From Shinella sp. CPCC 101442 (lineage in GTDB: Bacteria > Pseudomonadota > Alphaproteobacteria > Rhizobiales > Rhizobiaceae): a DNA stretch of 64,000 bases. The notes beneath the pieces were generated by a model. That model worked only from the letters and a program-made list of their open reading frames with translations, was not told the origin of the DNA and did no database searches. Within the stretch, counting starts at the first letter, position 1. Every line of letters starts with the position of its first letter. Below are positions 1 through 64,000 of this stretch, in pieces. The position numbers were made by a program, and so were the translations under genes. The stretch is from NCBI RefSeq assembly GCF_024704725.1, contig NZ_JALIQS010000004.1:372001-436000 (forward strand), in the 5' to 3' direction.

Positions 1-945
1 CTCGTCCGAAGTGAGGAAGCCGTCGCCGTTGCGATCGCGCTGCTTGAACATCGCGGCGGCTGCGGTTTCCATTTCGGCCTTGGTCAGCGTACCGTTCTTG
101 TCGGCGTCGGCGCGTTCGAACATACGGGCACCCATGCGGTCCATGCGCGCTTCGCCAAGCGCTTCACGGGCAGCCTTGCGGGCTTCGTCGTCCGTCGACT
201 TCACCTCGCGGAAAGCCTTGCGGGCATCGCGGAAGGCGTCGCGCCTGGCATCTAGTTCCGCCTTGGACACCTCGCCGTTTTTATCCGCATCGAAGCGCTG
301 GAAGATTGCCGAGGCCTGAGCAAGCATCTCCTCCTGCGAGACCTTGCCGTCGCCATTGGTGTCGATACGCTTCAGCATGCGTTCGGCACGCTCATCGCCG
401 CCCTTGCCGTGGTGTTTCTTGCCGGAGTGCTCCTTGCCCTTCATCGGGCGGGCATCCGCCGTATCCAGGGCACCGTCTCTGTTGCTGTCACGGCGCTCGA
501 AAATCTTTTCCGCCGCGGCGAGCACTTCGGCTTCAGAGAGTTTGCCGCTCTTGTCCGTATCGGCACGGTCGAACATCTTGCCGGCACCCGGCAGCATGAA
601 GGGGCCGGCGGCCGAAAACGCTTCGCGGGCCTTGTCCTTGTCGGCATCGGACGCATTGCGAACGGCCTTGCGGGCATCCTTGAAAGCGTCGTGGCGGGCC
701 TTGATCTCGGCGTTCGTGACCTGGCCGTCGCCATCGGCATCGAAGGTCTTGAAGGTGGCGGCGGCGTTGGTCTTGAATTCGTCGAGCGAGACCTTGCCAT
801 CCTTGTCGGTATCGAGGCGTTCGATCATCGCGGCGTGGCGCGGGTGGTGCTTGCCTTCGCCCTTGGCGGCGAAAGCCGGAGCGCTGGCGCCCGAGAAAAG
901 GAGGCCGGCGGCAACGGCGCCGAGAAGAAGTTCCTTTTTAGCCAT
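1..945 (-). CDS. Secreted EF-hand calcium-binding protein, eight EF loops, C-terminus outside window
   Basis: The frame is open from an ATG at 945 to the window edge, giving 315 visible residues without a stop. The N-terminus is a signal peptide (basic MAKK, hydrophobic core, probable cleavage after AFA near residue 27). Eight DxDxDG-type calcium loops are readable at about residues 45-56, 69-80, 129-140, 153-164, 195-206, 219-230, 280-291 and 304-315, for example DTDKDGKVSLDE and DADKNGEVSKAE. Residues 39-164 and 189-315 align with each other, so the protein is a duplicated four-loop unit with a His/Lys-rich linker (KKHHGKGG) between the copies. The likely role is periplasmic or extracellular calcium binding; the target is unknown. 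The next gene on this strand ends downstream of nothing visible here. Confidence 0.9.
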   Translation of the reverse strand, partial: MAKKELLLGAVAAGLLFSGASAPAFAAKGEGKHHPRHAAMIERLDTDKDGKVSLDEFKTNAAATFKTFDADGDGQVTNAEIKARHDAFKDARKAVRNASDADKDKAREAFSAAGPFMLPGAGKMFDRADTDKSGKLSEAEVLAAAEKIFERRDSNRDGALDTADARPMKGKEHSGKKHHGKGGDERAERMLKRIDTNGDGKVSQEEMLAQASAIFQRFDADKNGEVSKAELDARRDAFRDARKAFREVKSTDDEARKAAREALGEARMDRMGARMFERADADKNGTLTKAEMETAAAAMFKQRDRNGDGFLTSDE

Positions 946-1080
946 GGTCGTTCCTTTCATCCATCATCGTCCCTTGAGGGGCAGGATAGAGGGAACGCCG
1001 ACAGGCGCCAGTTACAAATTGGTAATTCAACCCTTTGGCAGAAAAGGGTTTTTTCCATGTCTGGAATATGTCCTGCTTAA

Positions 1081-1776
1081 TTAGAGCAGGGCGTTGAGGA
1101 AGGCCGTGAGGTTCGACGTCGCATAATCGATATGCTGGTCGTCCTCCGTCCGCTTCTCCCAGGCATCGACGAATTCGTGGTTGTCGTCCCGCGGCACGAG
1201 CAGCACGGTCTTCATGCCGAGCGTCTTCGGCACGACGAGATTGCGCGGCAGATCCTCGAACATGACGGCATGCGGTGTATCCACCCGGTGCAGCGCCATG
1301 AACTTGTCGTAGGTCGCACCCGCGGGCTTCGGCACATATTCCGCCGCCACGATATCGAAGACATCGTCGAAATGGTGGAAGATGCCGAGGGCCTTGGCCG
1401 CCATTTCGGCGTGCTTCACACTGCCATTGGTAAAGATGAATTTGCGGCCCGGCAGCGCCTGGATCGCTTCGCCGAGCGACAGATCCGGCGACAGCACGTC
1501 GTAATTGATGGCATGCGCCTTCTCGAGGAAGTCGGCCGGGTCGATCTTGTGATGGATCATCAGCCCGTTCAGCGTGGTGCCGTGATCGTAATAGTACTGC
1601 TTCTGAAGCGCCCGCGCATCTTCGCGCGACAGGCCGAGCAGGGCCGAGACGTAACCCGTCATGTTCTGGTCGATCTGGGCGAAGAGATCGACGTGGTGCG
1701 GATAGAGCGTGTTGTCGAGGTCGAAGACCCAGTCACGCACGTTGGCGAAATCGGCTTTGTTCGGAAGATCGGTCAT
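1081..1776 (-). CDS. HAD-superfamily pyrimidine 5'-nucleotidase-like hydrolase
   Basis: The product has 231 residues from the ATG at 1776. HAD motif I is FDLDNTLYP, with the nucleophile and acid/base aspartates. Motif II is FTNGS, the motif III lysine lies in VPKP, and motif IV is MFEDLPRN. The arrangement and length match the Sdt1/PhoN5-type pyrimidine 5'-nucleotidase branch, which removes phosphate from UMP or CMP, but substrate cannot be read from motifs. An upstream in-frame extension to 1863 was rejected because it is low quality and lies against the start of the divergent transporter. In related genomes this gene sits beside argB; here an EamA gene separates them. Confidence 0.85.
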   Translation of the reverse strand: MTDLPNKADFANVRDWVFDLDNTLYPHHVDLFAQIDQNMTGYVSALLGLSREDARALQKQYYYDHGTTLNGLMIHHKIDPADFLEKAHAINYDVLSPDLSLGEAIQALPGRKFIFTNGSVKHAEMAAKALGIFHHFDDVFDIVAAEYVPKPAGATYDKFMALHRVDTPHAVMFEDLPRNLVVPKTLGMKTVLLVPRDDNHEFVDAWEKRTEDDQHIDYATSNLTAFLNALL

Positions 1777-1877
1777 GGGCGTCTTATGACACGGGCGCCT
1801 GCCGAGGAAAACGGAAATTTCCATGCCGGTTACCGCTGCCGATGGATTTGCCGGATGTCGCATGCTAGCGGCAGGGC

Positions 1878-2780
1878 ATGGAACTCTGGATCCCCATCAC
1901 TATCGCCGCCGCCTTTCTGCAGAACCTGCGTTCGGCCCTGCAAAAGCACCTGCAGGGCAAGCTCGGCACGCGCGGCGCGAGCTTCGTGCGCTTTGGCTAC
2001 GGCTTTCCGCTGGCGATCCTCTATGTGGTGGTGCTGCACTGGGGTATCGGGTTTGCTTTGCCCGGTCTCAACTGGGGCTTCGCCTTCTGGGCGGTCATCG
2101 GCGGGCTTGCCCAGATCTTTGCGACCATGCTGCTGGTCTATCTCTTCTCGCTTCGGAATTTCGCGGTCGGCACGGCCTATTCCAAGACCGAACCGGTACA
2201 GGCGGCGATTTTCGGCTTTGTGCTGCTCGGTGAGCGCATCACTTTCGGCGCGGTCATCGCCATCGTCGTCGGCGTCATCGGGGTGATGTTGATCTCGATT
2301 GCCCGCGCACCGCTCTCCTGGCGCAATACGTTTACGGCGCTCACCAGCCGCACCGCGCTGATCGGCATCGCTTCGGGCGCGGTCTTCGGCGTCTCGGCAG
2401 TCGCCTATCGCAGCGCCTCTCTGTCGCTTGATGGTCCGAGCCCGATCGTGAACGCGGCCGTGACGCTCGCCTGCGTCACCACCTTCCAGACGGCCTTCAT
2501 GCTGGTCTGGATGCTGTGGAAGGACAAGAACGAGATCGTGCAGGTATTGCGGAGCTGGCGCTCGTCGGCGCTGGTGGGCATTGCCGGCGTATTGGGCTCG
2601 GCCTGCTGGTTCACGGCGATGAGCCTGCAGCAGGTCGCCTATGTGCGCGCGCTCGGCCAGATCGAGCTCGTCTTCACCTTCATGGCCTCCTACTTCCTGT
2701 TCCATGAGCGGGTGAACCGCACGGAAGTGGCGGGATGCCTGCTGATCGTCTGCGGCATCCTCGGCCTGCTCTTCTGGTAG
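1878..2780 (+). CDS. EamA/DMT-family transporter
   Basis: The product is 300 residues and almost entirely hydrophobic, with about ten predicted transmembrane helices in two homologous halves, typical of the drug/metabolite transporter superfamily. The first half contains the conserved TAYSKTEPVQAAIFGF segment and the second ends in a short C-terminal helix (LLIVCGILGLLFW). It is divergent from the HAD gene and converges on argB, ending 34 bases from the argB stop. The substrate is unknown; exporters of amino acids, nucleosides or metabolites occur in the family. Confidence 0.85.
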   Translation: MELWIPITIAAAFLQNLRSALQKHLQGKLGTRGASFVRFGYGFPLAILYVVVLHWGIGFALPGLNWGFAFWAVIGGLAQIFATMLLVYLFSLRNFAVGTAYSKTEPVQAAIFGFVLLGERITFGAVIAIVVGVIGVMLISIARAPLSWRNTFTALTSRTALIGIASGAVFGVSAVAYRSASLSLDGPSPIVNAAVTLACVTTFQTAFMLVWMLWKDKNEIVQVLRSWRSSALVGIAGVLGSACWFTAMSLQQVAYVRALGQIELVFTFMASYFLFHERVNRTEVAGCLLIVCGILGLLFW

Positions 2781-2814
2781 GCGACCGGCGGCCCGGGGCC
2801 GCCGGTAAACAGGA

Positions 2815-3702
2815 TCAGGGAACGATCAGCGTGCCGGCGCCGTGCTCGGTGAAGATTTCGAGAAGCACGGAATGGGCGGTCTTGCCGTTCAGGATGACGA
2901 CGCCCTGCACGCCGTTCTTGATGGCGTCGATGCAGGTTTCGACCTTCGGGATCATGCCGCCGGAAATCGTGCCGTCCTTGATGAGTTCCCGGGCCTGGGC
3001 GACGGAGAGCTCCTTGATCAGCTGGCCGTTCTTGTCGAGCACGCCGGGAACGTCGGTGAGGAACAGCAGGCGCGTCGCGTTCAGCGCACCGGCGATGGCG
3101 CCGGCGAAGGTGTCCGCGTTGATGTTGTAGGTGTGGCCGTCGCGGCCGGGCGCGACCGGGGCGATGACCGGGATCATCTCGGACTTGGCGAGAAGGTCGA
3201 TCAGCGTGCGGTCGACTTCCACCACCTCGCCGACGAAGCCGAGATCGAGGATGCGCTCGATATTGCTGTCGGGATCGACGACGGTCTTCTTGGCCTTTTC
3301 GGCGAAGACCATGTTGCCGTCCTTGCCGCACAGGCCGATCGCCCATTCGCCCGTCTGGTTGATGAGCGCGACGATTTCCTTGTTGATCGATCCGGCCAGT
3401 ACCATCTCGACGATCTCGACCGTCTTCTGGTCGGTAACGCGCAACCCGCCTTCGAATTTCGATTCGATGCCCATCTTGGTCAGCATCGCGCCGATCTGCG
3501 GGCCGCCGCCATGCACGACGATCGGGTTGACGCCCGACTGCTTGAGAAGCGCGATGTCGCTGGCGAAAGCCTTGCCCAGTTCCGGATTGCCCATGGCGTG
3601 GCCGCCATATTTCACGACGATGGTCTTGTTCTCGTAGCGCTGCATATAGGGCAGGGCCTGGGCGAGAAGGCGGGCTTGGGTTTCGCTTTCGGATAGGGAC
3701 AT
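2815..3702 (-). CDS. argB: Acetylglutamate kinase
   Basis: ArgB phosphorylates N-acetylglutamate with ATP, the second step of arginine (ornithine) synthesis, in the cytoplasm. The 295 residues from the ATG at 3702 match the usual family length. Visible signatures are [10 protein letters not shown] near residue 35 (phosphate loop), VVHGGGPQI, and the acetylglutamate-site [12 protein letters not shown] with a conserved Asn. The second half carries [11 protein letters not shown] start 24 codons upstream is possible but has no homologous look. It works with argD and argF, encoded about 53 kb away in this window. Confidence 0.97.
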
Positions 3703-3825
3703 GGCGGCCTCGTCGGATTGGATGGGCGCCTGTTTAACGCATGTTTTGTGACGATGGAATGATCCGTCGGCCACATTGCTGCGTAAGCGAGAAAAAGACT
3801 TTGCTTGAGCAAACGGGAGCCGTAC

Positions 3826-4365
3826 GTGATCGGCAACGACATATCCTATCTCATCGGCCGTGTGTCACTGAAGGACCGCAAGGCCTTCGCCGTGCTCTAT
3901 GAGAAGAGTGCGTCGAAACTTTTTGGCATCTGCTTGCGTATCCTCCGGGACAGAAGCGAGGCGGAAGAGGCGTTGCAGGATGTCTATGTGAAAATCTGGC
4001 AACGCGCCGACCGCTATGTGGAAAGCGAGACGAACCCCATGGCCTGGCTTGCGGCAATCGCGCGAAACCAGTCGATCGATCTCGTCAGGGCGCGAAGACC
4101 GGTGACATCGGATATCGATGCGGCCTATGATATCGCCGACCCGCTCATGTCGCCGGAGGAGGCGGTCGTGCTCAGGTCGGAGGGCCGCCGGATCGACGGA
4201 TGTATGGAAACGTTGGAGCCTGACAGGGCATCGGCGGTTCGGCGTGCCTATATAGAAGGTCTGAGTTATGACGAGCTCGCCGAAATCCACGGCGTGCCAT
4301 TGAATACGATGCGAACCTGGCTTCGCCGAAGCCTGTTGAAACTGAGAGAGTGCATGAGCCGATGA
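3826..4365 (+). CDS. ECF-family RNA polymerase sigma factor
   Basis: The product is about 179 residues. Region 2 ([17 protein letters not shown] and the DVYVKIWQ segment) is followed by the [15 protein letters not shown] stretch, then region 4 with a helix-turn-helix ([21 protein letters not shown]). I chose the GTG at 3826 because GGGAG sits six bases before it; a TTG at 3805 would add seven residues. The gene overlaps the next one, an anti-sigma factor, so the pair is co-translated. ECF factors redirect RNA polymerase when their partner releases them; the inducing signal is unknown here. Confidence 0.9.
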
Positions 4366-5096
4366 CGGCGTCCGACAAAGAGATGAGAGACCCCCGCCGC
4401 GACGAGGTGATCGCCGGCGAATATGTGCTCGGGGTGCTCTCGGCCGAAGACCGCCGCAAGGTGGAGGCCCGGCTTGCCAAGGATCGCCAGTTCGCCGCGA
4501 TGGTGAACCGCTGGGAGGAAAACCTTTCCACCTTCAATGACGACTATGAGGCGCTGCAACCGTCGCCGCGCGCCTACTCCGCCATCGAGCAGCGCATCCT
4601 GGGCACAGCGCCGCCCGATGCAGCCTTCTCCGGCAAGGTCGCGGGCGGGTTCTGGAATTCGCTCGCGCTGTGGCGCGCGCTCGCCTTCGCGTCGCTGGCT
4701 GTCTCCCTCGGGCTTGCGCTTCTGATGAGCGCGCTCTTGGCGCCGCGCCCGATGAGCGGCGGCCGGCTGGTTGCGGATCTCGCGGGTGAGAATGCGACGA
4801 TCAATCTCGTGGCACGCTATGACGATGCGGATGGCGCCCTGCGGATCACACCCGTCGCCGCCGGCAAGGAGAAGGAAAAGTCGCTCGAACTCTGGCTGGT
4901 CGAGGAGGGCAAGTCGCCGGTCTCGCTCGGTGTGCTGCCGCAGACCGGCGAGGGCGAACTGGCGGTTCCCGCCGTCATGCGCGGCCGCCTGGTACAGGGC
5001 GCGGTGCTGGCCGTCAGCGTCGAACCTTTCGGTGGATCGCCGACCGGCGCCGTGACCGGTCCCGTCATTGCTTCGGGCGCCGCAAGGTTCGATTGA
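4350..5096 (+). CDS. RskA-like membrane anti-sigma factor
   Basis: The product has 248 residues. The N-terminal third is a zinc-less anti-sigma domain (EVIAGEYVLGVLSAEDRRKVE, then WEENLSTFND) expected to hold the sigma factor. A single transmembrane helix follows around residues 108-132 (ALAFASLAVSLGLALLMSALL), then an RskA-type periplasmic domain with the conserved LWLVEEGKSPVSLGVLP segment. The start is ambiguous: ATG 4350 has GAGAG just upstream, while ATG 4362 forms an ATGA overlap with the sigma stop. Either way the genes are coupled. It probably senses an envelope signal. Confidence 0.88.
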   Translation: MHEPMTASDKEMRDPRRDEVIAGEYVLGVLSAEDRRKVEARLAKDRQFAAMVNRWEENLSTFNDDYEALQPSPRAYSAIEQRILGTAPPDAAFSGKVAGGFWNSLALWRALAFASLAVSLGLALLMSALLAPRPMSGGRLVADLAGENATINLVARYDDADGALRITPVAAGKEKEKSLELWLVEEGKSPVSLGVLPQTGEGELAVPAVMRGRLVQGAVLAVSVEPFGGSPTGAVTGPVIASGAARFD

Positions 5097-5114
5097 ACGG
5101 ATGCCTTCTTTTGC

Positions 5115-5144
5115 AAAGCCGCGCTCTGCGCGGCTTTTTTGTTT
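5115..5144 (+). terminator. Rho-independent terminator after sigma/anti-sigma operon
   Basis: A 10-bp perfect stem (AAAGCCGCGC / GCGCGGCTTT) with a TCT loop is followed by a T-rich tract. It starts 18 bases after the anti-sigma stop codon. Confidence 0.9.
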
Positions 5145-5178
5145 TGAAATCAATTTCTTCCAAAAAGATCGCCTGGCC

Positions 5179-5206
5179 TGAAACTCTTTTCTCGATGCCC
5201 CCGTTG
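5179..5206 (+). promoter_or_regulatory. Candidate ECF-type promoter upstream of fasciclin gene
   Basis: TGAAAC and CGTTG are separated by 17 bases, about 78 bases before the fasciclin start. This resembles the -35 AAC / -10 CGTT pattern of many ECF sigma factors. Assignment to the adjacent sigma factor is inference only; no equally good copy was found before the sigma gene. Confidence 0.35.
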
Positions 5207-5283
5207 CTCGCAGTGATCGCCCGATGGGCATCGCTAACGGGAGGACCCGCATTCCGCGGGCCGAAAAGAAGGACCACTCCGCC

Positions 5284-5841
5284 ATGATCCGTTTCACACT
5301 TCGCACCGCTGCCCTTGCCTCGGTCCTCGCGCTCGGCAGCTTTGCCGCTCATGCCGAAAATCCGATGGTCGGCGGTGCAGCGATGTATGCTGAAAAGAAC
5401 ATCGTCGAGAATGCCGTCAATTCGAAGGATCACACGACGCTCGTTGCCGCGGTGAAGGCTGCCGGCCTCGTCGAGACGCTCTCGGGGAAAGGTCCGTTCA
5501 CGGTCTTCGCACCGACGAACGAAGCCTTCGAGGCGCTGCCGGCCGGTACGGTCGATACGTTGCTGAAGCCGGAGAACAAGGACCAGCTCACCAAGGTTCT
5601 GACCTGCCATGTCGTGGCCGTCGATGCGATGTCGGATGCGATCGGCAAGATGATCAAGGACGATGGCGGCGCGCATCCGGTGAAGACCGTCGGCGGCTGC
5701 ATGCTGACGGCCAAGATGGACGGCGACAAGATCACGCTGACCGATGAGACGGGCGGTGTCGCGACGGTGACGATCGCCGACGTCAAGCAGTCGAACGGTG
5801 TGATCCATGTCATCGACAAGGTTCTGCTGCCGAAGGCCTGA
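5284..5841 (+). CDS. Secreted fasciclin (FAS1) domain protein
   Basis: The product is 185 residues from the ATG at 5284. A cleavable signal peptide occupies residues 1-23 or so (LASVLALGSFAAHA). One FAS1 domain follows, with the two family boxes: FTVFAPTNEAFEALPAG in the middle and NGVIHVIDKVLLP at the end. FAS1 proteins mediate adhesion or act as secreted surface proteins; the exact role in rhizobia is not known. It lies downstream of an ECF sigma/anti-sigma pair but behind a strong terminator, so it has its own promoter. It is a plausible member of that sigma regulon. Confidence 0.93.
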   Translation: MIRFTLRTAALASVLALGSFAAHAENPMVGGAAMYAEKNIVENAVNSKDHTTLVAAVKAAGLVETLSGKGPFTVFAPTNEAFEALPAGTVDTLLKPENKDQLTKVLTCHVVAVDAMSDAIGKMIKDDGGAHPVKTVGGCMLTAKMDGDKITLTDETGGVATVTIADVKQSNGVIHVIDKVLLPKA

Positions 5842-5896
5842 AACGATATCCCGCGCTTAACGGACCCACGCGGGATGTAAGTCTTTCGCCAGCCCT

Positions 5897-5925
5897 GGCC
5901 GCCGGTTTTCCGGCGGCCTTTTTTT
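5897..5925 (+). terminator. Rho-independent terminator after fasciclin gene
   Basis: A 9-bp stem GGCCGCCGG / CCGGCGGCC with a TTTT loop is followed by seven or more T. It also lies just beyond the end of the convergent engB gene. Confidence 0.9.
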
Positions 5926-5949
5926 GGCGCGCTTCGGCACGCCGGCCTT

Positions 5950-6603
5950 CTATCGTGCGATGGCCGTCAGGATGGCATTGCGCAGCTCGTCGAGGCCGCG
6001 GCCCTTTTCCGAGGATGTCGAGAGCACATCCGGGAACGCGGCCGGCCGCTTGACGATCTTCAGCCGGGTCTCCTCGATAAGGCGCGGCACGCCGGCATCC
6101 TTGATCTTGTCGGTCTTGGTCAGCACGACCTGATAGGAAACCGCCGCCTTGTCGAGCAGGGTCAGCACGTCCTCGTCGTTCTTCTTGATGCCGTGGCGGC
6201 TGTCGATCAGCACATAGACGCGCTTCAGCGTCGAGCGGCCGCGCAGGTAGTCGAAGACCAGCTTGGTCCAGGCATCGACATTGTCCTTCGGCGCCTGGGC
6301 ATAACCGTAGCCGGGCATGTCAACCAGCGCCATCGGCGGGAGGTCGTCGTCGGCACCGGAAAAGCCGTCGGGCACGAAGTAGTTGAGCTCCTGCGTGCGG
6401 CCGGGCGTATTGGAGGTGCGCGCCAGGCCCTTGTGGCCGACGAGCGCGTTGATCAGCGACGACTTGCCGACATTCGAGCGGCCGGCAAAGGCGATCTCCG
6501 GCGGGCCTTCGGGTGGCAGGAATTTCATGGCGGGCACGCCGCGGATGAAGATCCACGGCCTGCCGAACAGTGGCTTGTCGCCCGGTATCGTCGTCTCGGT
6601 CAT
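5950..6603 (-). CDS. engB: Ribosome biogenesis GTP-binding protein EngB/YsxC
   Basis: The product has 217 residues from the ATG at 6603. It is a TRAFAC GTPase required for large-subunit ribosome assembly. G1 is [10 protein letters not shown]3 is DMPGYGYA (family-typical, replacing DxxG with a GYG extension), G4 is TKTDK, and TSNTPGRTQ forms the G2 switch region. It lies in the conserved block with yidC, rnpA and rpmH, although an EamA gene is inserted between it and yidC. An in-frame extension upstream to 6756 would run into that EamA gene and was rejected. Confidence 0.96.
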
Positions 6604-6655
6604 TGCTTTGGCCTTTGTTGTCAGGCCCATCGCTTCCGGGTTTTGGCCGCGAAAG

Positions 6656-7567
6656 TCAAGCGCGGCGCTGCCGCCACAACTCCACGCCGAGATAGCAGAT
6701 GAGCGCCGTGAGCACGATGATGCCGCCGACGACGGTGTAGGTGCTGGGGATTTCACCGTGGATGAGCGCTACCCAGAGCGGTCCGAGCACCGTCTCGGCG
6801 GTGCCGAGCAGGGCGGCGAGCGCGGAGGGAATGAGCCGGGCGCCGGTGACGAAGAGTGCCAGGCCGAGACCGAAATTCAGCGCGCCGAAGACGACGAGGA
6901 TGCCGAGTTCGCTTGCCGTTATGGCAAAGCCGGAGGCCTGGCTCGCCGCGGTTGCGCCGGCGATGACCGTGCCGAGGAAGACGGCGGGCGTCATGCGGAC
7001 ATGCGCGAAACGGCGGGTGATGATCGTGGCCGTGGCAAAGGCGAAGGCGATGAGCAGCGCGAGGCCGTCGCCGATCATCGAGGTGCCGCCGCCGAGCGAT
7101 TCCGAGACCATGATGGCGACGCCGCCGATCACGGCGGCGATCGCAATCCAGGTATGGGTCGCGATCGTTTCACGAAAGAGTATCCAGGCCATCAGCGCCG
7201 CGATCAGCGGCACGCCGGCCTGGATCAGCATGACATTGGCGACCGTCGTATAGGCCAGCGCCAGGATGAACGAGGTGGAGGCGGTGGCAAAGCAGATGCC
7301 GACCGCAACGCCCGCAAGCCCCATGCCCCGGAAGAGCTGGACGGTGCCGCGCGGTCCGTCGCGCAGCAGCATGAAGCCGAGCAGGAAGAGGGCGGCGAAG
7401 AGCGAGCGCCAGAAGACGACCGTCCAGCCGTCCTCAATGTGCAGGAAGCGCGCCAGCGTGCCGCCGAAACTCCAGGCCAGGGCCGCACCGAGCACCAGCG
7501 CCGCGCCAAAACCCTGGCCGCGGGTCTCCGGGAGGGTGGGGTTGGCCGGAAGCGTCGTGGCGGACAT
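6656..7567 (-). CDS. EamA/DMT-family transporter
   Basis: The product is 303 residues from the ATG at 7567 (MSATTLP). It has about ten hydrophobic helices in two EamA repeats; the first repeat begins near residue 19 ([17 protein letters not shown]) and the second near 155. Its substrate is unknown. It lies between yidC and engB on the same strand, 52 bases before engB, and is an insertion into an otherwise conserved ribosome/membrane-insertion cluster. It is only distantly similar to the EamA gene at 1878. Confidence 0.85.
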
Positions 7568-7680
7568 GGGGCGCTCGCAGAAAAGGGATTGTCGCGAGCA
7601 TGACAGGGATAGGCCCGCATTGCTTCCATGCCAGCGACGGGCCCATGTCGCAAGCGGGCAGTCATGGAAAGAATCGGGCA

Positions 7681-7709
7681 AAAGAAAACCCCGGCGCGAG
7701 GCCGGGGTT
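7681..7709 (-). terminator. Terminator of the rpmH-rnpA-yidC operon
   Basis: Read on the minus strand, AACCCCGGC and GCCGGGGTT form a 9-bp stem with a 5-base loop followed by TTCTTT. It begins about 20 bases beyond the yidC stop. Confidence 0.8.
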
Positions 7710-7730
7710 CTGTCTCAGGTCCAGAGGATG

Positions 7731-9524
7731 TCAGGACGATGGTTTGGGCTTCTTGGCGAACAATCCCTTGAGATTGTCGAAGAGTTCGATCTTCACGCCG
7801 TGGCGCCTCATGATGATCCCCTGCTGGATGATCGAGAGCGTGTTGTTCCAGGCCCAGTAGATCACGAGGCCGGCCGGGAAGGTCGCCAGCATGAAGGTGA
7901 AGATCAGCGGCATCCAGGTGAAGATCATCGCCTGGGTCGGATCCGGCGGCGTCGGGTTCATGCGCATCTGCAGGAACATGGTGACACCCATGATGAGCGG
8001 CCAGACGCCGATCATCAGGAAGTGCGGCACATCGTAGGGCAGAAGGCCGAAGAGGTTGAACAACGACGTCGGATCGGGCGCGGACAGATCGTGGATCCAG
8101 CCGAAGAACGGGGCATGACGCATCTCGATGGTGACGTAGATCACCTTGTAGAGCGCGAAGAACACCGGGATCTGCAGAAGGATCGGCCAGCAGCCCGCCA
8201 GCGGATTGATCTTCTCTTCCTTGTAGAGCTGCATCGTCGCCTGCTGCAGCGCCATGCGGTCGTCGCCGTGCTTGGCCTTCAGCTCCTCCATCTTCGGCTG
8301 CATCTTCTTCATGTTCGCCATGGAAGCGTACTGCTTGTTGGCGAGCGGGAAGAACAGAGCCTTGACGATGATCGTGGTGATCAGGATCGCGACGCCGAAA
8401 TTGCCGAAATAGCGGTAGATGAAGTCCATCAGCTGGAACATCGGCTTGGTGAAGAACCAGAACCAGCCCCAGTCGATCATCAGATCGAAATGCGGGATCG
8501 CATAGGATGTCTTGTACTGATCGATGACAGGCACTTCCTTGGCGCCGCCGAAGAACAGGTTCTTGACGTCGGCCTTCTGGCCGGGCGCGATGGTGATGTC
8601 GTCCTGGCGATAGTCCGCCTGGTAGCGCGGACGGCCGTCCGTGAAGTAGGAGAAGCGCGTCTCGTAGGGCGTGGCCTGGGGCGGCACGAGCGCGGTCGCC
8701 CAGTACTTGTCGGTAATGCCGAGCCAGCCGCCGGTCGCCTTGCCGGGCGCGACTGTCGTGTCTTCTTCGGTGGCCGTGTACTTCACTTCGTGCAGGCCGA
8801 GCTCTCCGAGCACGCCGATGAAGCCTTCGTGCAGCACGTAGACCGATGGATCCTTCGGCTTGAAGAAACGCGTCGCGCGGCCGTAGGGCGACAGCGCGAT
8901 GGCCGTGTCCGTGGGGTTCTCGATGCTGTCGGCGACCGTGAACATATAGTGTTCGTCGACCGAGACAGTGCGGATGAAGACGATGCCCTTCTCGTTGGTG
9001 AAGGTGAGCGTCACAGGGGTCGTCTGCGTCAGCTTGCCGGTGCCCTGCTGGGTCCAGACGGTTTGCGGGCCGGGAACGGTGCCGGTCGCGTCGCTGCCGA
9101 CATAGCCGATTTCGGCGAAGTAGCCGTGTTCGCTCTCGGCGGGGCTGAGCAGCGTGATGATCGGGCTCGTCTTGTCGACGGTCTCGTGGAATTCCTTGAG
9201 CTTCAGGTCGTCGAAGCGGGCGCCGGTGAGGTTGATAGAGCCGGAAAGCGAGGGCGTGTCGATCTCGACGCGGGCAGACCGGGCGAGCGCGGCTTCGCGC
9301 GTCTCTGTCGTCGTCGCCGTTGCCGCGCCGCCGGGCAGGGTGCCGTTCGTGGTCGTCGTCGTGCTGCCGTCAGCCGCCGTCGTCTGCTGCGTCTGGGCGG
9401 CCTGCTGCGCTTCGAACGCGGCGCGGTCCTTGTCCAGCTTGGGGTTCACATAGAGGAACTGCCACGCGACGAGGATCAGCACGGACAGTGCGATCGCCAC
9501 GAAATAATTGCGGTTTTTTTCCAT
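7731..9524 (-). CDS. yidC: Membrane protein insertase YidC
   Basis: The product has 597 residues. YidC inserts and folds inner-membrane proteins alone or with SecYEG. The N-terminal helix (YFVAIALSVLILVAWQFLYV) is followed by a Thr/Ala-rich linker and a large periplasmic beta domain (about 60-350). The conserved five-helix insertase core then holds the helix-2 arginine region and the cytoplasmic MKKMQPKMEELKAKHGDD hairpin. The ATG overlaps the rnpA stop by one base (TGATG), giving translational coupling; the GTG one codon upstream is an alternative. Length is typical for alphaproteobacteria. Confidence 0.98.
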   Translation of the reverse strand: MEKNRNYFVAIALSVLILVAWQFLYVNPKLDKDRAAFEAQQAAQTQQTTAADGSTTTTTNGTLPGGAATATTTETREAALARSARVEIDTPSLSGSINLTGARFDDLKLKEFHETVDKTSPIITLLSPAESEHGYFAEIGYVGSDATGTVPGPQTVWTQQGTGKLTQTTPVTLTFTNEKGIVFIRTVSVDEHYMFTVADSIENPTDTAIALSPYGRATRFFKPKDPSVYVLHEGFIGVLGELGLHEVKYTATEEDTTVAPGKATGGWLGITDKYWATALVPPQATPYETRFSYFTDGRPRYQADYRQDDITIAPGQKADVKNLFFGGAKEVPVIDQYKTSYAIPHFDLMIDWGWFWFFTKPMFQLMDFIYRYFGNFGVAILITTIIVKALFFPLANKQYASMANMKKMQPKMEELKAKHGDDRMALQQATMQLYKEEKINPLAGCWPILLQIPVFFALYKVIYVTIEMRHAPFFGWIHDLSAPDPTSLFNLFGLLPYDVPHFLMIGVWPLIMGVTMFLQMRMNPTPPDPTQAMIFTWMPLIFTFMLATFPAGLVIYWAWNNTLSIIQQGIIMRRHGVKIELFDNLKGLFAKKPKPSS

Positions 9525-9913
9525 CACTCTTTCCCGGGAGCAGCAGGGCGCTGCTGCTTCTGTTTCTGCCGCGTCGCGATCCGGTCCTTCAGACCGGCCT
9601 GCAAGGTTTCGAAGGACGCGCTGAGCACGTCCCGTCTGGCGACAACCACATAGTCGTGTCCGGGCTCCATTGCAAACCCGGCCGATAGCCGCACCGCCTC
9701 TTTCAGGCGTCGGCGCATGCGATTGCGTTCCACGGCGTTGCCGTGCTTCTTGGTAACGGTGAAGCCGACGCGGGGCTGTTCGTCCGGCATCTGCCGGTCG
9801 CGCACTTCGAGAAGGAACAGCGGTCCCTTGCGCTTTTCGCCCTCGCGCACAGAAAGAAACTGCGGACGGCTTTTCAGCCGTCCGACAGCAGATTGTCTAG
9901 TTTTTTTCGTCAT
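9524..9913 (-). CDS. rnpA: Ribonuclease P protein component
   Basis: The product is 129 residues. RnpA is the basic protein subunit of RNase P, which trims tRNA 5' leaders. The RNR signature is visible as [18 protein letters not shown] in the middle, preceded by [10 protein letters not shown]. The C-terminus is rich in Gln/Lys/Arg. It lies 33 bases after rpmH and overlaps yidC, the canonical order. The N-terminal [16 protein letters not shown] matches the usual start. Confidence 0.97.
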
Positions 9914-9946
9914 ATGCCCGTCGCCTCTGTTCGGGCACCAACGGCC

Positions 9947-10084
9947 TTAGGCCGAGAGGCTTGCGCGGCCGCGTGCACGGCGTGCGGACAGGACCTTGCG
10001 GCCGCCCTTGGTCGCCATGCGGGCACGGAAGCCGTGACGGCGCTTGCGAACGAGCTTGGAGGGTTGGTAGGTACGCTTTGTCAT
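9947..10084 (-). CDS. rpmH: 50S ribosomal protein L34
   Basis: This 45-residue, very basic protein begins [19 protein letters not shown] and ends GRKRLSA, an unmistakable L34. It is a structural protein of the large ribosomal subunit. It is the first gene of the rpmH-rnpA-yidC transcription unit, and no gene lies within about 425 bases upstream. Confidence 0.98.
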
Positions 10085-10509
10085 TTATTTAATACCGCGG
10101 TGTGCGGCCCTTCTTGGGTTTGCTTTACGCAATCAGCGTTGAAAGTCCGGCACGGGCTCGCCCTCGCGGGAAGCCAGGCTGTCCGAACGTGCGCGGCTTA
10201 TAAGGGCAAAACCGGTCAAGAGTCAATTGCGGCTTTGACGTGGGCCCGGCTGTCACAATCGTTAAGGCGGAAACCACTTTCGGTTGCGTATTTCTTGTGT
10301 TTCGTCAGGTTAAACTGACGTAACGTTACCTTGGGTCTCTGATTTTCCTCAGTATTTCTCTGAGGACGCAACATTAGTAATATTCAAAATGCTTAACTGC
10401 TGAACGGTTGCATCAAAATCTAATTAACCTTTAGCGTTTACCGTCGCTTTCATGGGGAGGAGCGGCCCGGCCGTTTTTCCAGTCGTTGGTTGTGCCTTTG
10501 GAGTGTGAC
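10085..10509. other. Divergent intergenic region between rpmH and chemoreceptor gene
   Basis: No coding potential is seen. The region is AT-richer toward the chemoreceptor side. It holds the palindrome GTAACGTTAC at 10320-10329 and an inverted repeat TCCTCAG / CTGAGGA at 10346-10366. It must contain promoters for both flanking units. I found no clear cluster of DnaA boxes, so I do not call an origin. Confidence 0.6.
10320..10366. repeat. Palindrome plus short inverted repeat upstream of chemoreceptor
   Basis: GTAACGTTAC is a perfect 10-bp palindrome. Seventeen bases later TCCTCAG and CTGAGGA form 7-bp arms around a 7-base spacer. Either could be a regulator site for rpmH or the chemoreceptor gene. 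Confidence 0.45.
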
Positions 10510-12516
10510 GTGAAGATACGCGGCAAGATTTACCTCATCGTGGGTGTGATGGGCTTTATTTCCGTCCTCATCGGCGCCATCGCCGTTCATGTGGTCTCGG
10601 AATACAGCGACAAGCTCCATCAGTACGAGAACGCCGCGGACCGCGCCTTCCTCGGCGAGCATCTGAACCGCCAGGTCACCGCCGTCGTCATGGAAGCGCG
10701 CGGAGTCTATGCGGCCAAGGATACCGACGGCGCCAAGAAGTTCGCCGAAGGCATCACCAAGGAGCTCGACGGTATCGACGCGACGCTCAAGGAATGGCAG
10801 CCGCTCGTGCCGGACGCGCAGAAGGCCGCCTTCGATGCCGTCGTTTCGCGGGCCGCCGAATTCCGCACCTTCCGCATGGAAACGGCCCGCCTCGGCACCA
10901 CGGAATCGATCGCTGCCGCCAACGAGCAGGGCAACAACGAGCTGAACCGCGCCAACCGCAAGGCCTTCCAGAAAGAAATCGACGCCGTCGTCCAGACGGA
11001 CAACGAGAATCTGACGGCGATCAAGGGCGACATCGCCGCCTTCGAGACGCTCATGCTGACACTCGTGCTTGGCACCGTGGGGGCCGGTCTCGTGCTCGGC
11101 GGTGGTATCGCATTCTACATCGCGACCAACGAACTCAGCCGCCCGATCCAGAACGTCACCGACACGATGAACCGCCTTGCCGGCGGCGATCTCGAGACGG
11201 AAGTGCCCTATGCCGGTCGCCAGGATGAAATCGGCGAAATGGCCGCGGCCGTCGCCGTCTTCCGCCAGAACGCCATCACCGTGCGCGATCTCAATGCACA
11301 GGAGCAGGTGCTGCGCGAAAAGAGCGCGGATCTGCAGTCCTCCATCGCGACCGTCGTGCATGCAGCTGCGTCGGGCGACTTCTCCTCGCGCATCAGCAAG
11401 GATTACCATAACGAGGACCTCAACCGTTTCGCACGCAGCGTCAACGAGCTGGTCGCGGGCGTCGAGGAAGGCATTGCCGAAACCCGCCGTGTCATCGGTT
11501 CGCTGGCCGACGGCGACCTGACGCAGACCATGAACGGCAACTTCCGCGGCGCCTTCGCCGAGTTGCAGCAGAACGTCAACGCGACGCTCGCCACGCTCCA
11601 GCGCACCATGCGCGAGGTGCGCGGCTCGACGGATGCCATCAACGCCAATTCCGGCGAACTGCGCAGCGCCTCGGACGACCTGTCCAAGCGCACCGAGCAG
11701 CAGGCCGCCGCGCTGGAAGAAACGTCCGCCGCGCTCGAAGAGATCACCGCCGCCGTCAAGAACTCGACGGAGCGGGCCAACGAGGCGACCTCGATGGTCG
11801 GCGAGGCGACGCAGAGCGCCAAACAGTCCGGCGCCATCGTGCGCAACGCCATCGACGCCATGGGCCGCATCGAGCAGGCCTCCAGCGAGATCAGCCAGAT
11901 CATCTCCGTGATCGACGAGATCGCCTTCCAGACCAACCTGCTTGCGCTGAACGCGGGCGTCGAGGCCGCCCGTGCGGGCGAAGCCGGCAAGGGGTTTGCC
12001 GTCGTCGCGCAGGAGGTGCGTGAACTCGCCCAGCGCGCCGCCAGCGCCGCCAAGGACATCAAGGGCCTGATCACCAAGTCGGGCAGCGAAGTGGCCGTCG
12101 GCGTGAAGTATGTGCAGGAGACGGGCTCCGCTCTCTCCGACATCGAAACCCGCGTCGTCACAATCAACGACCGCATCCATGCGATCGCCACCGCCGCCCG
12201 CGAACAGGCGACCGGCCTGCAGGAAATCAGCACCGCCATCAACCAGATGGACCAGGTGACGCAGCACAACGCGGCGATGGTCGAGGAAACCTCGGCCGCC
12301 ACGCACAAGCTGAAGGGCGAAGCCGACAGTCTGGCCGATCTCGTCGCCCGCTTCCGCACCGGTGATGCCGCGCAGTATGTCGCGCCCGCCCGCGCCGAAA
12401 GCCGCCCGGTCGAATCGCCCGCCCGCCGCATGATGGGCAATGTCGCCCGTGCCTTCGGTGGCAACCGCGCGGCGGCAACGGCCGCCGTCGCCCAGGACAA
12501 TTGGGAAGAGTTCTGA
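10510..12516 (+). CDS. Methyl-accepting chemotaxis protein with C-terminal CheR/CheB tether
   Basis: The product has 668 residues from the GTG at 10510, with GGAG nine bases before it; a TTG at 10486 would add eight. It has TM1 (about 5-28), a periplasmic helical sensor domain (30-180), TM2 (about 183-208) and a HAMP domain (210-263). A further HAMP-like linker leads to the signalling coiled-coil, whose tip lies at about 467-490 (IDEIAFQTNLLALNAGVEAA). The last five residues are NWEEF, the xWxxF pentapeptide that docks the methyltransferase CheR and the methylesterase CheB. Ligand unknown. No other che gene is nearby. Confidence 0.95.
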   Translation: MKIRGKIYLIVGVMGFISVLIGAIAVHVVSEYSDKLHQYENAADRAFLGEHLNRQVTAVVMEARGVYAAKDTDGAKKFAEGITKELDGIDATLKEWQPLVPDAQKAAFDAVVSRAAEFRTFRMETARLGTTESIAAANEQGNNELNRANRKAFQKEIDAVVQTDNENLTAIKGDIAAFETLMLTLVLGTVGAGLVLGGGIAFYIATNELSRPIQNVTDTMNRLAGGDLETEVPYAGRQDEIGEMAAAVAVFRQNAITVRDLNAQEQVLREKSADLQSSIATVVHAAASGDFSSRISKDYHNEDLNRFARSVNELVAGVEEGIAETRRVIGSLADGDLTQTMNGNFRGAFAELQQNVNATLATLQRTMREVRGSTDAINANSGELRSASDDLSKRTEQQAAALEETSAALEEITAAVKNSTERANEATSMVGEATQSAKQSGAIVRNAIDAMGRIEQASSEISQIISVIDEIAFQTNLLALNAGVEAARAGEAGKGFAVVAQEVRELAQRAASAAKDIKGLITKSGSEVAVGVKYVQETGSALSDIETRVVTINDRIHAIATAAREQATGLQEISTAINQMDQVTQHNAAMVEETSAATHKLKGEADSLADLVARFRTGDAAQYVAPARAESRPVESPARRMMGNVARAFGGNRAAATAAVAQDNWEEF

Positions 12517-12540
12517 TCCACTCTCGTCTTTCGGGGTAGC

Positions 12541-12578
12541 AACGCGGCGGTGGCGACACCGCCGCGTTTTGCATTTTG
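12541..12578 (+). terminator. Rho-independent terminator after chemoreceptor
   Basis: A 12-bp stem AACGCGGCGGTG / CACCGCCGCGTT with a GCGA tetraloop is followed by TTTGCATTTT. It separates the chemoreceptor from the histidine kinase. Confidence 0.92.
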
Positions 12579-12699
12579 AACCGGCGTTGGAAAAATCGCC
12601 GCAATCTCTTATAATTACCGCATTGGCAGGGCAGGCGGCGCAGGACGTTCCGTCGGCCCTGTGGTGTTTGCCGTGCCTATGCCGTCCGGGAGTTGAGAC

Positions 12700-14169
12700 A
12701 TGATGGACAGAGACGCGTCTGCGTCCTTGACCGGGACGCCGGTGCCGGCGGTCGGATTTCTGTCCGGCCTGTCGGGCCGGCTGTTCCTGCTCACCGCCGT
12801 CTTCGTTCTCGTTGCGGAGGTGCTGATTTTTGCGCCTTCCGTCGCGAACATGCGCCTGCAATGGCTGCGTGACCGGTTGAATACGGCGGCGGCGGCGAGC
12901 GTCGTCATCGAAGGCCTGCCGGACCAGGAGTTGCCGCGCTCCGTGCAGCAGGAAACGTTGATGGCGACCGGGGCCAAGGCGATCGTGCTGAAGCGGCAGG
13001 ATGCCTCCCGCATGGTGGCCGCTCTCGACATGCCGCCAAGCGTCGATGCGCAATACGACCTTTCCGACGTGTCGCTGCCCACGGCGATCTACGATGCCTT
13101 CGAGACGCTGCTTTTCGGCGGCAAGCGCATCATCCGCGTCTACGGCCCGGTCGGCGAGACGAGCACGCGCATCGAGCTTTTGCTCGACGAGCACAAACTG
13201 CGCCGCGCCATGCTCACCTATGCCCGCAACGTCTTCATCCTCTCCATGATCATTTCGCTCGCCACGGCGAGCCCGATTTTCTTCGCGCTCAACCGCCTGC
13301 TGATCCGCCCGGTGCGGCGAATGACGGAGAACATCCAGGCCTTCACCGCCGACCCCTCCAATCCGGCTCGCGTGCTCACGCCTTCCGGCGGGCGCGACGA
13401 GATCGCCGTCGCCGGCATCCACCTTGCCGCCATGCAGCAGACGCTGCAGCGCACGCTGAAGGAGCAGAAGAACCTCGCCGACCTCGGCCTCGCCGTGTCG
13501 AAGATCAACCACGACATGCGCAATATCCTGTCGTCGGCGCAGTTGATGTCCGACCGCCTGTCCGACGTGGACGATCCCGTGGTGAAGCGTGTTGCTCCGA
13601 AACTCCTGCGCAGCATCGACCGGGCGGTAGGCTATACCAACGAGGTGCTCTCCTACGGCCGCATGCGCGAGCCGGAGCCGCGTCGCCGCTTCGTGGCGCT
13701 GCATCCTTTGGTACAGGAAGTGTCGGAGGTGCTGGCGCTTGATGCGCGCGGCGATATCGACTTCGTGGTGCAGATCGAACCGGCCCTTCAGGTCGATGCG
13801 GACAGCGAGCAGCTTTTCCGCGTCATTCACAACCTTTGCCGCAACGCCGTGGAGGCGCTGGCGCAGGGGGCGGGCGTCGAGCGCCGTGCCGTGGTGGTGA
13901 CGGGGCTGCGCACCGGCGCCGTCGTCTCGATCGCCATCGACGACAACGGCCCCGGCATGCCGATGAAAGCGCGGGAAAATCTCTTCGCCGCCTTCCGCGG
14001 CTCTGCCCGCTCCGGCGGCACGGGCCTTGGCCTTGTCATTGCACGCGAACTGGTGCTCGCCCATGGCGGAACCATCGCGCTGGTGGAAAAGGCAACCCCC
14101 GGCACACTCTTCCGCATCGAGCTGCCGGATCGGCCCGTCCCCCTCGACGCCTTCCGCCGCCGCGCCTGA
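12700..14169 (+). CDS. Orphan membrane sensor histidine kinase
   Basis: The product has 489 residues. Transmembrane helices lie at about 24-46 and 177-198 and flank a periplasmic domain. A HAMP linker follows (about 200-255). The dimerization/phosphoacceptor box is KINHDMRNILSS with the phosphorylated His near residue 273. ATP-binding boxes are N (LCRNAVEAL), G1 (DNGPGMP) and G2 (GGTGLGL). No response regulator is adjacent, and a strong terminator separates it from the upstream chemoreceptor, so its partner is unknown. The H-box spelling HDMRN is typical of HPK4-like kinases. Confidence 0.92.
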   Translation: MMDRDASASLTGTPVPAVGFLSGLSGRLFLLTAVFVLVAEVLIFAPSVANMRLQWLRDRLNTAAAASVVIEGLPDQELPRSVQQETLMATGAKAIVLKRQDASRMVAALDMPPSVDAQYDLSDVSLPTAIYDAFETLLFGGKRIIRVYGPVGETSTRIELLLDEHKLRRAMLTYARNVFILSMIISLATASPIFFALNRLLIRPVRRMTENIQAFTADPSNPARVLTPSGGRDEIAVAGIHLAAMQQTLQRTLKEQKNLADLGLAVSKINHDMRNILSSAQLMSDRLSDVDDPVVKRVAPKLLRSIDRAVGYTNEVLSYGRMREPEPRRRFVALHPLVQEVSEVLALDARGDIDFVVQIEPALQVDADSEQLFRVIHNLCRNAVEALAQGAGVERRAVVVTGLRTGAVVSIAIDDNGPGMPMKARENLFAAFRGSARSGGTGLGLVIARELVLAHGGTIALVEKATPGTLFRIELPDRPVPLDAFRRRA

Positions 14170-14306
14170 TTTGTCAGGCTGTTGCCGGCCGGATGTGACG
14201 GCTCGATGAAAAAAGTGCATTTTTTCTGAGAAAGACGCTTGCAATAACCCGGAGTACCCTTTAGTGAACCGCCTCACAGACGGGCACCAAACACCCCGCT
14301 GTCAGC

Positions 14307-14383
14307 GCACCCGTAGCTCAGCTGGATAGAGCACCAGACTACGAATCTGGGGGTCAGGAGTTCGAATCTCTTCGGGTGCGCCA
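14307..14383 (+). tRNA. tRNA-Arg (anticodon ACG)
   Basis: A full cloverleaf can be drawn: acceptor stem GCACCCG / CGGGTGC, D arm GCTCAGCTGGATAGAGC, anticodon loop CTACGAA reading ACG, and T loop TTCGAAT. The CCA end is genomically encoded at 14381-14383. ACG is the inosine-modified Arg anticodon reading CGU/CGC/CGA. Confidence 0.97.
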
Positions 14384-14611
14384 TTTCCAAATTATCATGT
14401 CGTGGTTGCTCTGGTCTTGGTCGCGGATTGATCCATTCGCGTGGTCCTAGGCTGGCGCTGCGTCGCGAGGAAACCTCCTCGACTGCACCCACCGCTGTTT
14501 CCGTCACTTCTGGATACGGAATTTTTTGAAGACTTCGGGATTTGCGCAAATCTACCACGGCTGCCGCCATCGACATCGGACACAGACCGGGGATCGAAGG
14601 AGAACGACGCA

Positions 14612-15943
14612 ATGCACTCCCGCAGGAATTTTCTCATCATGAGCGCGGGCGCCGGGACACTGCTTGCCGTCGGCGCCCCGGCGCTGGCACAGAACAGCGA
14701 AGGACGGGTGAAAGCCGCTACCGCGGTGACGCAGGTCTTCGGCGAAGGTGCCAAATTGACGGCCGTCGCGGTCGAATACGACGCCCCGGTCGATGGCGCG
14801 TCTCTCTCCGCCGACAGTTTCGCGGTCGAGGGGCGGACCGTCACCGGCGTCTTTCCCAGTAGCACCGCCGATCCGGCCGACCGGGCCGCAGAGGGCCCCT
14901 TCGTCATCGTCGCCCTCTCGCCCGAGGACGAGAACGCCATATTGGCCTTGAAGGTCCAGCAGCAGGGCGGGCCCGGTGGACCCGGCGGCGGCCCAGGTCA
15001 CGCAGGCGACATCCCGGCCTATGATACGACCTACCCTTCGGCCTCGGCGACGGTCTTGCAGCTCGGCCCCGTCATGCTGGCCGATGGCCGCACGGTCGAG
15101 GCCGGCGATAGCGGCCTCAAGACGACGAAGGTCAAGAACCTGATCGTCGACGATTTCCGGCAGCTCGAGTTCAACGATCCGCAGACGGGCAAACTGCTGC
15201 GCTACAACCTATTCGTCCCGAAGGACTATGATGCGGGCAGATCCTATCCGCTCGTGCTGTTCATGCATGACGCGGGCGCGACCAGCGACGTGACGCGCAC
15301 CACCCTGTTTCAGGGGCTCGGAGCGATCTCGTGGGCGAGCCCCGAGGATCAGGCGAAGCGGCCGGCCTTCGTGCTGGCTCCGCAATATGCCGAAATCATC
15401 GCCGACGACGATTCGAAGACATCGGACGCGCTGGACGCCACGATCAATCTGATCAAGGCGCTGGCCGGGCAATACAGCATCGATACGAACCGGCTCTATG
15501 CGACCGGCCAGTCGGGCGGCTGCATGATGTCGATCGCCATGAACATCAAATATCCCGACTTTTTCGCGGCTTCCTTCCTCGTCGCCGGCCAATGGGAACC
15601 GGCTCTGGTGGAGCCGTTGGCGAAGAAGAAGCTCTGGATATTGGTCTCACAGGACGACGCCAAAGCCTATCCTGGCGAGAACGCGATCACCGAAGTGCTC
15701 GAAAAGGGTGGCGCGAAGATCAGCCGCGCCGTGTGGGATGGGACCTGGACGGTGGCGGAATTCCGCACCGCCTTCGAGGCAATCGATGCGCAGGACAGCC
15801 CCATCAACTACGTCACCCTCGCTCCGGGGACGGTCATTCCCGAAGGCGAGTCCACGGCGGGGGCCAGCGGGCACAGGAACACCTGGCGCATCGCCTACAC
15901 GATCGAGCCCATCCGGGAATGGATCTTCCGCCAGAACGGATGA
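14612..15943 (+). CDS. Tat-exported PHB-depolymerase-family esterase
   Basis: The product has 443 residues from the ATG at 14612, with GAAGGAGAA upstream. The N-terminus SRRNFLIMSAGAG is a twin-arginine signal, cleaved after APALA near residue 28. An Ig-like domain (about 35-125) is followed by a Gly/Pro-rich linker (GGPGGPGGGPGH), then an alpha/beta-hydrolase domain. That domain has the nucleophile elbow ATGQSGGCM and an oxyanion region LFMHDAGA. This architecture is seen in secreted PHB-depolymerase-like or feruloyl/acetyl-xylan esterases; the substrate cannot be decided. The gene stands alone after the tRNA. Confidence 0.85.
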   Translation: MHSRRNFLIMSAGAGTLLAVGAPALAQNSEGRVKAATAVTQVFGEGAKLTAVAVEYDAPVDGASLSADSFAVEGRTVTGVFPSSTADPADRAAEGPFVIVALSPEDENAILALKVQQQGGPGGPGGGPGHAGDIPAYDTTYPSASATVLQLGPVMLADGRTVEAGDSGLKTTKVKNLIVDDFRQLEFNDPQTGKLLRYNLFVPKDYDAGRSYPLVLFMHDAGATSDVTRTTLFQGLGAISWASPEDQAKRPAFVLAPQYAEIIADDDSKTSDALDATINLIKALAGQYSIDTNRLYATGQSGGCMMSIAMNIKYPDFFAASFLVAGQWEPALVEPLAKKKLWILVSQDDAKAYPGENAITEVLEKGGAKISRAVWDGTWTVAEFRTAFEAIDAQDSPINYVTLAPGTVIPEGESTAGASGHRNTWRIAYTIEPIREWIFRQNG

Positions 15944-16351
15944 GCATTTCCATCGTCATCGGCGAAAGAATGGGCGGGCCTGAAAAGGTCGGGGAATATG
16001 GCACCTGGCGGTAGCTGGATGGCTAGACCAGCGCCCATCACGCAAACGGCGCCAGTGCCGACGGCCGCCGTGGAAATCATAAAGGCCCGGCAATAACATA
16101 GCAGTGACCGGTTTCATCCTGTCCGGCGCGCCATGTCTCTTCCTGAACAATTTTGTTGGTTGCGCTCCGCCCGAGCGGATCCTTCCTGCGCCGTTTCGGC
16201 GCTTTTTGTGTTTCTCCCTCCGAGTTGAAATCGATGTTCCCGCGACGCGATCAAAAAAATCGCATTCGGCAACTTTTGGCCGTTTACAATAGTAATACAA
16301 TATGATGTTTTACCACAGCTGCTGAGGAGCAGCTTTCTTTGGGAGGACATC
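15944..16351. other. Intergenic region before the sugar ABC operon
   Basis: No gene was found. It holds a short terminator-like hairpin GCGCCG-TTT-CGGCGC followed by five T at 16188-16207. An AT-rich stretch at about 16284-16312 is likely the ytfQ promoter. A perfect hairpin AGCTGCT/AGCAGCT lies at 16317-16334, just before the Shine-Dalgarno GGGAGGA of the binding-protein gene. Confidence 0.6.
16188..16207 (+). terminator. Terminator-like hairpin upstream of ytfQ
   Basis: A 6-bp stem GCGCCG / CGGCGC with a TTT loop is followed by TTTTT. It probably ends transcription coming from the esterase side. Confidence 0.6.
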
Positions 16352-17314
16352 ATGAAATTCAAAATCGCACTCGCAAGTGCCACGATCCTTGCTGCCTCGA
16401 TGTTCAGCGCCGCATCCGCCGCCGACCTGACGATCGGCTTTTCGCAGATCGGTTCGGAATCCGGCTGGCGCGCTGCCGAAACCACGCTCACCAAGCAGCA
16501 GGCTGAAAAGCGCGGCATCGACCTGAAATTCGCCGACGCCCAGCAGAAGCAGGAGAACCAGATCAAGGCGCTGCGCTCGTTCATCGCGCAGGACGTCGAT
16601 GCCATCCTCATCGCCCCCGTCGTCGCCACGGGCTGGGATGAAGTGCTGCAGGAGGCCAAGGACGCGGAAATCCCGGTCATCCTGCTCGACCGTACGGTCG
16701 ATGCATCGAAGGACCTCTATCTCACCGCCGTGACCTCCGACCTCGTCCATGAAGGCAATGTCGCCGGCAAGTGGCTGGTCGATACCGTTGCCGGCAAGCC
16801 GTGCAACGTCGTCGAATTGCAGGGCACGACGGGTTCGTCGCCTGCAATCGACCGCAAGAAGGGTTTTGAAGAGGCTCTGGCCGGCAAGGACAACCTGAAG
16901 ATCATCCGCAGCCAGACCGGCGACTTCACCCGCACCAAGGGCAAGGAAGTCATGGAAAGCTTCCTGAAGGCGGAAGACGGCGGCAAGAACATCTGCGCGC
17001 TCTACGCCCATAACGACGACATGGCCGTCGGCGCCATCCAGGCGATCAAGGAAGCCGGCCTGAAGCCCGGAACGGATATCCTCGTCGTCTCCATCGACGC
17101 CGTTCCGGATATCTTCCAGGCCATGGCCGCCGGCGAAGCGAACGCCACCGTGGAATTGACGCCCAACATGGCCGGTCCCGCGCTCGACGCGCTCGATGCG
17201 TTCCTCAAGGACGGCAAGGAGCCGCCGAAGTGGATCCAGACGGAATCGAAGCTCTATACCCAGGCTGACGATCCGGCGAAGGTCTACGAGGAGAAGAAGG
17301 GCCTCGGCTACTGA
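16352..17314 (+). CDS. ytfQ: Sugar ABC transporter periplasmic binding protein, YtfQ-like
   Basis: The product has 320 residues with a signal peptide cleaved after ASAA (about residue 24). It is a Peripla_BP_4-type two-lobed sugar-binding protein. The start of the mature chain, LTIGFSQIGSESGWRAA, and the later LLDRTVD and AHNDDMAVGAIQAI segments closely resemble E. coli YtfQ, which binds galactofuranose and galactopyranose. It is the first gene of an importer operon with the ATPase and two permeases. A 9-bp hairpin follows the stop, as expected for a binding protein made in excess. Confidence 0.88.
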   Translation: MKFKIALASATILAASMFSAASAADLTIGFSQIGSESGWRAAETTLTKQQAEKRGIDLKFADAQQKQENQIKALRSFIAQDVDAILIAPVVATGWDEVLQEAKDAEIPVILLDRTVDASKDLYLTAVTSDLVHEGNVAGKWLVDTVAGKPCNVVELQGTTGSSPAIDRKKGFEEALAGKDNLKIIRSQTGDFTRTKGKEVMESFLKAEDGGKNICALYAHNDDMAVGAIQAIKEAGLKPGTDILVVSIDAVPDIFQAMAAGEANATVELTPNMAGPALDALDAFLKDGKEPPKWIQTESKLYTQADDPAKVYEEKKGLGY

Positions 17315-17326
17315 TCTCCTTCCAGG

Positions 17327-17359
17327 GCCCCGCGTCCGGCTCCTAACTTGACGCGGGGC
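17327..17359 (+). terminator. Hairpin between binding-protein and ATPase genes
   Basis: GCCCCGCGT and ACGCGGGGC form a 9-bp stem with a 15-base loop, without a T-tract. This position suggests a partial attenuator or 3' stabiliser of the ytfQ message rather than full termination. Confidence 0.5.
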
Positions 17360-17463
17360 ATCTGCCCCTTGCATTCGGCCGCCTCGGCATCTTGCCGGGA
17401 CTGCCGGCTCGCCTGTCGCCTCCCCTTGGGGCGGCGGGCGACAGACGTCACACGGGTGGGATC

Positions 17464-18981
17464 ATGCAGGCCAGTACCTCCATTCTTACGGCGACGGCGA
17501 TCGACAAGATCTTCCCGGGCGCCAAGGCGCTCGATCGCGTCGATTTTTCGCTTCACAAAGGCGAGGTGCATGCGCTGCTCGGCGAAAACGGTGCGGGAAA
17601 ATCGACGCTCGTCAAATGCCTGACCGGCGCCTATCGCCGCGATGGCGGGCGCATCCAGCTCGATGGCGCGGATGTCGATCCGCAGAGCACGCTGGAAGCC
17701 CAGAATCTCGGCATCGGCACGGTCTACCAGGAGGTCAACCTCCTGCCGAACCTGACGGTCGCTGAAAACCTCTTTCTCGGCCGCCAGCCGAAGCGCTTCG
17801 GTTTCATCGACAGCCGCGAAATGAACCGGCGCGCGAAAGCGCTGCTGGCCCAATACGATCTCGATATAGACGTCACCGCCGGGCTTGCCACCTATTCGGT
17901 CGCGGTGCAGCAGGTCATCGCCATTGCGCGCGCCGTCGATCTCTCCGGCAAGGTTCTGATCCTCGACGAGCCGACGGCCAGCCTCGATGCGCATGAGGTG
18001 GCGATGCTGTTCCGCATCGTGCGCCGCCTGAAGGAGCGCGGTCTCGGCATCGTCTTCATCACCCATTTCCTCGAGCAGGTCTACGACATCTCCGACCGCA
18101 TCACCGTGCTGCGCAACGGAAAGCTCGTCGGCACACGCGCAACGAGGGACCTGCCGCGCCGCGACCTCATCGCCATGATGCTCGGCCGCGAGCTGGTGCA
18201 GGAAGTGGCGGCGGAACATGGCACGAAGAGCGAGGGCGGCGACGTTCGCTTCCGCTTCCGCAATTTCGGCCGCAAGGGACATATCCACCCGTTCGACCTC
18301 GATGTGCGCAAGGGCGAGGTGGTCGGCATTGCCGGCCTGCTCGGCTCGGGGCGCACGGAGACGGCGGAGATCATGTTCGGTGCCGAGCGGGCCGATAGTG
18401 GGACAGTGGAGGCCGATGGCCGCGCGCTCGATCTTTCCTCGCCGCGATCAGCCATCCGCGAAAAATTCGGCTTCTGCCCGGAGGACCGCAAGATCGACGG
18501 CATCATCGGCGACCTCTCGGTGCGCGAGAACATCGCGCTCGCCTTGCAGGCTAGGCGTGGCTGGGCGCGGCCGATCAGCCGCGGCGAGCAGGACCGGCTG
18601 GCCGACGACTACATCAAGGCGCTCGATATCCGCACCAGCGACCGCGAGAAGCCGATCAAGCTGCTCTCCGGCGGCAACCAGCAGAAGGCGATCCTTGCCC
18701 GCTGGCTCGCCACCAATCCGGATTTCCTCATCCTCGACGAGCCGACGCGCGGCATCGATGTGGGGGCGCATGCGGAAATCATCCGTCTCATCGAATCCTT
18801 GTGCGAGAAAGGCATGTCGCTGATCGTGATCTCGTCCGAACTGGAAGAACTCGTCGCCTATTCGAGCCGCGTCATCGTGCTGCGCGACCGGGCGCATGTC
18901 GCCGAACTCGTAGGGCACCAGGTGACGACGGATGGTATCGTCGAGGCGATTGCCGCCTCGGCCGCGAGGACGGACGCATGA
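17464..18981 (+). CDS. ytfR: Sugar ABC transporter ATP-binding protein, YtfR-like
   Basis: The product has 505 residues from the ATG at 17464. Two fused nucleotide-binding domains are present. The first has a full Walker A (GENGAGKSTLVK) and Walker B (VLILDEPTASLD) but a degenerate signature (TYSVAVQQ). The second has a degenerate Walker A (LLGSGRTETAE) and a good LSGGNQQK signature and Walker B. This asymmetry is normal for the carbohydrate CUT2 family. It drives import through the two following permeases and overlaps the next gene by ATGA. Confidence 0.9.
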   Translation: MQASTSILTATAIDKIFPGAKALDRVDFSLHKGEVHALLGENGAGKSTLVKCLTGAYRRDGGRIQLDGADVDPQSTLEAQNLGIGTVYQEVNLLPNLTVAENLFLGRQPKRFGFIDSREMNRRAKALLAQYDLDIDVTAGLATYSVAVQQVIAIARAVDLSGKVLILDEPTASLDAHEVAMLFRIVRRLKERGLGIVFITHFLEQVYDISDRITVLRNGKLVGTRATRDLPRRDLIAMMLGRELVQEVAAEHGTKSEGGDVRFRFRNFGRKGHIHPFDLDVRKGEVVGIAGLLGSGRTETAEIMFGAERADSGTVEADGRALDLSSPRSAIREKFGFCPEDRKIDGIIGDLSVRENIALALQARRGWARPISRGEQDRLADDYIKALDIRTSDREKPIKLLSGGNQQKAILARWLATNPDFLILDEPTRGIDVGAHAEIIRLIESLCEKGMSLIVISSELEELVAYSSRVIVLRDRAHVAELVGHQVTTDGIVEAIAASAARTDA

Positions 18982-20003
18982 GCCCGACGTTGAAAGCCTA
19001 TGCCATCAGGCTCTTTCCCCAAGTGGCGGCGCTTGCGGTCATCCTGCTGATGGTCTCGATCGCCTTTCCGGGCTTCTTCCGGCTCGAAATGCAGAATGGC
19101 CGGCTTTACGGCAGCATGATCGATATCCTGAACCGTGGCGCGCCCGTGGCGCTGCTTGCGATCGGCATGACGGTCGTCATCGCCACCAAGGGCATCGACC
19201 TCTCCGTCGGCGCCGTCATGGCGATCTGCGGGGCGGTGGCAGCGGCCGCGATCACCTCGGGCCACTCGCTCGCCATGACACTTTTGATCACGCTCGGCAC
19301 GGGCATCCTGTGCGGTCTGTGGAACGGCATCCTTGTCGCCGTGCTCGATATCCAGCCGATCATCGCCACGCTGGTGCTGATGGTTGCCGGACGCGGCATC
19401 GCGCAGCTGATCACCGAGGGCGCGATCCTCACCTTCAACGATGCCGGGTTGATCTTCATCGGCAGCGGCTCGTTGTTCGGCCTGCCCATGCCCGTCGTCG
19501 TCTGGCTGGCTTTCGGGATACTCGTGGCATTGCTCGTGCGGCGAACCGCACTCGGCATGCTGATCGAGGCGCTCGGCGTCAACCGCCGCGCCTCCATGCT
19601 CTCGGGCGTCTCGACGGGCGTGCTCCTGATCGCGGCCTATGTGCTGTCAGGCCTCTGCGCCGCCCTTGCCGGCATCATCGCCGCCGCCGATATCCGTGGG
19701 GCGGATGCCAACAATGCCGGCCTCTGGCTGGAGCTCGACGCGATCCTCGCGGTCGTCGTCGGCGGCACGTCGCTGCTCGGCGGGCGGTTCTCGATCGCCG
19801 CCTCGCTCATCGGTGCGCTGATCATCCAGTCGGTCAATACGGGCATCCTGCTCTCGGGCTTCCCGCCGGAATTCAACCTCATCATCAAGGCGGCGATCAT
19901 CGTTCTGATCCTCGTCATCCAGTCGCCGCGTGCGCAGTCGGCCTTCGTCTTCCTCTCCCGTGCCGGGGCATCGGAAAAGAAGACGGAGCAGGAGGCGAAA
20001 TGA
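18978..20003 (+). CDS. ytfT: Sugar ABC transporter permease, YtfT-like
   Basis: The product has 341 residues with about nine to ten transmembrane helices and the BPD_transp_2 (CUT2) fold. The coupling region MTVVIATKGIDLSVGAVMAI and the later LWLELDAILAVVVGGTSLLGG are family hallmarks. The ATG at 18978 overlaps the ytfR stop (ATGA) and its own stop overlaps the next start, so the importer genes are translationally coupled. Confidence 0.9.
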   Translation: MSPTLKAYAIRLFPQVAALAVILLMVSIAFPGFFRLEMQNGRLYGSMIDILNRGAPVALLAIGMTVVIATKGIDLSVGAVMAICGAVAAAAITSGHSLAMTLLITLGTGILCGLWNGILVAVLDIQPIIATLVLMVAGRGIAQLITEGAILTFNDAGLIFIGSGSLFGLPMPVVVWLAFGILVALLVRRTALGMLIEALGVNRRASMLSGVSTGVLLIAAYVLSGLCAALAGIIAAADIRGADANNAGLWLELDAILAVVVGGTSLLGGRFSIAASLIGALIIQSVNTGILLSGFPPEFNLIIKAAIIVLILVIQSPRAQSAFVFLSRAGASEKKTEQEAK

Positions 20004-20968
20004 ACCCGCGTTACCTTCCGCTCATCGCGACGATCGCGATCTTCCTGATCGCTTACGCCGTCTGCATCGCGCAGTACCCGAACATGCTGTCGACGCGGGT
20101 GATCGGCAATCTGCTCACCGACAACGCCTTTCTCGGCATCGCCGCCGTCGGCATGACCTTCGTCATTCTCTCGGGGGGCATCGACCTCTCGATCGGTGCG
20201 GTCATCGCCTTTACCGGCGTCTTCCTCGCTGTGCTCCTGCAGGCGACGTCGATCCATCCGCTCCTCGCCTTCGTGCTGGCGCTCGCCATCACCACGGCCT
20301 TCGGCGCGCTGATGGGGGCGATCATCCACCATCTCGAAATGCCGCCCTTCATCGTCACGCTCGCCGGCATGTTTCTGGCGCGCGGCATGGCTTTTGTGCT
20401 GTCCATCGATTCGATCCCGATCAAGCATCCGTTCTATGCCACCCTGAAGAGCGCCTATTACAAGCTGCCCGGCGGCGGGCGCATCACGCTGATCGGTGGG
20501 CTGATGCTGCTGGTCTTTGCGCTCGGCATCCTGATTGCTCACCGCACCCGCTTCGGCGCCAATGTCTATGCGCTCGGCGGCGGTGCGCCGACGGCGCGGC
20601 TGATGGGCGTGCCGATCGCGCGCACGACGATCCTGATCTACGCCCTCTCCGGTTTTCTCGCCGGCCTCTCGGGTATCGTCTTCTCGCTCTACACCTCGGC
20701 CGGTTACTCGCTGGCGACGGTGGGTGTGGAACTCGATGCCATCGCCGCGGTCGTCATCGGCGGTACGTTGCTGACGGGCGGCTCCGGCTTCATCGCGGGC
20801 ACGCTGGTTGGCATCCTCATCCAGGGCCTTATCCAGACCTACATCACCTTCGACGGTTCGCTGTCGAGCTGGTGGACGAAGATACTGATCGGCCTTTTGC
20901 TCTTTTCTTTCATCCTGCTGCAGAAGGGGCTGATCCACGTCACCGACCGGCGGAGGCGGCATGCCTGA
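20000..20968 (+). CDS. yjfF: Sugar ABC transporter permease, YjfF-like
   Basis: The product has 322 residues with about nine transmembrane helices. It is a second CUT2 permease with MTFVILSGGIDLSIGAVIAF and VELDAIAAVVIGGTLLTGG. Two different permeases in one operon are characteristic of the YtfQRT-YjfF system and suggest a heterodimeric channel. The start overlaps the ytfT stop by ATGA. A GntR-type regulator follows 58 bases later. Confidence 0.9.
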   Translation: MNPRYLPLIATIAIFLIAYAVCIAQYPNMLSTRVIGNLLTDNAFLGIAAVGMTFVILSGGIDLSIGAVIAFTGVFLAVLLQATSIHPLLAFVLALAITTAFGALMGAIIHHLEMPPFIVTLAGMFLARGMAFVLSIDSIPIKHPFYATLKSAYYKLPGGGRITLIGGLMLLVFALGILIAHRTRFGANVYALGGGAPTARLMGVPIARTTILIYALSGFLAGLSGIVFSLYTSAGYSLATVGVELDAIAAVVIGGTLLTGGSGFIAGTLVGILIQGLIQTYITFDGSLSSWWTKILIGLLLFSFILLQKGLIHVTDRRRRHA

Positions 20969-21026
20969 TCTTTTGCGCACGCGGCGTCCCATTCGTCCTC
21001 TCTGTTTTTAGACGGAGGGCAAAGCG

Positions 21027-21785
21027 GTGCGGAAAACAGGTCTTCTCGAAACCATGATGAATGGAGCGGTGGCGCGCACCAGCCACTCGCAGGTGGTGGG
21101 CGAACTCGGCAAGGCCATCGTCGCGGGTGAGTTCCCGGTGGGGTCGACGCTGCCGGGCGATGCGGAGATGGAGGCCCGGTTCGCGGTATCCCGCACCGTG
21201 ATCCGCGAGGCGATGAAGACGCTCGCCGCCAAGGGCCTTGTCGTGCCCCGCGCTCGCATCGGCACGCGGGTCACGCCGAAGGACCAGTGGAACCTCTTCG
21301 ACAGCGATATCCTGACCTGGCACTTCGCCGTCGGCGTGGATGATGCTTTCCTCATCCATCTCAGCGAAATCCGCCTCGGCTTCGAGCCCCATGCCGCCGC
21401 GCTGGCAGCGCGGCATGCGACGGAAGCGGATATCAACCAGATGATGCTGCTCGCCGTTGCCATGGGAGATCCCGAGCACACACCGGAAACACTGGCCGTT
21501 GCGGACCTGCGCTTCCACATCGCCGTCATGGATGCAGCGCGAAACCCCTTCATGCGCACCGTCGGCAGCCTCATCGAGGCGGCGCTGGCCGGTGTCTTCA
21601 AGCTGAGTTCGCCTGCGGCCGACCGCATCAAGATCGGCGATGTCGCGGCAAACCACATGCGCATCGTCGAGGAAATCCGCCGCCGCGACGAGGAGGGTGC
21701 ACGCCGCGCCATGGAAAACGTCATCCGTGTCGGCCGCGCCCGCATCGCGGACGCGCTGGGTTCGCAGCCTTCAGGGGCGGCGTGA
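21027..21785 (+). CDS. GntR-family regulator with FCD ligand-binding domain
   Basis: The product has 252 residues from a GTG at 21027 with GGAGG nine bases before it. An N-terminal winged helix (about 20-85; MEARFAVSRTVIREAMKTLAAKGLV) is followed by an all-helical FCD domain. Its metal/ligand residues are visible in DLRFHIAVMDAARNPFM and in a late conserved His (ANHMRIVEEI). FCD members usually sense sugar acids or other carboxylates. It lies directly after the ytf-type importer on the same strand and probably controls it. Confidence 0.9.
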   Translation: MRKTGLLETMMNGAVARTSHSQVVGELGKAIVAGEFPVGSTLPGDAEMEARFAVSRTVIREAMKTLAAKGLVVPRARIGTRVTPKDQWNLFDSDILTWHFAVGVDDAFLIHLSEIRLGFEPHAAALAARHATEADINQMMLLAVAMGDPEHTPETLAVADLRFHIAVMDAARNPFMRTVGSLIEAALAGVFKLSSPAADRIKIGDVAANHMRIVEEIRRRDEEGARRAMENVIRVGRARIADALGSQPSGAA

Positions 21786-21918
21786 CCGATATGCCACGCA
21801 TCGCGACGTCGATGGGCGCGATCGTACGGCCTGTCTTCTAAACCGCGTCTCACTCCGCTAAGCAGGTGCCATCGGTGCGCCGCACCGGCGAGAATTGGAA
21901 AGCGGAAGGAAGCGGGAC

Positions 21919-23166
21919 ATGATGAACCGCGAAATGCCGCGCGTATTGCGTCGCGTGATTGTCGCCGGAGTGTTTCTGCTGGCGGGCTGCGCCGGTAGGC
22001 CCGAGGGCGTGCTGGTGCCGAGCGGTGAGACGCCGCCTGGTGTTTCGACCGTCGATCTGCTGGTCGCGACCACGCGCGCGCCCTCGCAGCAGCCGGGCGT
22101 GCTGTTTTCCGGCGAGCGCGGGTCGGACCTCCAGCTGCGCGACATCACCATCTCCATTCCGCCGGATGACAAGCGCAAGATCGGCCAGGTTCAGTGGCCG
22201 AAGAAGCTTCCGGCCGATCCCCTGAAGGATTTCTCGACCGTCAGCGTGAAGACGATCGACAAGTCGAAGGCGGGCAGCGCCTGGCTCGATCGCACCCTGC
22301 CGAAAAGCCGGCGCGTGCTGATCTTCGTGCATGGCTTCAACAACCGCTATGAGGATGCCGTCTACCGGTTTGCGCAGATCGTGCATGATTCCAAGACGGA
22401 TGCGGCGCCGATCATCTTCACCTGGCCCTCGCGCGCCAGCATCTTCGATTATTCCTATGACAAGGAAAGCACCAACTATTCGCGCGACGCGCTGGAAGAG
22501 CTTTTGCGCGCGGCGGTCGATTCGCCGAAGGTCGGCGAAATCACCATCATGGCCCATTCCATGGGCACGTGGCTGGCGGTGGAAACCTTGCGCCAGATGG
22601 CGATCCGTGACGGGCGTGTGCCGAAGAAGATCCAGCAGGTCATCCTGGCCTCGCCCGATCTCGACGTCGACGTCTTCGGCCAGCAATTGCGCGCGCTCGG
22701 CAGCGAGCGGCCGCAATTCACGCTGTTCGTTTCTCGGGACGACCGGGCACTGACGCTGTCGCGCCGCATCTCCGGCAACGTCGATCGGCTCGGCCAGATC
22801 GATCCTTCGCAGGAGCCCTACCGCTCCATGCTGGAAAAGCAGGGCATCACGGTGCTGGATCTCACGGCGCTGAAATCCGGCGACAGCCTCAATCACGGAA
22901 AATTCGCCGAAAGCCCCGAGGTCGTGCGCCTCATCGGCAACCGGCTGATCGACGGTCAGACGGTGACGGATTCCGAGGTCGGTTTCGGCGACCGGCTCGG
23001 CGCCGTCGCGCTGGGCACGGCCGAGACGGTCGGCAGTGCGGCCAGCATCGTCGTCTCCACGCCGATCGCCGTCTTCGATCCTGTCACGCGCAAGAACTAC
23101 GACGATCAATGGCGCCGGCTTGGGCGCTCGGTCGAGGACACCACCGTCACGGCAACGGGACAATGA
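21919..23166 (+). CDS. Alpha/beta hydrolase lipoprotein (DUF900 family)
   Basis: The product has 415 residues from the ATG at 21919, preceded by GGAAGGA. The signal LLAGC is a lipobox, so Cys20 or so would be lipid-modified. The hydrolase fold has the oxyanion strand LIFVHGFNNRYEDAVYRFAQ and nucleophile elbow MAHSMGTWLA (AHSMG). This is the esterase/lipase family annotated as DUF900. The substrate is unknown. It starts about 130 bases after the GntR gene and converges on the DUF1236 gene. Confidence 0.88.
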   Translation: MMNREMPRVLRRVIVAGVFLLAGCAGRPEGVLVPSGETPPGVSTVDLLVATTRAPSQQPGVLFSGERGSDLQLRDITISIPPDDKRKIGQVQWPKKLPADPLKDFSTVSVKTIDKSKAGSAWLDRTLPKSRRVLIFVHGFNNRYEDAVYRFAQIVHDSKTDAAPIIFTWPSRASIFDYSYDKESTNYSRDALEELLRAAVDSPKVGEITIMAHSMGTWLAVETLRQMAIRDGRVPKKIQQVILASPDLDVDVFGQQLRALGSERPQFTLFVSRDDRALTLSRRISGNVDRLGQIDPSQEPYRSMLEKQGITVLDLTALKSGDSLNHGKFAESPEVVRLIGNRLIDGQTVTDSEVGFGDRLGAVALGTAETVGSAASIVVSTPIAVFDPVTRKNYDDQWRRLGRSVEDTTVTATGQ

Positions 23167-23167
23167 A

Positions 23168-23196
23168 AAAGGGCGGCTCGCAGAGAGCCGCCCTTT
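23168..23196. terminator. Bidirectional terminator between convergent genes
   Basis: A 12-bp perfect stem AAAGGGCGGCTC / GAGCCGCCCTTT with a 5-base loop lies between the hydrolase stop and the DUF1236 stop, usable on both strands. Confidence 0.85.
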
Positions 23197-23215
23197 CCAT
23201 TTGCTGGTGCCCGGC

Positions 23216-23851
23216 TTAGCGGACCCAGATCACTTCGCGTGTGCCGCGGTCGACGAGCACCGGGCGCTGATCGACATAGATATAGCCGTAGCTCGGGCTT
23301 TCCGGCACCTCGACGATCTGTACGGTGTCCGGGATCACGGCGCCGGCCTGAACCGGACCCTCCAGCACTACGGGCTCGAGCGGATGGCGTTCCACATAGG
23401 TGATGGTCGCCTCGGGGATGTCACCCGAAATGCTGGCCGTCGTCTCGACCGCCGGCGCATAGATCACCTGGCGGCTGTCGGTGCGCACGATGACCGGACG
23501 GTTGTCGATATAGACATAGGCGAGGTCAGGGTGCTCGGGGATCGGCGTCAGGGTGACGGTGTCGTCGAAGCGGGTATCGGCCGTCAGCTGGCCGTCCAGC
23601 ACGACTGGCGGCGTCGGGTTTTCCACCACATAGACACGGGCATCGTCGGGAACGGCAGCTTCCGCGCCGATCATGAAGCCGACGGCACCGCCGACAATCG
23701 CGCCCACGGGACCGCCGACGACGGCGCCTGCGGTTGCACCTGCGGCACCCAGTGCGGTGCCGCCAAGGGCTTCCTTGTCGCGATCGTCGGCCTGGGCGAC
23801 GGAAACGCCGATAAGGGCCAGAGCGGCACCTGCCATGAGAATCTTACGCAT
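23216..23851 (-). CDS. Secreted DUF1236-repeat protein with glycine zipper
   Basis: The product has 211 residues from the ATG at about 23851, with GGAGAAAG upstream. A signal peptide ends near AQA (residue 20). A glycine-zipper segment (about 35-65; repeated GxxxG such as AGAVVGGPVGAIVGGAVG) suggests association with membrane. Two DUF1236-like units follow, each ending in a Y-D-x-RPV-V...R-V-I motif (YIDNRPVIVRTDSRQVIYAP and VDQRPVLVDRGTREVIWVR). The function is unknown; such proteins are common in rhizobia. Confidence 0.85.
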   Translation of the reverse strand: MRKILMAGAALALIGVSVAQADDRDKEALGGTALGAAGATAGAVVGGPVGAIVGGAVGFMIGAEAAVPDDARVYVVENPTPPVVLDGQLTADTRFDDTVTLTPIPEHPDLAYVYIDNRPVIVRTDSRQVIYAPAVETTASISGDIPEATITYVERHPLEPVVLEGPVQAGAVIPDTVQIVEVPESPSYGYIYVDQRPVLVDRGTREVIWVR

Positions 23852-23974
23852 GTCTTTCTCCTTCGAAGATTGGGTTTCCCACCCCTTCGGCGGAGACAAC
23901 GTGACACCCCCGGCTCGGTTCCAAGAGAATGGCCCGGGAGCATCACGATGTGTAACGCGCGGTAACCGCCGGCC

Positions 23975-24781
23975 TCAGGCGATTTCCGATTCCCGTCTGG
24001 CGATCTCGTAGTCCTCGTGGTGAACCTGCAGGCCTTCCTCCGTCACCACGACGATGCCGTAGGCGGCAGGTTCGTCCACCGAGAGCGAGGCATTCGGCGC
24101 GTCGAACGGCATCGGCTGCTGGTGAACCGGGCTCTTGAAGATGGAGAAGGGGATACCGCGATGCGAGCCGCCGATCGTGCGGTGTACATGGCCTGCGAAG
24201 ATGTGGCGGACATTGCCGTGCTTCAGCACCAGATCGTAGAAGGCGTCCTCATTGGAAAGCCGGATCGTGTCCATGCCGGTAAAACCCGTCTTGTGCGGCG
24301 GGTGATGCATGAAGAGGAGGACGGGCAGGCCGTTGGCCCCGGCAAGCGTCCCGTCGAGCCAGGCGAGGCGCGTCTCGCAGAGATAGCCGGCATGGCTCAG
24401 CGGATAGTCGTAAGGCGGGGCAAAGAGCGTATCGAGCAACACGACCCGGCAATCGGGAAAATCGATCACCTGCTGTACGAAGCCGTTCTCGTCCGGCTGG
24501 ACATGGGAAAAGGTTTCGAGGAAGCGGTCGCGATAATCGTGATTGCCGATGGTGATGGCGGCCGGCGGCACGAGTTTGGCGAGAAGATTGCGCAGTCGCT
24601 CGTAGGACATCGTGTCGGCGCGGTGTGTCAGGTCGCCGGTGAAGATGACGCGGTCCGCATCCGCATGGTGGCGGTTGACGTGCTCGATGCCGGCAAGCAG
24701 CCGCTGATAGGGATCGAGGCCGATGATCTTCGTGCCTTCGGGCACCATGTGCAGGTCGGTAAAGACAATGAATTTGGTCAT
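23975..24781 (-). CDS. Calcineurin-like metallophosphoesterase (CpdA/GpdQ type)
   Basis: The product has 268 residues. All dinuclear metal ligands are readable: D8 and H10 (FTDLHM), D50 (TGDLTH), N98 and H99 (IGNHDY), H158 (LFMHHPP), and H197 with H199 (AGHVH). This pattern covers cyclic-nucleotide phosphodiesterases (CpdA) and glycerophosphodiesterases (GpdQ). The nearby adenylate-cyclase module at 27.9-30.5 kb makes cAMP breakdown an attractive idea, but the genes are not in one operon. Confidence 0.88.
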   Translation of the reverse strand: MTKFIVFTDLHMVPEGTKIIGLDPYQRLLAGIEHVNRHHADADRVIFTGDLTHRADTMSYERLRNLLAKLVPPAAITIGNHDYRDRFLETFSHVQPDENGFVQQVIDFPDCRVVLLDTLFAPPYDYPLSHAGYLCETRLAWLDGTLAGANGLPVLLFMHHPPHKTGFTGMDTIRLSNEDAFYDLVLKHGNVRHIFAGHVHRTIGGSHRGIPFSIFKSPVHQQPMPFDAPNASLSVDEPAAYGIVVVTEEGLQVHHEDYEIARRESEIA

Positions 24782-24888
24782 GAAAGGGTCTCGTTCAGGG
24801 AAGATTTCCGGTGCAGGATGGAGGCCGCGCCTGGTGCATTCGTCACGTGCGAACCTGTCGCATGAAAAGCAGTTGGAAGCGATAGCAA

Positions 24889-24902
24889 TCTGATATATCA
24901 GA
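24889..24902. promoter_or_regulatory. Perfect palindrome upstream of hydroxyproline epimerase-like gene
   Basis: TCTGATATATCAGA is a 14-bp perfect palindrome 43 bases before the ATG of the proline-racemase-family gene. The form is typical of GntR-family operators. The regulator is unknown. Confidence 0.6.
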
Positions 24903-24945
24903 GGGGCAAAGCAGCCGGCGGGCTGACCAAACGGAGCATAACGAC

Positions 24946-25980
24946 ATGAGATGGAAGCGCACGATCCAACTGCTGGACGTTCATTGCGAGGGTGAGATCG
25001 GCAAGGTGGCGATCGGCGGCGTGCCGAAGATCCCCGGCAACACGATCGCCGAGCAGCTTAACTACATCAACACGGTCGACGACAGTCTGCGACGTTTCCT
25101 GTGTCTGGAGCCACGCGCAGCGGCGACTGGTTCGGTGAACCTGCTTCTGCCAGCCAAGCGCCCGGAGGCGGACGCCGGCTTCATCATCCTGCAGGCCGAC
25201 CAGGCGCACGCCTCCTCGGGCTCCAACTCGATCTGCATCACCACGGCACTGCTCGAATCCGGCATCGTCGAGATGAAGGAACCGGAAACGGTCGTCGTTC
25301 TCGACACCGCCGCCGGCCTCGTCAAGGCGACGGCGACCTGCCGCGACGGGCGCTGCGAGAAGGTCAAGCTCACGATGGTGCCGTCCTTCGTCGAGGCACT
25401 GGATGTCGAGATCGATACGCCGCACTGGGGCCGCGTGCGCTTCGACATTTCCTATGGCGGTATCTTCTATGCGCTTGTGGACGTCGACCAGATCGGCACC
25501 AAGATCGAGAAGGCCAATGCCCGCGCGCTCGTCGATGCCGGCATGGCGCTGAAGGACCTCATCAACAAATCGATGAAGGTCGTGCATCCGGAGATCCCCG
25601 AGATCAATGGCGTCGCCTATGTCATGTTCCGCGACCGCGATCCTGACGGCACGGTGCGCACCGCCACCACCATGTGGCCGGGCCGCGTCGACCGCTCGCC
25701 CTGCGGCACGGGCAATTCGGCAAACCTCGCCACGCTGCATGCCCGCGGCCTCGTCAAGGTCGGCGACACGTTCCTCTCGCGCTCGATCATCGGGTCGCAG
25801 TTCGAAGTGGGACTGGAAGCCGAAACGGTCGTCGCCGGCCGCAAGGCGATCATCCCCACCATCACCGGCCGTGGCTGGACCTTCGGCCTGCACCAGATCG
25901 CGCTCGACCCGACCGATCCCCTGGCCGATGGTTTTGCGATGACCGACACCTGGGGTCCCCAGGCTGGCGAAATCCGCTAA
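24946..25980 (+). CDS. Proline racemase-family enzyme with Ser/Cys catalytic pair
   Basis: The product has 344 residues, the usual size of proline racemase, 4-hydroxyproline 2-epimerase and trans-3-hydroxyproline dehydratase. The second catalytic motif is intact (DRSPCGTGNSA, Cys253). The first, normally MCGH, reads SSGS, so Ser91 replaces the catalytic Cys and Ser93 the adjacent His. Classical racemases need two Cys, so proline racemase activity is unlikely. Ser/Cys members are known in the family, and hydroxyproline epimerase or dehydratase activity is the best guess. A palindromic operator candidate lies upstream. No other hydroxyproline pathway gene is adjacent. Confidence 0.85.
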   Translation: MRWKRTIQLLDVHCEGEIGKVAIGGVPKIPGNTIAEQLNYINTVDDSLRRFLCLEPRAAATGSVNLLLPAKRPEADAGFIILQADQAHASSGSNSICITTALLESGIVEMKEPETVVVLDTAAGLVKATATCRDGRCEKVKLTMVPSFVEALDVEIDTPHWGRVRFDISYGGIFYALVDVDQIGTKIEKANARALVDAGMALKDLINKSMKVVHPEIPEINGVAYVMFRDRDPDGTVRTATTMWPGRVDRSPCGTGNSANLATLHARGLVKVGDTFLSRSIIGSQFEVGLEAETVVAGRKAIIPTITGRGWTFGLHQIALDPTDPLADGFAMTDTWGPQAGEIR

Positions 25981-25987
25981 AGCAAAA

Positions 25988-26020
25988 CGACCCGAAGCGG
26001 CGCCCTGCCGCTTCGGGTCG
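25988..26020. terminator. Bidirectional terminator between convergent genes
   Basis: A 14-bp perfect stem CGACCCGAAGCGGC / GCCGCTTCGGGTCG with a 5-base loop lies between the epimerase stop and the Sel1-repeat gene stop. Confidence 0.8.
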
Positions 26021-26026
26021 CATGGG

Positions 26027-27052
26027 TTACTTGGCGGCGTAATGCTTCTCGATGGCGCCAAGGGCGATCGGGTCGATCTCCGCCGTGTCGGCGTCCTCGA
26101 TCAGATCCCGGTCGGCAAGCACCTGCTTGATGGCGCGGCGCGCATCGGCCGAGAGCTGTTCCGGCTGGTCGCGCAGGATGACTTCGAGATCGACGTCGCG
26201 CATCTCGAAGGCGGCGACGAGGCTGGTCACGGCCTGCTCGATGTTCTTGACGATGCCGGTGCCACTCTGCTGCATCAGGCCGATCTTCAGCTTGCCGAAA
26301 CTGTCACCCTTGTTGGCCGCCTGCTCGAAATAGCCGGCAGCGGCGGTGACATCCTGGGTGACACCTTCGCCCGATTCCAGCATGAGGCCGAGATTGATCA
26401 TGGCATCGATGCTGCCGCGCTCGGCTGCAAGTTTGTAATAGGCGGCAGCACGCGCATTGTCTTCGGCGACGAGACTGCCGTCGTCGAGCAGTACGCCGAG
26501 ATTGAAGGCTGCGGTCTCGTCGCCGCTGGCGGCCGCCTTGTCGAACCAGCGGGCGGCTTCCGCGCCGTTCACCTCGGTGCCGATGCCATCGCGGTAAGCG
26601 ACGGCGAGATTGTAGGCGCCGAGCATGTCGCCCCGTTCGGCGGCCATCCTGTAGTGGCTGAACTCGGCGGCCGGGTCGCCGCGTTTTCCGAGCATCGCGC
26701 CATAGTTCACCATGGCGACCGTATGGCCGAGCGCTGCGGCCTCGGCATAGAGCTTCATCGCATCGAGATCCTGGCCGGCGCGTTCCAGGGCGCGTGCCAG
26801 CTGGAAGGCCATGCGCGGGCTGCGGGCCGCATTATAGGCTTCGCGACAGGCCGACAGCGCCGTGCCGATCTTGATGTCCTCGAGTGCCACCGGCGCGAAG
26901 GCCGTGTTGCGCGCCGTGTCGTAGCGGCTGCCGGCGGCGGCATCGCACTGGGCTTCGATTGTGTTGGCGCTGGCGCCATCGGCACCCGCCAGAAGGACCG
27001 CGAAGAAAAGGGCGCGGCCAGCCGTCTTCAGCATGTTGGATCGCATGTTCAT
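26027..27052 (-). CDS. Secreted Sel1-repeat (TPR-like) protein
   Basis: The product has 341 residues with a signal peptide (LFFAVLLAGADGASA, about 1-29). At least four Sel1-like repeats cover about 90-260, with the alternating pattern A-x-x-x-G-x-x-x-A-x-x-N-L-G (GAYNLAVAYRDGIGTE, AAFNLGVLLDDGSLV, AMINLGLMLESGEGV). Such solenoids are scaffolds for protein contacts in the periplasm. It is divergent from the FecR gene and next to the cyclase cluster, so it may belong to that signalling group. The C-terminal 80 residues have no recognised domain. Confidence 0.85.
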   Translation of the reverse strand: MNMRSNMLKTAGRALFFAVLLAGADGASANTIEAQCDAAAGSRYDTARNTAFAPVALEDIKIGTALSACREAYNAARSPRMAFQLARALERAGQDLDAMKLYAEAAALGHTVAMVNYGAMLGKRGDPAAEFSHYRMAAERGDMLGAYNLAVAYRDGIGTEVNGAEAARWFDKAAASGDETAAFNLGVLLDDGSLVAEDNARAAAYYKLAAERGSIDAMINLGLMLESGEGVTQDVTAAAGYFEQAANKGDSFGKLKIGLMQQSGTGIVKNIEQAVTSLVAAFEMRDVDLEVILRDQPEQLSADARRAIKQVLADRDLIEDADTAEIDPIALGAIEKHYAAK

Positions 27053-27240
27053 GATCGGTCTCCCTTCGTTGATGGGGGCACCTTAGATGATCGGTGAAAA
27101 ACGGCTGTTTCCGCGGGAACAGAGGGATGGCGGGACGCGGCGCATAAGGGTAGTCATTGCTGGCGGTGTGCACGGTGGATGTGGCGCGGCGCCCTGGTTC
27201 AATCCATCCCGGCGGGCTTGTGCCCCGCGAAAGGTGTGTC

Positions 27241-27882
27241 ATGCGAACGCTCGATGCTCTCCGTCCGGTCCTCCTCAGTCGCAGGCTCCTCATCGCCGGC
27301 GGCGCGCTTGCGCTGACAGGCATCGGCCTTCGCGCCACGCAGGCCAATTCCATCATCGGCAAGGCCGTGGAGATCACCGGCGATGTCAGCCGCAAGCAGG
27401 CGAACCTTCTTGAGGGCCTGAAGGCCGGCGCGAGCCTGATGGACCATGATTTCGTGAAGACGGGCAAGGAAAGCTTCGCCGAACTCGCGCTGGGCGACGA
27501 TACCAGCCTGCTTCTCGGCAGCGAGACGGAGCTTTTGATCGATACCTTTATCGCGGGGCAGGGCGGCACGATCGAGCTCGGCACCGGCCAGATGGTCTTC
27601 GACCGGCCGGAGGGACTTGCGAAGATCGACCTCACCATGCGCACGGCCTTCGGCATGATCGGGGTGCGCGGCACGAAATTCTTCGCCGGCCCGAGCCGGA
27701 AGGCTCCCTTCGCCGTCTTCGTCGAGCACGGCCGCGTCGAGGTCACCGGCGGTGGCGTGACCAGGTCGGTTTCCGGCGGCGAGGGCGTGGAGATCAACGC
27801 ACCGGGCGCGGCACCCGGCGAAGTCGTCAAATGGGGCGAGGCCCGTATCCGCGAGGCCTATGCCAGCGTCGGCATCCGGTAG
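27241..27882 (+). CDS. FecR-domain periplasmic protein
   Basis: The product has 213 residues from the ATG at 27241. The N-terminus SRRLLIAGGALALTG resembles a Tat signal. A FecR domain follows, with the family features VKTGKESFAELALGDDTSLLLG, then MRTAFGMIGVRGTKFF and the late VFVEHGRVEV. Unlike classical FecR it has no cytoplasmic anti-sigma part, so it is a periplasmic FecR. It ends two bases from the stop of the convergent CHASE2-cyclase gene, a pairing that suggests a common envelope-sensing role. Confidence 0.88.
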   Translation: MRTLDALRPVLLSRRLLIAGGALALTGIGLRATQANSIIGKAVEITGDVSRKQANLLEGLKAGASLMDHDFVKTGKESFAELALGDDTSLLLGSETELLIDTFIAGQGGTIELGTGQMVFDRPEGLAKIDLTMRTAFGMIGVRGTKFFAGPSRKAPFAVFVEHGRVEVTGGGVTRSVSGGEGVEINAPGAAPGEVVKWGEARIREAYASVGIR

Positions 27883-27884
27883 GG

Positions 27885-29729
27885 TCAATCCAGCGTAAAC
27901 AGGTCCATCGTTCCAAACCCGCGGATTTCGTGGTTGCCGATGGCGCGGAGCGTTCGGCTGGTTTCGCTGGCCGCATGCGGGCCGATGCAGATCTGGGTGC
28001 CCAGAAACTTGTTGGCATCCTGCAGGCGGGCGGCGAGGTTCACGGCGTCGCCGTGGGCGGTATAGTCGAGCTTCCCGCCGGTACCGACTTCCCCCAGCAC
28101 CGCCATGCCCGTCTCGACACCGATGCGCGTGCGGCCGAATTCCTTTTCGAGGAATGCGGGGCGGCGGCGCATCTCTTCGGTCAGCGAGCGGATCTCGTCG
28201 GCGCAGGTCAGTGCCTTGTCGACATGGCGGTCGAGATCGTCGGGGGCGTTGAAGAGCGCGTGCACGGCATCGCCCACCACCTTGTCCACCATGCCGCCAT
28301 GGCGCGCGACCAGCGCGTTCACCTCGGAAAAGTAGATGTCGAGCAGCTTGACGAGATCGTGCGGTCCGATCTTCTGGGCGAGCGTCGAAAAACCCTCGAT
28401 ATCGGTGAAGAGCGCCGTCACCTGCCGTTCCTCACCGGCCACGCGGGCCATGTCGGGATTGTCGATGTAACGGGAGACGACCGATTGCGGTAGGTATTGC
28501 CCAAAGCGCTGGCGCGCCGTCGCCTCCGCGCGGCGGATATGGGTGAATTGCATAAGGCCGGTAGCGAGTGCGGCTGTGGCGACGACCAGCGAGACACCGA
28601 TCGCATCGGACAGCAGTGCCGTGCGCAGGTAGAGCAGGCCGGAGACGCCGAAGACGAGCCCGACGAGTGCTACGCCTGCAACCGCGGCAAAGAGCGGGCG
28701 CAGCCGTGTCGCCGCCAGCGCTGCCGCCGCACCCATGAGGAAGGCGAAGCCCGCCTCGGCCGGCAGGAGGCCTGGATCGCGCATCGGGATATGGTCGGTC
28801 AATATGGCATTGGCGACGTCGGCATGGATTTGCACGGAGGGTTCGAGCGGCATGGAGGCGCTGGCGCGCAGCCCGCCGAGATTCGGCAGGCTGCTGCCGA
28901 TCAGCACGACCTTGCCGGCGATTTTTTCCGGCGCGACGTTTCCGGCCACGACATCGGCGGCGGAAAACGTCCGTACGCCGATCGTCGCGGCACGGCTCGC
29001 CACGAAGCGCAGGCTGCCGTCCTCGTCGAGCCGCAGGATGCGCGCATCGTGGCGCAGCCAGACGGGATTGCCGCCGAGAACGGGCGTGCGCGCGCCGGCC
29101 GCAAGCCGCGCGGCTTCGACGCCGAGCGCCGGATAGGCGGCATTGCCGACGATGGCATAGGCCTGCACGCGTCGCACCACTGCATCCTCGTCGCCGACGA
29201 GGAAGGAGGCCGAGGCCGAAACCGCCTTGTCCTGCAGGAAGGCGCAGGAGCTTTCCGTGCCGTCGATGAACCAGAGATCGGGCACCGAGACGGGTTTCTG
29301 CAGGGCGAGCGCCGGCACGGGATGCGGCGCGCCGTCGGAGGCCTCGCCGATGAGGAAACCGAGCACGGTCGGCACCTTGGCGATGGCACCGGCAAGGGCC
29401 GCATTGGCCGGTTCGTCCGCCGCGCAATCGGTGCTGAAGACGAAATCGAAGGCGATGGCCGCTGGTTTGGCGGCGGCGAGGCGGTCGATCAATGCGGCGG
29501 TCTGGACGCGTGTCCAGTCACGGTCCGGCACGCTCTGGAAGGCCTTCCGGTCGATATCGACGACGACGATGTCGTCGCTTTCGGGTGCGGGAATGGTCTG
29601 GGTGAGGGCGTCGAAATAGAATTCGCGCTGGCGTTCCAGCGCCGTCTCGCCCAGGAAAAACAGGGCAAGCGCGCCGGCAAGGCTCGCGGCAAGGCCGGCG
29701 GCAAACGGTCTGTATTTCTTGGCGATCAT
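27885..29729 (-). CDS. CHASE2-domain class III adenylate cyclase
   Basis: The product has 614 residues. An N-terminal helix (about 8-27) leads to a periplasmic CHASE2 sensor domain (about 30-320, with AFDFVFSTDCA and KVVLIGSSLPNLGG), then three transmembrane helices (about 325-400) and a cytoplasmic class III cyclase domain. Catalytic residues look complete: metal Asp in ALFTDIEGFS and in VVGDAVHALF, the adenine-selecting Lys (VDKVVGD) and Asp (HGDAVN), and the transition-state Asn/Arg in NLAAR. ATP to cAMP is therefore expected. It is preceded by a Crp/Fnr gene on the same strand, 33 bases away. Confidence 0.92.
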   Translation of the reverse strand: MIAKKYRPFAAGLAASLAGALALFFLGETALERQREFYFDALTQTIPAPESDDIVVVDIDRKAFQSVPDRDWTRVQTAALIDRLAAAKPAAIAFDFVFSTDCAADEPANAALAGAIAKVPTVLGFLIGEASDGAPHPVPALALQKPVSVPDLWFIDGTESSCAFLQDKAVSASASFLVGDEDAVVRRVQAYAIVGNAAYPALGVEAARLAAGARTPVLGGNPVWLRHDARILRLDEDGSLRFVASRAATIGVRTFSAADVVAGNVAPEKIAGKVVLIGSSLPNLGGLRASASMPLEPSVQIHADVANAILTDHIPMRDPGLLPAEAGFAFLMGAAAALAATRLRPLFAAVAGVALVGLVFGVSGLLYLRTALLSDAIGVSLVVATAALATGLMQFTHIRRAEATARQRFGQYLPQSVVSRYIDNPDMARVAGEERQVTALFTDIEGFSTLAQKIGPHDLVKLLDIYFSEVNALVARHGGMVDKVVGDAVHALFNAPDDLDRHVDKALTCADEIRSLTEEMRRRPAFLEKEFGRTRIGVETGMAVLGEVGTGGKLDYTAHGDAVNLAARLQDANKFLGTQICIGPHAASETSRTLRAIGNHEIRGFGTMDLFTLD

Positions 29730-29762
29730 GATCGGCTGCTCCCGTTCCGGGCCGCCGGCTGG

Positions 29763-30467
29763 TTAGTCGTCATCCGGCTCGGCGATGTTTTGCAGCCGGC
29801 CGATATGGCAATGGATGATGCCGTCGTTGCGGCGGATGGCGCCGCCTTCTTCGAGCGCCAGGATCGACCGGTTGATCTTCGGCCGGCTCGCACCGACGAT
29901 GCTGGCGATCTCGGTCTGGCTTAGCGACAGCTGGAGGTTCGCGCTCTCGGGCAGCTCGTCTCCATGGATGTTGCGCAGCGTCGCCAGGAAGAAGCGGGCG
30001 ACGCGGGCGTCGAGATCGTAGAGGGCAATCGTTTCGAGCTGCTCGGTCGTCTCGCGCAGCTTGGTGCAGAGATAGTGGATGATCGCATGCGCGGCGGTCG
30101 GATTGCGGGTGAGGACGTCGAGGAAATCGCGCTTGGCGATGACATAGCCCTCGGTCGCCGTTACCGAGGTCGCATCCGCCGAGCGCGGCTGACCGTCGAG
30201 GATCGCCATCTCACCGAGGATGGAACCGGCTTCCAGCTGGCGCAGCGACAGTTCCTTGCCCTGCGGGGTGATCAGCGACAGTTTGATGCGGCCGGTGACG
30301 AGCACGATGAGATAGGTACCCTCGTCGCCGCGCTGGAAGATGACCGTTCCCGCCGGCCATCGGCGCCAGGACGCGATGGAGGCGATCTCGCCGATCGTTT
30401 CCTTGCTGAAGCCCTCGAAAATCGGAAAAGAACGCCAGAACGCGGCACTCTTGTTGATCTCGTTCAT
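29763..30467 (-). CDS. Crp/Fnr-family transcription regulator
   Basis: The product has 234 residues. A cyclic-nucleotide-binding domain (about 15-130) has the phosphate-binding cassette GSILGEMAILDGQPRSADAT, retaining the Glu and the Arg-Ser pair used to bind cAMP in Crp. A helix-turn-helix follows at about 180-210 (LSQTEIASIVGASRPKINRSI). There is no Cys cluster, so it is not an Fnr-type oxygen sensor. It forms an operon with the adjacent adenylate cyclase, which likely makes its ligand. Confidence 0.92.
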   Translation of the reverse strand: MNEINKSAAFWRSFPIFEGFSKETIGEIASIASWRRWPAGTVIFQRGDEGTYLIVLVTGRIKLSLITPQGKELSLRQLEAGSILGEMAILDGQPRSADATSVTATEGYVIAKRDFLDVLTRNPTAAHAIIHYLCTKLRETTEQLETIALYDLDARVARFFLATLRNIHGDELPESANLQLSLSQTEIASIVGASRPKINRSILALEEGGAIRRNDGIIHCHIGRLQNIAEPDDD

Positions 30468-30584
30468 ATCCGGTTTCCCCCGGCCGCCCCTGATACAATG
30501 AAGACGGGCCGCATGGGCGAAATCTTCGCCCAGCCGGTGAGCGCTTGCAACAGAAAACAGCGGTGTGCCGGAGACGGTCCCGTT

Positions 30585-30773
30585 CTATTGGCAGATGCGC
30601 ACGCGTTTGGTGACGGTTTTGCCCGTGTGGTCTTCCATGCGCATGCGCTTGGTGATGCAGTTTTGCTGGTAGTGGCCGTAGTAGCCATCGGCATAGGCCG
30701 TGCCGGCATGGCCGGGTGCGGTGAAGGCAAGCGATGCGGCGGCGAGGGCCAAGGCAAGAAGATATTGGCGCAT
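30585..30773 (-). CDS. Small secreted protein
   Basis: The product has 62 residues. A signal peptide (LLALALAAASLAFTAPGHA, about 1-23) is followed by a short, positively charged mature part of about 40 residues with two cysteines (NCITKRMRM and the C-terminal RICQ). Those could form a disulfide. It is upstream of the Crp/Fnr gene on the same strand, about 117 bases away. No family recognised. Confidence 0.7.
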   Translation of the reverse strand: MRQYLLALALAAASLAFTAPGHAGTAYADGYYGHYQQNCITKRMRMEDHTGKTVTKRVRICQ

Positions 30774-30967
30774 GATGTATCCGGAAGAGGGAAGGCGGCG
30801 GGGTGGTGTCTCCTTTTCGCACAGGGCCGAGCCGGTTTCTGTTCCGCCGGGAACAGGAGATCGTTCACAAAATGCGAACGATCTGTCTCCTGACTGCCCG
30901 ACTAGTTTGACGATGGAAAGCTGTTATTTCTCTGCCAACGAAACGCCCCAAGCCTCAGGAGCTTCCC

Positions 30968-31393
30968 ATGCCGCAGAACGCCGTCGTCCTCGTCGGACGC
31001 ATTCTTCTTTCCCTCATGTTCATCACCGCGGGCTTCCCCAAGCTCATCGACCCCTCGGGCACCGCCTGGATGATCTCCAATGCCGGCCTCCCGGCTGCCA
31101 CCGCGCTCGCCTATCTCGCGGGCATTTTCGAACTCGTCGCCGGCCTCTTCATCCTCGTCGGCTTCCAGACGAAGATCACCGCCTGGCTTCTCGCTCTCTT
31201 CTGCGTTTTCACCGCCCTCGTTTTCCATAGCGGCGCGATCAACAACCCGGACTTCCCGGAAGGCGCAAACGGCCTGCTGACCGTCTTCAACGGCCTGATG
31301 ATGTGGAAGAACATCACGATCGCCGGTGGCTTTCTGGTGCTTGCCGCCTTCGGCCCGGGCTCCATCTCGGTCGATGCCCGCCGCGGCGCATAA
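30968..31393 (+). CDS. DoxX-family membrane protein
   Basis: The product has 141 residues and four transmembrane helices. The first contains the family motif [18 protein letters not shown]. The second to fourth cover about 45-125, with the conserved [20 protein letters not shown]. The DoxX family includes quinol oxidase subunits and proteins of unknown role; here the function is unassigned. CAGGAGC precedes the start. It is followed by a terminator, so it is monocistronic. Confidence 0.88.
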
Positions 31394-31421
31394 GCCGACA
31401 GCAGACAATCTGATCCTCCAG

Positions 31422-31452
31422 AAACCCTTCCCTGCCTCCGGGGAGGGTTTTT
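31422..31452 (+). terminator. Terminator after DoxX gene
   Basis: AAACCCTTCCC pairs with GGGGAGGGTTT with one bulged base and is followed by a short T run. Confidence 0.7.
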
Positions 31453-31526
31453 CGTTGTGGGAATGCTGGAAAGCCGCCGCTCTTGCTGCTATGCGCACGA
31501 TGATAAAAATCATGCGGGAGATGTCG

Positions 31527-32225
31527 ATGTTTTCCAATTCCTTTCCGGACCGAGACGTGATGGCGGAGCTGATGGCCCGCATGCTGTGGGAGATCAAGGC
31601 GGTGCATTTCCGCCCGGAGGAACCCTACAAGCTCGCTTCCGGCATGGCCTCTCCGGTTTACATGGATTGCCGCAAGCTGCTCTCCTATCCGCGCATCCGC
31701 TCGGCCATCATGGATTTCGCGGCCGCGACGCTCACCCGCAATGTCGGCTTCGAGCGCATCGACGTGATTGCCGGCGGCGAGACGGCGGGCATTCCCTTCG
31801 CGGCACTTCTGGCTGATCGCCTCAGCCTGCCGATGATCTATGTGCGCAAGAAGCCCAAGGGCCATGGCCGCAATGCGCAGATCGAGGGCGTAATGCCCGA
31901 GGGCGCGCGCGTGCTCGTCATCGAGGATCTCGTGACCGTCGGCGGCTCGATGTTCACCTTCATCGACGCGATCCGCGCTGCGGGCGGCGTCGTCGATCAC
32001 GGCATGTCGCTGTTCTACTACGGCATCTTCAAGGAGGCCGAAGCCCGCTACGTCAATGGCGGCGTCAAGCTGCACCACATCGCCACCTGGCGCGATGTGC
32101 TGGCCGTCGCCCGCGCCGAAAAGCTGTTCGACGATGCGACGTTCGCCTCCGTCGAAGCCTTCTTCGATGCGCCGCTCGTCTGGTCGGCCGCCCATGGCGG
32201 CGTGGCGGAATTGCCGACGTCGTAA
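31527..32225 (+). CDS. pyrE: Orotate phosphoribosyltransferase
   Basis: The product has 232 residues from the ATG at 31527; GGGAG six bases upstream favours it over the ATG at 31521. PyrE joins orotate and PRPP to give OMP in pyrimidine synthesis. The PRPP-binding motif is [13 protein letters not shown], with the flexible-loop Lys in [15 protein letters not shown]. The segment [17 protein letters not shown] is characteristic. It is followed after 63 bases by a fructokinase gene on the same strand, which has its own operator candidate. Confidence 0.95.
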
Positions 32226-32253
32226 ATGGCGCTGGCACTTTTCCGCGAGATCG

Positions 32254-32269
32254 TTTAAATCGATTGAAA
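32254..32269. promoter_or_regulatory. LacI-type operator candidate upstream of fructokinase
   Basis: TTTAAATCGATTGAAA is a 16-bp palindrome with a central CG and one mismatched pair. Its core TAAATCGATT recurs upstream of pgi at 36068-36081. Position about 20 bases before the start codon fits repression. Confidence 0.55.
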
Positions 32270-32288
32270 ATCGGTTGGAGGAATGCTG

Positions 32289-33218
32289 ATGATCCTGTGT
32301 TGTGGTGAAGCGCTGATCGACATGCTGCCGCGGACGACGACGCTCGGCGAGGACGCCTATGCGCCCTATGCCGGCGGGGCGATCTTCAACACGGCGATCG
32401 CGCTCGGCCGCCTCGGCGTTCCCACCGGTTTCTTCACCGGTCTTTCAGACGACATGATGGGCGACATCCTGCGCAAGACGCTCGGCGAAAGCGGCGTCGA
32501 CTACAGCTATTGCGCAACCCTGTCGCGCCCGACCACCGTCGCCTTCGTCAAGCTCGTCGACGGCCACGCCACCTATGCCTTCTACGACGAGGGCACCGCC
32601 GGCCGCATGATCACCGAGGCCGAACTCCCGGCTCTCGGTGACGATTGCGAGGCGCTGCATTTCGGCGCCATCAGCCTCATCCCGGAACCCTGCGGGTCCA
32701 CCTACGAGGCGCTTCTGAAGCGCGAGCACGACAAGCGCGTCATCTCGCTCGACCCGAACATCCGCCCCGGCTTCATCAAGGACAAGGATGCCCATATGAG
32801 CCGCATCCGCCGCATGGCTGCGATGGCTGACATCGTCAAGTTCTCCGATGAGGACCTCGCCTGGTTCGGCCTTGAGGGGGACGAGGATGCGCTCGCCCGC
32901 CACTGGCTGCATCATGGCGCGAAGCTTGTCGTCGTGACGCGCGGTGCCGAAGGAGCGGTGGGCTATACGGCGGAGCACAAGGTCACGGTGCCGAGCGAGC
33001 GCGTCACCGTCGTCGATACGGTCGGTGCCGGCGATACGTTCGATGCCGGCGTGCTGGCGTCGCTGAAGATGCAGAACCTGCTCACCAAGCAGCAGGTCGG
33101 CAAGCTCACCGAAGACCAGATCGCCAAGGTTCTGGCGCTCGGCGCCAAGGCTGCCGCCGTCACGGTTTCCCGCGCCGGTGCTAACCCGCCCTGGGCGAAG
33201 GAAATCGGGCTCGCGTAG
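32289..33218 (+). CDS. frk: Fructokinase (PfkB family)
   Basis: The product has 309 residues from the ATG at 32289; GGAGG lies about eight bases before it, while the ATG at 32283 abuts the GGAGGA. The PfkB/ribokinase fold has YAGGAIFNTAIALGRLG near the N-terminus and the phosphate-binding, catalytic-Asp motif DTVGAGDTFDAGVL near residue 250. The length and composition match rhizobial fructokinases that phosphorylate fructose for use by phosphoglucose isomerase, encoded 1.1 kb further on. Confidence 0.88.
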   Translation: MILCCGEALIDMLPRTTTLGEDAYAPYAGGAIFNTAIALGRLGVPTGFFTGLSDDMMGDILRKTLGESGVDYSYCATLSRPTTVAFVKLVDGHATYAFYDEGTAGRMITEAELPALGDDCEALHFGAISLIPEPCGSTYEALLKREHDKRVISLDPNIRPGFIKDKDAHMSRIRRMAAMADIVKFSDEDLAWFGLEGDEDALARHWLHHGAKLVVVTRGAEGAVGYTAEHKVTVPSERVTVVDTVGAGDTFDAGVLASLKMQNLLTKQQVGKLTEDQIAKVLALGAKAAAVTVSRAGANPPWAKEIGLA

Positions 33219-33251
33219 GCGGCTCGACGTTCATTCGTCTGTCATCGCCGC

Positions 33252-34352
33252 ATGGTCAAAGGGGCCATGCTCGATCACGCCGCACCAGATTCGCTCGCTT
33301 CGGCCCGTCATGACGGGCAGGCCCCGACCATTCTCGTCGTCACCGATGCCTGGCGCCCGCAGTTGAACGGCGTCGTGCATACGCTGGAAGAGCTTGCCCG
33401 CTCGATGGCGGAGGAGGGGATCGAGGTCTTGTTCCTGACGCCGGAAAAGTTCGCGACGGTGCCGCTGCCCTCCTACTCGGAGATCCGCCTCGCGATCACG
33501 TCGAAGCGTCAGGTTCTGGCGGAGATCGAGGCGATCGCACCCGACTACATCCACATTGCCACCGAGGGGCCGCTCGGCATGGCGGCGCGGCGCGCCTGTC
33601 TGCAGCGACGGCTGCCCTTCACCACGGCCTATCACACGCGGTTTCCCGAGTTCATCAGCGCGCGCCTGCCGATCCCGGAAAGCTGGAGCTACTGGTGGCT
33701 GCGCCGCTTCCACAATGCCGGCGAAGGCATGATGGTGGCGACGAAATCGCTGGGTGCGGAAATGGCGGCACGGGGTTTCAACCGTATCAAGCGCTGGTCG
33801 CGCGGGGTTGATACCAACCAGTTCGATCCCGCCAAACGTCGTGATCTCGGCCTGCCGCGGCCGATCTTCCTCAATGTCGGGCGCGTGGCGGTGGAAAAGA
33901 ACCTGCCGGCCTTCCTCGCGCTTGATCTGCCGGGCAGCAAGGTCGTCGTCGGCGACGGACCGGATCTGGCCATGTTGCGGCAGCGTTATCCCGATGTGCA
34001 TTTCCTCGGCCGCAAGACCGGCGAGGATCTGGCTTCGATCTACGCTTCCGCCGACGTCTTCGTCTTTCCGAGCCGCACCGATACGTTCGGCAATGTGATG
34101 CTGGAAGCTCTGGCCAGCGGCGTTCCCGTCGCCGCCTTCCCTGTTACGGCGCCGCGCGATGTGCTGGGCGAGGCCGGCGCACTCTCGGAAGACCTGCGCG
34201 AGGCTGCACTTGCCGCGCTCGACATCCCCAGGGATATCGCGCTTGGCCGCGCGGCGACCTATAGCTGGCGCGCCTGCGCGCTGGAGTTTCTGGGGAACCT
34301 GACCCGCGTGCCGCGCGATGCTTTCGCGGCACGCCGTCTCAGCCTTCGCTGA
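33252..34352 (+). CDS. GT4-type glycosyltransferase
   Basis: The product has 366 residues. The GT-B fold has an N-terminal glycine motif (DAWRPQLNGVVHTLEELA) and a C-terminal Glycos_transf_1 domain with NVGRVAVEKN, VVGDGPDL and the donor-binding E-x7-E-like stretch SRTDTFGNVMLEALASG. It resembles alpha-mannosyltransferases of the MgtA type that act on lipids or polysaccharide; the acceptor is unknown. A start at 33267 is an alternative. Its stop TGA abuts the pgi stop (TGATCA), so the genes are convergent without spacing. Confidence 0.85.
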   Translation: MVKGAMLDHAAPDSLASARHDGQAPTILVVTDAWRPQLNGVVHTLEELARSMAEEGIEVLFLTPEKFATVPLPSYSEIRLAITSKRQVLAEIEAIAPDYIHIATEGPLGMAARRACLQRRLPFTTAYHTRFPEFISARLPIPESWSYWWLRRFHNAGEGMMVATKSLGAEMAARGFNRIKRWSRGVDTNQFDPAKRRDLGLPRPIFLNVGRVAVEKNLPAFLALDLPGSKVVVGDGPDLAMLRQRYPDVHFLGRKTGEDLASIYASADVFVFPSRTDTFGNVMLEALASGVPVAAFPVTAPRDVLGEAGALSEDLREAALAALDIPRDIALGRAATYSWRACALEFLGNLTRVPRDAFAARRLSLR

Positions 34353-35978
34353 TCAGTTTGCAGCCTTGAGCAGCGCGGCAACGAGGCCGGCCGTCGAGGA
34401 ATCGTGGCCTTCGGCGCTCTCCTTGCCCTCTACGACCGGCAGCAGGCCCGTCGCCAGCTCCTTGCCGAGCTCCACGCCCCACTGGTCGAAGGAGTTGATG
34501 TTGAACAGCGCGCCTTCGACGAAGACGCGGTGCTCATAGAGCGCGATCAGGCGGCCAAGCGCAAAGGGCGTCAGGCTGTCATGCACCATCGTGATTGACG
34601 GGCGGTTGCCGGCGAAGACCCGGTGCGGTGCGATCCTGTCGGCCTTCGCCTCGTCCATGCCCTTGGAGGTCAGCTGCGCCTTGGCTTCCTCGAGCGAGCG
34701 GCCCTTCATGAGGGCTTCCGACTGCGCCAGGCAATTGGCGATCAAAAGCTGGTGCTGGTGGCGCAGGGTCTTTTCGTGGCCGTTCGCCGCGATCAGGAAT
34801 TCGGCCGGAATGATCGACGTACCCTGGTGGATGAGCTGATAGAAGGCGTGCTGGCCGTTGGTGCCGGGCTCGCCCCAGACGACCGGGCCGGTCTTGCCCT
34901 CGACCGGCTTGGAATCCAACGTCACGGACTTGCCGTTCGATTCCATGTCGAGCTGCTGAAGATAGGCCGGGAAGCGTGACAGCCGCTGGTCATAGGGCAG
35001 GATGGCGCGCGACGGGTAGTTCAGCACGTTGCGGTGATAGTAGCCGATGAGGCCAAGCAGAACAGGAATGTTTTCCCGGATCGGCGCGGTGCGGAAATGA
35101 TTGTCGATGGCATGGCCGCCGGCGAGGAATTCGGCAAAGTTCTCCTTGCCGATGGCGATCATCAGCGGCAGGCCGATGGCCGACCAGATCGAGTAACGCC
35201 CGCCGACCCAGTCCCAGAAGCCGAAGACGCGCTCTGCGCCGATGCCGAAGGCCGAGACCCTGTCGAGTGCGGTGGAGACTGCGCAGAAATGGCTGCCGAC
35301 GGCGGCGTCGCCCAGCTTGCCGGCGATGAACGCGCGCGCGGTGGCGGCATTGGTCATCGTCTCGATGGTGGTGAAGGTTTTCGACGCGACGATGAACAGC
35401 GTCGTCTCGGCTTCGAGCAGCTTCAGCGTATCGGCGATATGCGCGCCGTCGATATTGGAGACGAAGTGCAGGCGCGGGCCGTCGTGGAAGGGTGCAAGCG
35501 CCAGTGTCGCCATGACCGGGCCGAGGTCGGAGCCGCCGATGCCGATATTGACGACGTCGGTGATCTTCTTGCCGGTGGCACCCTTCAGCGTGCCGGAGCG
35601 GATACCGTCGGCAAAGGCGCCCATGGCGTCGAGCACGGCGTTGACGTCAGGCATGACGTCCTTGCCATCGACGAGAACCGGCGTGTTGGAACGATTGCGC
35701 AGCGCGGTGTGCAGCACGGCGCGCTCTTCGGTGATGTTGATGATGTCGCCTGCAAACATCGCGTCGCGCTTCTTCTCGACGCCGGCCTGCTTGGCAAGTT
35801 CCTCCAGCCCGTCGAGCACGGCGTCGTTCACCGCGCATTTGGAATAGTCGAACAGGAAGTCGTCGAGCGTCGTGCTGTAGCGGGAGAACCGCGTGGGGTC
35901 GGCCGCGAAGGCCGCCCTTATGTCTGTGGCGTTGGTGTCGCGGACGATGGATTTCAGCTTTTCGACAAGCGCGTTCAT
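34353..35978 (-). CDS. pgi: Glucose-6-phosphate isomerase
   Basis: The product has 541 residues, the usual length for the larger bacterial form. Pgi interconverts glucose 6-phosphate and fructose 6-phosphate. The sugar-phosphate-binding segments [15 protein letters not shown] and the signature [13 protein letters not shown] are visible, together with [18 protein letters not shown] 14-bp palindrome 90 bases upstream matches one before fructokinase, suggesting shared control of hexose use. Confidence 0.97.
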
Positions 35979-36067
35979 CGGCGTCTTCCCTGGCTTTGGA
36001 CGATGCCGCTAGCTAGTCGCTTTGGTATGCGCAAATCAAGACCGAAAACGCGTCTCGGACGAAAAAA

Positions 36068-36081
36068 CTAAATCGATTTAG
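36068..36081. promoter_or_regulatory. LacI-type operator candidate upstream of pgi
   Basis: CTAAATCGATTTAG is a perfect 14-bp palindrome with a central CG. It shares TAAATCGATT with the site in front of fructokinase. It lies 90 bases before the pgi start and 24 beyond the acyl-CoA ligase stop. Confidence 0.6.
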
Positions 36082-36104
36082 AGGCGGCGGAGCCGGGGCT
36101 ATGC

Positions 36105-37805
36105 TCAGCCCCGGAGATCCTTGCGCAAGATCTTGCCGACATTGGATTTCGGCAGTTCGGTGCGGAACTCGATGAAGCGTGGGCGCTTGTAGTTTGTGAG
36201 GTTCGCCGCGCAATGGACCTTCACCTCCGCCTCGGTCAAGGCCGGGTCCCTCTTCACCACGAAGAGCTTCACCGCCTCGCCGGAATGCTCGTCCGGCACG
36301 CCGATCGCGGCACATTCGAGAATGCCGGCAAGCGACATCGCAACCTCTTCCACCTCGTTCGGGAAGACGTTGAAGCCGGAGACCAGGATCATGTCCTTCT
36401 TGCGATCGACGATCTTGGTGAAACCTTCCGCCGACATGAAGCCGATATCGCCGGAGCGGAAGAAGCCATCCGCCGTCATCACCTTCGCCGTCTCGTCCGG
36501 CCGCTGCCAGTAACCGACCATGACCTGGGGCCCGCGAATGCAGATTTCGCCGACACCGCCCAGCGCGAGCGTGTTGCCGTCGTCGTCGCGGATTTCGATC
36601 TCGGTGGAGGGAAGCGGCAGGCCGATCGTGCCGGTGAACTCCGCGCGGTCGAAGCGGTTGGCGGTCGCCACCGGCGAGGTTTCCGAGAGACCGTAGCCCT
36701 CGATGACCGCGCAGCCCGTCGTCTTCTGCCAGCGTTCGGCGACCGGCCGCTGCACCGCCATGCCGCCGCCGAGCGTCAGCAGCAGGTCGGAGAGATCGAG
36801 CTTGGCGAAGTCCGGGTTGTTCATCAGCGCGTTGAACAGCGTGTTGAGGCCGGGGAAGATATGGACACGATACTTGCCCAGTTCCTTGACGAAGGCGGGA
36901 ATGTCGCGCGGGTTGGCGATCAGCACGTTGTGGCCGCCGAGCGCGATGCCCATCAGCCCGTTCACCGTCAGTGCGAAGATATGGTAGAGCGGCAGCGCGC
37001 AGATGAAGACGAGCTGGTCCGGCCGCTTCTTCACGTGGAAGATCGGCTCGATCCACAGCTTGATCTGCTCCATGTTGGAAAGCAGGTTGGCGTGCGTCAG
37101 CGTCGCGCCCTTGGAAACGCCCGTCGTGCCGCCGGTATATTGCAGGAAGGCGGTGTCGCCGGGGGCGACGGCGACCGGCTTCAGCGTGCCGCGCGCGCCC
37201 TCGGCCATCGCCTGCTTGAAGGGAATATGTCCGGGCAGCGACCAGGCCGGCACCAGCTTCTTCACCTTGCGCACGACGAGATTGACGATCAGCCCCTTGA
37301 GGCCGAGCATGTCGCCCATCGTGGTGACGACGACGTGCTTCACCGCGGTGCGCGAGACGACCTGCGCCACCGTGCTTGCGAAGTTCTCCAGAACGAACAG
37401 CGCCTTGGCGCCGGCATCCTTCAGCTGGTGTTCGAGTTCGCGCGGCGTGTAGAGCGGGTTGACGTTCACGACGACGAGGCCAGCGCGCAGGATGCCGAAG
37501 ATGATGACCGGGTTCTGCAGGATGTTCGGCATCATCACGGCGACGCGGTCGCCCTTTTCCAGGCCCTTGGCCTGAAGCCAGGCGGCGATCTTTTTCGAGG
37601 CGGCTTCGAAATCGCGAAACGTCAGCGTCTTGCCCATGCTGGTAAAGGCGGGGCGATCGGCAAATTGGGCGCAGCAGCTTTCGACCAGCGCGCCAATGGA
37701 GGGATGCGCCAGCGGCGCGATGTCACCGGCCATGCCATCCGGATAGCTGGCAAGCCAAAAACGGCCGGTCGGCTCGGTGGAAGGGGCCTCGATTGTGACC
37801 GTCAT
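36105..37805 (-). CDS. fadD: Long-chain fatty acid-CoA ligase
   Basis: The product has 566 residues from the ATG at 37805, with GGAGGAGAG upstream. FadD activates fatty acids through an acyl-adenylate to acyl-CoA. The P-loop is LQYTGGTTGVSKGATLTH, the Gly-rich A5 region is VIEGYGLSETSPVA, and the FACS motif around DGFFRSGDIGFMSAEGF ends in VDRKKDMI. The C-terminal catalytic Lys lies in SNVGKILRKDLR. An in-frame upstream extension was rejected. An operator-like site lies about 125 bases upstream. Confidence 0.93.
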   Translation of the reverse strand: MTVTIEAPSTEPTGRFWLASYPDGMAGDIAPLAHPSIGALVESCCAQFADRPAFTSMGKTLTFRDFEAASKKIAAWLQAKGLEKGDRVAVMMPNILQNPVIIFGILRAGLVVVNVNPLYTPRELEHQLKDAGAKALFVLENFASTVAQVVSRTAVKHVVVTTMGDMLGLKGLIVNLVVRKVKKLVPAWSLPGHIPFKQAMAEGARGTLKPVAVAPGDTAFLQYTGGTTGVSKGATLTHANLLSNMEQIKLWIEPIFHVKKRPDQLVFICALPLYHIFALTVNGLMGIALGGHNVLIANPRDIPAFVKELGKYRVHIFPGLNTLFNALMNNPDFAKLDLSDLLLTLGGGMAVQRPVAERWQKTTGCAVIEGYGLSETSPVATANRFDRAEFTGTIGLPLPSTEIEIRDDDGNTLALGGVGEICIRGPQVMVGYWQRPDETAKVMTADGFFRSGDIGFMSAEGFTKIVDRKKDMILVSGFNVFPNEVEEVAMSLAGILECAAIGVPDEHSGEAVKLFVVKRDPALTEAEVKVHCAANLTNYKRPRFIEFRTELPKSNVGKILRKDLRG

Positions 37806-37929
37806 ATATGCTCTCCTCCTTGGGCGCGGGCATCGTCCGTCCAGCCGGCACCGAATGGTCCTCCAACCACGCGATACGGACAAGATGATGCTTTTAGCGG
37901 GCGCCATCAAGAAATATCGCTATCTTACA

Positions 37930-37945
37930 TTGACGTAAACGTCAA
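37930..37945. promoter_or_regulatory. Operator candidate TTGACGT-AA-ACGTCAA upstream of acyl-CoA ligase
   Basis: Two 7-bp arms form a perfect inverted repeat around AA. A related palindrome is found before nitronate monooxygenase at 44015-44038. The CGTwwACG core resembles what I recall of LiuR-type operators controlling fatty-acid and branched-chain degradation in alphaproteobacteria. Confidence 0.5.
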
Positions 37946-38102
37946 CAAGCGACAATGGCGTGGCAAGTCGCTTTTTCGTGAACCTGAAGCGAGCTGCGGC
38001 GTCTCACCGCGCCTTCCACCAAAAAACCGCGTATATGTTTAACATTCATCGGGTACACCTTATCTAGGGGATCCCGGCCGGACGCCGGAGACAGTGGAGT
38101 GC

Positions 38103-39299
38103 ATGAGTTTGCTGCATCAGGAACACCGCAGAAGTGAGCCACGGTTTCTCGGCGCCGCGCGCCAGAGCGGGGCTGCTCTCATCTCGCCGATTTCCGCGGC
38201 GCGCTGGCTGCTCGTGCTCGTCGTTTTCGCCGGAATCTACTTCTTCCACGGCTTCGTCGTGCCTGTGCTCGCGGCGCTCGTCATCGCCTTTGCCAGCTGG
38301 CCGCTCTATACGCGCCTGCTGGCGCAGGTGAACGGCAACCGCACACTCGCCGCCTCCATCGCCATCCTGCTCATCCTCGCCTTCATCATCGGCCCGATCG
38401 TCATCGCCTCCACCTATGCCCTGCACGAGGTGCGCGACTGGGTCGGCTGGGCGGTGGAAACCAACCGCACCGGGGCCGCGACGCCGGAATGGATCCGCGC
38501 ACTGCCGGTCATCGGCGGCTGGCTGGCCATGCAGTGGACGCGTTTTCTCGATCATCCCGGCGCCATCGGCGAGCTGACGCAGGTCGTCAGCGGCGCCAAT
38601 ATCGGCAATATCTACCGCGTGGCGCTGGCGGCCGGCGGCAAGGCCTTCAACCTGCTGCTCGCCGCGCTCTTCATGCTGATCGCGCTGTTCTTCATCTATC
38701 GCGACGGCCAGTCCTTCGCCGGCCAGGTCGACCGCCTCGGCGAACGCATCCTGCCGATGCGCTGGGAGCGCATTTCCCGCATCGTGCCCGCAACCATCAG
38801 CTCCACCGTAACAGGCATGACGCTGATCGCCATCGGCGAAGGCATCGTGCTCGGTGTCGCCTACTGGATCGCCGGCGTGCCGTCGGCCGTCACGCTCGGC
38901 GTCATCACCGGCATCATGGCGCTTTTCCCCGGCGGCGCGCCGCTCTCCTTCACGCTGGTGTCGGTCTATCTGGTCTCGAGCGGTTCGCCCGTCGCAGGCC
39001 TCGCCCTCTTCGTCTGGGGTTCCGTCGAACTCTTCATCGTCGACAAGACGCTGCGTCCCCGCCTCGTCGGCGGCCCGATCAAGCTGCCGTTCCTGCCGAC
39101 GTTCTTCGGTCTCATCGGCGGCGTGAAGACCATGGGCTTCCTCGGCCTGTTCATAGGCCCTGTCCTCATGGCGCTGCTCGTCGCCATCTGGCGCGAGTGG
39201 ATCCGCGAAGTGGAGGCAAGCGATCCTCCGTCGCCGATCATTCTCGATCCCCATGCCGAACCGCCTGTCACGCCTGATCAGGAACGCAATCTCGGCTGA
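38103..39299 (+). CDS. AI-2E family transporter / PerM-like membrane protein
   Basis: The product has 398 residues from the ATG at 38103 (GTGGAG just upstream; a GTG at 38094 is the alternative). Seven to eight transmembrane helices in the AI-2E/UPF0118 pattern are present: two near 34-80, one near 90-110, a soluble stretch, then a C-terminal group with TLGVITGIMALFPGGAPLSF and the late GGVKTMGFLGLFIGPVLMAL. Members export small molecules or act as Na+/H+ antiporters; the substrate is not predictable. It stands alone. Confidence 0.88.
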   Translation: MSLLHQEHRRSEPRFLGAARQSGAALISPISAARWLLVLVVFAGIYFFHGFVVPVLAALVIAFASWPLYTRLLAQVNGNRTLAASIAILLILAFIIGPIVIASTYALHEVRDWVGWAVETNRTGAATPEWIRALPVIGGWLAMQWTRFLDHPGAIGELTQVVSGANIGNIYRVALAAGGKAFNLLLAALFMLIALFFIYRDGQSFAGQVDRLGERILPMRWERISRIVPATISSTVTGMTLIAIGEGIVLGVAYWIAGVPSAVTLGVITGIMALFPGGAPLSFTLVSVYLVSSGSPVAGLALFVWGSVELFIVDKTLRPRLVGGPIKLPFLPTFFGLIGGVKTMGFLGLFIGPVLMALLVAIWREWIREVEASDPPSPIILDPHAEPPVTPDQERNLG

Positions 39300-39406
39300 G
39301 CCGGCAGGCGCTTTCCCGGATCGCATGCGGCGCAATTGCTTGCAAATACAACGGATGGAGCCATAGTGTTTCCCGCGCATTTTGCGCAGCTTGAGGGGAA
39401 TACATC

Positions 39407-39643
39407 ATGACATCCGCCAAACGGACAGCGCTTGCCGCGCTCGTCCTTACGACCGCTTTTGCGACCTCCCAAACCTCGGCGCTTGCCTGGGGCTGTATCG
39501 CCGTATCGGAAGAGGGCAGCTACGGCTACAGCTACAGCTATGACAATGAAGGCGACGCGCGCGAAAAGGCGCTGACGGAATGCGCCAACCGCACGACCGA
39601 AGAATCCGTGTGCGAAATCACGGAATGCGACGAGGACGATTGA
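39407..39643 (+). CDS. Small secreted DUF4189-like protein
   Basis: The product has 78 residues. A signal peptide (about 1-27, ending TSALA) is followed by a mature domain starting WGCIAVSEEG and containing an AREKALTECANR helix, three further cysteines and an acidic tail. The WGCIAV...AL..C pattern resembles DUF4189. Function unknown. GAGGGGAA precedes the ATG. Confidence 0.75.
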   Translation: MTSAKRTALAALVLTTAFATSQTSALAWGCIAVSEEGSYGYSYSYDNEGDAREKALTECANRTTEESVCEITECDEDD

Positions 39644-40364
39644 GACGCCGCGATTGCGGAGCCCGCCACCGCTGCGGGCTCCGTTCCGCGCCGCCTTGCC
39701 CTATTGCGGCTGGCGTGCCAGCGGAACAATTTGGTCAAAATTGACAATTCGAAACTCCGTGGCAGATGCGCCCGGTATCGCGCAGCAATGCCGTGGAGGC
39801 CCGCGTTCTTTCCGCACGGTCTGCGCCGCTCTGGCATTGCTCTCGTGTCTGCGGTTTCGCTTGCCGGAAAAGTCGTCCAGGTCGCCTCGACGTCGCAGCG
39901 TTCTGCACGCGCCACGAAGGTTACGGCTGCTCAAAGGGAATCTATCTGGACGGCCAGCGTGATCTCGCGGCAGCAACGTGACGTCAATCGGTCGCCCGAC
40001 CCCGATCTAAAACTATCGGCAGTCGCGTCCACGCCGCTTCTGACAGACTAAGCCGATGTCGTCCAGCCTAAACAGAAGCCGGAATGTTCGCCCAGCCTCT
40101 TGCAAAGAGGTTTGCAAGATTGCCTGCGGCGGCGTGGAGGTTCGTTTGAGCAAAGACGTTCGCTTGCCGCTGCATTGGCCCGGACGCTTTTGCTCCCCAT
40201 CAGGGCAGATCCGCGAAGAGCAGGGCGCATCGAAGATGACGCCCTGCTTGCTAGGCATTGATCCGGCGCGGGCCGAGAAGCCATCCGCGTTGCAGGCCGA
40301 CACGGGTTCTGCCTTGCCTTGGAATACAAGGCCGCGCTCGACCTTCAGGCCGACTGCGGGTGAT
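39644..40364. other. Gene-poor stretch of about 720 bases
   Basis: Several short open frames exist on both strands, but none has a good start, a Shine-Dalgarno and a recognisable product. Frames break often, and 40050-40330 looks like degraded coding sequence on the minus strand. I see no repeat, RNA gene or terminator of note. Confidence 0.5.
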
Positions 40365-40853
40365 TTACTGGGCGATTGGCTTCAGGGAGTTGAAAATCGC
40401 GCCGATCGCTTCGCCATGTGCCTTCTGTTCTTCGGTGCCTCCCCAGTAGGTAACGACCAAAGTCTTGTCGGCGCCGGCCACCAGTGCCGTCAGGCCAATG
40501 GTCACAGGGCCGTCATTGTCCTTGCCGGACCAATAGACATTGTAGGCCTGCATGCCATTGATCTTGCCTTCCTCTTCTTTCTTGGTCGAATCGTCGACCG
40601 TGATATTTTGGCTCGCGAGATATTCAACAGCCTCTGTGACTGTCTCACTGGTATCCTTGCCGTCCTGCGCATCGATAGAAAAATACACGGCGTCATCGTC
40701 GGATTGAACCTCGATGCCGCTCTCGGTCTGTGTCGTTTTCCATCCATCGGGAATGGTGATGACGGCAACCGGTGCCTCGGCCGGAAACTTGAATTCGGCA
40801 GCCTGCGTGGCGCTGGCGAACAAAAGCGTGGCAACAAAGATGGCATGCTTCAT
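40365..40853 (-). CDS. Secreted protein of unknown function
   Basis: The product has 162 residues from the ATG at 40853, with GGAGG nine bases before it. A signal peptide (HAIFVATLLFASATQAA, cleaved near 18) is followed by a compact acidic mature domain starting EFKFPAEAPVAVITIPDGW. It ends in an EAIGAIFNSLKPIAQ helix. The pattern of an IPDGWK start and a closing helix recalls small periplasmic lipid/stress proteins of the PsbP/DUF1795 type, but I do not recognise a family with certainty. Confidence 0.7.
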   Translation of the reverse strand: MKHAIFVATLLFASATQAAEFKFPAEAPVAVITIPDGWKTTQTESGIEVQSDDDAVYFSIDAQDGKDTSETVTEAVEYLASQNITVDDSTKKEEEGKINGMQAYNVYWSGKDNDGPVTIGLTALVAGADKTLVVTYWGGTEEQKAHGEAIGAIFNSLKPIAQ

Positions 40854-41354
40854 GACGATCTCCTCCATAACGACGACGCTGAGTGGCTTCAAGCGTCGAT
40901 TGCAAAAAAACCTGTATAGTTTCAGAAGGTTAATCTGCAGCCGGTCACTTGATTTCGGCCGAGATCAACTTGGCTTGGAGACGTTCACCCGATGGTATCG
41001 AATCCGCCCGCAGTCCGTTTCAGGTCGGGATCGAGCTTGGCGAACCGCGCAGGGCACCCTTGTCAAAACCGGTCGCGCAGCTCTTTCGGCGTTCAACGCT
41101 CGGTCAACAACAACGCACCGGGCTGAGAGATTTGTGCATTTTAGAAGAGCAGGCTGCGGTTTTCACCGTCCATTTTTGACATCTGCAGCGAAGGACGAAA
41201 ATGGACGATAGGGAGCACCCATAGCTGGAGATGTCTTGTCGACCGATCCGCCCCAATGAACGACGACATACACATTGCGTCGTTGTTGTCGTAGCCCGGG
41301 CGATTTGGCTAATATAGGCTTTACTGGTTTGACGGATAGGCTGGACAAGGCAGC
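40854..41354. other. Gene-poor stretch upstream of LuxR-type regulator
   Basis: About 500 bases without a supportable gene. It contains the inverted repeat at 41167-41207 and presumably the promoters of the flanking divergent genes. Confidence 0.5.
41167..41207. repeat. Inverted repeat with 10-bp perfect arms
   Basis: CGTCCATTTT and AAAATGGACG are exact inverted copies separated by 21 bases. It lies 148 bases before the LuxR-type gene. It may be a regulator site or the end of a lost mobile element. Confidence 0.5.
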
Positions 41355-42455
41355 ATGACCCTGAATTTGGAAAAGCTCGATCGCGCGCTGGACCGCTCCC
41401 TGGAGGCCGCCGTCGATCCGACCTTGTGGCCGAAGATTTTGGACGAGGTGGTCGAGGCGACAGGCTCGTTCGGAGCCAACCTCATCCCGACAGCCGCCAT
41501 TCGGCCGGACGTGGTCATGTGCACCGAGAGCATGAAGCCTGGGTTTTCACAATATTTCGCGGATGGCTGGCATCTCAACGACTGGCGATTGCAAGGCGTT
41601 CCCCTGCTCAAGAAGACCGGAACGGCGCGCGATCAGCAGTATACCTCTCGCGATCAGTTCGAGCGGCATCGGTTTTATCGCTTTCAAGCCAAGTACGGGA
41701 TCGGCAGGAGTTGCATCATAGGTTTCGCGTCGTCTCCTGATGAAATCCTGACCCTGACGCTCCACCGGACATTGGATTGCGATTTCTACAGCGACGAAGA
41801 GGCGGTGGTTTTTCAAAGGGCGGGCACGCGCCTTGCGGCCTCCGCGAGGATTGCCCGGGCGATGTCGGGCAGCAGGGTCGCGGGAATGATGGAGGGCTTT
41901 CAGGCAGCAGGCGTCGCGGCCGTGTTCTTCGACAGGTTCTGCCGGGTAACAAGCGTGACCGCTGCGGCAGAAGCGCTCTTCGGCCCTGACATCGACGTCA
42001 ACAATCGCGTGCTGGTTTGTCATAGCCATAGCACAACCAGCGCGATCCAGAACAGAATGCGCGCGGTGATTGACGCACACTGGCTTAAGTCGGATCGCCC
42101 TTCGGGCGCTGTTTCGGTATCACGGCATGGCGGTCGGCCGTTGAAGGTGCTGGTTCAGCGTCTGGGAGGCAATCTTCCCGATCTCTTCGCCCACTCCGTC
42201 GGCGTCTGCTTGATTACGGATCTGGCGCGGGAGGCGGAACCCAATGCACAGCATCTCTGTCTGCTGTTCGGCCTCACGGCCGCCGAGGCGGCTGTCGCCA
42301 TCACGCTTTCCCAAGGCATGACCTTGCGAGAGATCGCGGAACGCAAGGGGATTTCCTACGAAACAGTACGCACCTACCTGCGCTCGATTTTCAGCAAGAC
42401 CGACACGAAGCGTCAGGCGGAGCTTGTGAAGCTCGTGACGCGGCTTGGCGCTTAA
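41355..42455 (+). CDS. LuxR-family (C-terminal HTH) regulator
   Basis: The product has 366 residues. The last 65 form a LuxR/GerE helix-turn-helix (LTAAEAAVAITLSQGMTLRE, then GISYETVRTYLRSIFSKT). The N-terminal 290 residues have no AHL-binding signature; residues about 185-280 (VAAVFFDRFCRVTSVTAAAEALFG) look PAS-like. It is therefore an orphan regulator of unknown signal. No luxI or receiver-domain partner is nearby. It is isolated between two gene-poor stretches. Confidence 0.85.
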   Translation: MTLNLEKLDRALDRSLEAAVDPTLWPKILDEVVEATGSFGANLIPTAAIRPDVVMCTESMKPGFSQYFADGWHLNDWRLQGVPLLKKTGTARDQQYTSRDQFERHRFYRFQAKYGIGRSCIIGFASSPDEILTLTLHRTLDCDFYSDEEAVVFQRAGTRLAASARIARAMSGSRVAGMMEGFQAAGVAAVFFDRFCRVTSVTAAAEALFGPDIDVNNRVLVCHSHSTTSAIQNRMRAVIDAHWLKSDRPSGAVSVSRHGGRPLKVLVQRLGGNLPDLFAHSVGVCLITDLAREAEPNAQHLCLLFGLTAAEAAVAITLSQGMTLREIAERKGISYETVRTYLRSIFSKTDTKRQAELVKLVTRLGA

Positions 42456-42843
42456 TAGGCTGCGGGCCTTCACTGATCACGGCAGGCTACGTTTTGTCGT
42501 TGTGTCCCGAACCGGGAGAGGTCTCGCCAGCCTATGGATTGACCGGCGCTGTTTGTGACGAGGTGGCCGGGGATGGACAGGCGGGGCAGCGAAATAGCCG
42601 GTTCGACGGCGAGGGATAGGCAGCAGCGTGCATATGGAAGGCTCTGAAACGAAAAGAGCACTCCGAGGGGTGCTCTCTCTGAAACGTTAAGGCGCCGCCG
42701 AATGCTATTTGCCCGGTGTATTCATCCCCCAGCCGCTCCAGCAAAGGGTTACCTGGCAAGCCCGAGCGTTCCCGGCAGCACCCGCTGCTTCGTGCTGGCG
42801 CTTTTCGAGGTTGCTGAAGACCCTAGCGAAGTGCTTGAATTGA
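42456..42843. other. Intergenic region between LuxR-type gene and tRNA-Thr
   Basis: No gene recognised. One hairpin AGAGCAC...GTGCTCT at 42655-42676 could act as a terminator for the tRNA on the minus strand. Confidence 0.5.
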
Positions 42844-42919
42844 TGGTGCCGCTTAGCAGACTCGAACTGCTGACCCCGTCATTACGAATGACGTGCTCTA
42901 CCAACTGAGCTAAAGCGGC
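42844..42919 (-). tRNA. tRNA-Thr (anticodon CGT)
   Basis: On the minus strand the acceptor stem GCCGCTT / AAGCGGC, D arm GCTCAGTTGGTAGAGC, anticodon loop TTCGTAA reading CGT, T loop TTCGAGT and an encoded CCA are all present. It reads ACG codons. Confidence 0.97.
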
Positions 42920-43032
42920 CTCCAGCGGTCCCGAAGCATGTCGGGGCCGGAATGGATGCGCTGATAACCGCAATGGGAAAAGATTTCAAGCGGCTAGTTT
43001 CAACTTCCGCATTTTTCCCGTGCGGTTCATGG

Positions 43033-43995
43033 TCAGGCGGCGCAGATGCGGGCGCGGGCGGCCTGGTATTCGCGGTCGAGGCGGGCGACGAGATCCTCGA
43101 CGGGACCGATGGCCTTTACCGCGCCGATGCCCTGGCCGCAGCCCCAGATGTCCTTCCAGGCCTTCGCGCCGCTCGTCGCGGTTTCGAAGTCCATCTTGGA
43201 CGGATCGGCTTCGGGCAGGTGATCGGCGTCCATGCCGGCGGCGGTGATGGAAGGCTTCAGGTAGTTGCCATGGATGCCGGTGAAATAGTTGGAATAGACG
43301 ATGTCGGCGGCGGCGCTGTCGACGATCATCTGCTTGTAGGCGTCAGCGGCCCGCGCCTCCTCCGTCGCGATGAAGGCCGAGCCGATATAGGCCATGTCGG
43401 CGCCCATCGCCTGGGCGGCGAGGATCGCTCCGCCGGTCGCGATGGCGCCCGACAGGAGAAGGGGGCCGTCGAACCACTCGCGGATTTCCTGGATCAGGGC
43501 AAAGGGGGAGAGCGTGCCGGCATGGCCGCCCGCGCCGGCCGCAACGGCGATGAGGCCGTCCGCGCCTTTGCGGATCGCTGAGCTGGCGTGGCGGTTGTTG
43601 ATGACGTCGTGCAGCACTATGCCGCCATAGGAATGGATCGCGGCGTTCACCTCGGGCACGGCGCCGAGCGAGGAGATGACGACCGGTACCTTGTATTTCA
43701 CGCACATCAGCAGGTCGTGTTCCAGCCGCTTGTTGGAGCGATGGACGATCTGGTTGACGGCGAAGGGCGCGGCCGGGCGGTCCGGGTGCTTCGCATCATG
43801 GGCGGCGAGCCCCTCGCTGATTTCCGCCAGCCACTCGTCGAGCTGGGCTTCCGGGCGCGCATTCAGCGCCGGGAAGGCGCCGATGACACCGGCCTTGCAT
43901 TGTGCAAGGGTCAGCGCGGGATTGGAGACGATGAAGAGCGGTGCGCCGACGACGGGCAGACGCAGCTTGTCCTTGAGGATCGCGGGCAGGGCCAT
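43033..43995 (-). CDS. Nitronate monooxygenase
   Basis: The product has 320 residues. It is a flavin-dependent TIM-barrel enzyme of the NMO/2-nitropropane dioxygenase family, which oxidises alkyl nitronates. The start LPVVGAPLFIVSNPALTLAQ, the FMN phosphate-binding VAAGAGGHAG and the LLSGAIATGGAILAAQAMGAD segment are typical. The true physiological substrate is unclear. The upstream palindrome at 44015-44038 resembles one at an acyl-CoA ligase promoter, so a link with fatty-acid or amino-acid degradation is possible. Confidence 0.92.
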   Translation of the reverse strand: MALPAILKDKLRLPVVGAPLFIVSNPALTLAQCKAGVIGAFPALNARPEAQLDEWLAEISEGLAAHDAKHPDRPAAPFAVNQIVHRSNKRLEHDLLMCVKYKVPVVISSLGAVPEVNAAIHSYGGIVLHDVINNRHASSAIRKGADGLIAVAAGAGGHAGTLSPFALIQEIREWFDGPLLLSGAIATGGAILAAQAMGADMAYIGSAFIATEEARAADAYKQMIVDSAAADIVYSNYFTGIHGNYLKPSITAAGMDADHLPEADPSKMDFETATSGAKAWKDIWGCGQGIGAVKAIGPVEDLVARLDREYQAARARICAA

Positions 43996-44369
43996 GACGG
44001 AAATCCAAATCCAGTTTGACGTTTACGAAAACGTCAAAATCATAGCAGCGGGAAATGGCGCTGAAAAGAGGGCGCGCGATGGCATTCCTTGGGTCTCGGG
44101 ACGGTCTGTTGCGTCAGGGAGGTCGATGGGCGTGAGAGGGCGGCGATCGCGAGACGCTGTGAAGCACTGCGCCGATCGCAAGACTATAGGGGGCCGGTTG
44201 GTGTTTCAGTGCCGGCTTATCCCCGGCCAAGGTCGCCGGTTTGAGAGGGGAGGCTTGCAGAAAGTTGCGGCAAACGTTACGCAAAACCTAACAAAAGTCG
44301 GAAAGCGCAGCTCTTTCCACAGATGGATCATGGTCGCGTCGTCTGGCGGCTCCCGCAGAAGGGTCTCAT
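43996..44369. other. Divergent intergenic region
   Basis: No gene is supportable. It contains the operator candidate at 44015-44038 near the nitronate monooxygenase start and the presumed promoter of the membrane-protein gene at the right end. Confidence 0.5.
44015..44038. promoter_or_regulatory. Palindromic operator candidate at nitronate monooxygenase promoter
   Basis: TTTGACGTTT and AAACGTCAAA are perfect 10-bp inverted arms around ACGA, 20 bases before the ATG at 43995. It shares TTGACGT-ww-ACG with the site at 37930-37945. Confidence 0.55.
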
Positions 44370-45518
44370 GTGAGCGGACTGGAAACGGCTATCAGAAACG
44401 CGCTGGCGCGCTCTGAACGTGCGAATGCCGAGGTTCGGGCGCGCATCTACCAGTCGGCGCGCAACGCGCTGGAAGCTGGTCTGCGCAAGCAGGAGATCAA
44501 CGATCCCGAGACGATGACCGCCCAGCGCCATCGCCTGGAAGCGACCATCCACGAAATCGAGGCGGAAGAGCGCGCCGCCGTGACGCGGGCGCCTGTCCGC
44601 GAGGTTCGCGTCGATCCGGTCGTCGAGGCGCATCCGCAGCCGGTGTTGCGCGCCGAACGTGATGTGCGGGCCGAGAGCACGTTTGATACGCAGCCAAGGG
44701 GCGAGGTCCGGCCTGCTGCGACAGGCGATACCAGCGATATCGGCGCCATCCGCCCCGAGCGCGGCGACGGCTTTGCCAAGGGCGCTGCCAGACCGGCTGC
44801 TGCAAGCGCCACCGTCAACGAAGCCTCCGATTTTCGGCCGGAGCGCGTGGCCAAGGCCCGCAAGCGCCGTGGCCGGCTGTTCTCCTTCCTGCTTGTCGTC
44901 GCCACGCTGATTGCGGCTTTCGGCGCGCTTGCCTGGTGGGTTGAGAACAGCGGCCTTTTGAGGGACCTGCAAAACGGCGCGGACGATTCGACCCCGCCGG
45001 CCACCGTTTCGGGCGAGGACTTTGCCGGCGAGGATCCGATCAAGAAGGCGCTCGACACGCAGAGCCGCTTCTCCGCCGACTGGCGGCCCGTCTTCTCGCC
45101 GGGCGATACCGCGAAACTGTCGGCAAGCGCCGCGGGCCGCTTCGAAACCGTCAGCACGAATGAAGGGCCGGCCGTTCGCGTGACGTCCACCGATCCGGAC
45201 CGCGAGGGTGCGGTGCGCATCGAGGTTTCGCCTGACGTGCTGAACGAAATGGGCGGCAAGACCTCGACGGTGGCACTGACGGTTCAGGCGGTGGGCGACA
45301 AGCCCGTACAGGTCTCGGTGGAGTGTGACTTCTCCACCATGGGCGGCTGCGGCCGCCACCGCTTCACCGTATCGGAACGCACCGACCTGCTGTTCCAGGT
45401 CGAATTCGACCGTTCGCTCTCGCCGAGCGAACCTGGCCATATTCTTCTCAACAGCGATATCACCGGCAAGGATGCGAGCGTCAATCTCTATGCCGTCCGC
45501 ATCCAGCCCGGCGAATAA
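44370..45518 (+). CDS. Single-pass membrane protein of unknown function
   Basis: The product has 382 residues from a GTG at 44370, with AAGGG upstream. The N-terminal 160 residues are charged and helix-rich (AIRNALARSERANAEVRARI...), followed by a low-complexity Ala/Arg/Pro stretch. One transmembrane helix lies at about 172-192 (LFSFLLVVATLIAAFGALAW). The C-terminal 150 residues form a beta-rich extracytoplasmic domain with a Cys pair in ECDFSTMGGCGRHRF. No family recognised, although the layout is common in Rhizobiales. Convergent with ppk2. Confidence 0.82.
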   Translation: MSGLETAIRNALARSERANAEVRARIYQSARNALEAGLRKQEINDPETMTAQRHRLEATIHEIEAEERAAVTRAPVREVRVDPVVEAHPQPVLRAERDVRAESTFDTQPRGEVRPAATGDTSDIGAIRPERGDGFAKGAARPAAASATVNEASDFRPERVAKARKRRGRLFSFLLVVATLIAAFGALAWWVENSGLLRDLQNGADDSTPPATVSGEDFAGEDPIKKALDTQSRFSADWRPVFSPGDTAKLSASAAGRFETVSTNEGPAVRVTSTDPDREGAVRIEVSPDVLNEMGGKTSTVALTVQAVGDKPVQVSVECDFSTMGGCGRHRFTVSERTDLLFQVEFDRSLSPSEPGHILLNSDITGKDASVNLYAVRIQPGE

Positions 45519-45527
45519 GCTCCAGGC

Positions 45528-46409
45528 TTACTTGACGAAACCTGGCCCGGCGCCGACGATCTTGTCGTCGATTTCGCCGATCGCCTGTGTGTCCTTGCCC
45601 TCGTAGTCGAGCGTCTTGAGGATGTGGCGGATCAGGTTGATGCGGGCGCGGCGCTTGTCGTTGGCGCGGATCACCGTCCAGGGCGCGTGGTCCGTATGCG
45701 TCTCCTTCAGCATCCGGTCGCGTTTTTGCGTGTAGTCGTCCCATTTGTTGAGGGCCGCGATATCCATCGGCGAAAGCTTCCAGATCTTCAACGGATCGTG
45801 CCGGCGGTCGTGAAAACGCTTCAGCTGCATCTCGCGGCCGATGTTGAGCCAGAACTTGAAGAGATGAATGCCCTCCGAGGTGATCATCTTCTCGAAGCGC
45901 GGCGTCTCCTTCAGGAACTTCTCGTATTCCTCCGGCTTGCAGAAGCCCATGACCGGCTCGACGCCCGCGCGGTTGTACCAGGAGCGGTCGAACAGCACGA
46001 ACTCACCCGCCGTCGGGAAGGTCGAGACATAACGCTGGAAATACCATTGGCCGCGCTCGGTCTCCGTCGGCTTGGTCAGCGCCACGGTGCGTGCGGAGCG
46101 CGGGTTCATGTAGGCCATGGTGGCGTGGATGGCGCCGCCCTTGCCGGCAGCATCGCGGCCCTCGAAGACGCTCATGATGCGCGTGCCCGTCTTCTGCTGC
46201 CAGAACTGCACCTTCACCAACTCGATCTGGAGAAGTTTCAGCGTCTTCTCGTACTCTTTGCTGTCGAGCTTCTTGTCGCAGGGGTAGTCGCCGGAGCCGA
46301 AAGCTTTTTCTTCGATCCAGTCGGGCAGCTTCGGGTCGTCGATGTCGTACATCCGCTTCTTGCCGCGAATATCCAGCTCCACCGCCCGGCTTTCGGCCTT
46401 TTCCGCCAT
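45528..46409 (-). CDS. ppk2: Polyphosphate kinase 2
   Basis: The product has 293 residues from the ATG at 46409. Class I PPK2 uses polyphosphate to phosphorylate nucleoside diphosphates, or the reverse. Walker A is [11 protein letters not shown], Walker B is [19 protein letters not shown], and the lid segment [18 protein letters not shown] is present. It is divergent from phoR with a 142-base gap, placing polyphosphate metabolism beside the phosphate regulon. An upstream in-frame extension was rejected. Confidence 0.93.
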
Positions 46410-46551
46410 GGTCCACTCCTTGATATATGGGGGCAGCTGACGCTGCGTGAGCCAGAAGGTGGCCACAACCGCATTGCGAATTCAAGCCGGCCGTGAAAAA
46501 CATGTCATGAAGTCGCGCTATTCCTGCAGAATCGGTGGAGGCGCGGAGACT

Positions 46552-47856
46552 ATGATGCTTGCGAGGGAATGGGTGGCGATTTCGGATCAGCGGACGGGTC
46601 TCGGCTGGCTGGCAACACAACTGTGGGGCGTGCGCGTCCTGATCGCCTCGGCGGTTTTTGTCGGCTTCATGATCTGGCTTGCCGGCCTGCATCTTGGCTG
46701 GGTGTCGTTCACGGTCCTGCTGCTCATCATCGCCGGCCTGCTGCGCACAGACAGGCGCATGGTGGAGACCGGCCGCACCATGGCCGTCGGCCCATCCGCC
46801 GTTGCGGTGCCGGATGCGTCGCCCACCGATCCACACAAGGATGAATTCGCCGCCATCGCTGCTGTGCTCGGTGCACTCGATGCGCCGGCCATTCTGCTGT
46901 CGGGTCGCGAGACGATCAAACTCCAGAATCGGGCTGCCGAGGCGATTTTCGGCACGATCCCCGCAGGCAGCGATCTTGCCGGCCGCATCCGCGCGCCTGG
47001 CATTCTCGACATGGTGCGCGATGCGATCGCCGCCGGCCAGCCGCGCGAGACCGAACATGCCGAGCGTCTGCCGTCGGAGACCGTCTATGTCGTGCGGGTC
47101 GCGCCGCTGGCGGAAAAGACCATCGGCGAACCGCTCTGGCTCCTGACCTTCCGCGATGTCTCGCAGGCGCGCCGCATCGATCGCATGCGCTCGGACTTCG
47201 TCGCCAATGCCAGCCACGAGCTGCGCACGCCGCTCGCCTCGCTGCGCGGCTTCATCGAAACCCTGCAGGGGCCGGCCAAGAACGACGTGAAGGCGCATGA
47301 GCGCTTCCTCGGCATCATGCACGAGCAGGCAACGCGTATGAGCCGCCTCGTCGACGACCTGCTTTCGCTCTCGCGTCTGGAGCTGCGTTCGAACCTCACG
47401 CCGGACCAGACGGTGGACCTCGTACCGCTGATTGCCCACGTGCGCGACAGCTTGCAGCCGCTCGCCGGCGACCTCGGCGTGGAGGTCCTGCTCGACCTGC
47501 CCAAGCATCCCGTCACCGTCAATGGCGACCGGGACGAGCTGGTAGAGGTCTTCGAGAACCTCATCGAGAACGCCTGCAAGTATGGCCAGGAGGGCAAGCG
47601 GGTGGATGTCGTGCTGACTGGGGGAGGCGAGGCGCCGGTCGAATTGTCCGTCACCGACTATGGCGCCGGTATTCCACCCGAACATGTCCCGCGTATCACC
47701 GAACGTTTCTACCGGGTTAACGTGGAAGCGAGCCGGTCCAAAAAGGGCACAGGGCTGGGCCTTGCCATCGTCAAGCACATCCTTACCCGCCACCGGGCGC
47801 GCCTGGTGGTGAAGTCCGAGGTGGGCAAAGGCACGGTCTTTACCGTGCGTTTTTGA
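46552..47856 (+). CDS. phoR: Phosphate regulon sensor histidine kinase
   Basis: The product has 434 residues from the ATG at 46552, preceded by GCGGAG. Two N-terminal transmembrane helices (about 22-65) are followed by a PAS domain (about 100-190), the phosphoacceptor box ANASHELRTPLASLRGF, and ATPase boxes N (LIENACKYG), G1 (DYGAGIP) and G2 (GTGLGLAI). The absence of a large periplasmic sensor domain fits PhoR, which senses through the Pst transporter and PhoU. It precedes pstSCAB-phoU-phoB. Confidence 0.94.
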   Translation: MMLAREWVAISDQRTGLGWLATQLWGVRVLIASAVFVGFMIWLAGLHLGWVSFTVLLLIIAGLLRTDRRMVETGRTMAVGPSAVAVPDASPTDPHKDEFAAIAAVLGALDAPAILLSGRETIKLQNRAAEAIFGTIPAGSDLAGRIRAPGILDMVRDAIAAGQPRETEHAERLPSETVYVVRVAPLAEKTIGEPLWLLTFRDVSQARRIDRMRSDFVANASHELRTPLASLRGFIETLQGPAKNDVKAHERFLGIMHEQATRMSRLVDDLLSLSRLELRSNLTPDQTVDLVPLIAHVRDSLQPLAGDLGVEVLLDLPKHPVTVNGDRDELVEVFENLIENACKYGQEGKRVDVVLTGGGEAPVELSVTDYGAGIPPEHVPRITERFYRVNVEASRSKKGTGLGLAIVKHILTRHRARLVVKSEVGKGTVFTVRF

Positions 47857-47916
47857 CATAAAGAAAAGCGCTTCTGTCGCCTCGCTTTAAAAAAGCAAGC
47901 AATTTCAAATAATTGG

Positions 47917-47950
47917 CTTGTCACAAATGTTTCGTCAAACTGACATAAAA
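47917..47950 (+). promoter_or_regulatory. Candidate Pho box upstream of pstS
   Basis: TTGTCAC and CTGACAT stand 22 bases apart, with TCGTCAA between them, giving an 11-base phased, CTGTCAT-like repeat with AT-rich spacers. It lies about 100 bases before the pstS start. This fits PhoB binding under phosphate limitation. Confidence 0.6.
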
Positions 47951-48045
47951 GAGAGGGCGTCCGGGGTTTAGAGAAGAGCCGCCGGCCAACGGCAGAGAGC
48001 GCAAAAGACGCGCTTCCAACACACGTCCTCTTCGGGAGAACCCAG

Positions 48046-49080
48046 ATGAAATCTCTTAAGCTCACCCTCGCGGCGCTCGTTGCCTCCGCCGCATTCGCTG
48101 GCGTTGCCGTTGCGCGCGACCAGGTCCAGATCGCCGGCTCCTCCACCGTTCTTCCCTACGCCAAGATCGTCGCCGAGACGTTCGGCGAGACCTTCCCCGA
48201 CTTCAAGACCCCGATCGTCGAATCCGGCGGCACGGGCGGCGGCCTCAAGGAATTCTGCAAGGGCGTCGGCCCGGAAACCCTCGACATCGCCAATGCTTCG
48301 CGTGCGATGAAGGACAGCGAAATCGAGGCCTGCAAGGCAGCTGGCGTCACCGAGATCCAGGAAGTAAAGATCGGCTACGACGGCATCGTCTTCGCCACCG
48401 ACAGCAGCAATGCCGACCTGAAGCTCGAGCCGAAGGACCTTTACCTCGCGCTCGCCGCTGAAGTCGTCGTCGACGGCAAGCTCGTGGCCAACCCCTACAA
48501 GAAGTGGTCGGAAGTCAACAAGGACCTGCCGGACGCTGAAATCGCCGCCTATATCCCGGGCGAAAAGCACGGCACCCGCGAAGTCTTCGACGAGAAGATG
48601 CTCGCTGCAGGCTGCAAGGCTACCGGTGCTCTCGACGTGATCAAGGCTGCTGTCGCCGACGAAAAGGAACAGCATGCCAAGTGCATCGCCGTTCGCAAGG
48701 ACGGCCTGGCTGTCGACATCGACGGCGACTACACGGAAACGCTTGCCCGCATCGCCGCCAACAAGACCGGTCTTGGCGTATTCGGCCTGTCCTTCTACGA
48801 AAACAATGCCGACAAGCTGAAGGTCGCGACCGTCAGCGGCATCGTTCCGTCGACCGAGACGATCGCTTCCGGCGAATACCCGGTTTCGCGCCCGCTGTTC
48901 TTCTACGTCAAGAAGGCGCATCTCGGCGTTATCCCGGGCCTCAAGGAATATGTCGAGTTCTTCACGAGCGACGACATGATCGGCCCCGACAGCCCGCTGG
49001 CTGAATACGGCCTGGTTCCGGCTCCGGACGCCGAGCGTGAAGAAGTCCGCAAGGCCTTCGTCGACGGCAAGATCATGTAA
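48046..49080 (+). CDS. pstS: Phosphate-binding periplasmic protein
   Basis: The product has 344 residues with a signal peptide (about 1-23, AAFAGVAVA). PstS captures phosphate for the PstCAB importer. The ligand motif AGSSTVLPYAKIVAE near the mature N-terminus, ESGGTGGGLKEFCKG, and the mid-protein GEKHGTREVFDE are characteristic, with a Cys pair in the central region. A hairpin lies between it and pstC. GGGAGAA precedes the ATG. Confidence 0.96.
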   Translation: MKSLKLTLAALVASAAFAGVAVARDQVQIAGSSTVLPYAKIVAETFGETFPDFKTPIVESGGTGGGLKEFCKGVGPETLDIANASRAMKDSEIEACKAAGVTEIQEVKIGYDGIVFATDSSNADLKLEPKDLYLALAAEVVVDGKLVANPYKKWSEVNKDLPDAEIAAYIPGEKHGTREVFDEKMLAAGCKATGALDVIKAAVADEKEQHAKCIAVRKDGLAVDIDGDYTETLARIAANKTGLGVFGLSFYENNADKLKVATVSGIVPSTETIASGEYPVSRPLFFYVKKAHLGVIPGLKEYVEFFTSDDMIGPDSPLAEYGLVPAPDAEREEVRKAFVDGKIM

Positions 49081-49087
49081 TTGGCTT

Positions 49088-49125
49088 GGCCGGCGCGGCG
49101 TCTCTCCGGAGATGGTGCGCCGGCC
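49088..49125 (+). terminator. Hairpin between pstS and pstC
   Basis: GGCCGGCGC and GCGCCGGCC form a 9-bp stem with a 20-base loop, without a T-tract. It probably attenuates or stabilises, allowing more PstS than membrane components. Confidence 0.5.
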
Positions 49126-49199
49126 GCTCCTTTCGGGCGGTTTTCGCCCCCTCGTCGCATAATGACACCGCGGATGATCTCGCCGGGAGAATTTCCTAA

Positions 49200-50684
49200 A
49201 TGAGTATTTCCCTTCTTCTGCTCATCGTCGCCGTGATCGGCGTGGCGGGCTATCTTATCGGCAGCTGGCGCGCCAACGCGCTTGCCGGCGGCAAGCTTTC
49301 AAACCTGCATTCGCGGCCGGGCTATTACGGCTCCTTCGTCGCCATATGGTCCATTCTTCCCGCGGTCGTCGTCCTGTTCGTCTGGGTCATCGCCAGCCCG
49401 ATCTATATCAGCTCGACCGTCCGCGCCGGCTTTCCGGAAGAGGTGAAGGCCGAGCCGCAGGCAACGCAGAACCTCAACTACAACATGATCAGCGCCATCG
49501 CCCGCGGCTTCAAGGTGCTGACGGCGGAAGAACGCGAGGCGCTGTTCAAGGACGGCGCCACGGCGCGTGACGTGCTCGCCAGCAAGGGCGTGCCGGTCGC
49601 TGCCGAGCCTGCGCCCTACATGCTGAAGTCGGCCGACGACCTCAACCGCATGACGACGACGAGCAGCACCTGGCTGTCGATCCTCGTCGTCATCGTCGCC
49701 GCCGTCGGCGCCTTCTTCTCCTACCGGTCGATCGCGCCGAAATTCCGGGCCCGCAACCGTGTCGAAGGCATGATGCTGGTCGGCCTCATCGCCGCCTCGT
49801 CGATCGCCATCCTGACGACCGTCGGCATCGTCGCCTCCATGGCGACGGAAGCGATCCACTTCTTCAACATGGTGCCGGCCTGGGAATTCTTCTTCGGCAC
49901 GACCTGGGATCCGCGCTTCGCCGCAGCCGGTGCCACAGCTTCCGCCGGCCAGTTCGGCCTGATCCCGTTGCTTGCCGGCACGCTCTATATCGGCTTCGTC
50001 GCCATGCTGGTCGCCGTGCCGGTCGGCCTCTTCGCCGCCATCTACATGTCGGAGTATGCCTCGCGCCACGTCCGCTCCGTGGCAAAGCCGCTGCTCGAAG
50101 TGCTCGCCGGCATCCCGACCATCGTCTACGGCTTCTTCGCCCTCGTGACGGTTGGCCCTTTCCTGCGCGATATCTCCGCCCAGCTGAACGGCCTCGTCAC
50201 CGGCAACTATTCCAACTTCATCCAGGCGCAGAGCGTTCTGACGGCCGGTTTCGTCATGGGCATCATGCTGATCCCCTACGTCTCCTCGCTGTCGGACGAC
50301 ATCATCACCGCCGTGCCGCGCGCCCTGCGTGACGGTTCGCTCGGTCTCGGCGCCACCCGCTCGGAAACGATCAAGCGCGTCATCCTGCCGGCCGCTCTGC
50401 CGGGCATCGTCGGCGCCCTGCTGATGACCGCGTCGCGCGCCGTCGGCGAAACCATGATCGTGGTGCTGGCGGCCGGCGTTGCCGCCCGCATGCAGCTCAA
50501 TCCCTTCGAACCGATGACGACGGTGACCGTCAAGATCGTCAACCAGCTGACGGGCGACCTCGAATTCACCTCGCCTCAGACGCTGGTGGCCTTCGCGCTC
50601 GGCATCACGCTGTTCGTCATCACGCTTTGCCTCAACATCTACGCCCTCTACATCGTGCGCAAATATCGGGAGCAGTACGAATGA
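49200..50684 (+). CDS. pstC: Phosphate ABC transporter permease PstC
   Basis: The product has 494 residues, longer than E. coli PstC because of an extra N-terminal region with helices near 5-25 and 40-65 and a soluble insert. The core permease has the BPD_transp_1 fold with the EAA loop around DGSLGLGATRSETIKRVILP. It pairs with PstA. The stop overlaps the pstA start by ATGA. Confidence 0.95.
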   Translation: MSISLLLLIVAVIGVAGYLIGSWRANALAGGKLSNLHSRPGYYGSFVAIWSILPAVVVLFVWVIASPIYISSTVRAGFPEEVKAEPQATQNLNYNMISAIARGFKVLTAEEREALFKDGATARDVLASKGVPVAAEPAPYMLKSADDLNRMTTTSSTWLSILVVIVAAVGAFFSYRSIAPKFRARNRVEGMMLVGLIAASSIAILTTVGIVASMATEAIHFFNMVPAWEFFFGTTWDPRFAAAGATASAGQFGLIPLLAGTLYIGFVAMLVAVPVGLFAAIYMSEYASRHVRSVAKPLLEVLAGIPTIVYGFFALVTVGPFLRDISAQLNGLVTGNYSNFIQAQSVLTAGFVMGIMLIPYVSSLSDDIITAVPRALRDGSLGLGATRSETIKRVILPAALPGIVGALLMTASRAVGETMIVVLAAGVAARMQLNPFEPMTTVTVKIVNQLTGDLEFTSPQTLVAFALGITLFVITLCLNIYALYIVRKYREQYE

Positions 50685-52009
50685 GCCAGGTCTCCACGAG
50701 CCCCTCGATGGCCACCCTAGGTGCTGCCTCCAAGCCTGAACGCCGCGATATCGGCCTGCGTGGCCGCTACGCCGCCGAACGCCGCTTCCGCCTCTTCGGC
50801 ATGGCTGCGATCGCTTTCGGCCTCCTCTTCCTGTTCCTGCTGCTGTTTACGGTCGTCTCCAAGGGCTACACCGCCTTCCAGCAGTCGATGATCACCATTC
50901 CGGTCGAGTTTTCCGAACAGATCATCGACAAGAACAACGAGCGCGCCACCAACCCGCAGAAGCTGGTTTCGGCCAACTACCCGGTCGTTGCCCGCAACGC
51001 TCTCGCCAAGGTGCTTGGCGTCAGTGAAGACGACCGCGCCGGCCTCAAGGCCGTCAACGGCATGATCTCGGACAGCGTGAGGGTGCAGCTTCGCGACCTC
51101 GTCACGGCCAATCCGTCGATCATCGGGACCACCCAGACGGTGACTTTCCTCGCCCACGGCGACCTCGACTCGGCCTTCAAGGGCCAGATCGATCTCTCGG
51201 TCGCGGAAAACAACCGCAAGATCTCCGACAAGCAGGTCGGCTGGATGAACACGCTTGCCGAAAGCGGCGCGCTTTCCAAGCACTTCAACACCGGCCTCTT
51301 CGTCAACGGCGCATCGAGCCGTCCGGAGGCCGCCGGTCTTGGCGTCGCCGTCGTCGGCTCGCTCTACATGATGCTGATCGTGCTCGTGCTGTCGCTGCCG
51401 ATCGGCGTGGCCGCCTCGATCTATCTCGAGGAGTTCGCTCCGAAGAACCGCTTCACCGATCTTATCGAGGTGAACATCAACAATCTCGCGGCCGTGCCGT
51501 CCATCGTCTACGGTCTGCTCGGCCTCGCCGTCTTCATCAACTTCGCGGGTTTCCCGCGCTCGGCAGCCCTTGTCGGTGGCCTGGTGCTGACGCTGATGAC
51601 GCTGCCGACGATCATCATCGCGACGCGTGCCGCGCTGAAAGCCGTGCCGCCGTCGATCCGCTCGGCAGCGCTCGGCCTCGGCGCCTCGAAAATGCAGACC
51701 GTGTTCCATCACGTCCTGCCGCTCGCCATGCCCGGCATCCTGACGGGTACGATCATCGGCCTCGCCCACGCGCTGGGCGAAACCGCACCGCTGCTCCTCA
51801 TCGGCATGGTTGCCTTCGTGGCCGATGTTCCCGGAACGCCGCTCGACCCGGCAACCGCGCTTCCGGTGCAGATCTACATGTGGGCGAACGAGGCCGAGCG
51901 CGCCTTCGTCGAGCGCACATCGGGCGCCATCATGGTGCTCCTCATCTTCCTCATCCTCATGAATGTTGGCGCCATCCTGTTGCGCCGCCGTTTCGAACGG
52001 CGCTGGTAG
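50681..52009 (+). CDS. pstA: Phosphate ABC transporter permease PstA
   Basis: The product has 442 residues. A DUF3333-type N-terminal extension (about 20-220; [20 protein letters not shown], then a soluble insert) precedes the permease core, with the EAA loop [20 protein letters not shown]. The six core helices follow. The ATG at 50681 overlaps the pstC stop. The downstream pstB start is 13 bases after its stop. Confidence 0.95.
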
Positions 52010-52022
52010 AAGGACCGATCCT

Positions 52023-52838
52023 ATGAACATGATGTCAGAAGCAGCAGTCGAGAAAGCGCTGGACAAGAAAATGAACGACATTTCCTACAAGATGATCGGC
52101 AAGGACGTTTCGGTCTATTACGGCGACAAGCGCGCCCTCTACGACGTCAACCTGAACGTCCGTGAAAACACCGTGACGGCGCTGATCGGCCCGTCGGGTT
52201 GCGGCAAGTCCACGTTCCTTCGCACGCTCAACCGCATGAACGACACGATCGACGGCTGCCGCGTCACCGGCCGCATCACGCTCGATACGGACGATATCTA
52301 CGATCAGAACATCGACGTCGTCGAACTGCGCGCCCGCGTCGGCATGGTCTTCCAGAAGCCGAACCCGTTCCCGAAGTCGATCTACGAGAATGTCGCCTAC
52401 GGCCCGCGCATCCACGGTCTCGCCAAGTCGAAGGCCGATATGGATGCCATCGTCGAAAAGAGCCTGCAGAAGGCGGGCCTCTGGAACGAGGTGAAGGATC
52501 GCCTGCAGGAAGGTGGCACCGGCCTTTCCGGCGGCCAGCAGCAGCGTCTTTGCATCGCGCGCGCCGTTGCCGTCAGCCCTGAGGTCATCCTGATGGACGA
52601 GCCCTGCTCGGCGCTCGACCCGATCGCGACCGCCAAGGTGGAAGAACTGATCCACGAGCTTCGCGCCAACTTCACCATCGTCATCGTGACGCACTCCATG
52701 CAGCAGGCGGCCCGCGTCTCGCAGCGCACCGCCATGTTCCACCTCGGCAACCTCGTCGAAGAGAACGACACCGACAAGATGTTCACCAACCCGGATGACC
52801 AGCGCACGCAGGACTACATCATGGGCCGCTTCGGCTGA
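52023..52838 (+). CDS. pstB: Phosphate ABC transporter ATP-binding protein PstB
   Basis: The product has 271 residues. It is a single ATPase domain with Walker [21 protein letters not shown]-loop VFQKPNPFP, signature [16 protein letters not shown], Walker [13 protein letters not shown] and H-loop VTHSMQQA. These spellings are specific to PstB. It powers phosphate uptake. The start at 52023 follows pstA by 13 bases. Confidence 0.97.
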
Positions 52839-52888
52839 CGTTTCCGTCGCCGAACCCCTGAAAACCCGAGCGCATTAAGGACACAACC

Positions 52889-53617
52889 ATGTCATCGACC
52901 CATATTGTCTCGATCTATGACGAAGAACTGAAGTATCTTTCCCGCCGTATCTCCGAAATGGGCGGCACAGCCGAGCAGATGGTGGCGGATTCCGTCCGCG
53001 CCCTCGTCACGATGGACGTGGCGCTGGCCCAGAAGGTCATTTCCGAGGACGTCATCCTCGACAATGCCGAACGCCAAATCAACGACAAGGCGATCGTCAC
53101 TATCGCCAAGCGCCAGCCGATGGCGGCGGATCTGCGCGAGATCATGGGCACGATCCGCATCGCGGCCGAACTCGAACGCGTCGGCGACCTCGGCAAGAAT
53201 ACCGCCAAGCGCGTGATTGCCGTGCAGAGCTCGGGCATGCCGCGCAAGCTCGCCCGCGGCCTGGAGCATCTCGCCGAACTGGCGCTGATCCAGCTCAAGG
53301 AAGTCCTCGACGTCTTCGCTACCCGCTCGGTGGACAAGGCGAAGGCCATCCGCGAGCGCGACGACGAGATCGACGCGATCTACACCTCGCTGTTCCGCGA
53401 ACTCCTGACCTACATGATGGAAGATCCGCGCAACATCACGCCCTGCACGCATCTCCTGTTCTGCGCCAAGAATATCGAGCGCATCGGCGACCACGCCACC
53501 AACATCGCCGAAACCATCTACTACATGGCGACCGGCTCGCAGCCGGAAGGCGAGCGTCCGAAGGACGACACATCGACATCCGTCGTCGCGGCCGATGTCG
53601 CCGACGCCTCTGAGTAA
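52889..53617 (+). CDS. phoU: Phosphate signalling protein PhoU
   Basis: The product has 242 residues with two three-helix PhoU bundles. The metal-cluster motifs E-x3-D-x3-R are visible (MGTIRIAAELERVGDLGKN and LLFCAKNIERIGDHATN). PhoU links the transporter to PhoR and represses the regulon when phosphate is plentiful. It lies 50 bases after pstB and 20 before phoB. Confidence 0.96.
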   Translation: MSSTHIVSIYDEELKYLSRRISEMGGTAEQMVADSVRALVTMDVALAQKVISEDVILDNAERQINDKAIVTIAKRQPMAADLREIMGTIRIAAELERVGDLGKNTAKRVIAVQSSGMPRKLARGLEHLAELALIQLKEVLDVFATRSVDKAKAIRERDDEIDAIYTSLFRELLTYMMEDPRNITPCTHLLFCAKNIERIGDHATNIAETIYYMATGSQPEGERPKDDTSTSVVAADVADASE

Positions 53618-53637
53618 TCTGATTAGGGGTTCACTCC

Positions 53638-54321
53638 ATGGTGCCCAGAATAGCCGTCGTTGAAGACGAGGAGGCGCTGAGCGTCCTCCTGCGCTACAAT
53701 CTCGAAGCCGAGGGTTTCGAGGTGGATACGATCCTGTCCGGTGACGAGGCCGAAATGCGCTTGCAGGAGCGCATGCCCGACCTCCTCATCCTCGACTGGA
53801 TGCTGCCGGGCGTCTCCGGCATCGAGCTGTGCCGGCGCCTGCGCCAACGGCCGGAAACCGAACGCCTGCCGATCATCATGCTGACGGCGCGCGGCGAGGA
53901 AAGCGAGCGCGTGCGCGGCCTTGCCACCGGCGCGGACGACTATGTCGTCAAGCCCTTCTCGACACCGGAACTCGTCGCCCGTGTGCGCGCCATGCTGCGC
54001 CGTGCCAAGCCCGAGGTCGTCTCGACGGTGCTGCGCTGCGGCGATATCGAGCTCGACCGCGAGACGCATCGCGTCCATCGCCGCACCCGCGAGGTCCGCC
54101 TCGGTCCGACGGAATTCCGCCTGCTGGAGTTCCTGATGACCTCGCCCGGCCGCGTCTTCTCGCGCTCGCAGCTTCTGGATGGTGTCTGGGGTCATGACAT
54201 CTATGTCGACGAGCGCACTGTCGACGTGCATGTCGGGCGCCTGCGCAAGGCGCTCAATTTCGCGAACATGCTGGATGTCATCCGCACGGTCCGCGGCGCC
54301 GGCTATTCGCTGGAAACCTGA
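53638..54321 (+). CDS. phoB: Phosphate regulon response regulator PhoB
   Basis: The product has 227 residues. The receiver domain (1-120) has the acidic pocket EDEE, the phosphoacceptor Asp near residue 53 (LLILDWMLPG), a conserved Thr (MLTARG) and Lys (VVKPFSTPELVARV). The OmpR-type winged helix (130-225) ends with VHVGRLRKAL and VRGAGYSLE. It is phosphorylated by PhoR and binds Pho boxes such as that before pstS. Confidence 0.97.
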   Translation: MVPRIAVVEDEEALSVLLRYNLEAEGFEVDTILSGDEAEMRLQERMPDLLILDWMLPGVSGIELCRRLRQRPETERLPIIMLTARGEESERVRGLATGADDYVVKPFSTPELVARVRAMLRRAKPEVVSTVLRCGDIELDRETHRVHRRTREVRLGPTEFRLLEFLMTSPGRVFSRSQLLDGVWGHDIYVDERTVDVHVGRLRKALNFANMLDVIRTVRGAGYSLET

Positions 54322-54403
54322 GGATAGGAATTCCTCCCAAGGACGGAAATGGGCCCTGCGGGGCCTGTTTGCGTTTTGCGCCTGCCTTCATGTCCGCAAA
54401 TAA

Positions 54404-54427
54404 AAACGGAGCCTTTCGGCTCCGTTT
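54404..54427. terminator. Bidirectional terminator between phoB and gcrA
   Basis: A 10-bp perfect stem AAACGGAGCC / GGCTCCGTTT with a TTTC loop lies between the convergent phoB and gcrA genes, usable on both strands. Confidence 0.85.
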
Positions 54428-54452
54428 CTCATTTCAGGGTCGCTGCTGTCTG

Positions 54453-54983
54453 TCAGCGCATCCGGCGCCGTTCGGCCGAAGGCTGGTAGGCGAGGCGCTG
54501 GTGGTAGGTGCAGTAGGGCGAATTGTCCGGAGACTCGTTGCCGCAGAAGTGGAAGTCGTCATTCAGCGGGTCGCCGATCGGCCACTTGCAGGTGCGCTCG
54601 GTAAGCTGCGTCAGTTCCAGCTTGCGCGACATGGGAACGACGGACTTGTTGCCGTTGGCCGGGACCGGGAGCTGTTCGACCTCGACCTCGAAAGCCGTGT
54701 CCAGATCGTCCTTGGCTGCTACCGCCGGGCGAGCCACGCTACGGGCGGTGACGGCGCGGGCCTGGAAGGTGGCGGGGCGCGGAGCGGCCGGAGCAGGGCG
54801 CTTCGGGCGAGCGGCGTTCTGCGCGCCGCCGGCCTTGGCGCGGCCCGGCAGGTTCAGCCGGTGCACCTTGCCGATGACGGCGTTGCGGCTGACGCCGCCG
54901 AGTTGCGCCGCGATCTGGCTCGCGCTCAAACCCTCGGCCCAGAGCTTCTTAAGTCTTTCGACGCGCTCGTCTGTCCAGTTCAT
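54453..54983 (-). CDS. gcrA: Cell cycle regulator GcrA
   Basis: The product has 176 residues from the ATG at 54983. The N-terminal DNA-binding domain is WTDERVERLKKLWAEGLSAS with GGVSRNAVIGKVHRLNLPGR. A variable Ala/Pro linker follows, then the C-terminal sigma70-interacting domain CKWPIGDP with FCGNESP and YCTYHQRLAYQ. GcrA binds RNA polymerase holoenzyme and activates promoters carrying CcrM-methylated GANTC sites. Its own upstream region holds a dense GANTC cluster. Confidence 0.95.
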   Translation of the reverse strand: MNWTDERVERLKKLWAEGLSASQIAAQLGGVSRNAVIGKVHRLNLPGRAKAGGAQNAARPKRPAPAAPRPATFQARAVTARSVARPAVAAKDDLDTAFEVEVEQLPVPANGNKSVVPMSRKLELTQLTERTCKWPIGDPLNDDFHFCGNESPDNSPYCTYHQRLAYQPSAERRRMR

Positions 54984-55125
54984 GTTTTCGTCTCCGCTCG
55001 GCGTTCGATGCGGGAATCCCTCGTCGCGTCCCGGACAGATCCGGAACCTGAACGCCTTCAACTCTTTTGGTGACTAGTTCCGCCGCATGCAGTCTAGTAA
55101 TTGGTCTTTAACCTAGAGACCGGGG

Positions 55126-55235
55126 GACTCTGTGACAAGAGTCGCAGGAATCGGCGCGAATCGATTTCTGGGTTTTCCCCAACTTGCTGGTCTGGTGTGA
55201 CTCGATGGAGACACCTTCCGCGCGTGGCGTGAATC
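55126..55235. promoter_or_regulatory. Cluster of six GANTC (CcrM) methylation sites between gcrA and argD
   Basis: GANTC occurs at 55126, 55139, 55148, 55158, 55199 and 55231, with a seventh at 55014. Chance expectation is one in about 256 bases. The gene-free gap 54984-55407 has no other feature besides the argD promoter. Methylation-dependent control of gcrA or argD is likely. Confidence 0.75.
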
Positions 55236-55279
55236 CTCACCTTGCGGGAGGTTCAGCGTCCTTTCGGGCTGCGATTTTG

Positions 55280-55308
55280 TTGACATCGCCAAGTGAAATG
55301 CCGATAGT
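55280..55308 (+). promoter_or_regulatory. Sigma70-type promoter candidate for argD
   Basis: TTGACA and GATAGT are spaced by 17 bases, about 100 bases before the argD start, in the otherwise empty gcrA-argD gap. Confidence 0.5.
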
Positions 55309-55407
55309 GCCGCATGCCGCCGCGAGGCGGCTTTTGATTTTTCTGAAGCCCGGAAAAGTCAAGTGTGAGACTTCTTTTTCCGCATCTCTTTTCGGAGGAT
55401 ACGCGCC

Positions 55408-56598
55408 ATGGCCGATGCCGCGCCGCTCTATGAAACCTATATGCGTGCACCGCTCCGGTTCACGCGCGGGGAGGGCGTCTGGCTGATCGCCGAAGATGGC
55501 GAGCGATATCTCGATTTCGCCGCCGGCGTCGCCGTCAATTCGCTGGGTCATGCGCATCCGCATCTCGTCGCAGCCCTGAAGGACCAGGCCGACAAGGTCT
55601 GGCACCTGTCCAACCTCTATGAGGTGCCCGGCCAGGAAAGCCTCGGCCGCCGGCTGACGGACGCGACCTTCGCCGACAAGGTGTTCTTCACCAATTCGGG
55701 CGCGGAAGCGCTGGAATGTGCGATCAAGACCGCGCGGCGCTATCACTTCGCCAAGGGGCATCCGGGCAAGTTCCATATCATCACCTTCGACGGCGCCTTC
55801 CATGGCCGCACGATCGCGACGATCGCGGCCGGCGGACAGGAAAAGTATATCGAGGGCTTCGGCCCGAAGGCGCCGGGCTTCCTGAAGCTTCCCTTCGGCG
55901 ATATCGCCGCTGTCAGGGATGCAATCACCGAGGAAACCGCCGGCATCCTGATCGAGCCGGTGCAGGGCGAGGGTGGTATCCGCCCCGTCTCCAAGGAATT
56001 CATGCAGGAGCTGCGCCAGCTCTGCGACGAATACGGTCTGCTGCTGATCCTCGACGAGGTGCAGTCCGGCGTCGGCCGCACGGGCCGCCTCTTCGCCCAT
56101 GAATGGTCCGGTGTGGCGCCTGACATCATGGCGGTGGCCAAGGGTATCGGCGGCGGCTTCCCGCTCGGCGCCTGCCTCGCCACGGAGGAGGCCGCCTCCG
56201 GCATGGTCGCCGGAACGCATGGCTCGACCTATGGCGGCAATCCGCTCGCCATGGCCGTCGGCAATGCCGTGCTCGACGTCGTGCTCGAAGACGGCTTTCT
56301 CGAGCATGTGCGCGACGTGGCGCTGGTCTTCCGCCAGGGCCTTGCGGCGCTGAAGGATCGTTTCCCCGAGGTGATCGAGGACGTGCGCGGCGAGGGCCTG
56401 ATGCTCGGCATCAAGGCGAAAATCCCCGTTGCCGATCTGCTCAAGGCCGTGCGTGCGGAAAAACTGCTGGGTGTGCCGGCGGGCGACAATGTGCTGCGGC
56501 TGCTGCCGCCGCTCACCGTCACGGCCGAAGAGGCACGCGAAGGGCTCGCCCGCATCGAGCGTGCAGCCGAAAAGCTGACGGCGGCGAAAGCCGCCTGA
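55408..56598 (+). CDS. argD: Acetylornithine aminotransferase
   Basis: The product has 396 residues. It is a class III PLP transaminase making N-acetylornithine from the semialdehyde. The [18 protein letters not shown] segment binds PLP phosphate, [15 protein letters not shown] holds the PLP-pyridine Asp, and the Schiff-base Lys lies in [15 protein letters not shown]. It is followed 28 bases later by argF and then hslO on the same strand. Confidence 0.95.
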
Positions 56599-56626
56599 TC
56601 AGGCACCGGGACAGACAGGACACATC

Positions 56627-57538
56627 ATGGCCAAGCATTTTCTCGACCTTTCCGCCGTTTCGGAAAGCGATCTCCGCGTCATCATGGACGATGCGCACAA
56701 GCGCAAGGCAGCCAACAAGGCCGGCACCGAAGAGCGACCGCTCGCCGGCAAGATGCTTGCGATGATCTTCGAGAAGCCCTCTACCCGCACGCGCGTCTCC
56801 TTCGATGTCGGCATGCGCCAGCTCGGCGGCGAGACGCTGTTCCTCTCGGGCACGGAAATGCAGCTCGGCCGCGCCGAGACGATCGGCGACACGGCCAAGG
56901 TCCTGTCGCGTTATGTCGATGCCATCATGATCCGCACCACGGACCATGCGCGCATGCTGGAGCTTGCCGAACACGCGACCGTGCCGGTCATCAATGCGCT
57001 GACCGACCTGACGCATCCCTGCCAGATCATGGCCGACGTCATGACCTTCGAGGAGCATCGCGGGTCGGCGAAGGGCAAGACCTTCGCCTGGACGGGTGAC
57101 GGCAACAACGTGCTGCATTCCTTCGTCGAGGGGTCTGCCCGCTTCGGCTATTCGATGAAGATGGCCGTGCCGATGGGCTCCGAGCCCGACGACAAGATCT
57201 TGAACTGGGCGCGTGACAATGGCGGCGACATTCTGCTCGGTCATGATCCTGAGACCATCATCGACGGCGTCGATCTCGTCGTCACCGACTGCTGGGTCTC
57301 GATGAACCAGGAGCACCGCGCCCGTGGCCACAACATCTTCCAGCCCTATCAGGTCAACAAGCAGCTGATGGCGCGCGCCGGCAAGGACGCGCTCTTCATG
57401 CATTGCCTGCCGGCCCACCGCGGCGAGGAGGTGACGGACGAGGTGATAGACGGCCCGCAGTCCGTGGTCTTCGACGAAGCGGAAAACCGCCTGCACGCGC
57501 AGAAATCGATCCTCGCCTGGTGCCTCGGCGCCGTCTGA
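56627..57538 (+). CDS. argF: Ornithine carbamoyltransferase
   Basis: The product has 303 residues. It transfers a carbamoyl group to ornithine to give citrulline. The carbamoyl-phosphate site [15 protein letters not shown], the [14 protein letters not shown] segment and the ornithine-loop [12 protein letters not shown] are all present. The length fits the family. It follows argD in a likely operon. Confidence 0.97.
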
Positions 57539-57731
57539 GACGCGTCTTGAAAAACAGCGCCGCCCGCACGATCTAGGGGCCATCACGAAGCGCCGAAGGG
57601 CGCTTTCTCTAGCGTATGCCCGCTCGGTATGGAATGATCGGGCGATAGCGCGCTCAAATCACGGTAGAACGCCGGTCGAAATCAGCCGGGCCCATGGCCC
57701 GGTGGCTTCCCGGTGTGCAAGGAGCAGAACG

Positions 57732-58727
57732 ATGATGGCGGAAAGTGCCCTGAAACTCGGTGAAGTCGGCTTCTCCGGCGACGACCATGTCCTGCCATTC
57801 CAGGTGGAGGGTCTCGATGTTCGCGGTCGCGCCGTGCAGCTCGGCCCGATGCTCGACACCATTCTGGGGCGGCATGATTATCCCGCGCCCGTCGCGCGGC
57901 TGGTGGCGGAAGCCATCACGCTCACGGTGCTGCTCGGTACCTCGCTGAAATTCGAGGGCAAGCTGATCGTGCAGACCAAGGGCGACGGCCCTGTCGATCT
58001 GCTGGTTGCCGATTTTTCCGCACCGCATGACGTGCGCGCCTATGCGCGCTTCGATCAGGACGCGCTCGACGCGGCGATTGCCGCCGGCGCCATCGAGTCG
58101 CATGAACTGCTCGGAACAGGCATCCTCGCCTTCACCATCGATCAGGGGGCGCACACCCAGCGCTACCAGGGCATCGTCCCGCTCGACGGCCACACGCTGG
58201 AGGAGATCGCCGGTGTCTATTTCCGCCAGTCGGAGCAGATCCCGACCAAGGTACGCCTCGGCGTCGCCGAACTCTACGACCGCGACGAGGCCGGAAAATC
58301 ACGGCATCGCTGGCGGGCGGGCGGCATGGTCGCGCAGTTCCTGCCGCAGGCGCCGGAGCGCATGCGCCAGGTCGACTTGCCGGGTGGCGATGGCGACGAG
58401 GCCGGTCACAAGATCACCGACGACGACAACTGGGCCGAAGCGAAAGCCATGGTCGAGACGATCGACCTCGACGAGCTGACGGATCCCAATGTCGGCACCG
58501 AACGGCTGTTGTTCCGCCTCTTCCACGAGCGGGGCGTGCGGGTCTACGATCCCCAGCAGGTCTTCGACCGCTGCTCCTGCTCGCGTGAAAAGCTGAAGAG
58601 CGTGCTCGCCGGCCTCAGCGCCGACGATATCGCGCATACGGCAGACGACAAGGACGAGATCGCGGTGACCTGCGAGTTCTGTTCGACGACATACCGCTTC
58701 GAAGCCGCGGAAGTGCTGCCGCAGTGA
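57732..58727 (+). CDS. hslO: Redox-regulated chaperone Hsp33
   Basis: The product has 331 residues from the ATG at 57732 (57735 is nearly equivalent). Hsp33 is activated by oxidation to hold unfolding proteins. The C-terminal zinc centre is intact: CSCSREKL and CEFCSTTY supply four cysteines in the CxC...CxxC pattern at about 281-319. The N-terminal domain is RPMLDTILGR-like (LGPMLDTILGRHDYPAPVAR). It follows argF by 193 bases, so it may have its own promoter. Confidence 0.94.
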   Translation: MMAESALKLGEVGFSGDDHVLPFQVEGLDVRGRAVQLGPMLDTILGRHDYPAPVARLVAEAITLTVLLGTSLKFEGKLIVQTKGDGPVDLLVADFSAPHDVRAYARFDQDALDAAIAAGAIESHELLGTGILAFTIDQGAHTQRYQGIVPLDGHTLEEIAGVYFRQSEQIPTKVRLGVAELYDRDEAGKSRHRWRAGGMVAQFLPQAPERMRQVDLPGGDGDEAGHKITDDDNWAEAKAMVETIDLDELTDPNVGTERLLFRLFHERGVRVYDPQQVFDRCSCSREKLKSVLAGLSADDIAHTADDKDEIAVTCEFCSTTYRFEAAEVLPQ

Positions 58728-58742
58728 GGCTCAAGCACATCC

Positions 58743-59135
58743 TCAGTTGAGGGTGCGCGCCTGTCCCGGTGTGTCCAGCGAGAAGGCCGGAATGGCGACG
58801 TCGAAAGCCTCGCCGCTCTCCGCCTCCATGCGGTAGCGCCCGAACATGATGCCCGACGGTGTCTCCAGCGGGCAACCTGACGAGTACTCGTAGGTGTCGC
58901 CGGGGCGCAGCACCGGCTGTTCGCCGATGACGCCGGGACCGTTGACCTCGTCCACCTGACCGTTCTGGTCGGTGATGTGCCAGTAGCGCGTCACGAGACG
59001 GACGGCGATGTCGGAGTGGTTTGAAATGACGACCCTGTATCCCCAGACATAGCGGCTGTCGTCGGGATCGGACTGATCGGCCAGGTAATACGGCTCTACG
59101 GTCACTTCGATGTCGCGGGTCAGCGCACGATACAT
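58743..59135 (-). CDS. apaG: ApaG (CorD) protein
   Basis: The product has 130 residues from the ATG at 59135; a TTG two codons upstream is unlikely. It is a single fibronectin-like ApaG domain with [20 protein letters not shown], the [20 protein letters not shown] segment and MFGRYRME. ApaG is linked to magnesium/cobalt efflux and resistance, but its biochemical role is unclear. It converges on hslO with 15 bases between the stops. Confidence 0.93.
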
Positions 59136-59204
59136 AGGCAAGCCTTGAACTGATTAGCTCCTGCTATTCTACAGGAATGTGGTTTCGTCAAGGATAAGCA
59201 AGGA

Positions 59205-59231
59205 AGGCACCGGCTTCGTCGGCCGGTGCCT
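59205..59231 (-). terminator. Hairpin downstream of metZ
   Basis: AGGCACCGGC and GCCGGTGCCT form a 10-bp stem with a 7-base loop, about 30 bases beyond the metZ stop. The T-tract on the minus strand is weak. Confidence 0.6.
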
Positions 59232-59261
59232 CCGCATTTGTCCATCTTGCGTCGGTCAGGA

Positions 59262-60446
59262 TCAGGCTTTGACCTTGGAAAGCGCGTGGGCGAAATCCTC
59301 GAGCAGATCGTCGCTGTCTTCGATGCCGGCCGAGAAGCGCACGGTGCCGTCGGACATGCCGAGTTCGGTGCGCGCCTCGTCCGTCAGGTTCTTGTGCGTC
59401 GTCGTCGCCGGATGCGTGATCAGGCTCTTGGCGTCGCCGAGATTGTTGGAGATCTTCACGACATCGAGCGCATCCTGCAGCGCAAACGCTGCTTCCTTGC
59501 CGCCCTTCATCTCGAAGCAGACGAGCGTCGAGCCGCCCGTCATCTGCTTGGCGATGATATCGGCCTGCGGATGATCCTTGCGGCCCGGATAGATCACGCG
59601 GGCGATCTGCTTCTGGTCGGCGAGGAAGTCGGCAATACGGCTCGCATTCTCCGTCTGCTGTTTTACGCGCAACGGAAGCGTTTCAATCCCCTTCAGCAGC
59701 GTCCAGGCGTTGAACGGCGACATGGCCGGGCCGGTGTGGCGGAAATAGTCGTGCAGGTTCTCGTCGATCCACTTTTTGTCCGACAGCACGACGCCACCGA
59801 GGCAGCGGCCCTGCCCGTCGATATGCTTGGTGGCGGAGTAGACGACGATATGCGCGCCGAGCTCCAGCGGCTTCTGGAAGAGCGGCGTCGCAAACACGTT
59901 GTCGACGACGACCTTGGCGCCGATCTGGTTGGCGAGTTTGGCAACGCCTGCGATATCGATGACCTCGAGCGTCGGATTGGTCGGGCTTTCCAGGAAGAAC
60001 ACTTTGGTGTTCTTCTGGATCGCGCCTTCCCAGTTGGCGAGGTCCCGGCCGTCGATCAGCGTGCACTCGATGCCGTATTTCGGCGCGAGCGTCTCGACCA
60101 CCCAGCGGCAGGAGCCGAAGAGGGCACGGGCGGCGACGATATGGTCGCCGGCCTTCAGCTGGCAGAGGATCGCGGCCGTCACGGCCGCCATGCCGGATGC
60201 GGTAGCGCGCGCATCTTCCGCGCCTTCCAGCATGCACATGCGCTTTTCGAACATGTCATTGGTCGGGCTGCCGTAACGGGCATAGATGAAACCGTCCGTC
60301 TCGCCCTTGAAGCGGGCTTCGGCCGCAGCCGACGTGTCGTAGACGAAACCCTGCGTAAGGAAGATCGCTTCGGCGGTTTCGCCGTGCTGGGAGCGGGTGG
60401 TTCCGCCGTGAACGAGTTGGGTGGCCGGGCGCCAGGACTTGCTCAT
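59262..60446 (-). CDS. metZ: O-succinylhomoserine sulfhydrylase
   Basis: The product has 394 residues from the ATG at 60446. It is a Cys/Met-metabolism PLP enzyme. The PLP-Lys lies in the segment VYSATKHIDGQGR, and the motif DIAGVAKLANQIGAKVVVDN holds the PLP-binding Asp. It converts O-succinylhomoserine and sulfide to homocysteine. The 5' untranslated region contains a SAM-II riboswitch with a terminator, so high S-adenosylmethionine should switch it off. Confidence 0.93.
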   Translation of the reverse strand: MSKSWRPATQLVHGGTTRSQHGETAEAIFLTQGFVYDTSAAAEARFKGETDGFIYARYGSPTNDMFEKRMCMLEGAEDARATASGMAAVTAAILCQLKAGDHIVAARALFGSCRWVVETLAPKYGIECTLIDGRDLANWEGAIQKNTKVFFLESPTNPTLEVIDIAGVAKLANQIGAKVVVDNVFATPLFQKPLELGAHIVVYSATKHIDGQGRCLGGVVLSDKKWIDENLHDYFRHTGPAMSPFNAWTLLKGIETLPLRVKQQTENASRIADFLADQKQIARVIYPGRKDHPQADIIAKQMTGGSTLVCFEMKGGKEAAFALQDALDVVKISNNLGDAKSLITHPATTTHKNLTDEARTELGMSDGTVRFSAGIEDSDDLLEDFAHALSKVKA

Positions 60447-60462
60447 GTGATCGTCGCCTTCA

Positions 60463-60497
60463 AACAAAAAAACCGGCCGCAAAAGCAGGCCGGTTTT
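60463..60497 (-). terminator. Intrinsic terminator of the metZ leader
   Basis: On the minus strand, AAAACCGGCC pairs with GGCCGGTTTT (10 bp, 9-base loop) and runs into a T-rich tract just before the metZ Shine-Dalgarno region. The alternative pairing of bases 60488-60493 with 60502-60507 would act as antiterminator. Confidence 0.85.
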
Positions 60498-60504
60498 GAA
60501 CCCG

Positions 60505-60568
60505 GCCTTTTTAGCTACTTGTTTAACGTGGCTGCAAGCCGGCCGGCCAAATCACCACGGGATAATCT
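60505..60568 (-). promoter_or_regulatory. SAM-II riboswitch aptamer
   Basis: Read on the minus strand, the aptamer starts near TCCCGTGGTGATTTGG and continues with CCGGC...TTGCAGCCACGTTAAACAAG, ending at GCTAAA. These are the near-invariant blocks of the SAM-II pseudoknot, which binds S-adenosylmethionine in alphaproteobacterial met gene leaders. It lies about 60 bases upstream of metZ and leads directly into the terminator/antiterminator pair, so it probably works by transcription attenuation. Confidence 0.93.
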
Positions 60569-60646
60569 GCTAATACTGCGCGCCTGCGCTTGCGTCAATT
60601 GCCGGCATTTGGTTTTGTGCGAACCCTCTGACAGGACGGGAATATC

Positions 60647-61753
60647 ATGGCTTTTGCGACGCGCAGCGCGGGCATTCTGGCGGACAACGCCATCAGCGGC
60701 TTGTTCGACAGCGGGCGGCTGAAAAGCGAGGCCGCTCTGGATGACGACCAGATCCAACCGGCGAGCCTCGATCTGCGTCTGGGCGCCATCGCCTTCCGCG
60801 TGCGCGCCAGTTTCCTGCCCGGTCCGTCTCATCTCGTCGCCGACAAGCTCGACCGGCTGAAGCTCCATATCATCGACCTGTCCGAGGGCGCGGTGTTGGA
60901 AACCGGCTGCGTCTATATCGTGCCGCTGATGGAAAGTCTCGATCTGCCGGCAGACCTCGCGGCTTCCGCAAATCCGAAAAGCTCGACCGGTCGCCTCGAC
61001 ATCTTCACCCGTGTCATCACCGACCGCGCACAGGAATTCGACAAGATCCCGGCCGGCTATTCCGGTCCGCTCTATCTCGAAATCTCGCCGCGCACCTTCC
61101 CGATCGTCGTGCGCCGCGGCTCGCGCCTGTCGCAGATCCGTTTCCGCAAGGGCAAGGCCCTGCTGAACGAAAGCGAGCTGCTCGCGCTCCATGCCTCCGA
61201 CACCCTCGTCGCCAGCGAGACGCCGAATGTGTCGGGCGGGGGCATCGCGCTCTCGATCGACCTCAAGGGCACCGGCCCGGACGGTCTCATCGGCTATCGC
61301 GGCAAGCACCATACTTCCGTCGTCGATGTCGACCGCAAGAACCAGCACGACATTTTTGACTTCTGGGAGCCGCTGTTCAGCCGCGGCCGCAACGAACTGA
61401 TCCTCGATCCCGACGAGTTCTACATCCTTGTTTCCCGGGAGGCGGTGCATGTGCCCCCGCTCTACGCGGCCGAAATGACGCCGTTCGACCCGTTGGTGGG
61501 CGAATTCCGCGTGCACTATGCCGGCTTCTTCGATCCCGGTTTCGGCCATGCGCCCGCCGGCGGTTCCGGTAGTCGCGCGGTGCTGGAGGTGCGCAGCCAC
61601 GAGGTGCCCTTCATCCTCGAACATGGTCAGATCGTCGGCCGCCTTGTCTACGAGCACATGCTCGACGCTCCGGAAGGCCTCTACGGTTCCGGCCTCGGCT
61701 CGAACTACCAGGCGCAGGGCCTGAAGCTCTCGAAACACTTCCGCGCCGGTTGA
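60647..61753 (+). CDS. dcd: dCTP deaminase-like protein (2'-deoxycytidine 5'-triphosphate deaminase)
   Basis: The product has 368 residues, nearly twice the length of typical Dcd, with two trimeric-dUTPase-like halves. The first half has QPASLDLRLG and SANPKSSTGRLDIFTRVITD. The second contains GRNELILDPDEFYILVSRE and ends with a GLGSNYQAQGLKLSK tail. Deamination of dCTP is inferred from family (DCD_N/2'-deoxycytidine deaminase, alphaproteobacterial form). It faces metZ divergently. Confidence 0.88.
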   Translation: MAFATRSAGILADNAISGLFDSGRLKSEAALDDDQIQPASLDLRLGAIAFRVRASFLPGPSHLVADKLDRLKLHIIDLSEGAVLETGCVYIVPLMESLDLPADLAASANPKSSTGRLDIFTRVITDRAQEFDKIPAGYSGPLYLEISPRTFPIVVRRGSRLSQIRFRKGKALLNESELLALHASDTLVASETPNVSGGGIALSIDLKGTGPDGLIGYRGKHHTSVVDVDRKNQHDIFDFWEPLFSRGRNELILDPDEFYILVSREAVHVPPLYAAEMTPFDPLVGEFRVHYAGFFDPGFGHAPAGGSGSRAVLEVRSHEVPFILEHGQIVGRLVYEHMLDAPEGLYGSGLGSNYQAQGLKLSKHFRAG

Positions 61754-61774
61754 AGCACGGCGGCAGGGCGCTTT

Positions 61775-61800
61775 ACAATAAAGTTAAACGTTTTTATTGT
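61775..61800. promoter_or_regulatory. Operator candidate upstream of LacI-family gene
   Basis: ACAATAAA and TTTATTGT form 8-bp inverted arms, and between them lies the LacI-like core AAACGTTT with a central CG. It ends 46 bases before the start codon, consistent with autoregulation. Confidence 0.5.
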
Positions 61801-61846
61801 GCGGGAATCGCGCTTCTTCCGTGCGCAAGACGAAGACGAGCGTTCC

Positions 61847-62878
61847 ATGCCAAGACCGACGATCAAGACCATCGCACAGGAAACGGGCCTTTCGATCGCC
61901 ACCGTATCGAAAGCGCTGAACGACAGCCCGCAGGTGCGGCCGGAAACCCGCGCCCTCGTCGTTGCCGCGGCCGCGCGCGTCGGCTACCAGCTCAACATGC
62001 ACGGCGTGCAGCTGCGCACCGGCAAGACCTATCAGGTCGCCGCCATCATGACCGCGCCCGGCCCCAAGCAGAACGAATGGGAAGGCGTCGAATACGCCCA
62101 GCTCCTGAGCGGCATTTCCTGGGCGCTGGAGGATAGTCCCTACCGTGTCGCGCTCTATGCCGTGCGCACTTTCGAAGAGAGCCTGACCACCATCCGCCAG
62201 ATCGTCTCGCTGAAGAAGGCCGACGGCATCATCGTCTCCGGCACCCACGCAGACGATCCGCGCGTGCGTATCATGCAGGAGGCGGACTTTCCCTTCGTCA
62301 CCTATGGAACGACGATCCACAACGCGCCGCACGCCTATGTCGACGCCGACAATGAGCAGATGATCCGCCACGCGGTGGCGCGCCTTGCCGAGCGCGGCCA
62401 CCGCCGCATCGCGCTGATCAACCCGATGGCCGAACTCAGCTATTCGCTGACGCGCCTTCAAGCCTACCGCGGCGCTCTCGACGTAGCCGGGCTCTCCTTT
62501 GATCCGGCGCTCGTCGCGCACGGCCACCTCACGCCGGCCTTCGGTCGTGAAAACGTGCTTGTCATGTCCACGCGTCCGGATGCGCCGACCGCCTATATCT
62601 GCGCCAACGAAGCCTCCGCCCTGGGCGCCTTCTCCGGCTTCCACGCCCGCGGCCTCGTGCACGGCCGCGACGCCGTCATCAACGCGACCGACGACCTCAA
62701 TGTCAGCCAGTATTTCGCCCCGCCGATCACCACCTATTTCCTGCCGATCCACGAGCCGAGCGAAATGCTCGGTCGTTACATCCTGCGCCGCATGGAAGGC
62801 GAGGCGCCGCAGGCGCTGCAGACGCTCATCATGCCGAAATTGATCGAACGTTCGGATGATCGGCTGATGAGCGGCTAA
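61847..62878 (+). CDS. LacI-family transcription regulator
   Basis: The product has 343 residues from the ATG at 61847. The N-terminal helix-turn-helix and hinge are clear (TIKTIAQETGLSIATVSKAL, then RVGYQLN). A periplasmic-binding-like ligand domain of two lobes follows (YQVAAIMTAPG start, DGIIVSGTHADDPRV, GHRRIALINP). The ligand is likely a sugar but no target operon is visible, because a transposase interrupts the sequence immediately downstream. Confidence 0.92.
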   Translation: MPRPTIKTIAQETGLSIATVSKALNDSPQVRPETRALVVAAAARVGYQLNMHGVQLRTGKTYQVAAIMTAPGPKQNEWEGVEYAQLLSGISWALEDSPYRVALYAVRTFEESLTTIRQIVSLKKADGIIVSGTHADDPRVRIMQEADFPFVTYGTTIHNAPHAYVDADNEQMIRHAVARLAERGHRRIALINPMAELSYSLTRLQAYRGALDVAGLSFDPALVAHGHLTPAFGRENVLVMSTRPDAPTAYICANEASALGAFSGFHARGLVHGRDAVINATDDLNVSQYFAPPITTYFLPIHEPSEMLGRYILRRMEGEAPQALQTLIMPKLIERSDDRLMSG

Positions 62879-62945
62879 TGCTATAGTTGCATATTGGCAA
62901 ATCGTGATTTCTATTCGTGGTTTAGGCGGCGATGGATGATCGATC

Positions 62946-64000
62946 ATGGCGGTATCGGACTGGGTTGGGACGCTTCTTGACTGGCGACAGGCGCCAGCAG
63001 AACTGAAGCAGTCACTGGCGGCGGCGTTTAGGCGGCGGAGCAGCGGGAATCAGCGAGCGCTTTTATTGATGAGCTTCTGTCATGGGCGGAGCGCAAGACG
63101 GGCTGGATGCTGGCGGAAGAGGCTGGCCTTGATCGGCCCTATCGGTTGCAGTCACTTCTGGGGCGCTCATCCTGGTCGGCGGATGCGCTGTGTGATCGGG
63201 TTCGCCGGCATGTGATCGATGCGCTTGGTGAAGCCGATGGCGTGCTTGTGGTGGACGAGGCCGGTTTTGTGAAGGAGGGGGAGCATTCCGTCGGCGTAGC
63301 GCGGCAATACTCCGACACGGCCGGATGGGTGGAGAGCTGCCAGGTGGGTGTCTTTGCGGCCTACGCCAGCCGCCTCGGCCATACCCTCATCGACCGGCGG
63401 CTCTTTCTGCCCAAAGGATGTGCGGAGTGCCAAGCCCGGCGAGCGAAAGCCTGTGTGCCGGCGGATGTGGCTCTCGCCACCAAGCCAGCGCTGGCGCGTG
63501 AGATGGTCTCGTGCCTTCTCGATGAAGGCACTTCCCTGTGCTTTCGTGCTGGCGGACGCCCTCTATGGGCCGGGTTCCCAGTTCAGACGCATGCTGGAGA
63601 AGCGGGGGCAGGTTTATGTGCTGGCGATCCGGTCCAACCATGTCTTGCGGTTTCTGGAAGAGTGGCGGTTCGTACAAACCGATCCGGCAACACTTGTTGG
63701 CGATCTTGAAGCGCAGGCCTGGCAGCCGCTGTCGGCCGGCGAAGGCGCAAAGGGACCGCACCTCTACGGCTGGGTACGCCTGCCTCTCAACTGGGAAACC
63801 GAAGACAGTTTCGCGCGCTGGCTACTGGTGCGCCGTAGCCTGCGCGATCCCGACGCCGTCGCCTCTTACTTTGCCTACAGGCCAGCCGAAACCACGCTGG
63901 CGGAACTGGCCGCCGCTGCCGGACTGAGATGGACGATCGAGGAATGCTGCCTGCGCGCCAAAGACGATCTCGGTCTCGATCATTGCGAAGCGCGATATGA
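62946..64000 (+). pseudogene. IS701-family-like transposase, frameshifted and truncated by window edge
   Basis: Coding sequence is read in three pieces. From 62946 the frame gives ALLDWRQ-like start material (VGTLLDWRQAPAELKQSLAA). From about 63032 the frame shifts to give SWAERKTGWMLAEEAGLDRP and VLVVDEAGFVKEGEHSVGV, which contains a DDE-type Asp. Near 63540 it shifts back to the first frame with ADALYGPGSQFRRM and FVQTDPATLVGD, open to the window end. Two compensating frameshifts imply a dead element or sequencing errors. No terminal repeats identified. Confidence 0.75.

Follow-up and report, generated by a model that had tools for sequence, protein, structure and literature searches.

The closest described system is the cyaD1 locus of S. 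meliloti, a root-nodule symbiont of alfalfa, where it serves the autoregulation of infection. In the cited sections of two reports on it (PMC4222275, PMC5498481), Clr together with cAMP binds the smc02178 box, and smc02177 and smc02178 are both Clr-activated and required to limit secondary infection; the published distance from this box to the smc02178 start is ~68 bp (PMC4222275). According to the cited passages of PMC5498481, the pathway sets how many infection events the legume root suffers, smc02177 expression in nodules is essentially clr-independent, SMc02178, a key output, offers no structural clues and has not been placed in a family, and no role is assigned to SMc02177, the FecR protein. 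In the case of the Campylobacterota, a CHASE2 adenylate cyclase cluster likewise contains a FecR protein, a TPR-class protein and a phosphodiesterase, but no Crp is named in the cluster description cited (PMC9239204). In the Burkholderia BiofilmReg operon, as outlined in the cited part of PMC5192318, a FecR-LysM protein is paired with a CHASE2 receptor, but the output consists of a histidine kinase and a response regulator rather than cAMP and Crp. For Shinella, a soil bacterium, our literature search found no paper with Clr and adenylate cyclase.

The locus and its S. meliloti counterpart

Judged by orthology and gene order, the locus within the window (the whole 64 kb stretch of Shinella DNA that was analysed) corresponds to the clr-cyaD1-smc02177-smc02178(-spdA) locus of S. 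meliloti. As that locus is presented in the cited sections (PMC4222275, PMC5498481), the two share orthologous genes, a clr gene beside a CHASE2 cyclase gene, divergent FecR and SMc02178 genes with a Clr box between them, and spdA nearby. The gene set is already known; the earlier note's description of it as a less described four-part set is not supported, since the S. meliloti locus has been studied genetically. The features are as follows.

23975-24781, minus strand: spdA orthologue, calcineurin-like phosphoesterase (PF00149)
26027-27052, minus strand: Sel1-repeat protein, 341 aa, secreted; long homologue of SMc02178 in the corresponding position (PF08238 by Pfam, 86.6 bits)
27106-27121: Clr box 1, TGTTTCCGCGGGAACA, in the promoter region from which Sel1 and FecR diverge; fits the published consensus without mismatch
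27241-27882, plus strand, ATG start: FecR-domain protein, SMc02177 orthologue (PF04773, 41.3 bits)
27885-29729, minus strand: CHASE2 class III adenylate cyclase, CyaD1 orthologue (PF05226, 113.5 bits; Guanylate_cyc PF00211, 58.0 bits)
29763-30467, minus strand: clr, cAMP receptor transcription factor (cNMP_binding and HTH_Crp_2 by Pfam)
30585-30773, minus strand: ORF of 62 aa upstream of clr, with a secretion-like leader
30840-30855: Clr box 2, TGTTCCGCCGGGAACA, between doxX and the run of small gene, clr and cyclase
30968-31393, plus strand: DoxX-family membrane protein (PF07681)

The ORF positions and Pfam assignments agree with the earlier note on the order and strands of the four genes (Sel1, FecR, cyclase, Crp) and on the 2 bases that separate the FecR and cyclase stop codons. 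The cyclase and Crp genes, which the note had grouped together, lie on the same strand with a gap of 33 bp, and the cAMP-binding Arg-Ser is present as Arg95-Ser96 of the cAMP pocket. The spdA orthologue, the two Clr boxes and the 62-aa ORF are absent from that note. Over 265 aa, the first of these shares 74% identity with its counterpart in the S. meliloti-like genome G257. For the S. meliloti enzyme, cleavage of 2',3'-cNMP has been reported (PMC4222275, section cited). Compared with S. meliloti, Shinella carries a proline racemase gene between spdA and the Sel1 gene, and a second Clr box ahead of clr.

By similarity, the Crp gene of the window is the orthologue of S. meliloti Clr. The Shinella protein is 69% identical to it, its best PDB match is 7pza (E 1.5e-108), and the residues G85, E86, R95 and S96, given as the cAMP pocket of Clr in the cited part of PMC10127613, are kept in it and in 52/52 aligned Clr proteins. 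Identity to S. meliloti Clr is 99% for the Clr protein of a second S. meliloti-like genome, G341, and rounds to 100% for that of G257, which differs in one residue or more. In both genomes clr and cyaD1 have the same neighbours as in S. meliloti. The window cyclase is 62% identical to the G257 and G341 cyclases and contains D443 and D487, which we take to be the metal-binding Asp pair, K483 and T557, presumably the purine-selecting residues, and N564 and R568, presumably the transition-state pair. The residues kept are of the adenylate-cyclase type, and cAMP would be the predicted product.

Co-occurrence and the two envelope proteins

The neighbourhood survey covers 394 genomes of the family and supersedes a cyclase search of 121 genomes (13 positive). 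All four genes occur in one fixed arrangement in 32/394 genomes, rising from 32 to 34 four-gene loci in the later counts, in which a Sel1 cut-off of E <= 1e-12 and the 157-aa query are used. FecR is present in all 54 cyclase-bearing genomes, Clr-less ones included, and clr stands beside the cyclase gene on one strand in 45/45 genomes having both, so that the co-occurrence anticipated in the earlier note is real. Clr itself is present in 45 of the 54 cyclase genomes, and FecR is kept in eight Clr-less genomes of g20 and g85. FecR is convergent with the cyclase in 47/47 loci holding both and lies within 1.1 kb of it in 47/54 cyclase genomes; measured from one tblastn match end to the other, 43 loci have a gap of 2-141 bp, and the remaining four have gaps of 245, 447, 555 and 1,076 bp. 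The convergent layout is conserved and the 2-bp gap is not. Furthermore, FecR has been relocated away from the cyclase in 6/54 genomes; in G279 both genes are near contig ends, and the FecR of G320 is flanked by weaker cyclase-like fragments alone.

The FecR protein has 213 aa, with a FecR domain at residues 72-167 as its sole Pfam domain, and is probably periplasmic. Its structure model finds a match in 6ovk, the cell-surface signalling domain of PupR (E 6.4e-6); the model is poor, with low confidence, at residues 1-83, and therefore the C-terminal part alone is interpreted. The FecR domain and PupR-like fold would also suit an anti-sigma regulator of TonB/ECF cell-surface signalling, unrelated to the cyclase. 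However, Pfam finds no N-terminal cytoplasmic anti-sigma domain of the classical FecR kind in this protein, and a short leader is followed by the FecR domain from about residue 72 (of 213), which leaves little space for one. Together with the presence of FecR in every cyclase genome and its invariably convergent placement, these features make such an anti-sigma role highly improbable. Since FecR goes with the cyclase even where Clr is missing, it may feed back on the CHASE2 receptor.

Sel1 and FecR are divergent in 35/35 loci containing both. No Sel1 gene is detected at the locus in the Shinella genomes G273, G315 and G352 or in records L056 and L058; these five Shinella loci indicate that Sel1 is not essential to the unit. 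In G236 the Sel1 match contains stops and was used as found. The Shinella protein has the 341-aa Sel1-repeat form, whereas G257 and G341 have a 157-aa form in the smc02178 position. In a two-sequence comparison, the Sel1 protein and the 157-aa protein of G257, which stood in for Rm1021 SMc02178, share 50% identity over 127 aa (E 2e-33). Cys36 and Cys69, among the shared N-terminal residues, are invariant in 47/47 family members, so the constant part of the family is a two-cysteine N-terminal domain, and the Sel1 repeats vary. The N-terminus of the Sel1 protein is hydrophobic in sequence, and AF2 models the protein as a stack of helical hairpins (mean pLDDT 74.6). On this homology, the protein that S. 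meliloti-like genomes carry in the smc02178 position belongs, as a short member, to the same family as the Sel1 protein.

Clr boxes and the proposed direction of the circuit

The two consensus Clr sites in the 64 kb window amount to 4 strand-hits, against 0.20 expected. The centre of box 1 lies 61.5 bp upstream of the Sel1 start; the smc02178-position promoters of G257 and G341 contain the published Clr box TGTTCCGCGGGAAACA exactly. The centre of box 2 lies 74.5 bp from the start of the 62-aa ORF and 120.5 bp upstream of the doxX start, and the DoxX protein is a possible Clr target across it. A box is found 349.5-402.5 bp upstream of clr in 10/52 Clr loci.

Among relatives, the FecR promoter box occurs in 44/45 Clr-bearing and 0/10 Clr-less genomes, and the Sel1 promoter box in 39/39 Clr-bearing and 0/8 Clr-less genomes. 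Because the genomes are kin, Fisher values for these counts overstate independence; counted by genus, the FecR box is found in 11/11 Clr-bearing genera (in g55, in 4/5 genomes) and 0/3 Clr-less ones, and the Sel1 box in 11/11 and 0/2, respectively. The box counts do not include the Sel1 matches of G192 and G296 (E about 1e-32 to 1e-34); nor do they include the Clr-only genomes G084, G224 and G356 and the second Clr of G278, which have no adjacent FecR or Sel1. Furthermore, all six relocated FecR genes retain their Clr box; G100 carries Sel1, FecR and the cyclase with neither Clr detected nor a box, and the FecR of the Clr-bearing genome G347 is without a consensus box. Such conservation at both promoters, including that of the relocated FecR, suggests that FecR and Sel1 are very probably conserved Clr outputs.

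In the proposed circuit, the membrane cyclase would receive an extracytoplasmic signal through its CHASE2 domain and make cAMP. Clr loaded with cAMP, the product of the gene immediately ahead of the cyclase gene and in the same orientation, would bind the palindrome of the divergent promoter and raise FecR and the long SMc02178 form, the Sel1 protein, both of them envelope proteins; in Shinella, box 2, which precedes the small gene and clr, may also drive the clr-cyclase run. The Sel1/SMc02178 protein would serve as the effector arm, and FecR as a cAMP-induced partner adjusting the CHASE2 receptor. Feedback appears the likeliest role for FecR because it stays with the cyclase without Clr, yet its Clr box is near-universal where Clr exists. 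This circuit as a whole, an orthologous S. meliloti locus in which the cyclase supplies cAMP to Clr, Clr raises FecR and Sel1, and FecR feeds back, is in our judgement likely.

The earlier note had placed FecR and the Sel1 protein on the opposite side, as an envelope-sensing input that gates the CHASE2 cyclase and feeds a private Crp. FecR indeed tracks the cyclase more strictly than Clr does (54/54 against 45/54), its structure model resembles the PupR signalling domain, and CHASE2 receptors are paired with FecR in other phyla, as the cited descriptions state (PMC9239204, PMC5192318). However, both genes stand behind Clr boxes and look like outputs, the genome holds a second cyclase in addition to 16 strict Clr boxes, and smc02177 and smc02178 were judged not to be required for shoot-signal perception in S. 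meliloti. In the cited passages of PMC5498481, none of the smc02177, smc02178 and smb20495 mutations significantly altered how the smc02177-lacZ fusion responded to shoot extract, the one exception being a weak but significant effect of the smc02178 mutation on its own fusion. Such mutant results speak against a general receptor role. A later paper makes CyaK responsible for the nodule/shoot signal and CyaD1/D2 for another one, signal 1' (PMC7529298), so the S. meliloti perception test may not have addressed CyaD1. On balance, an input role for the pair seems unlikely.

A more specific extension of the output circuit makes FecR and the SMc02178-type protein a periplasmic pair, induced by cAMP, that would remodel the CHASE2 receptor or the envelope. 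Clr would raise FecR, FecR would bind and retune CHASE2, and the two-cysteine domain with its variable Sel1 repeats would be an unrecognised effector domain, first of use to free-living Rhizobiaceae and later recruited to limit legume root infection. This extension is speculative, and we consider it unlikely.

Privacy of the regulator and significance

Genome-wide, the relaxed consensus HGTYHCNNNNGRWACA gives 54 strand-hits and its reversed pattern gives 37, a weak enrichment. The strict palindromic Clr box, the part of the consensus matching both strands, which was picked after the relaxed-consensus list had been seen, gives 16 sites against 0 for the reversed pattern. Fifteen of the 16 were placed in loci, with flanking or covering ORFs listed mechanically; several are ambiguous, and they serve as examples of the regulon only. 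By the same class III search (PF00211 and protein search agree), two class III cyclases are detected in Shinella, compared with 20 and 17 in S. meliloti-like genomes; 26 to 28 cyclases are given for S. meliloti in the cited parts of PMC4222275 and PMC10127613. The second CHASE2 cyclase of the Shinella genome (L028:8198-10156) was considered as another FecR-paired copy and rejected, with no FecR, Sel1 or Clr homologue found by tblastn in its 17.5 kb.

A strictly private regulator, as the earlier note's wording implied, is rejected, given the 14 strict boxes outside the locus and the two class III cyclases. The idea survives in relative form: with two class III cyclases against 20 and 17, the wiring would be far more private than in S. 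meliloti. Conversely, Clr could be a global regulator, with clr and the cyclase neighbours by descent, the other CHASE2 cyclase giving most of the cAMP, and FecR and Sel1 ordinary members of the regulon. The 16 strict boxes fit this arrangement, as do the integration of many cyclases by S. meliloti Clr (PMC5498481, section cited) and the occurrence of clr with Sel1, without the cyclase and FecR, in G106, G236 and G263 (at a lower threshold, also G009 and G361). However, clr adjoins the cyclase wherever both exist and only two class III cyclases are detected in Shinella, so that a global role of this kind appears rather unlikely, and the local circuit is preferred.

Compared with the S. meliloti locus as known, the new elements are the conserved Clr box before FecR and Sel1, the family of the SMc02178-position protein, and the presence of FecR with the cyclase in all 54 genomes. 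The SMc02178-position protein is thereby placed in a secreted family whose other members bear Sel1 repeats. NodA, the sole nodulation marker used, was not found in the Shinella genome by a search that detects it in G257 and G341; the same genes and operator thus occur in a genome without NodA. With its two detected class III cyclases and the long SMc02178 form, Shinella looks a simpler host for studying the signal sensed by the CHASE2 receptor and the role of FecR. In addition, another strict Clr box in the Shinella genome adjoins a protein similar to the 62-aa ORF, and the 62-aa protein is a possible Clr target.

The locus and its S. meliloti counterpart

The Shinella sp. CPCC 101442 locus is a known locus in a new host, whose 6.1-Mb genome contains the window at G000:C4:372001-436000. 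All four genes that the earlier note had combined into a candidate cAMP envelope-signalling module (Sel1 protein, FecR, CHASE2 cyclase and Crp) are found, each with a Pfam match above the cut-off.

Genes and predicted Clr boxes of the locus, in window coordinates
23975-24781, spdA counterpart, phosphoesterase (74% identity to spdA of survey genome G257)
26027-27052, minus strand, Sel1 protein gene
27106-27121, predicted Clr box 1, between Sel1 and FecR, consensus HGTYHCNNNNGRWACA
27241-27882, plus strand, FecR gene
27885-29729, minus strand, CHASE2 cyclase gene
29763-30467, minus strand, Crp gene (clr)
30840-30855, predicted Clr box 2, ahead of a 62-aa ORF, clr and the cyclase, facing doxX, consensus HGTYHCNNNNGRWACA

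The best PDB match of the Crp protein is 7pza/7pzb (E 1.5e-108), the structures of S. meliloti Clr (PMC10127613), and a search of 394 family genomes gives 69% identity between the window-genome Clr and the sequence of that structure. The closest named relatives of the cyclase lie in nine Shinella records, with 83-93% identity. In the genomes G257 and G341, Clr is 100% (rounded) and 99% identical to S. meliloti Clr, respectively, and the box TGTTCCGCGGGAAACA, situated between FecR and a gene for a 157-aa protein, exactly matches that published for the smc02178 promoter (PMC4222275); therefore, both genomes belong to the S. meliloti group. The G257 locus unites clr, the CHASE2 cyclase, FecR, the 157-aa protein and spdA, and the first four, those checked, are confirmed in G341. 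The S. meliloti papers describe a locus of CyaD1, Clr, SMc02177 (FecR domain), SMc02178 and SpdA (PMC5498481, PMC4222275), so the four-part set was already known, and the window contains counterparts of all five genes, spdA included. Three additions are made here: the co-variation of Clr box, FecR and Sel1, a family for the protein at the SMc02178 position, and a simpler cyclase background.

The FecR protein (213 aa) carries a single FecR domain (residues 72-167, Pfam) behind a short N-terminal stretch whose leader contains RR. Its model, trustworthy chiefly over the C-terminal half, matches the cell-surface signalling domain of PupR (6ovk, E 6.4e-6). As in the window, FecR is paired with CHASE2 cyclases in Campylobacterota (PMC9239204); the pairing also exists in Burkholderia, but there the receptor is a histidine kinase (PMC5192318).

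Co-occurrence and gene order in the family

Among the 394 genomes, Clr (E <= 1e-60) is matched in 53, the cyclase (E <= 1e-60) in 54, FecR (E <= 1e-15) in 55 and Sel1 (E <= 1e-30) in 45. Clr and the cyclase coexist in 45 genomes, always adjacent on one strand with clr first (45/45), and all four genes occur together in 32 of the 394. FecR is present in 54/54 genomes with the cyclase, including eight of two genera (g20 and g85) where Clr is not detected at E <= 1e-60. Clr adjoins Sel1 with no cyclase or FecR match in G106, G236 and G263, and at a lower threshold in G009 and G361. FecR therefore tracks the cyclase, and Sel1 tracks Clr. In G100, Sel1, FecR and the cyclase are present and Clr is not detected at E <= 1e-60.

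The cyclase and FecR are convergent and at most 1.1 kb apart in 47 of 54 genomes, FecR lies elsewhere in six, and both are near contig ends in one. The convergent order, with two bases between the stops in the window, is kept at 47/47 loci with both genes, but the exact spacing is not conserved. Gaps of 447 bases (Shinella G075, locus L016, about 6574-7020; absent from most other Shinella loci) and 555 bases (G273) separate the two genes. Seven genomes of one genus (g48, loci L100-L106) retain a Sel1/SMc02178-family gene, with Clr, cyclase and FecR not detected and no Clr box found in the 8 kb around that gene.

Clr boxes before FecR and Sel1

Two sites in the 64-kb window fit the published Clr consensus HGTYHCNNNNGRWACA, and both belong to the clr-cyclase locus; they give four strand-hits against 0.20 expected, a number reached in 0/100 shuffles. 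Genome-wide, this relaxed consensus is weakly enriched (54 strand-hits vs 37 for the reversed pattern), and the strict palindrome TGTTYCNNNNGRAACA, selected once that count was known, occurs 16 times vs 0 for its reversed control. Across 68 fetched loci (800,067 bases), 54 consensus sites stand against 4 of the reversed pattern.

A box within 350 bp upstream of FecR exists in 44/45 Clr-containing genomes vs 0/10 without detected Clr, and before Sel1 in 39/39 vs 0/8, counts from related genomes that are not independent observations. The sole exception before FecR, G347 (L073), also has no detected Sel1 gene, and no box is found in G100. The genomes with FecR relocated away from clr-cyclase (G014, G163, G278, G319, G333 and G385) all retain the box (6/6). 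This strong comparative evidence points to FecR and Sel1 as probable Clr targets. A box also lies 349.5-402.5 bp upstream of clr in 10/52 loci with Clr.

Strict Clr boxes also precede two small proteins, at window 30585-30773 (minus strand) and in L042 (directly after the 1501 box). Both have secretion-like leaders and a common C-terminal motif, with 32% identity over 82 columns (E 2e-12, two-sequence comparison). In L040 and L120, strict boxes precede, as read by eye, what look like a secreted protein of L,D-transpeptidase type and a repeat protein of RTX type, hinting that the Clr regulon may be envelope-centred.

The SMc02178 family, the predicted circuit and the cyclases

The G257 157-aa protein, at the smc02178 position, aligns to residues 31-157 of the window Sel1 protein with 50% identity. 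Through this positional counterpart, rather than the Rm1021 sequence itself, the Sel1 protein is assigned by alignment to the SMc02178 family. The G257 protein has no Pfam match, in keeping with the published comment that the SMc02178 sequence, when inspected, offered no clues (PMC5498481). The 47 family members (141-347 aa) share invariant C36, D37, D45, R48, C69, A72, L85, R87 and A105, and alignment occupancy drops toward the C-terminus, the site of the Sel1 repeats. AlphaFold2 models the window Sel1 protein (mean pLDDT 74.6) as stacked helical hairpins, with solved Sel1-repeat proteins as the nearest structures. The word Sel1 is absent from the examined part of the literature naming smc02178, and the examined part of that joining Sel1 and CHASE2 concerns caspase homologues.

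In S. meliloti, Clr with cAMP binds the smc02178 box (PMC4222275), and smc02177 and smc02178 are both Clr-responsive and restrict secondary infection (PMC5498481, PMC4222275). According to PMC5498481, both genes are dispensable for shoot-signal perception, smc02178 mutation weakly affects its own fusion, and smc02177 expression in nodules is essentially independent of clr. That negative perception result was obtained with shoot extract (PMC5498481), and a later paper has CyaK responding to signal 1, that of nodule and shoot, and CyaD1/D2 to a distinct signal 1', with NsrA required in either case (PMC7529298); hence, the experiment may not have probed FecR at the cyclase beside it.

Gene identities, arrangement, conserved boxes and conserved residues constitute the demonstrated part of the Shinella mechanism. 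A signal would act through CHASE2 to raise cAMP, by which Clr would control FecR and Sel1, and FecR may act back on the CHASE2 receptor.

The window cyclase retains D443, K483, D487, T557, N564 and R568, which are conserved in 53, 51, 53, 49, 51 and 53 of 53 aligned cyclases, respectively. One search finds two class III cyclases in the window genome, both CHASE2 receptors, two in Shinella G075, 20 in G257 and 17 in G341. NodA is not found in the window genome; the same search detects it in G257 and G341. No FecR or Sel1 homologue is found in the neighbourhood of the second CHASE2 adenylate cyclase (L028:8198-10156), which adjoins, as read by eye, apparent histidine-utilisation genes.
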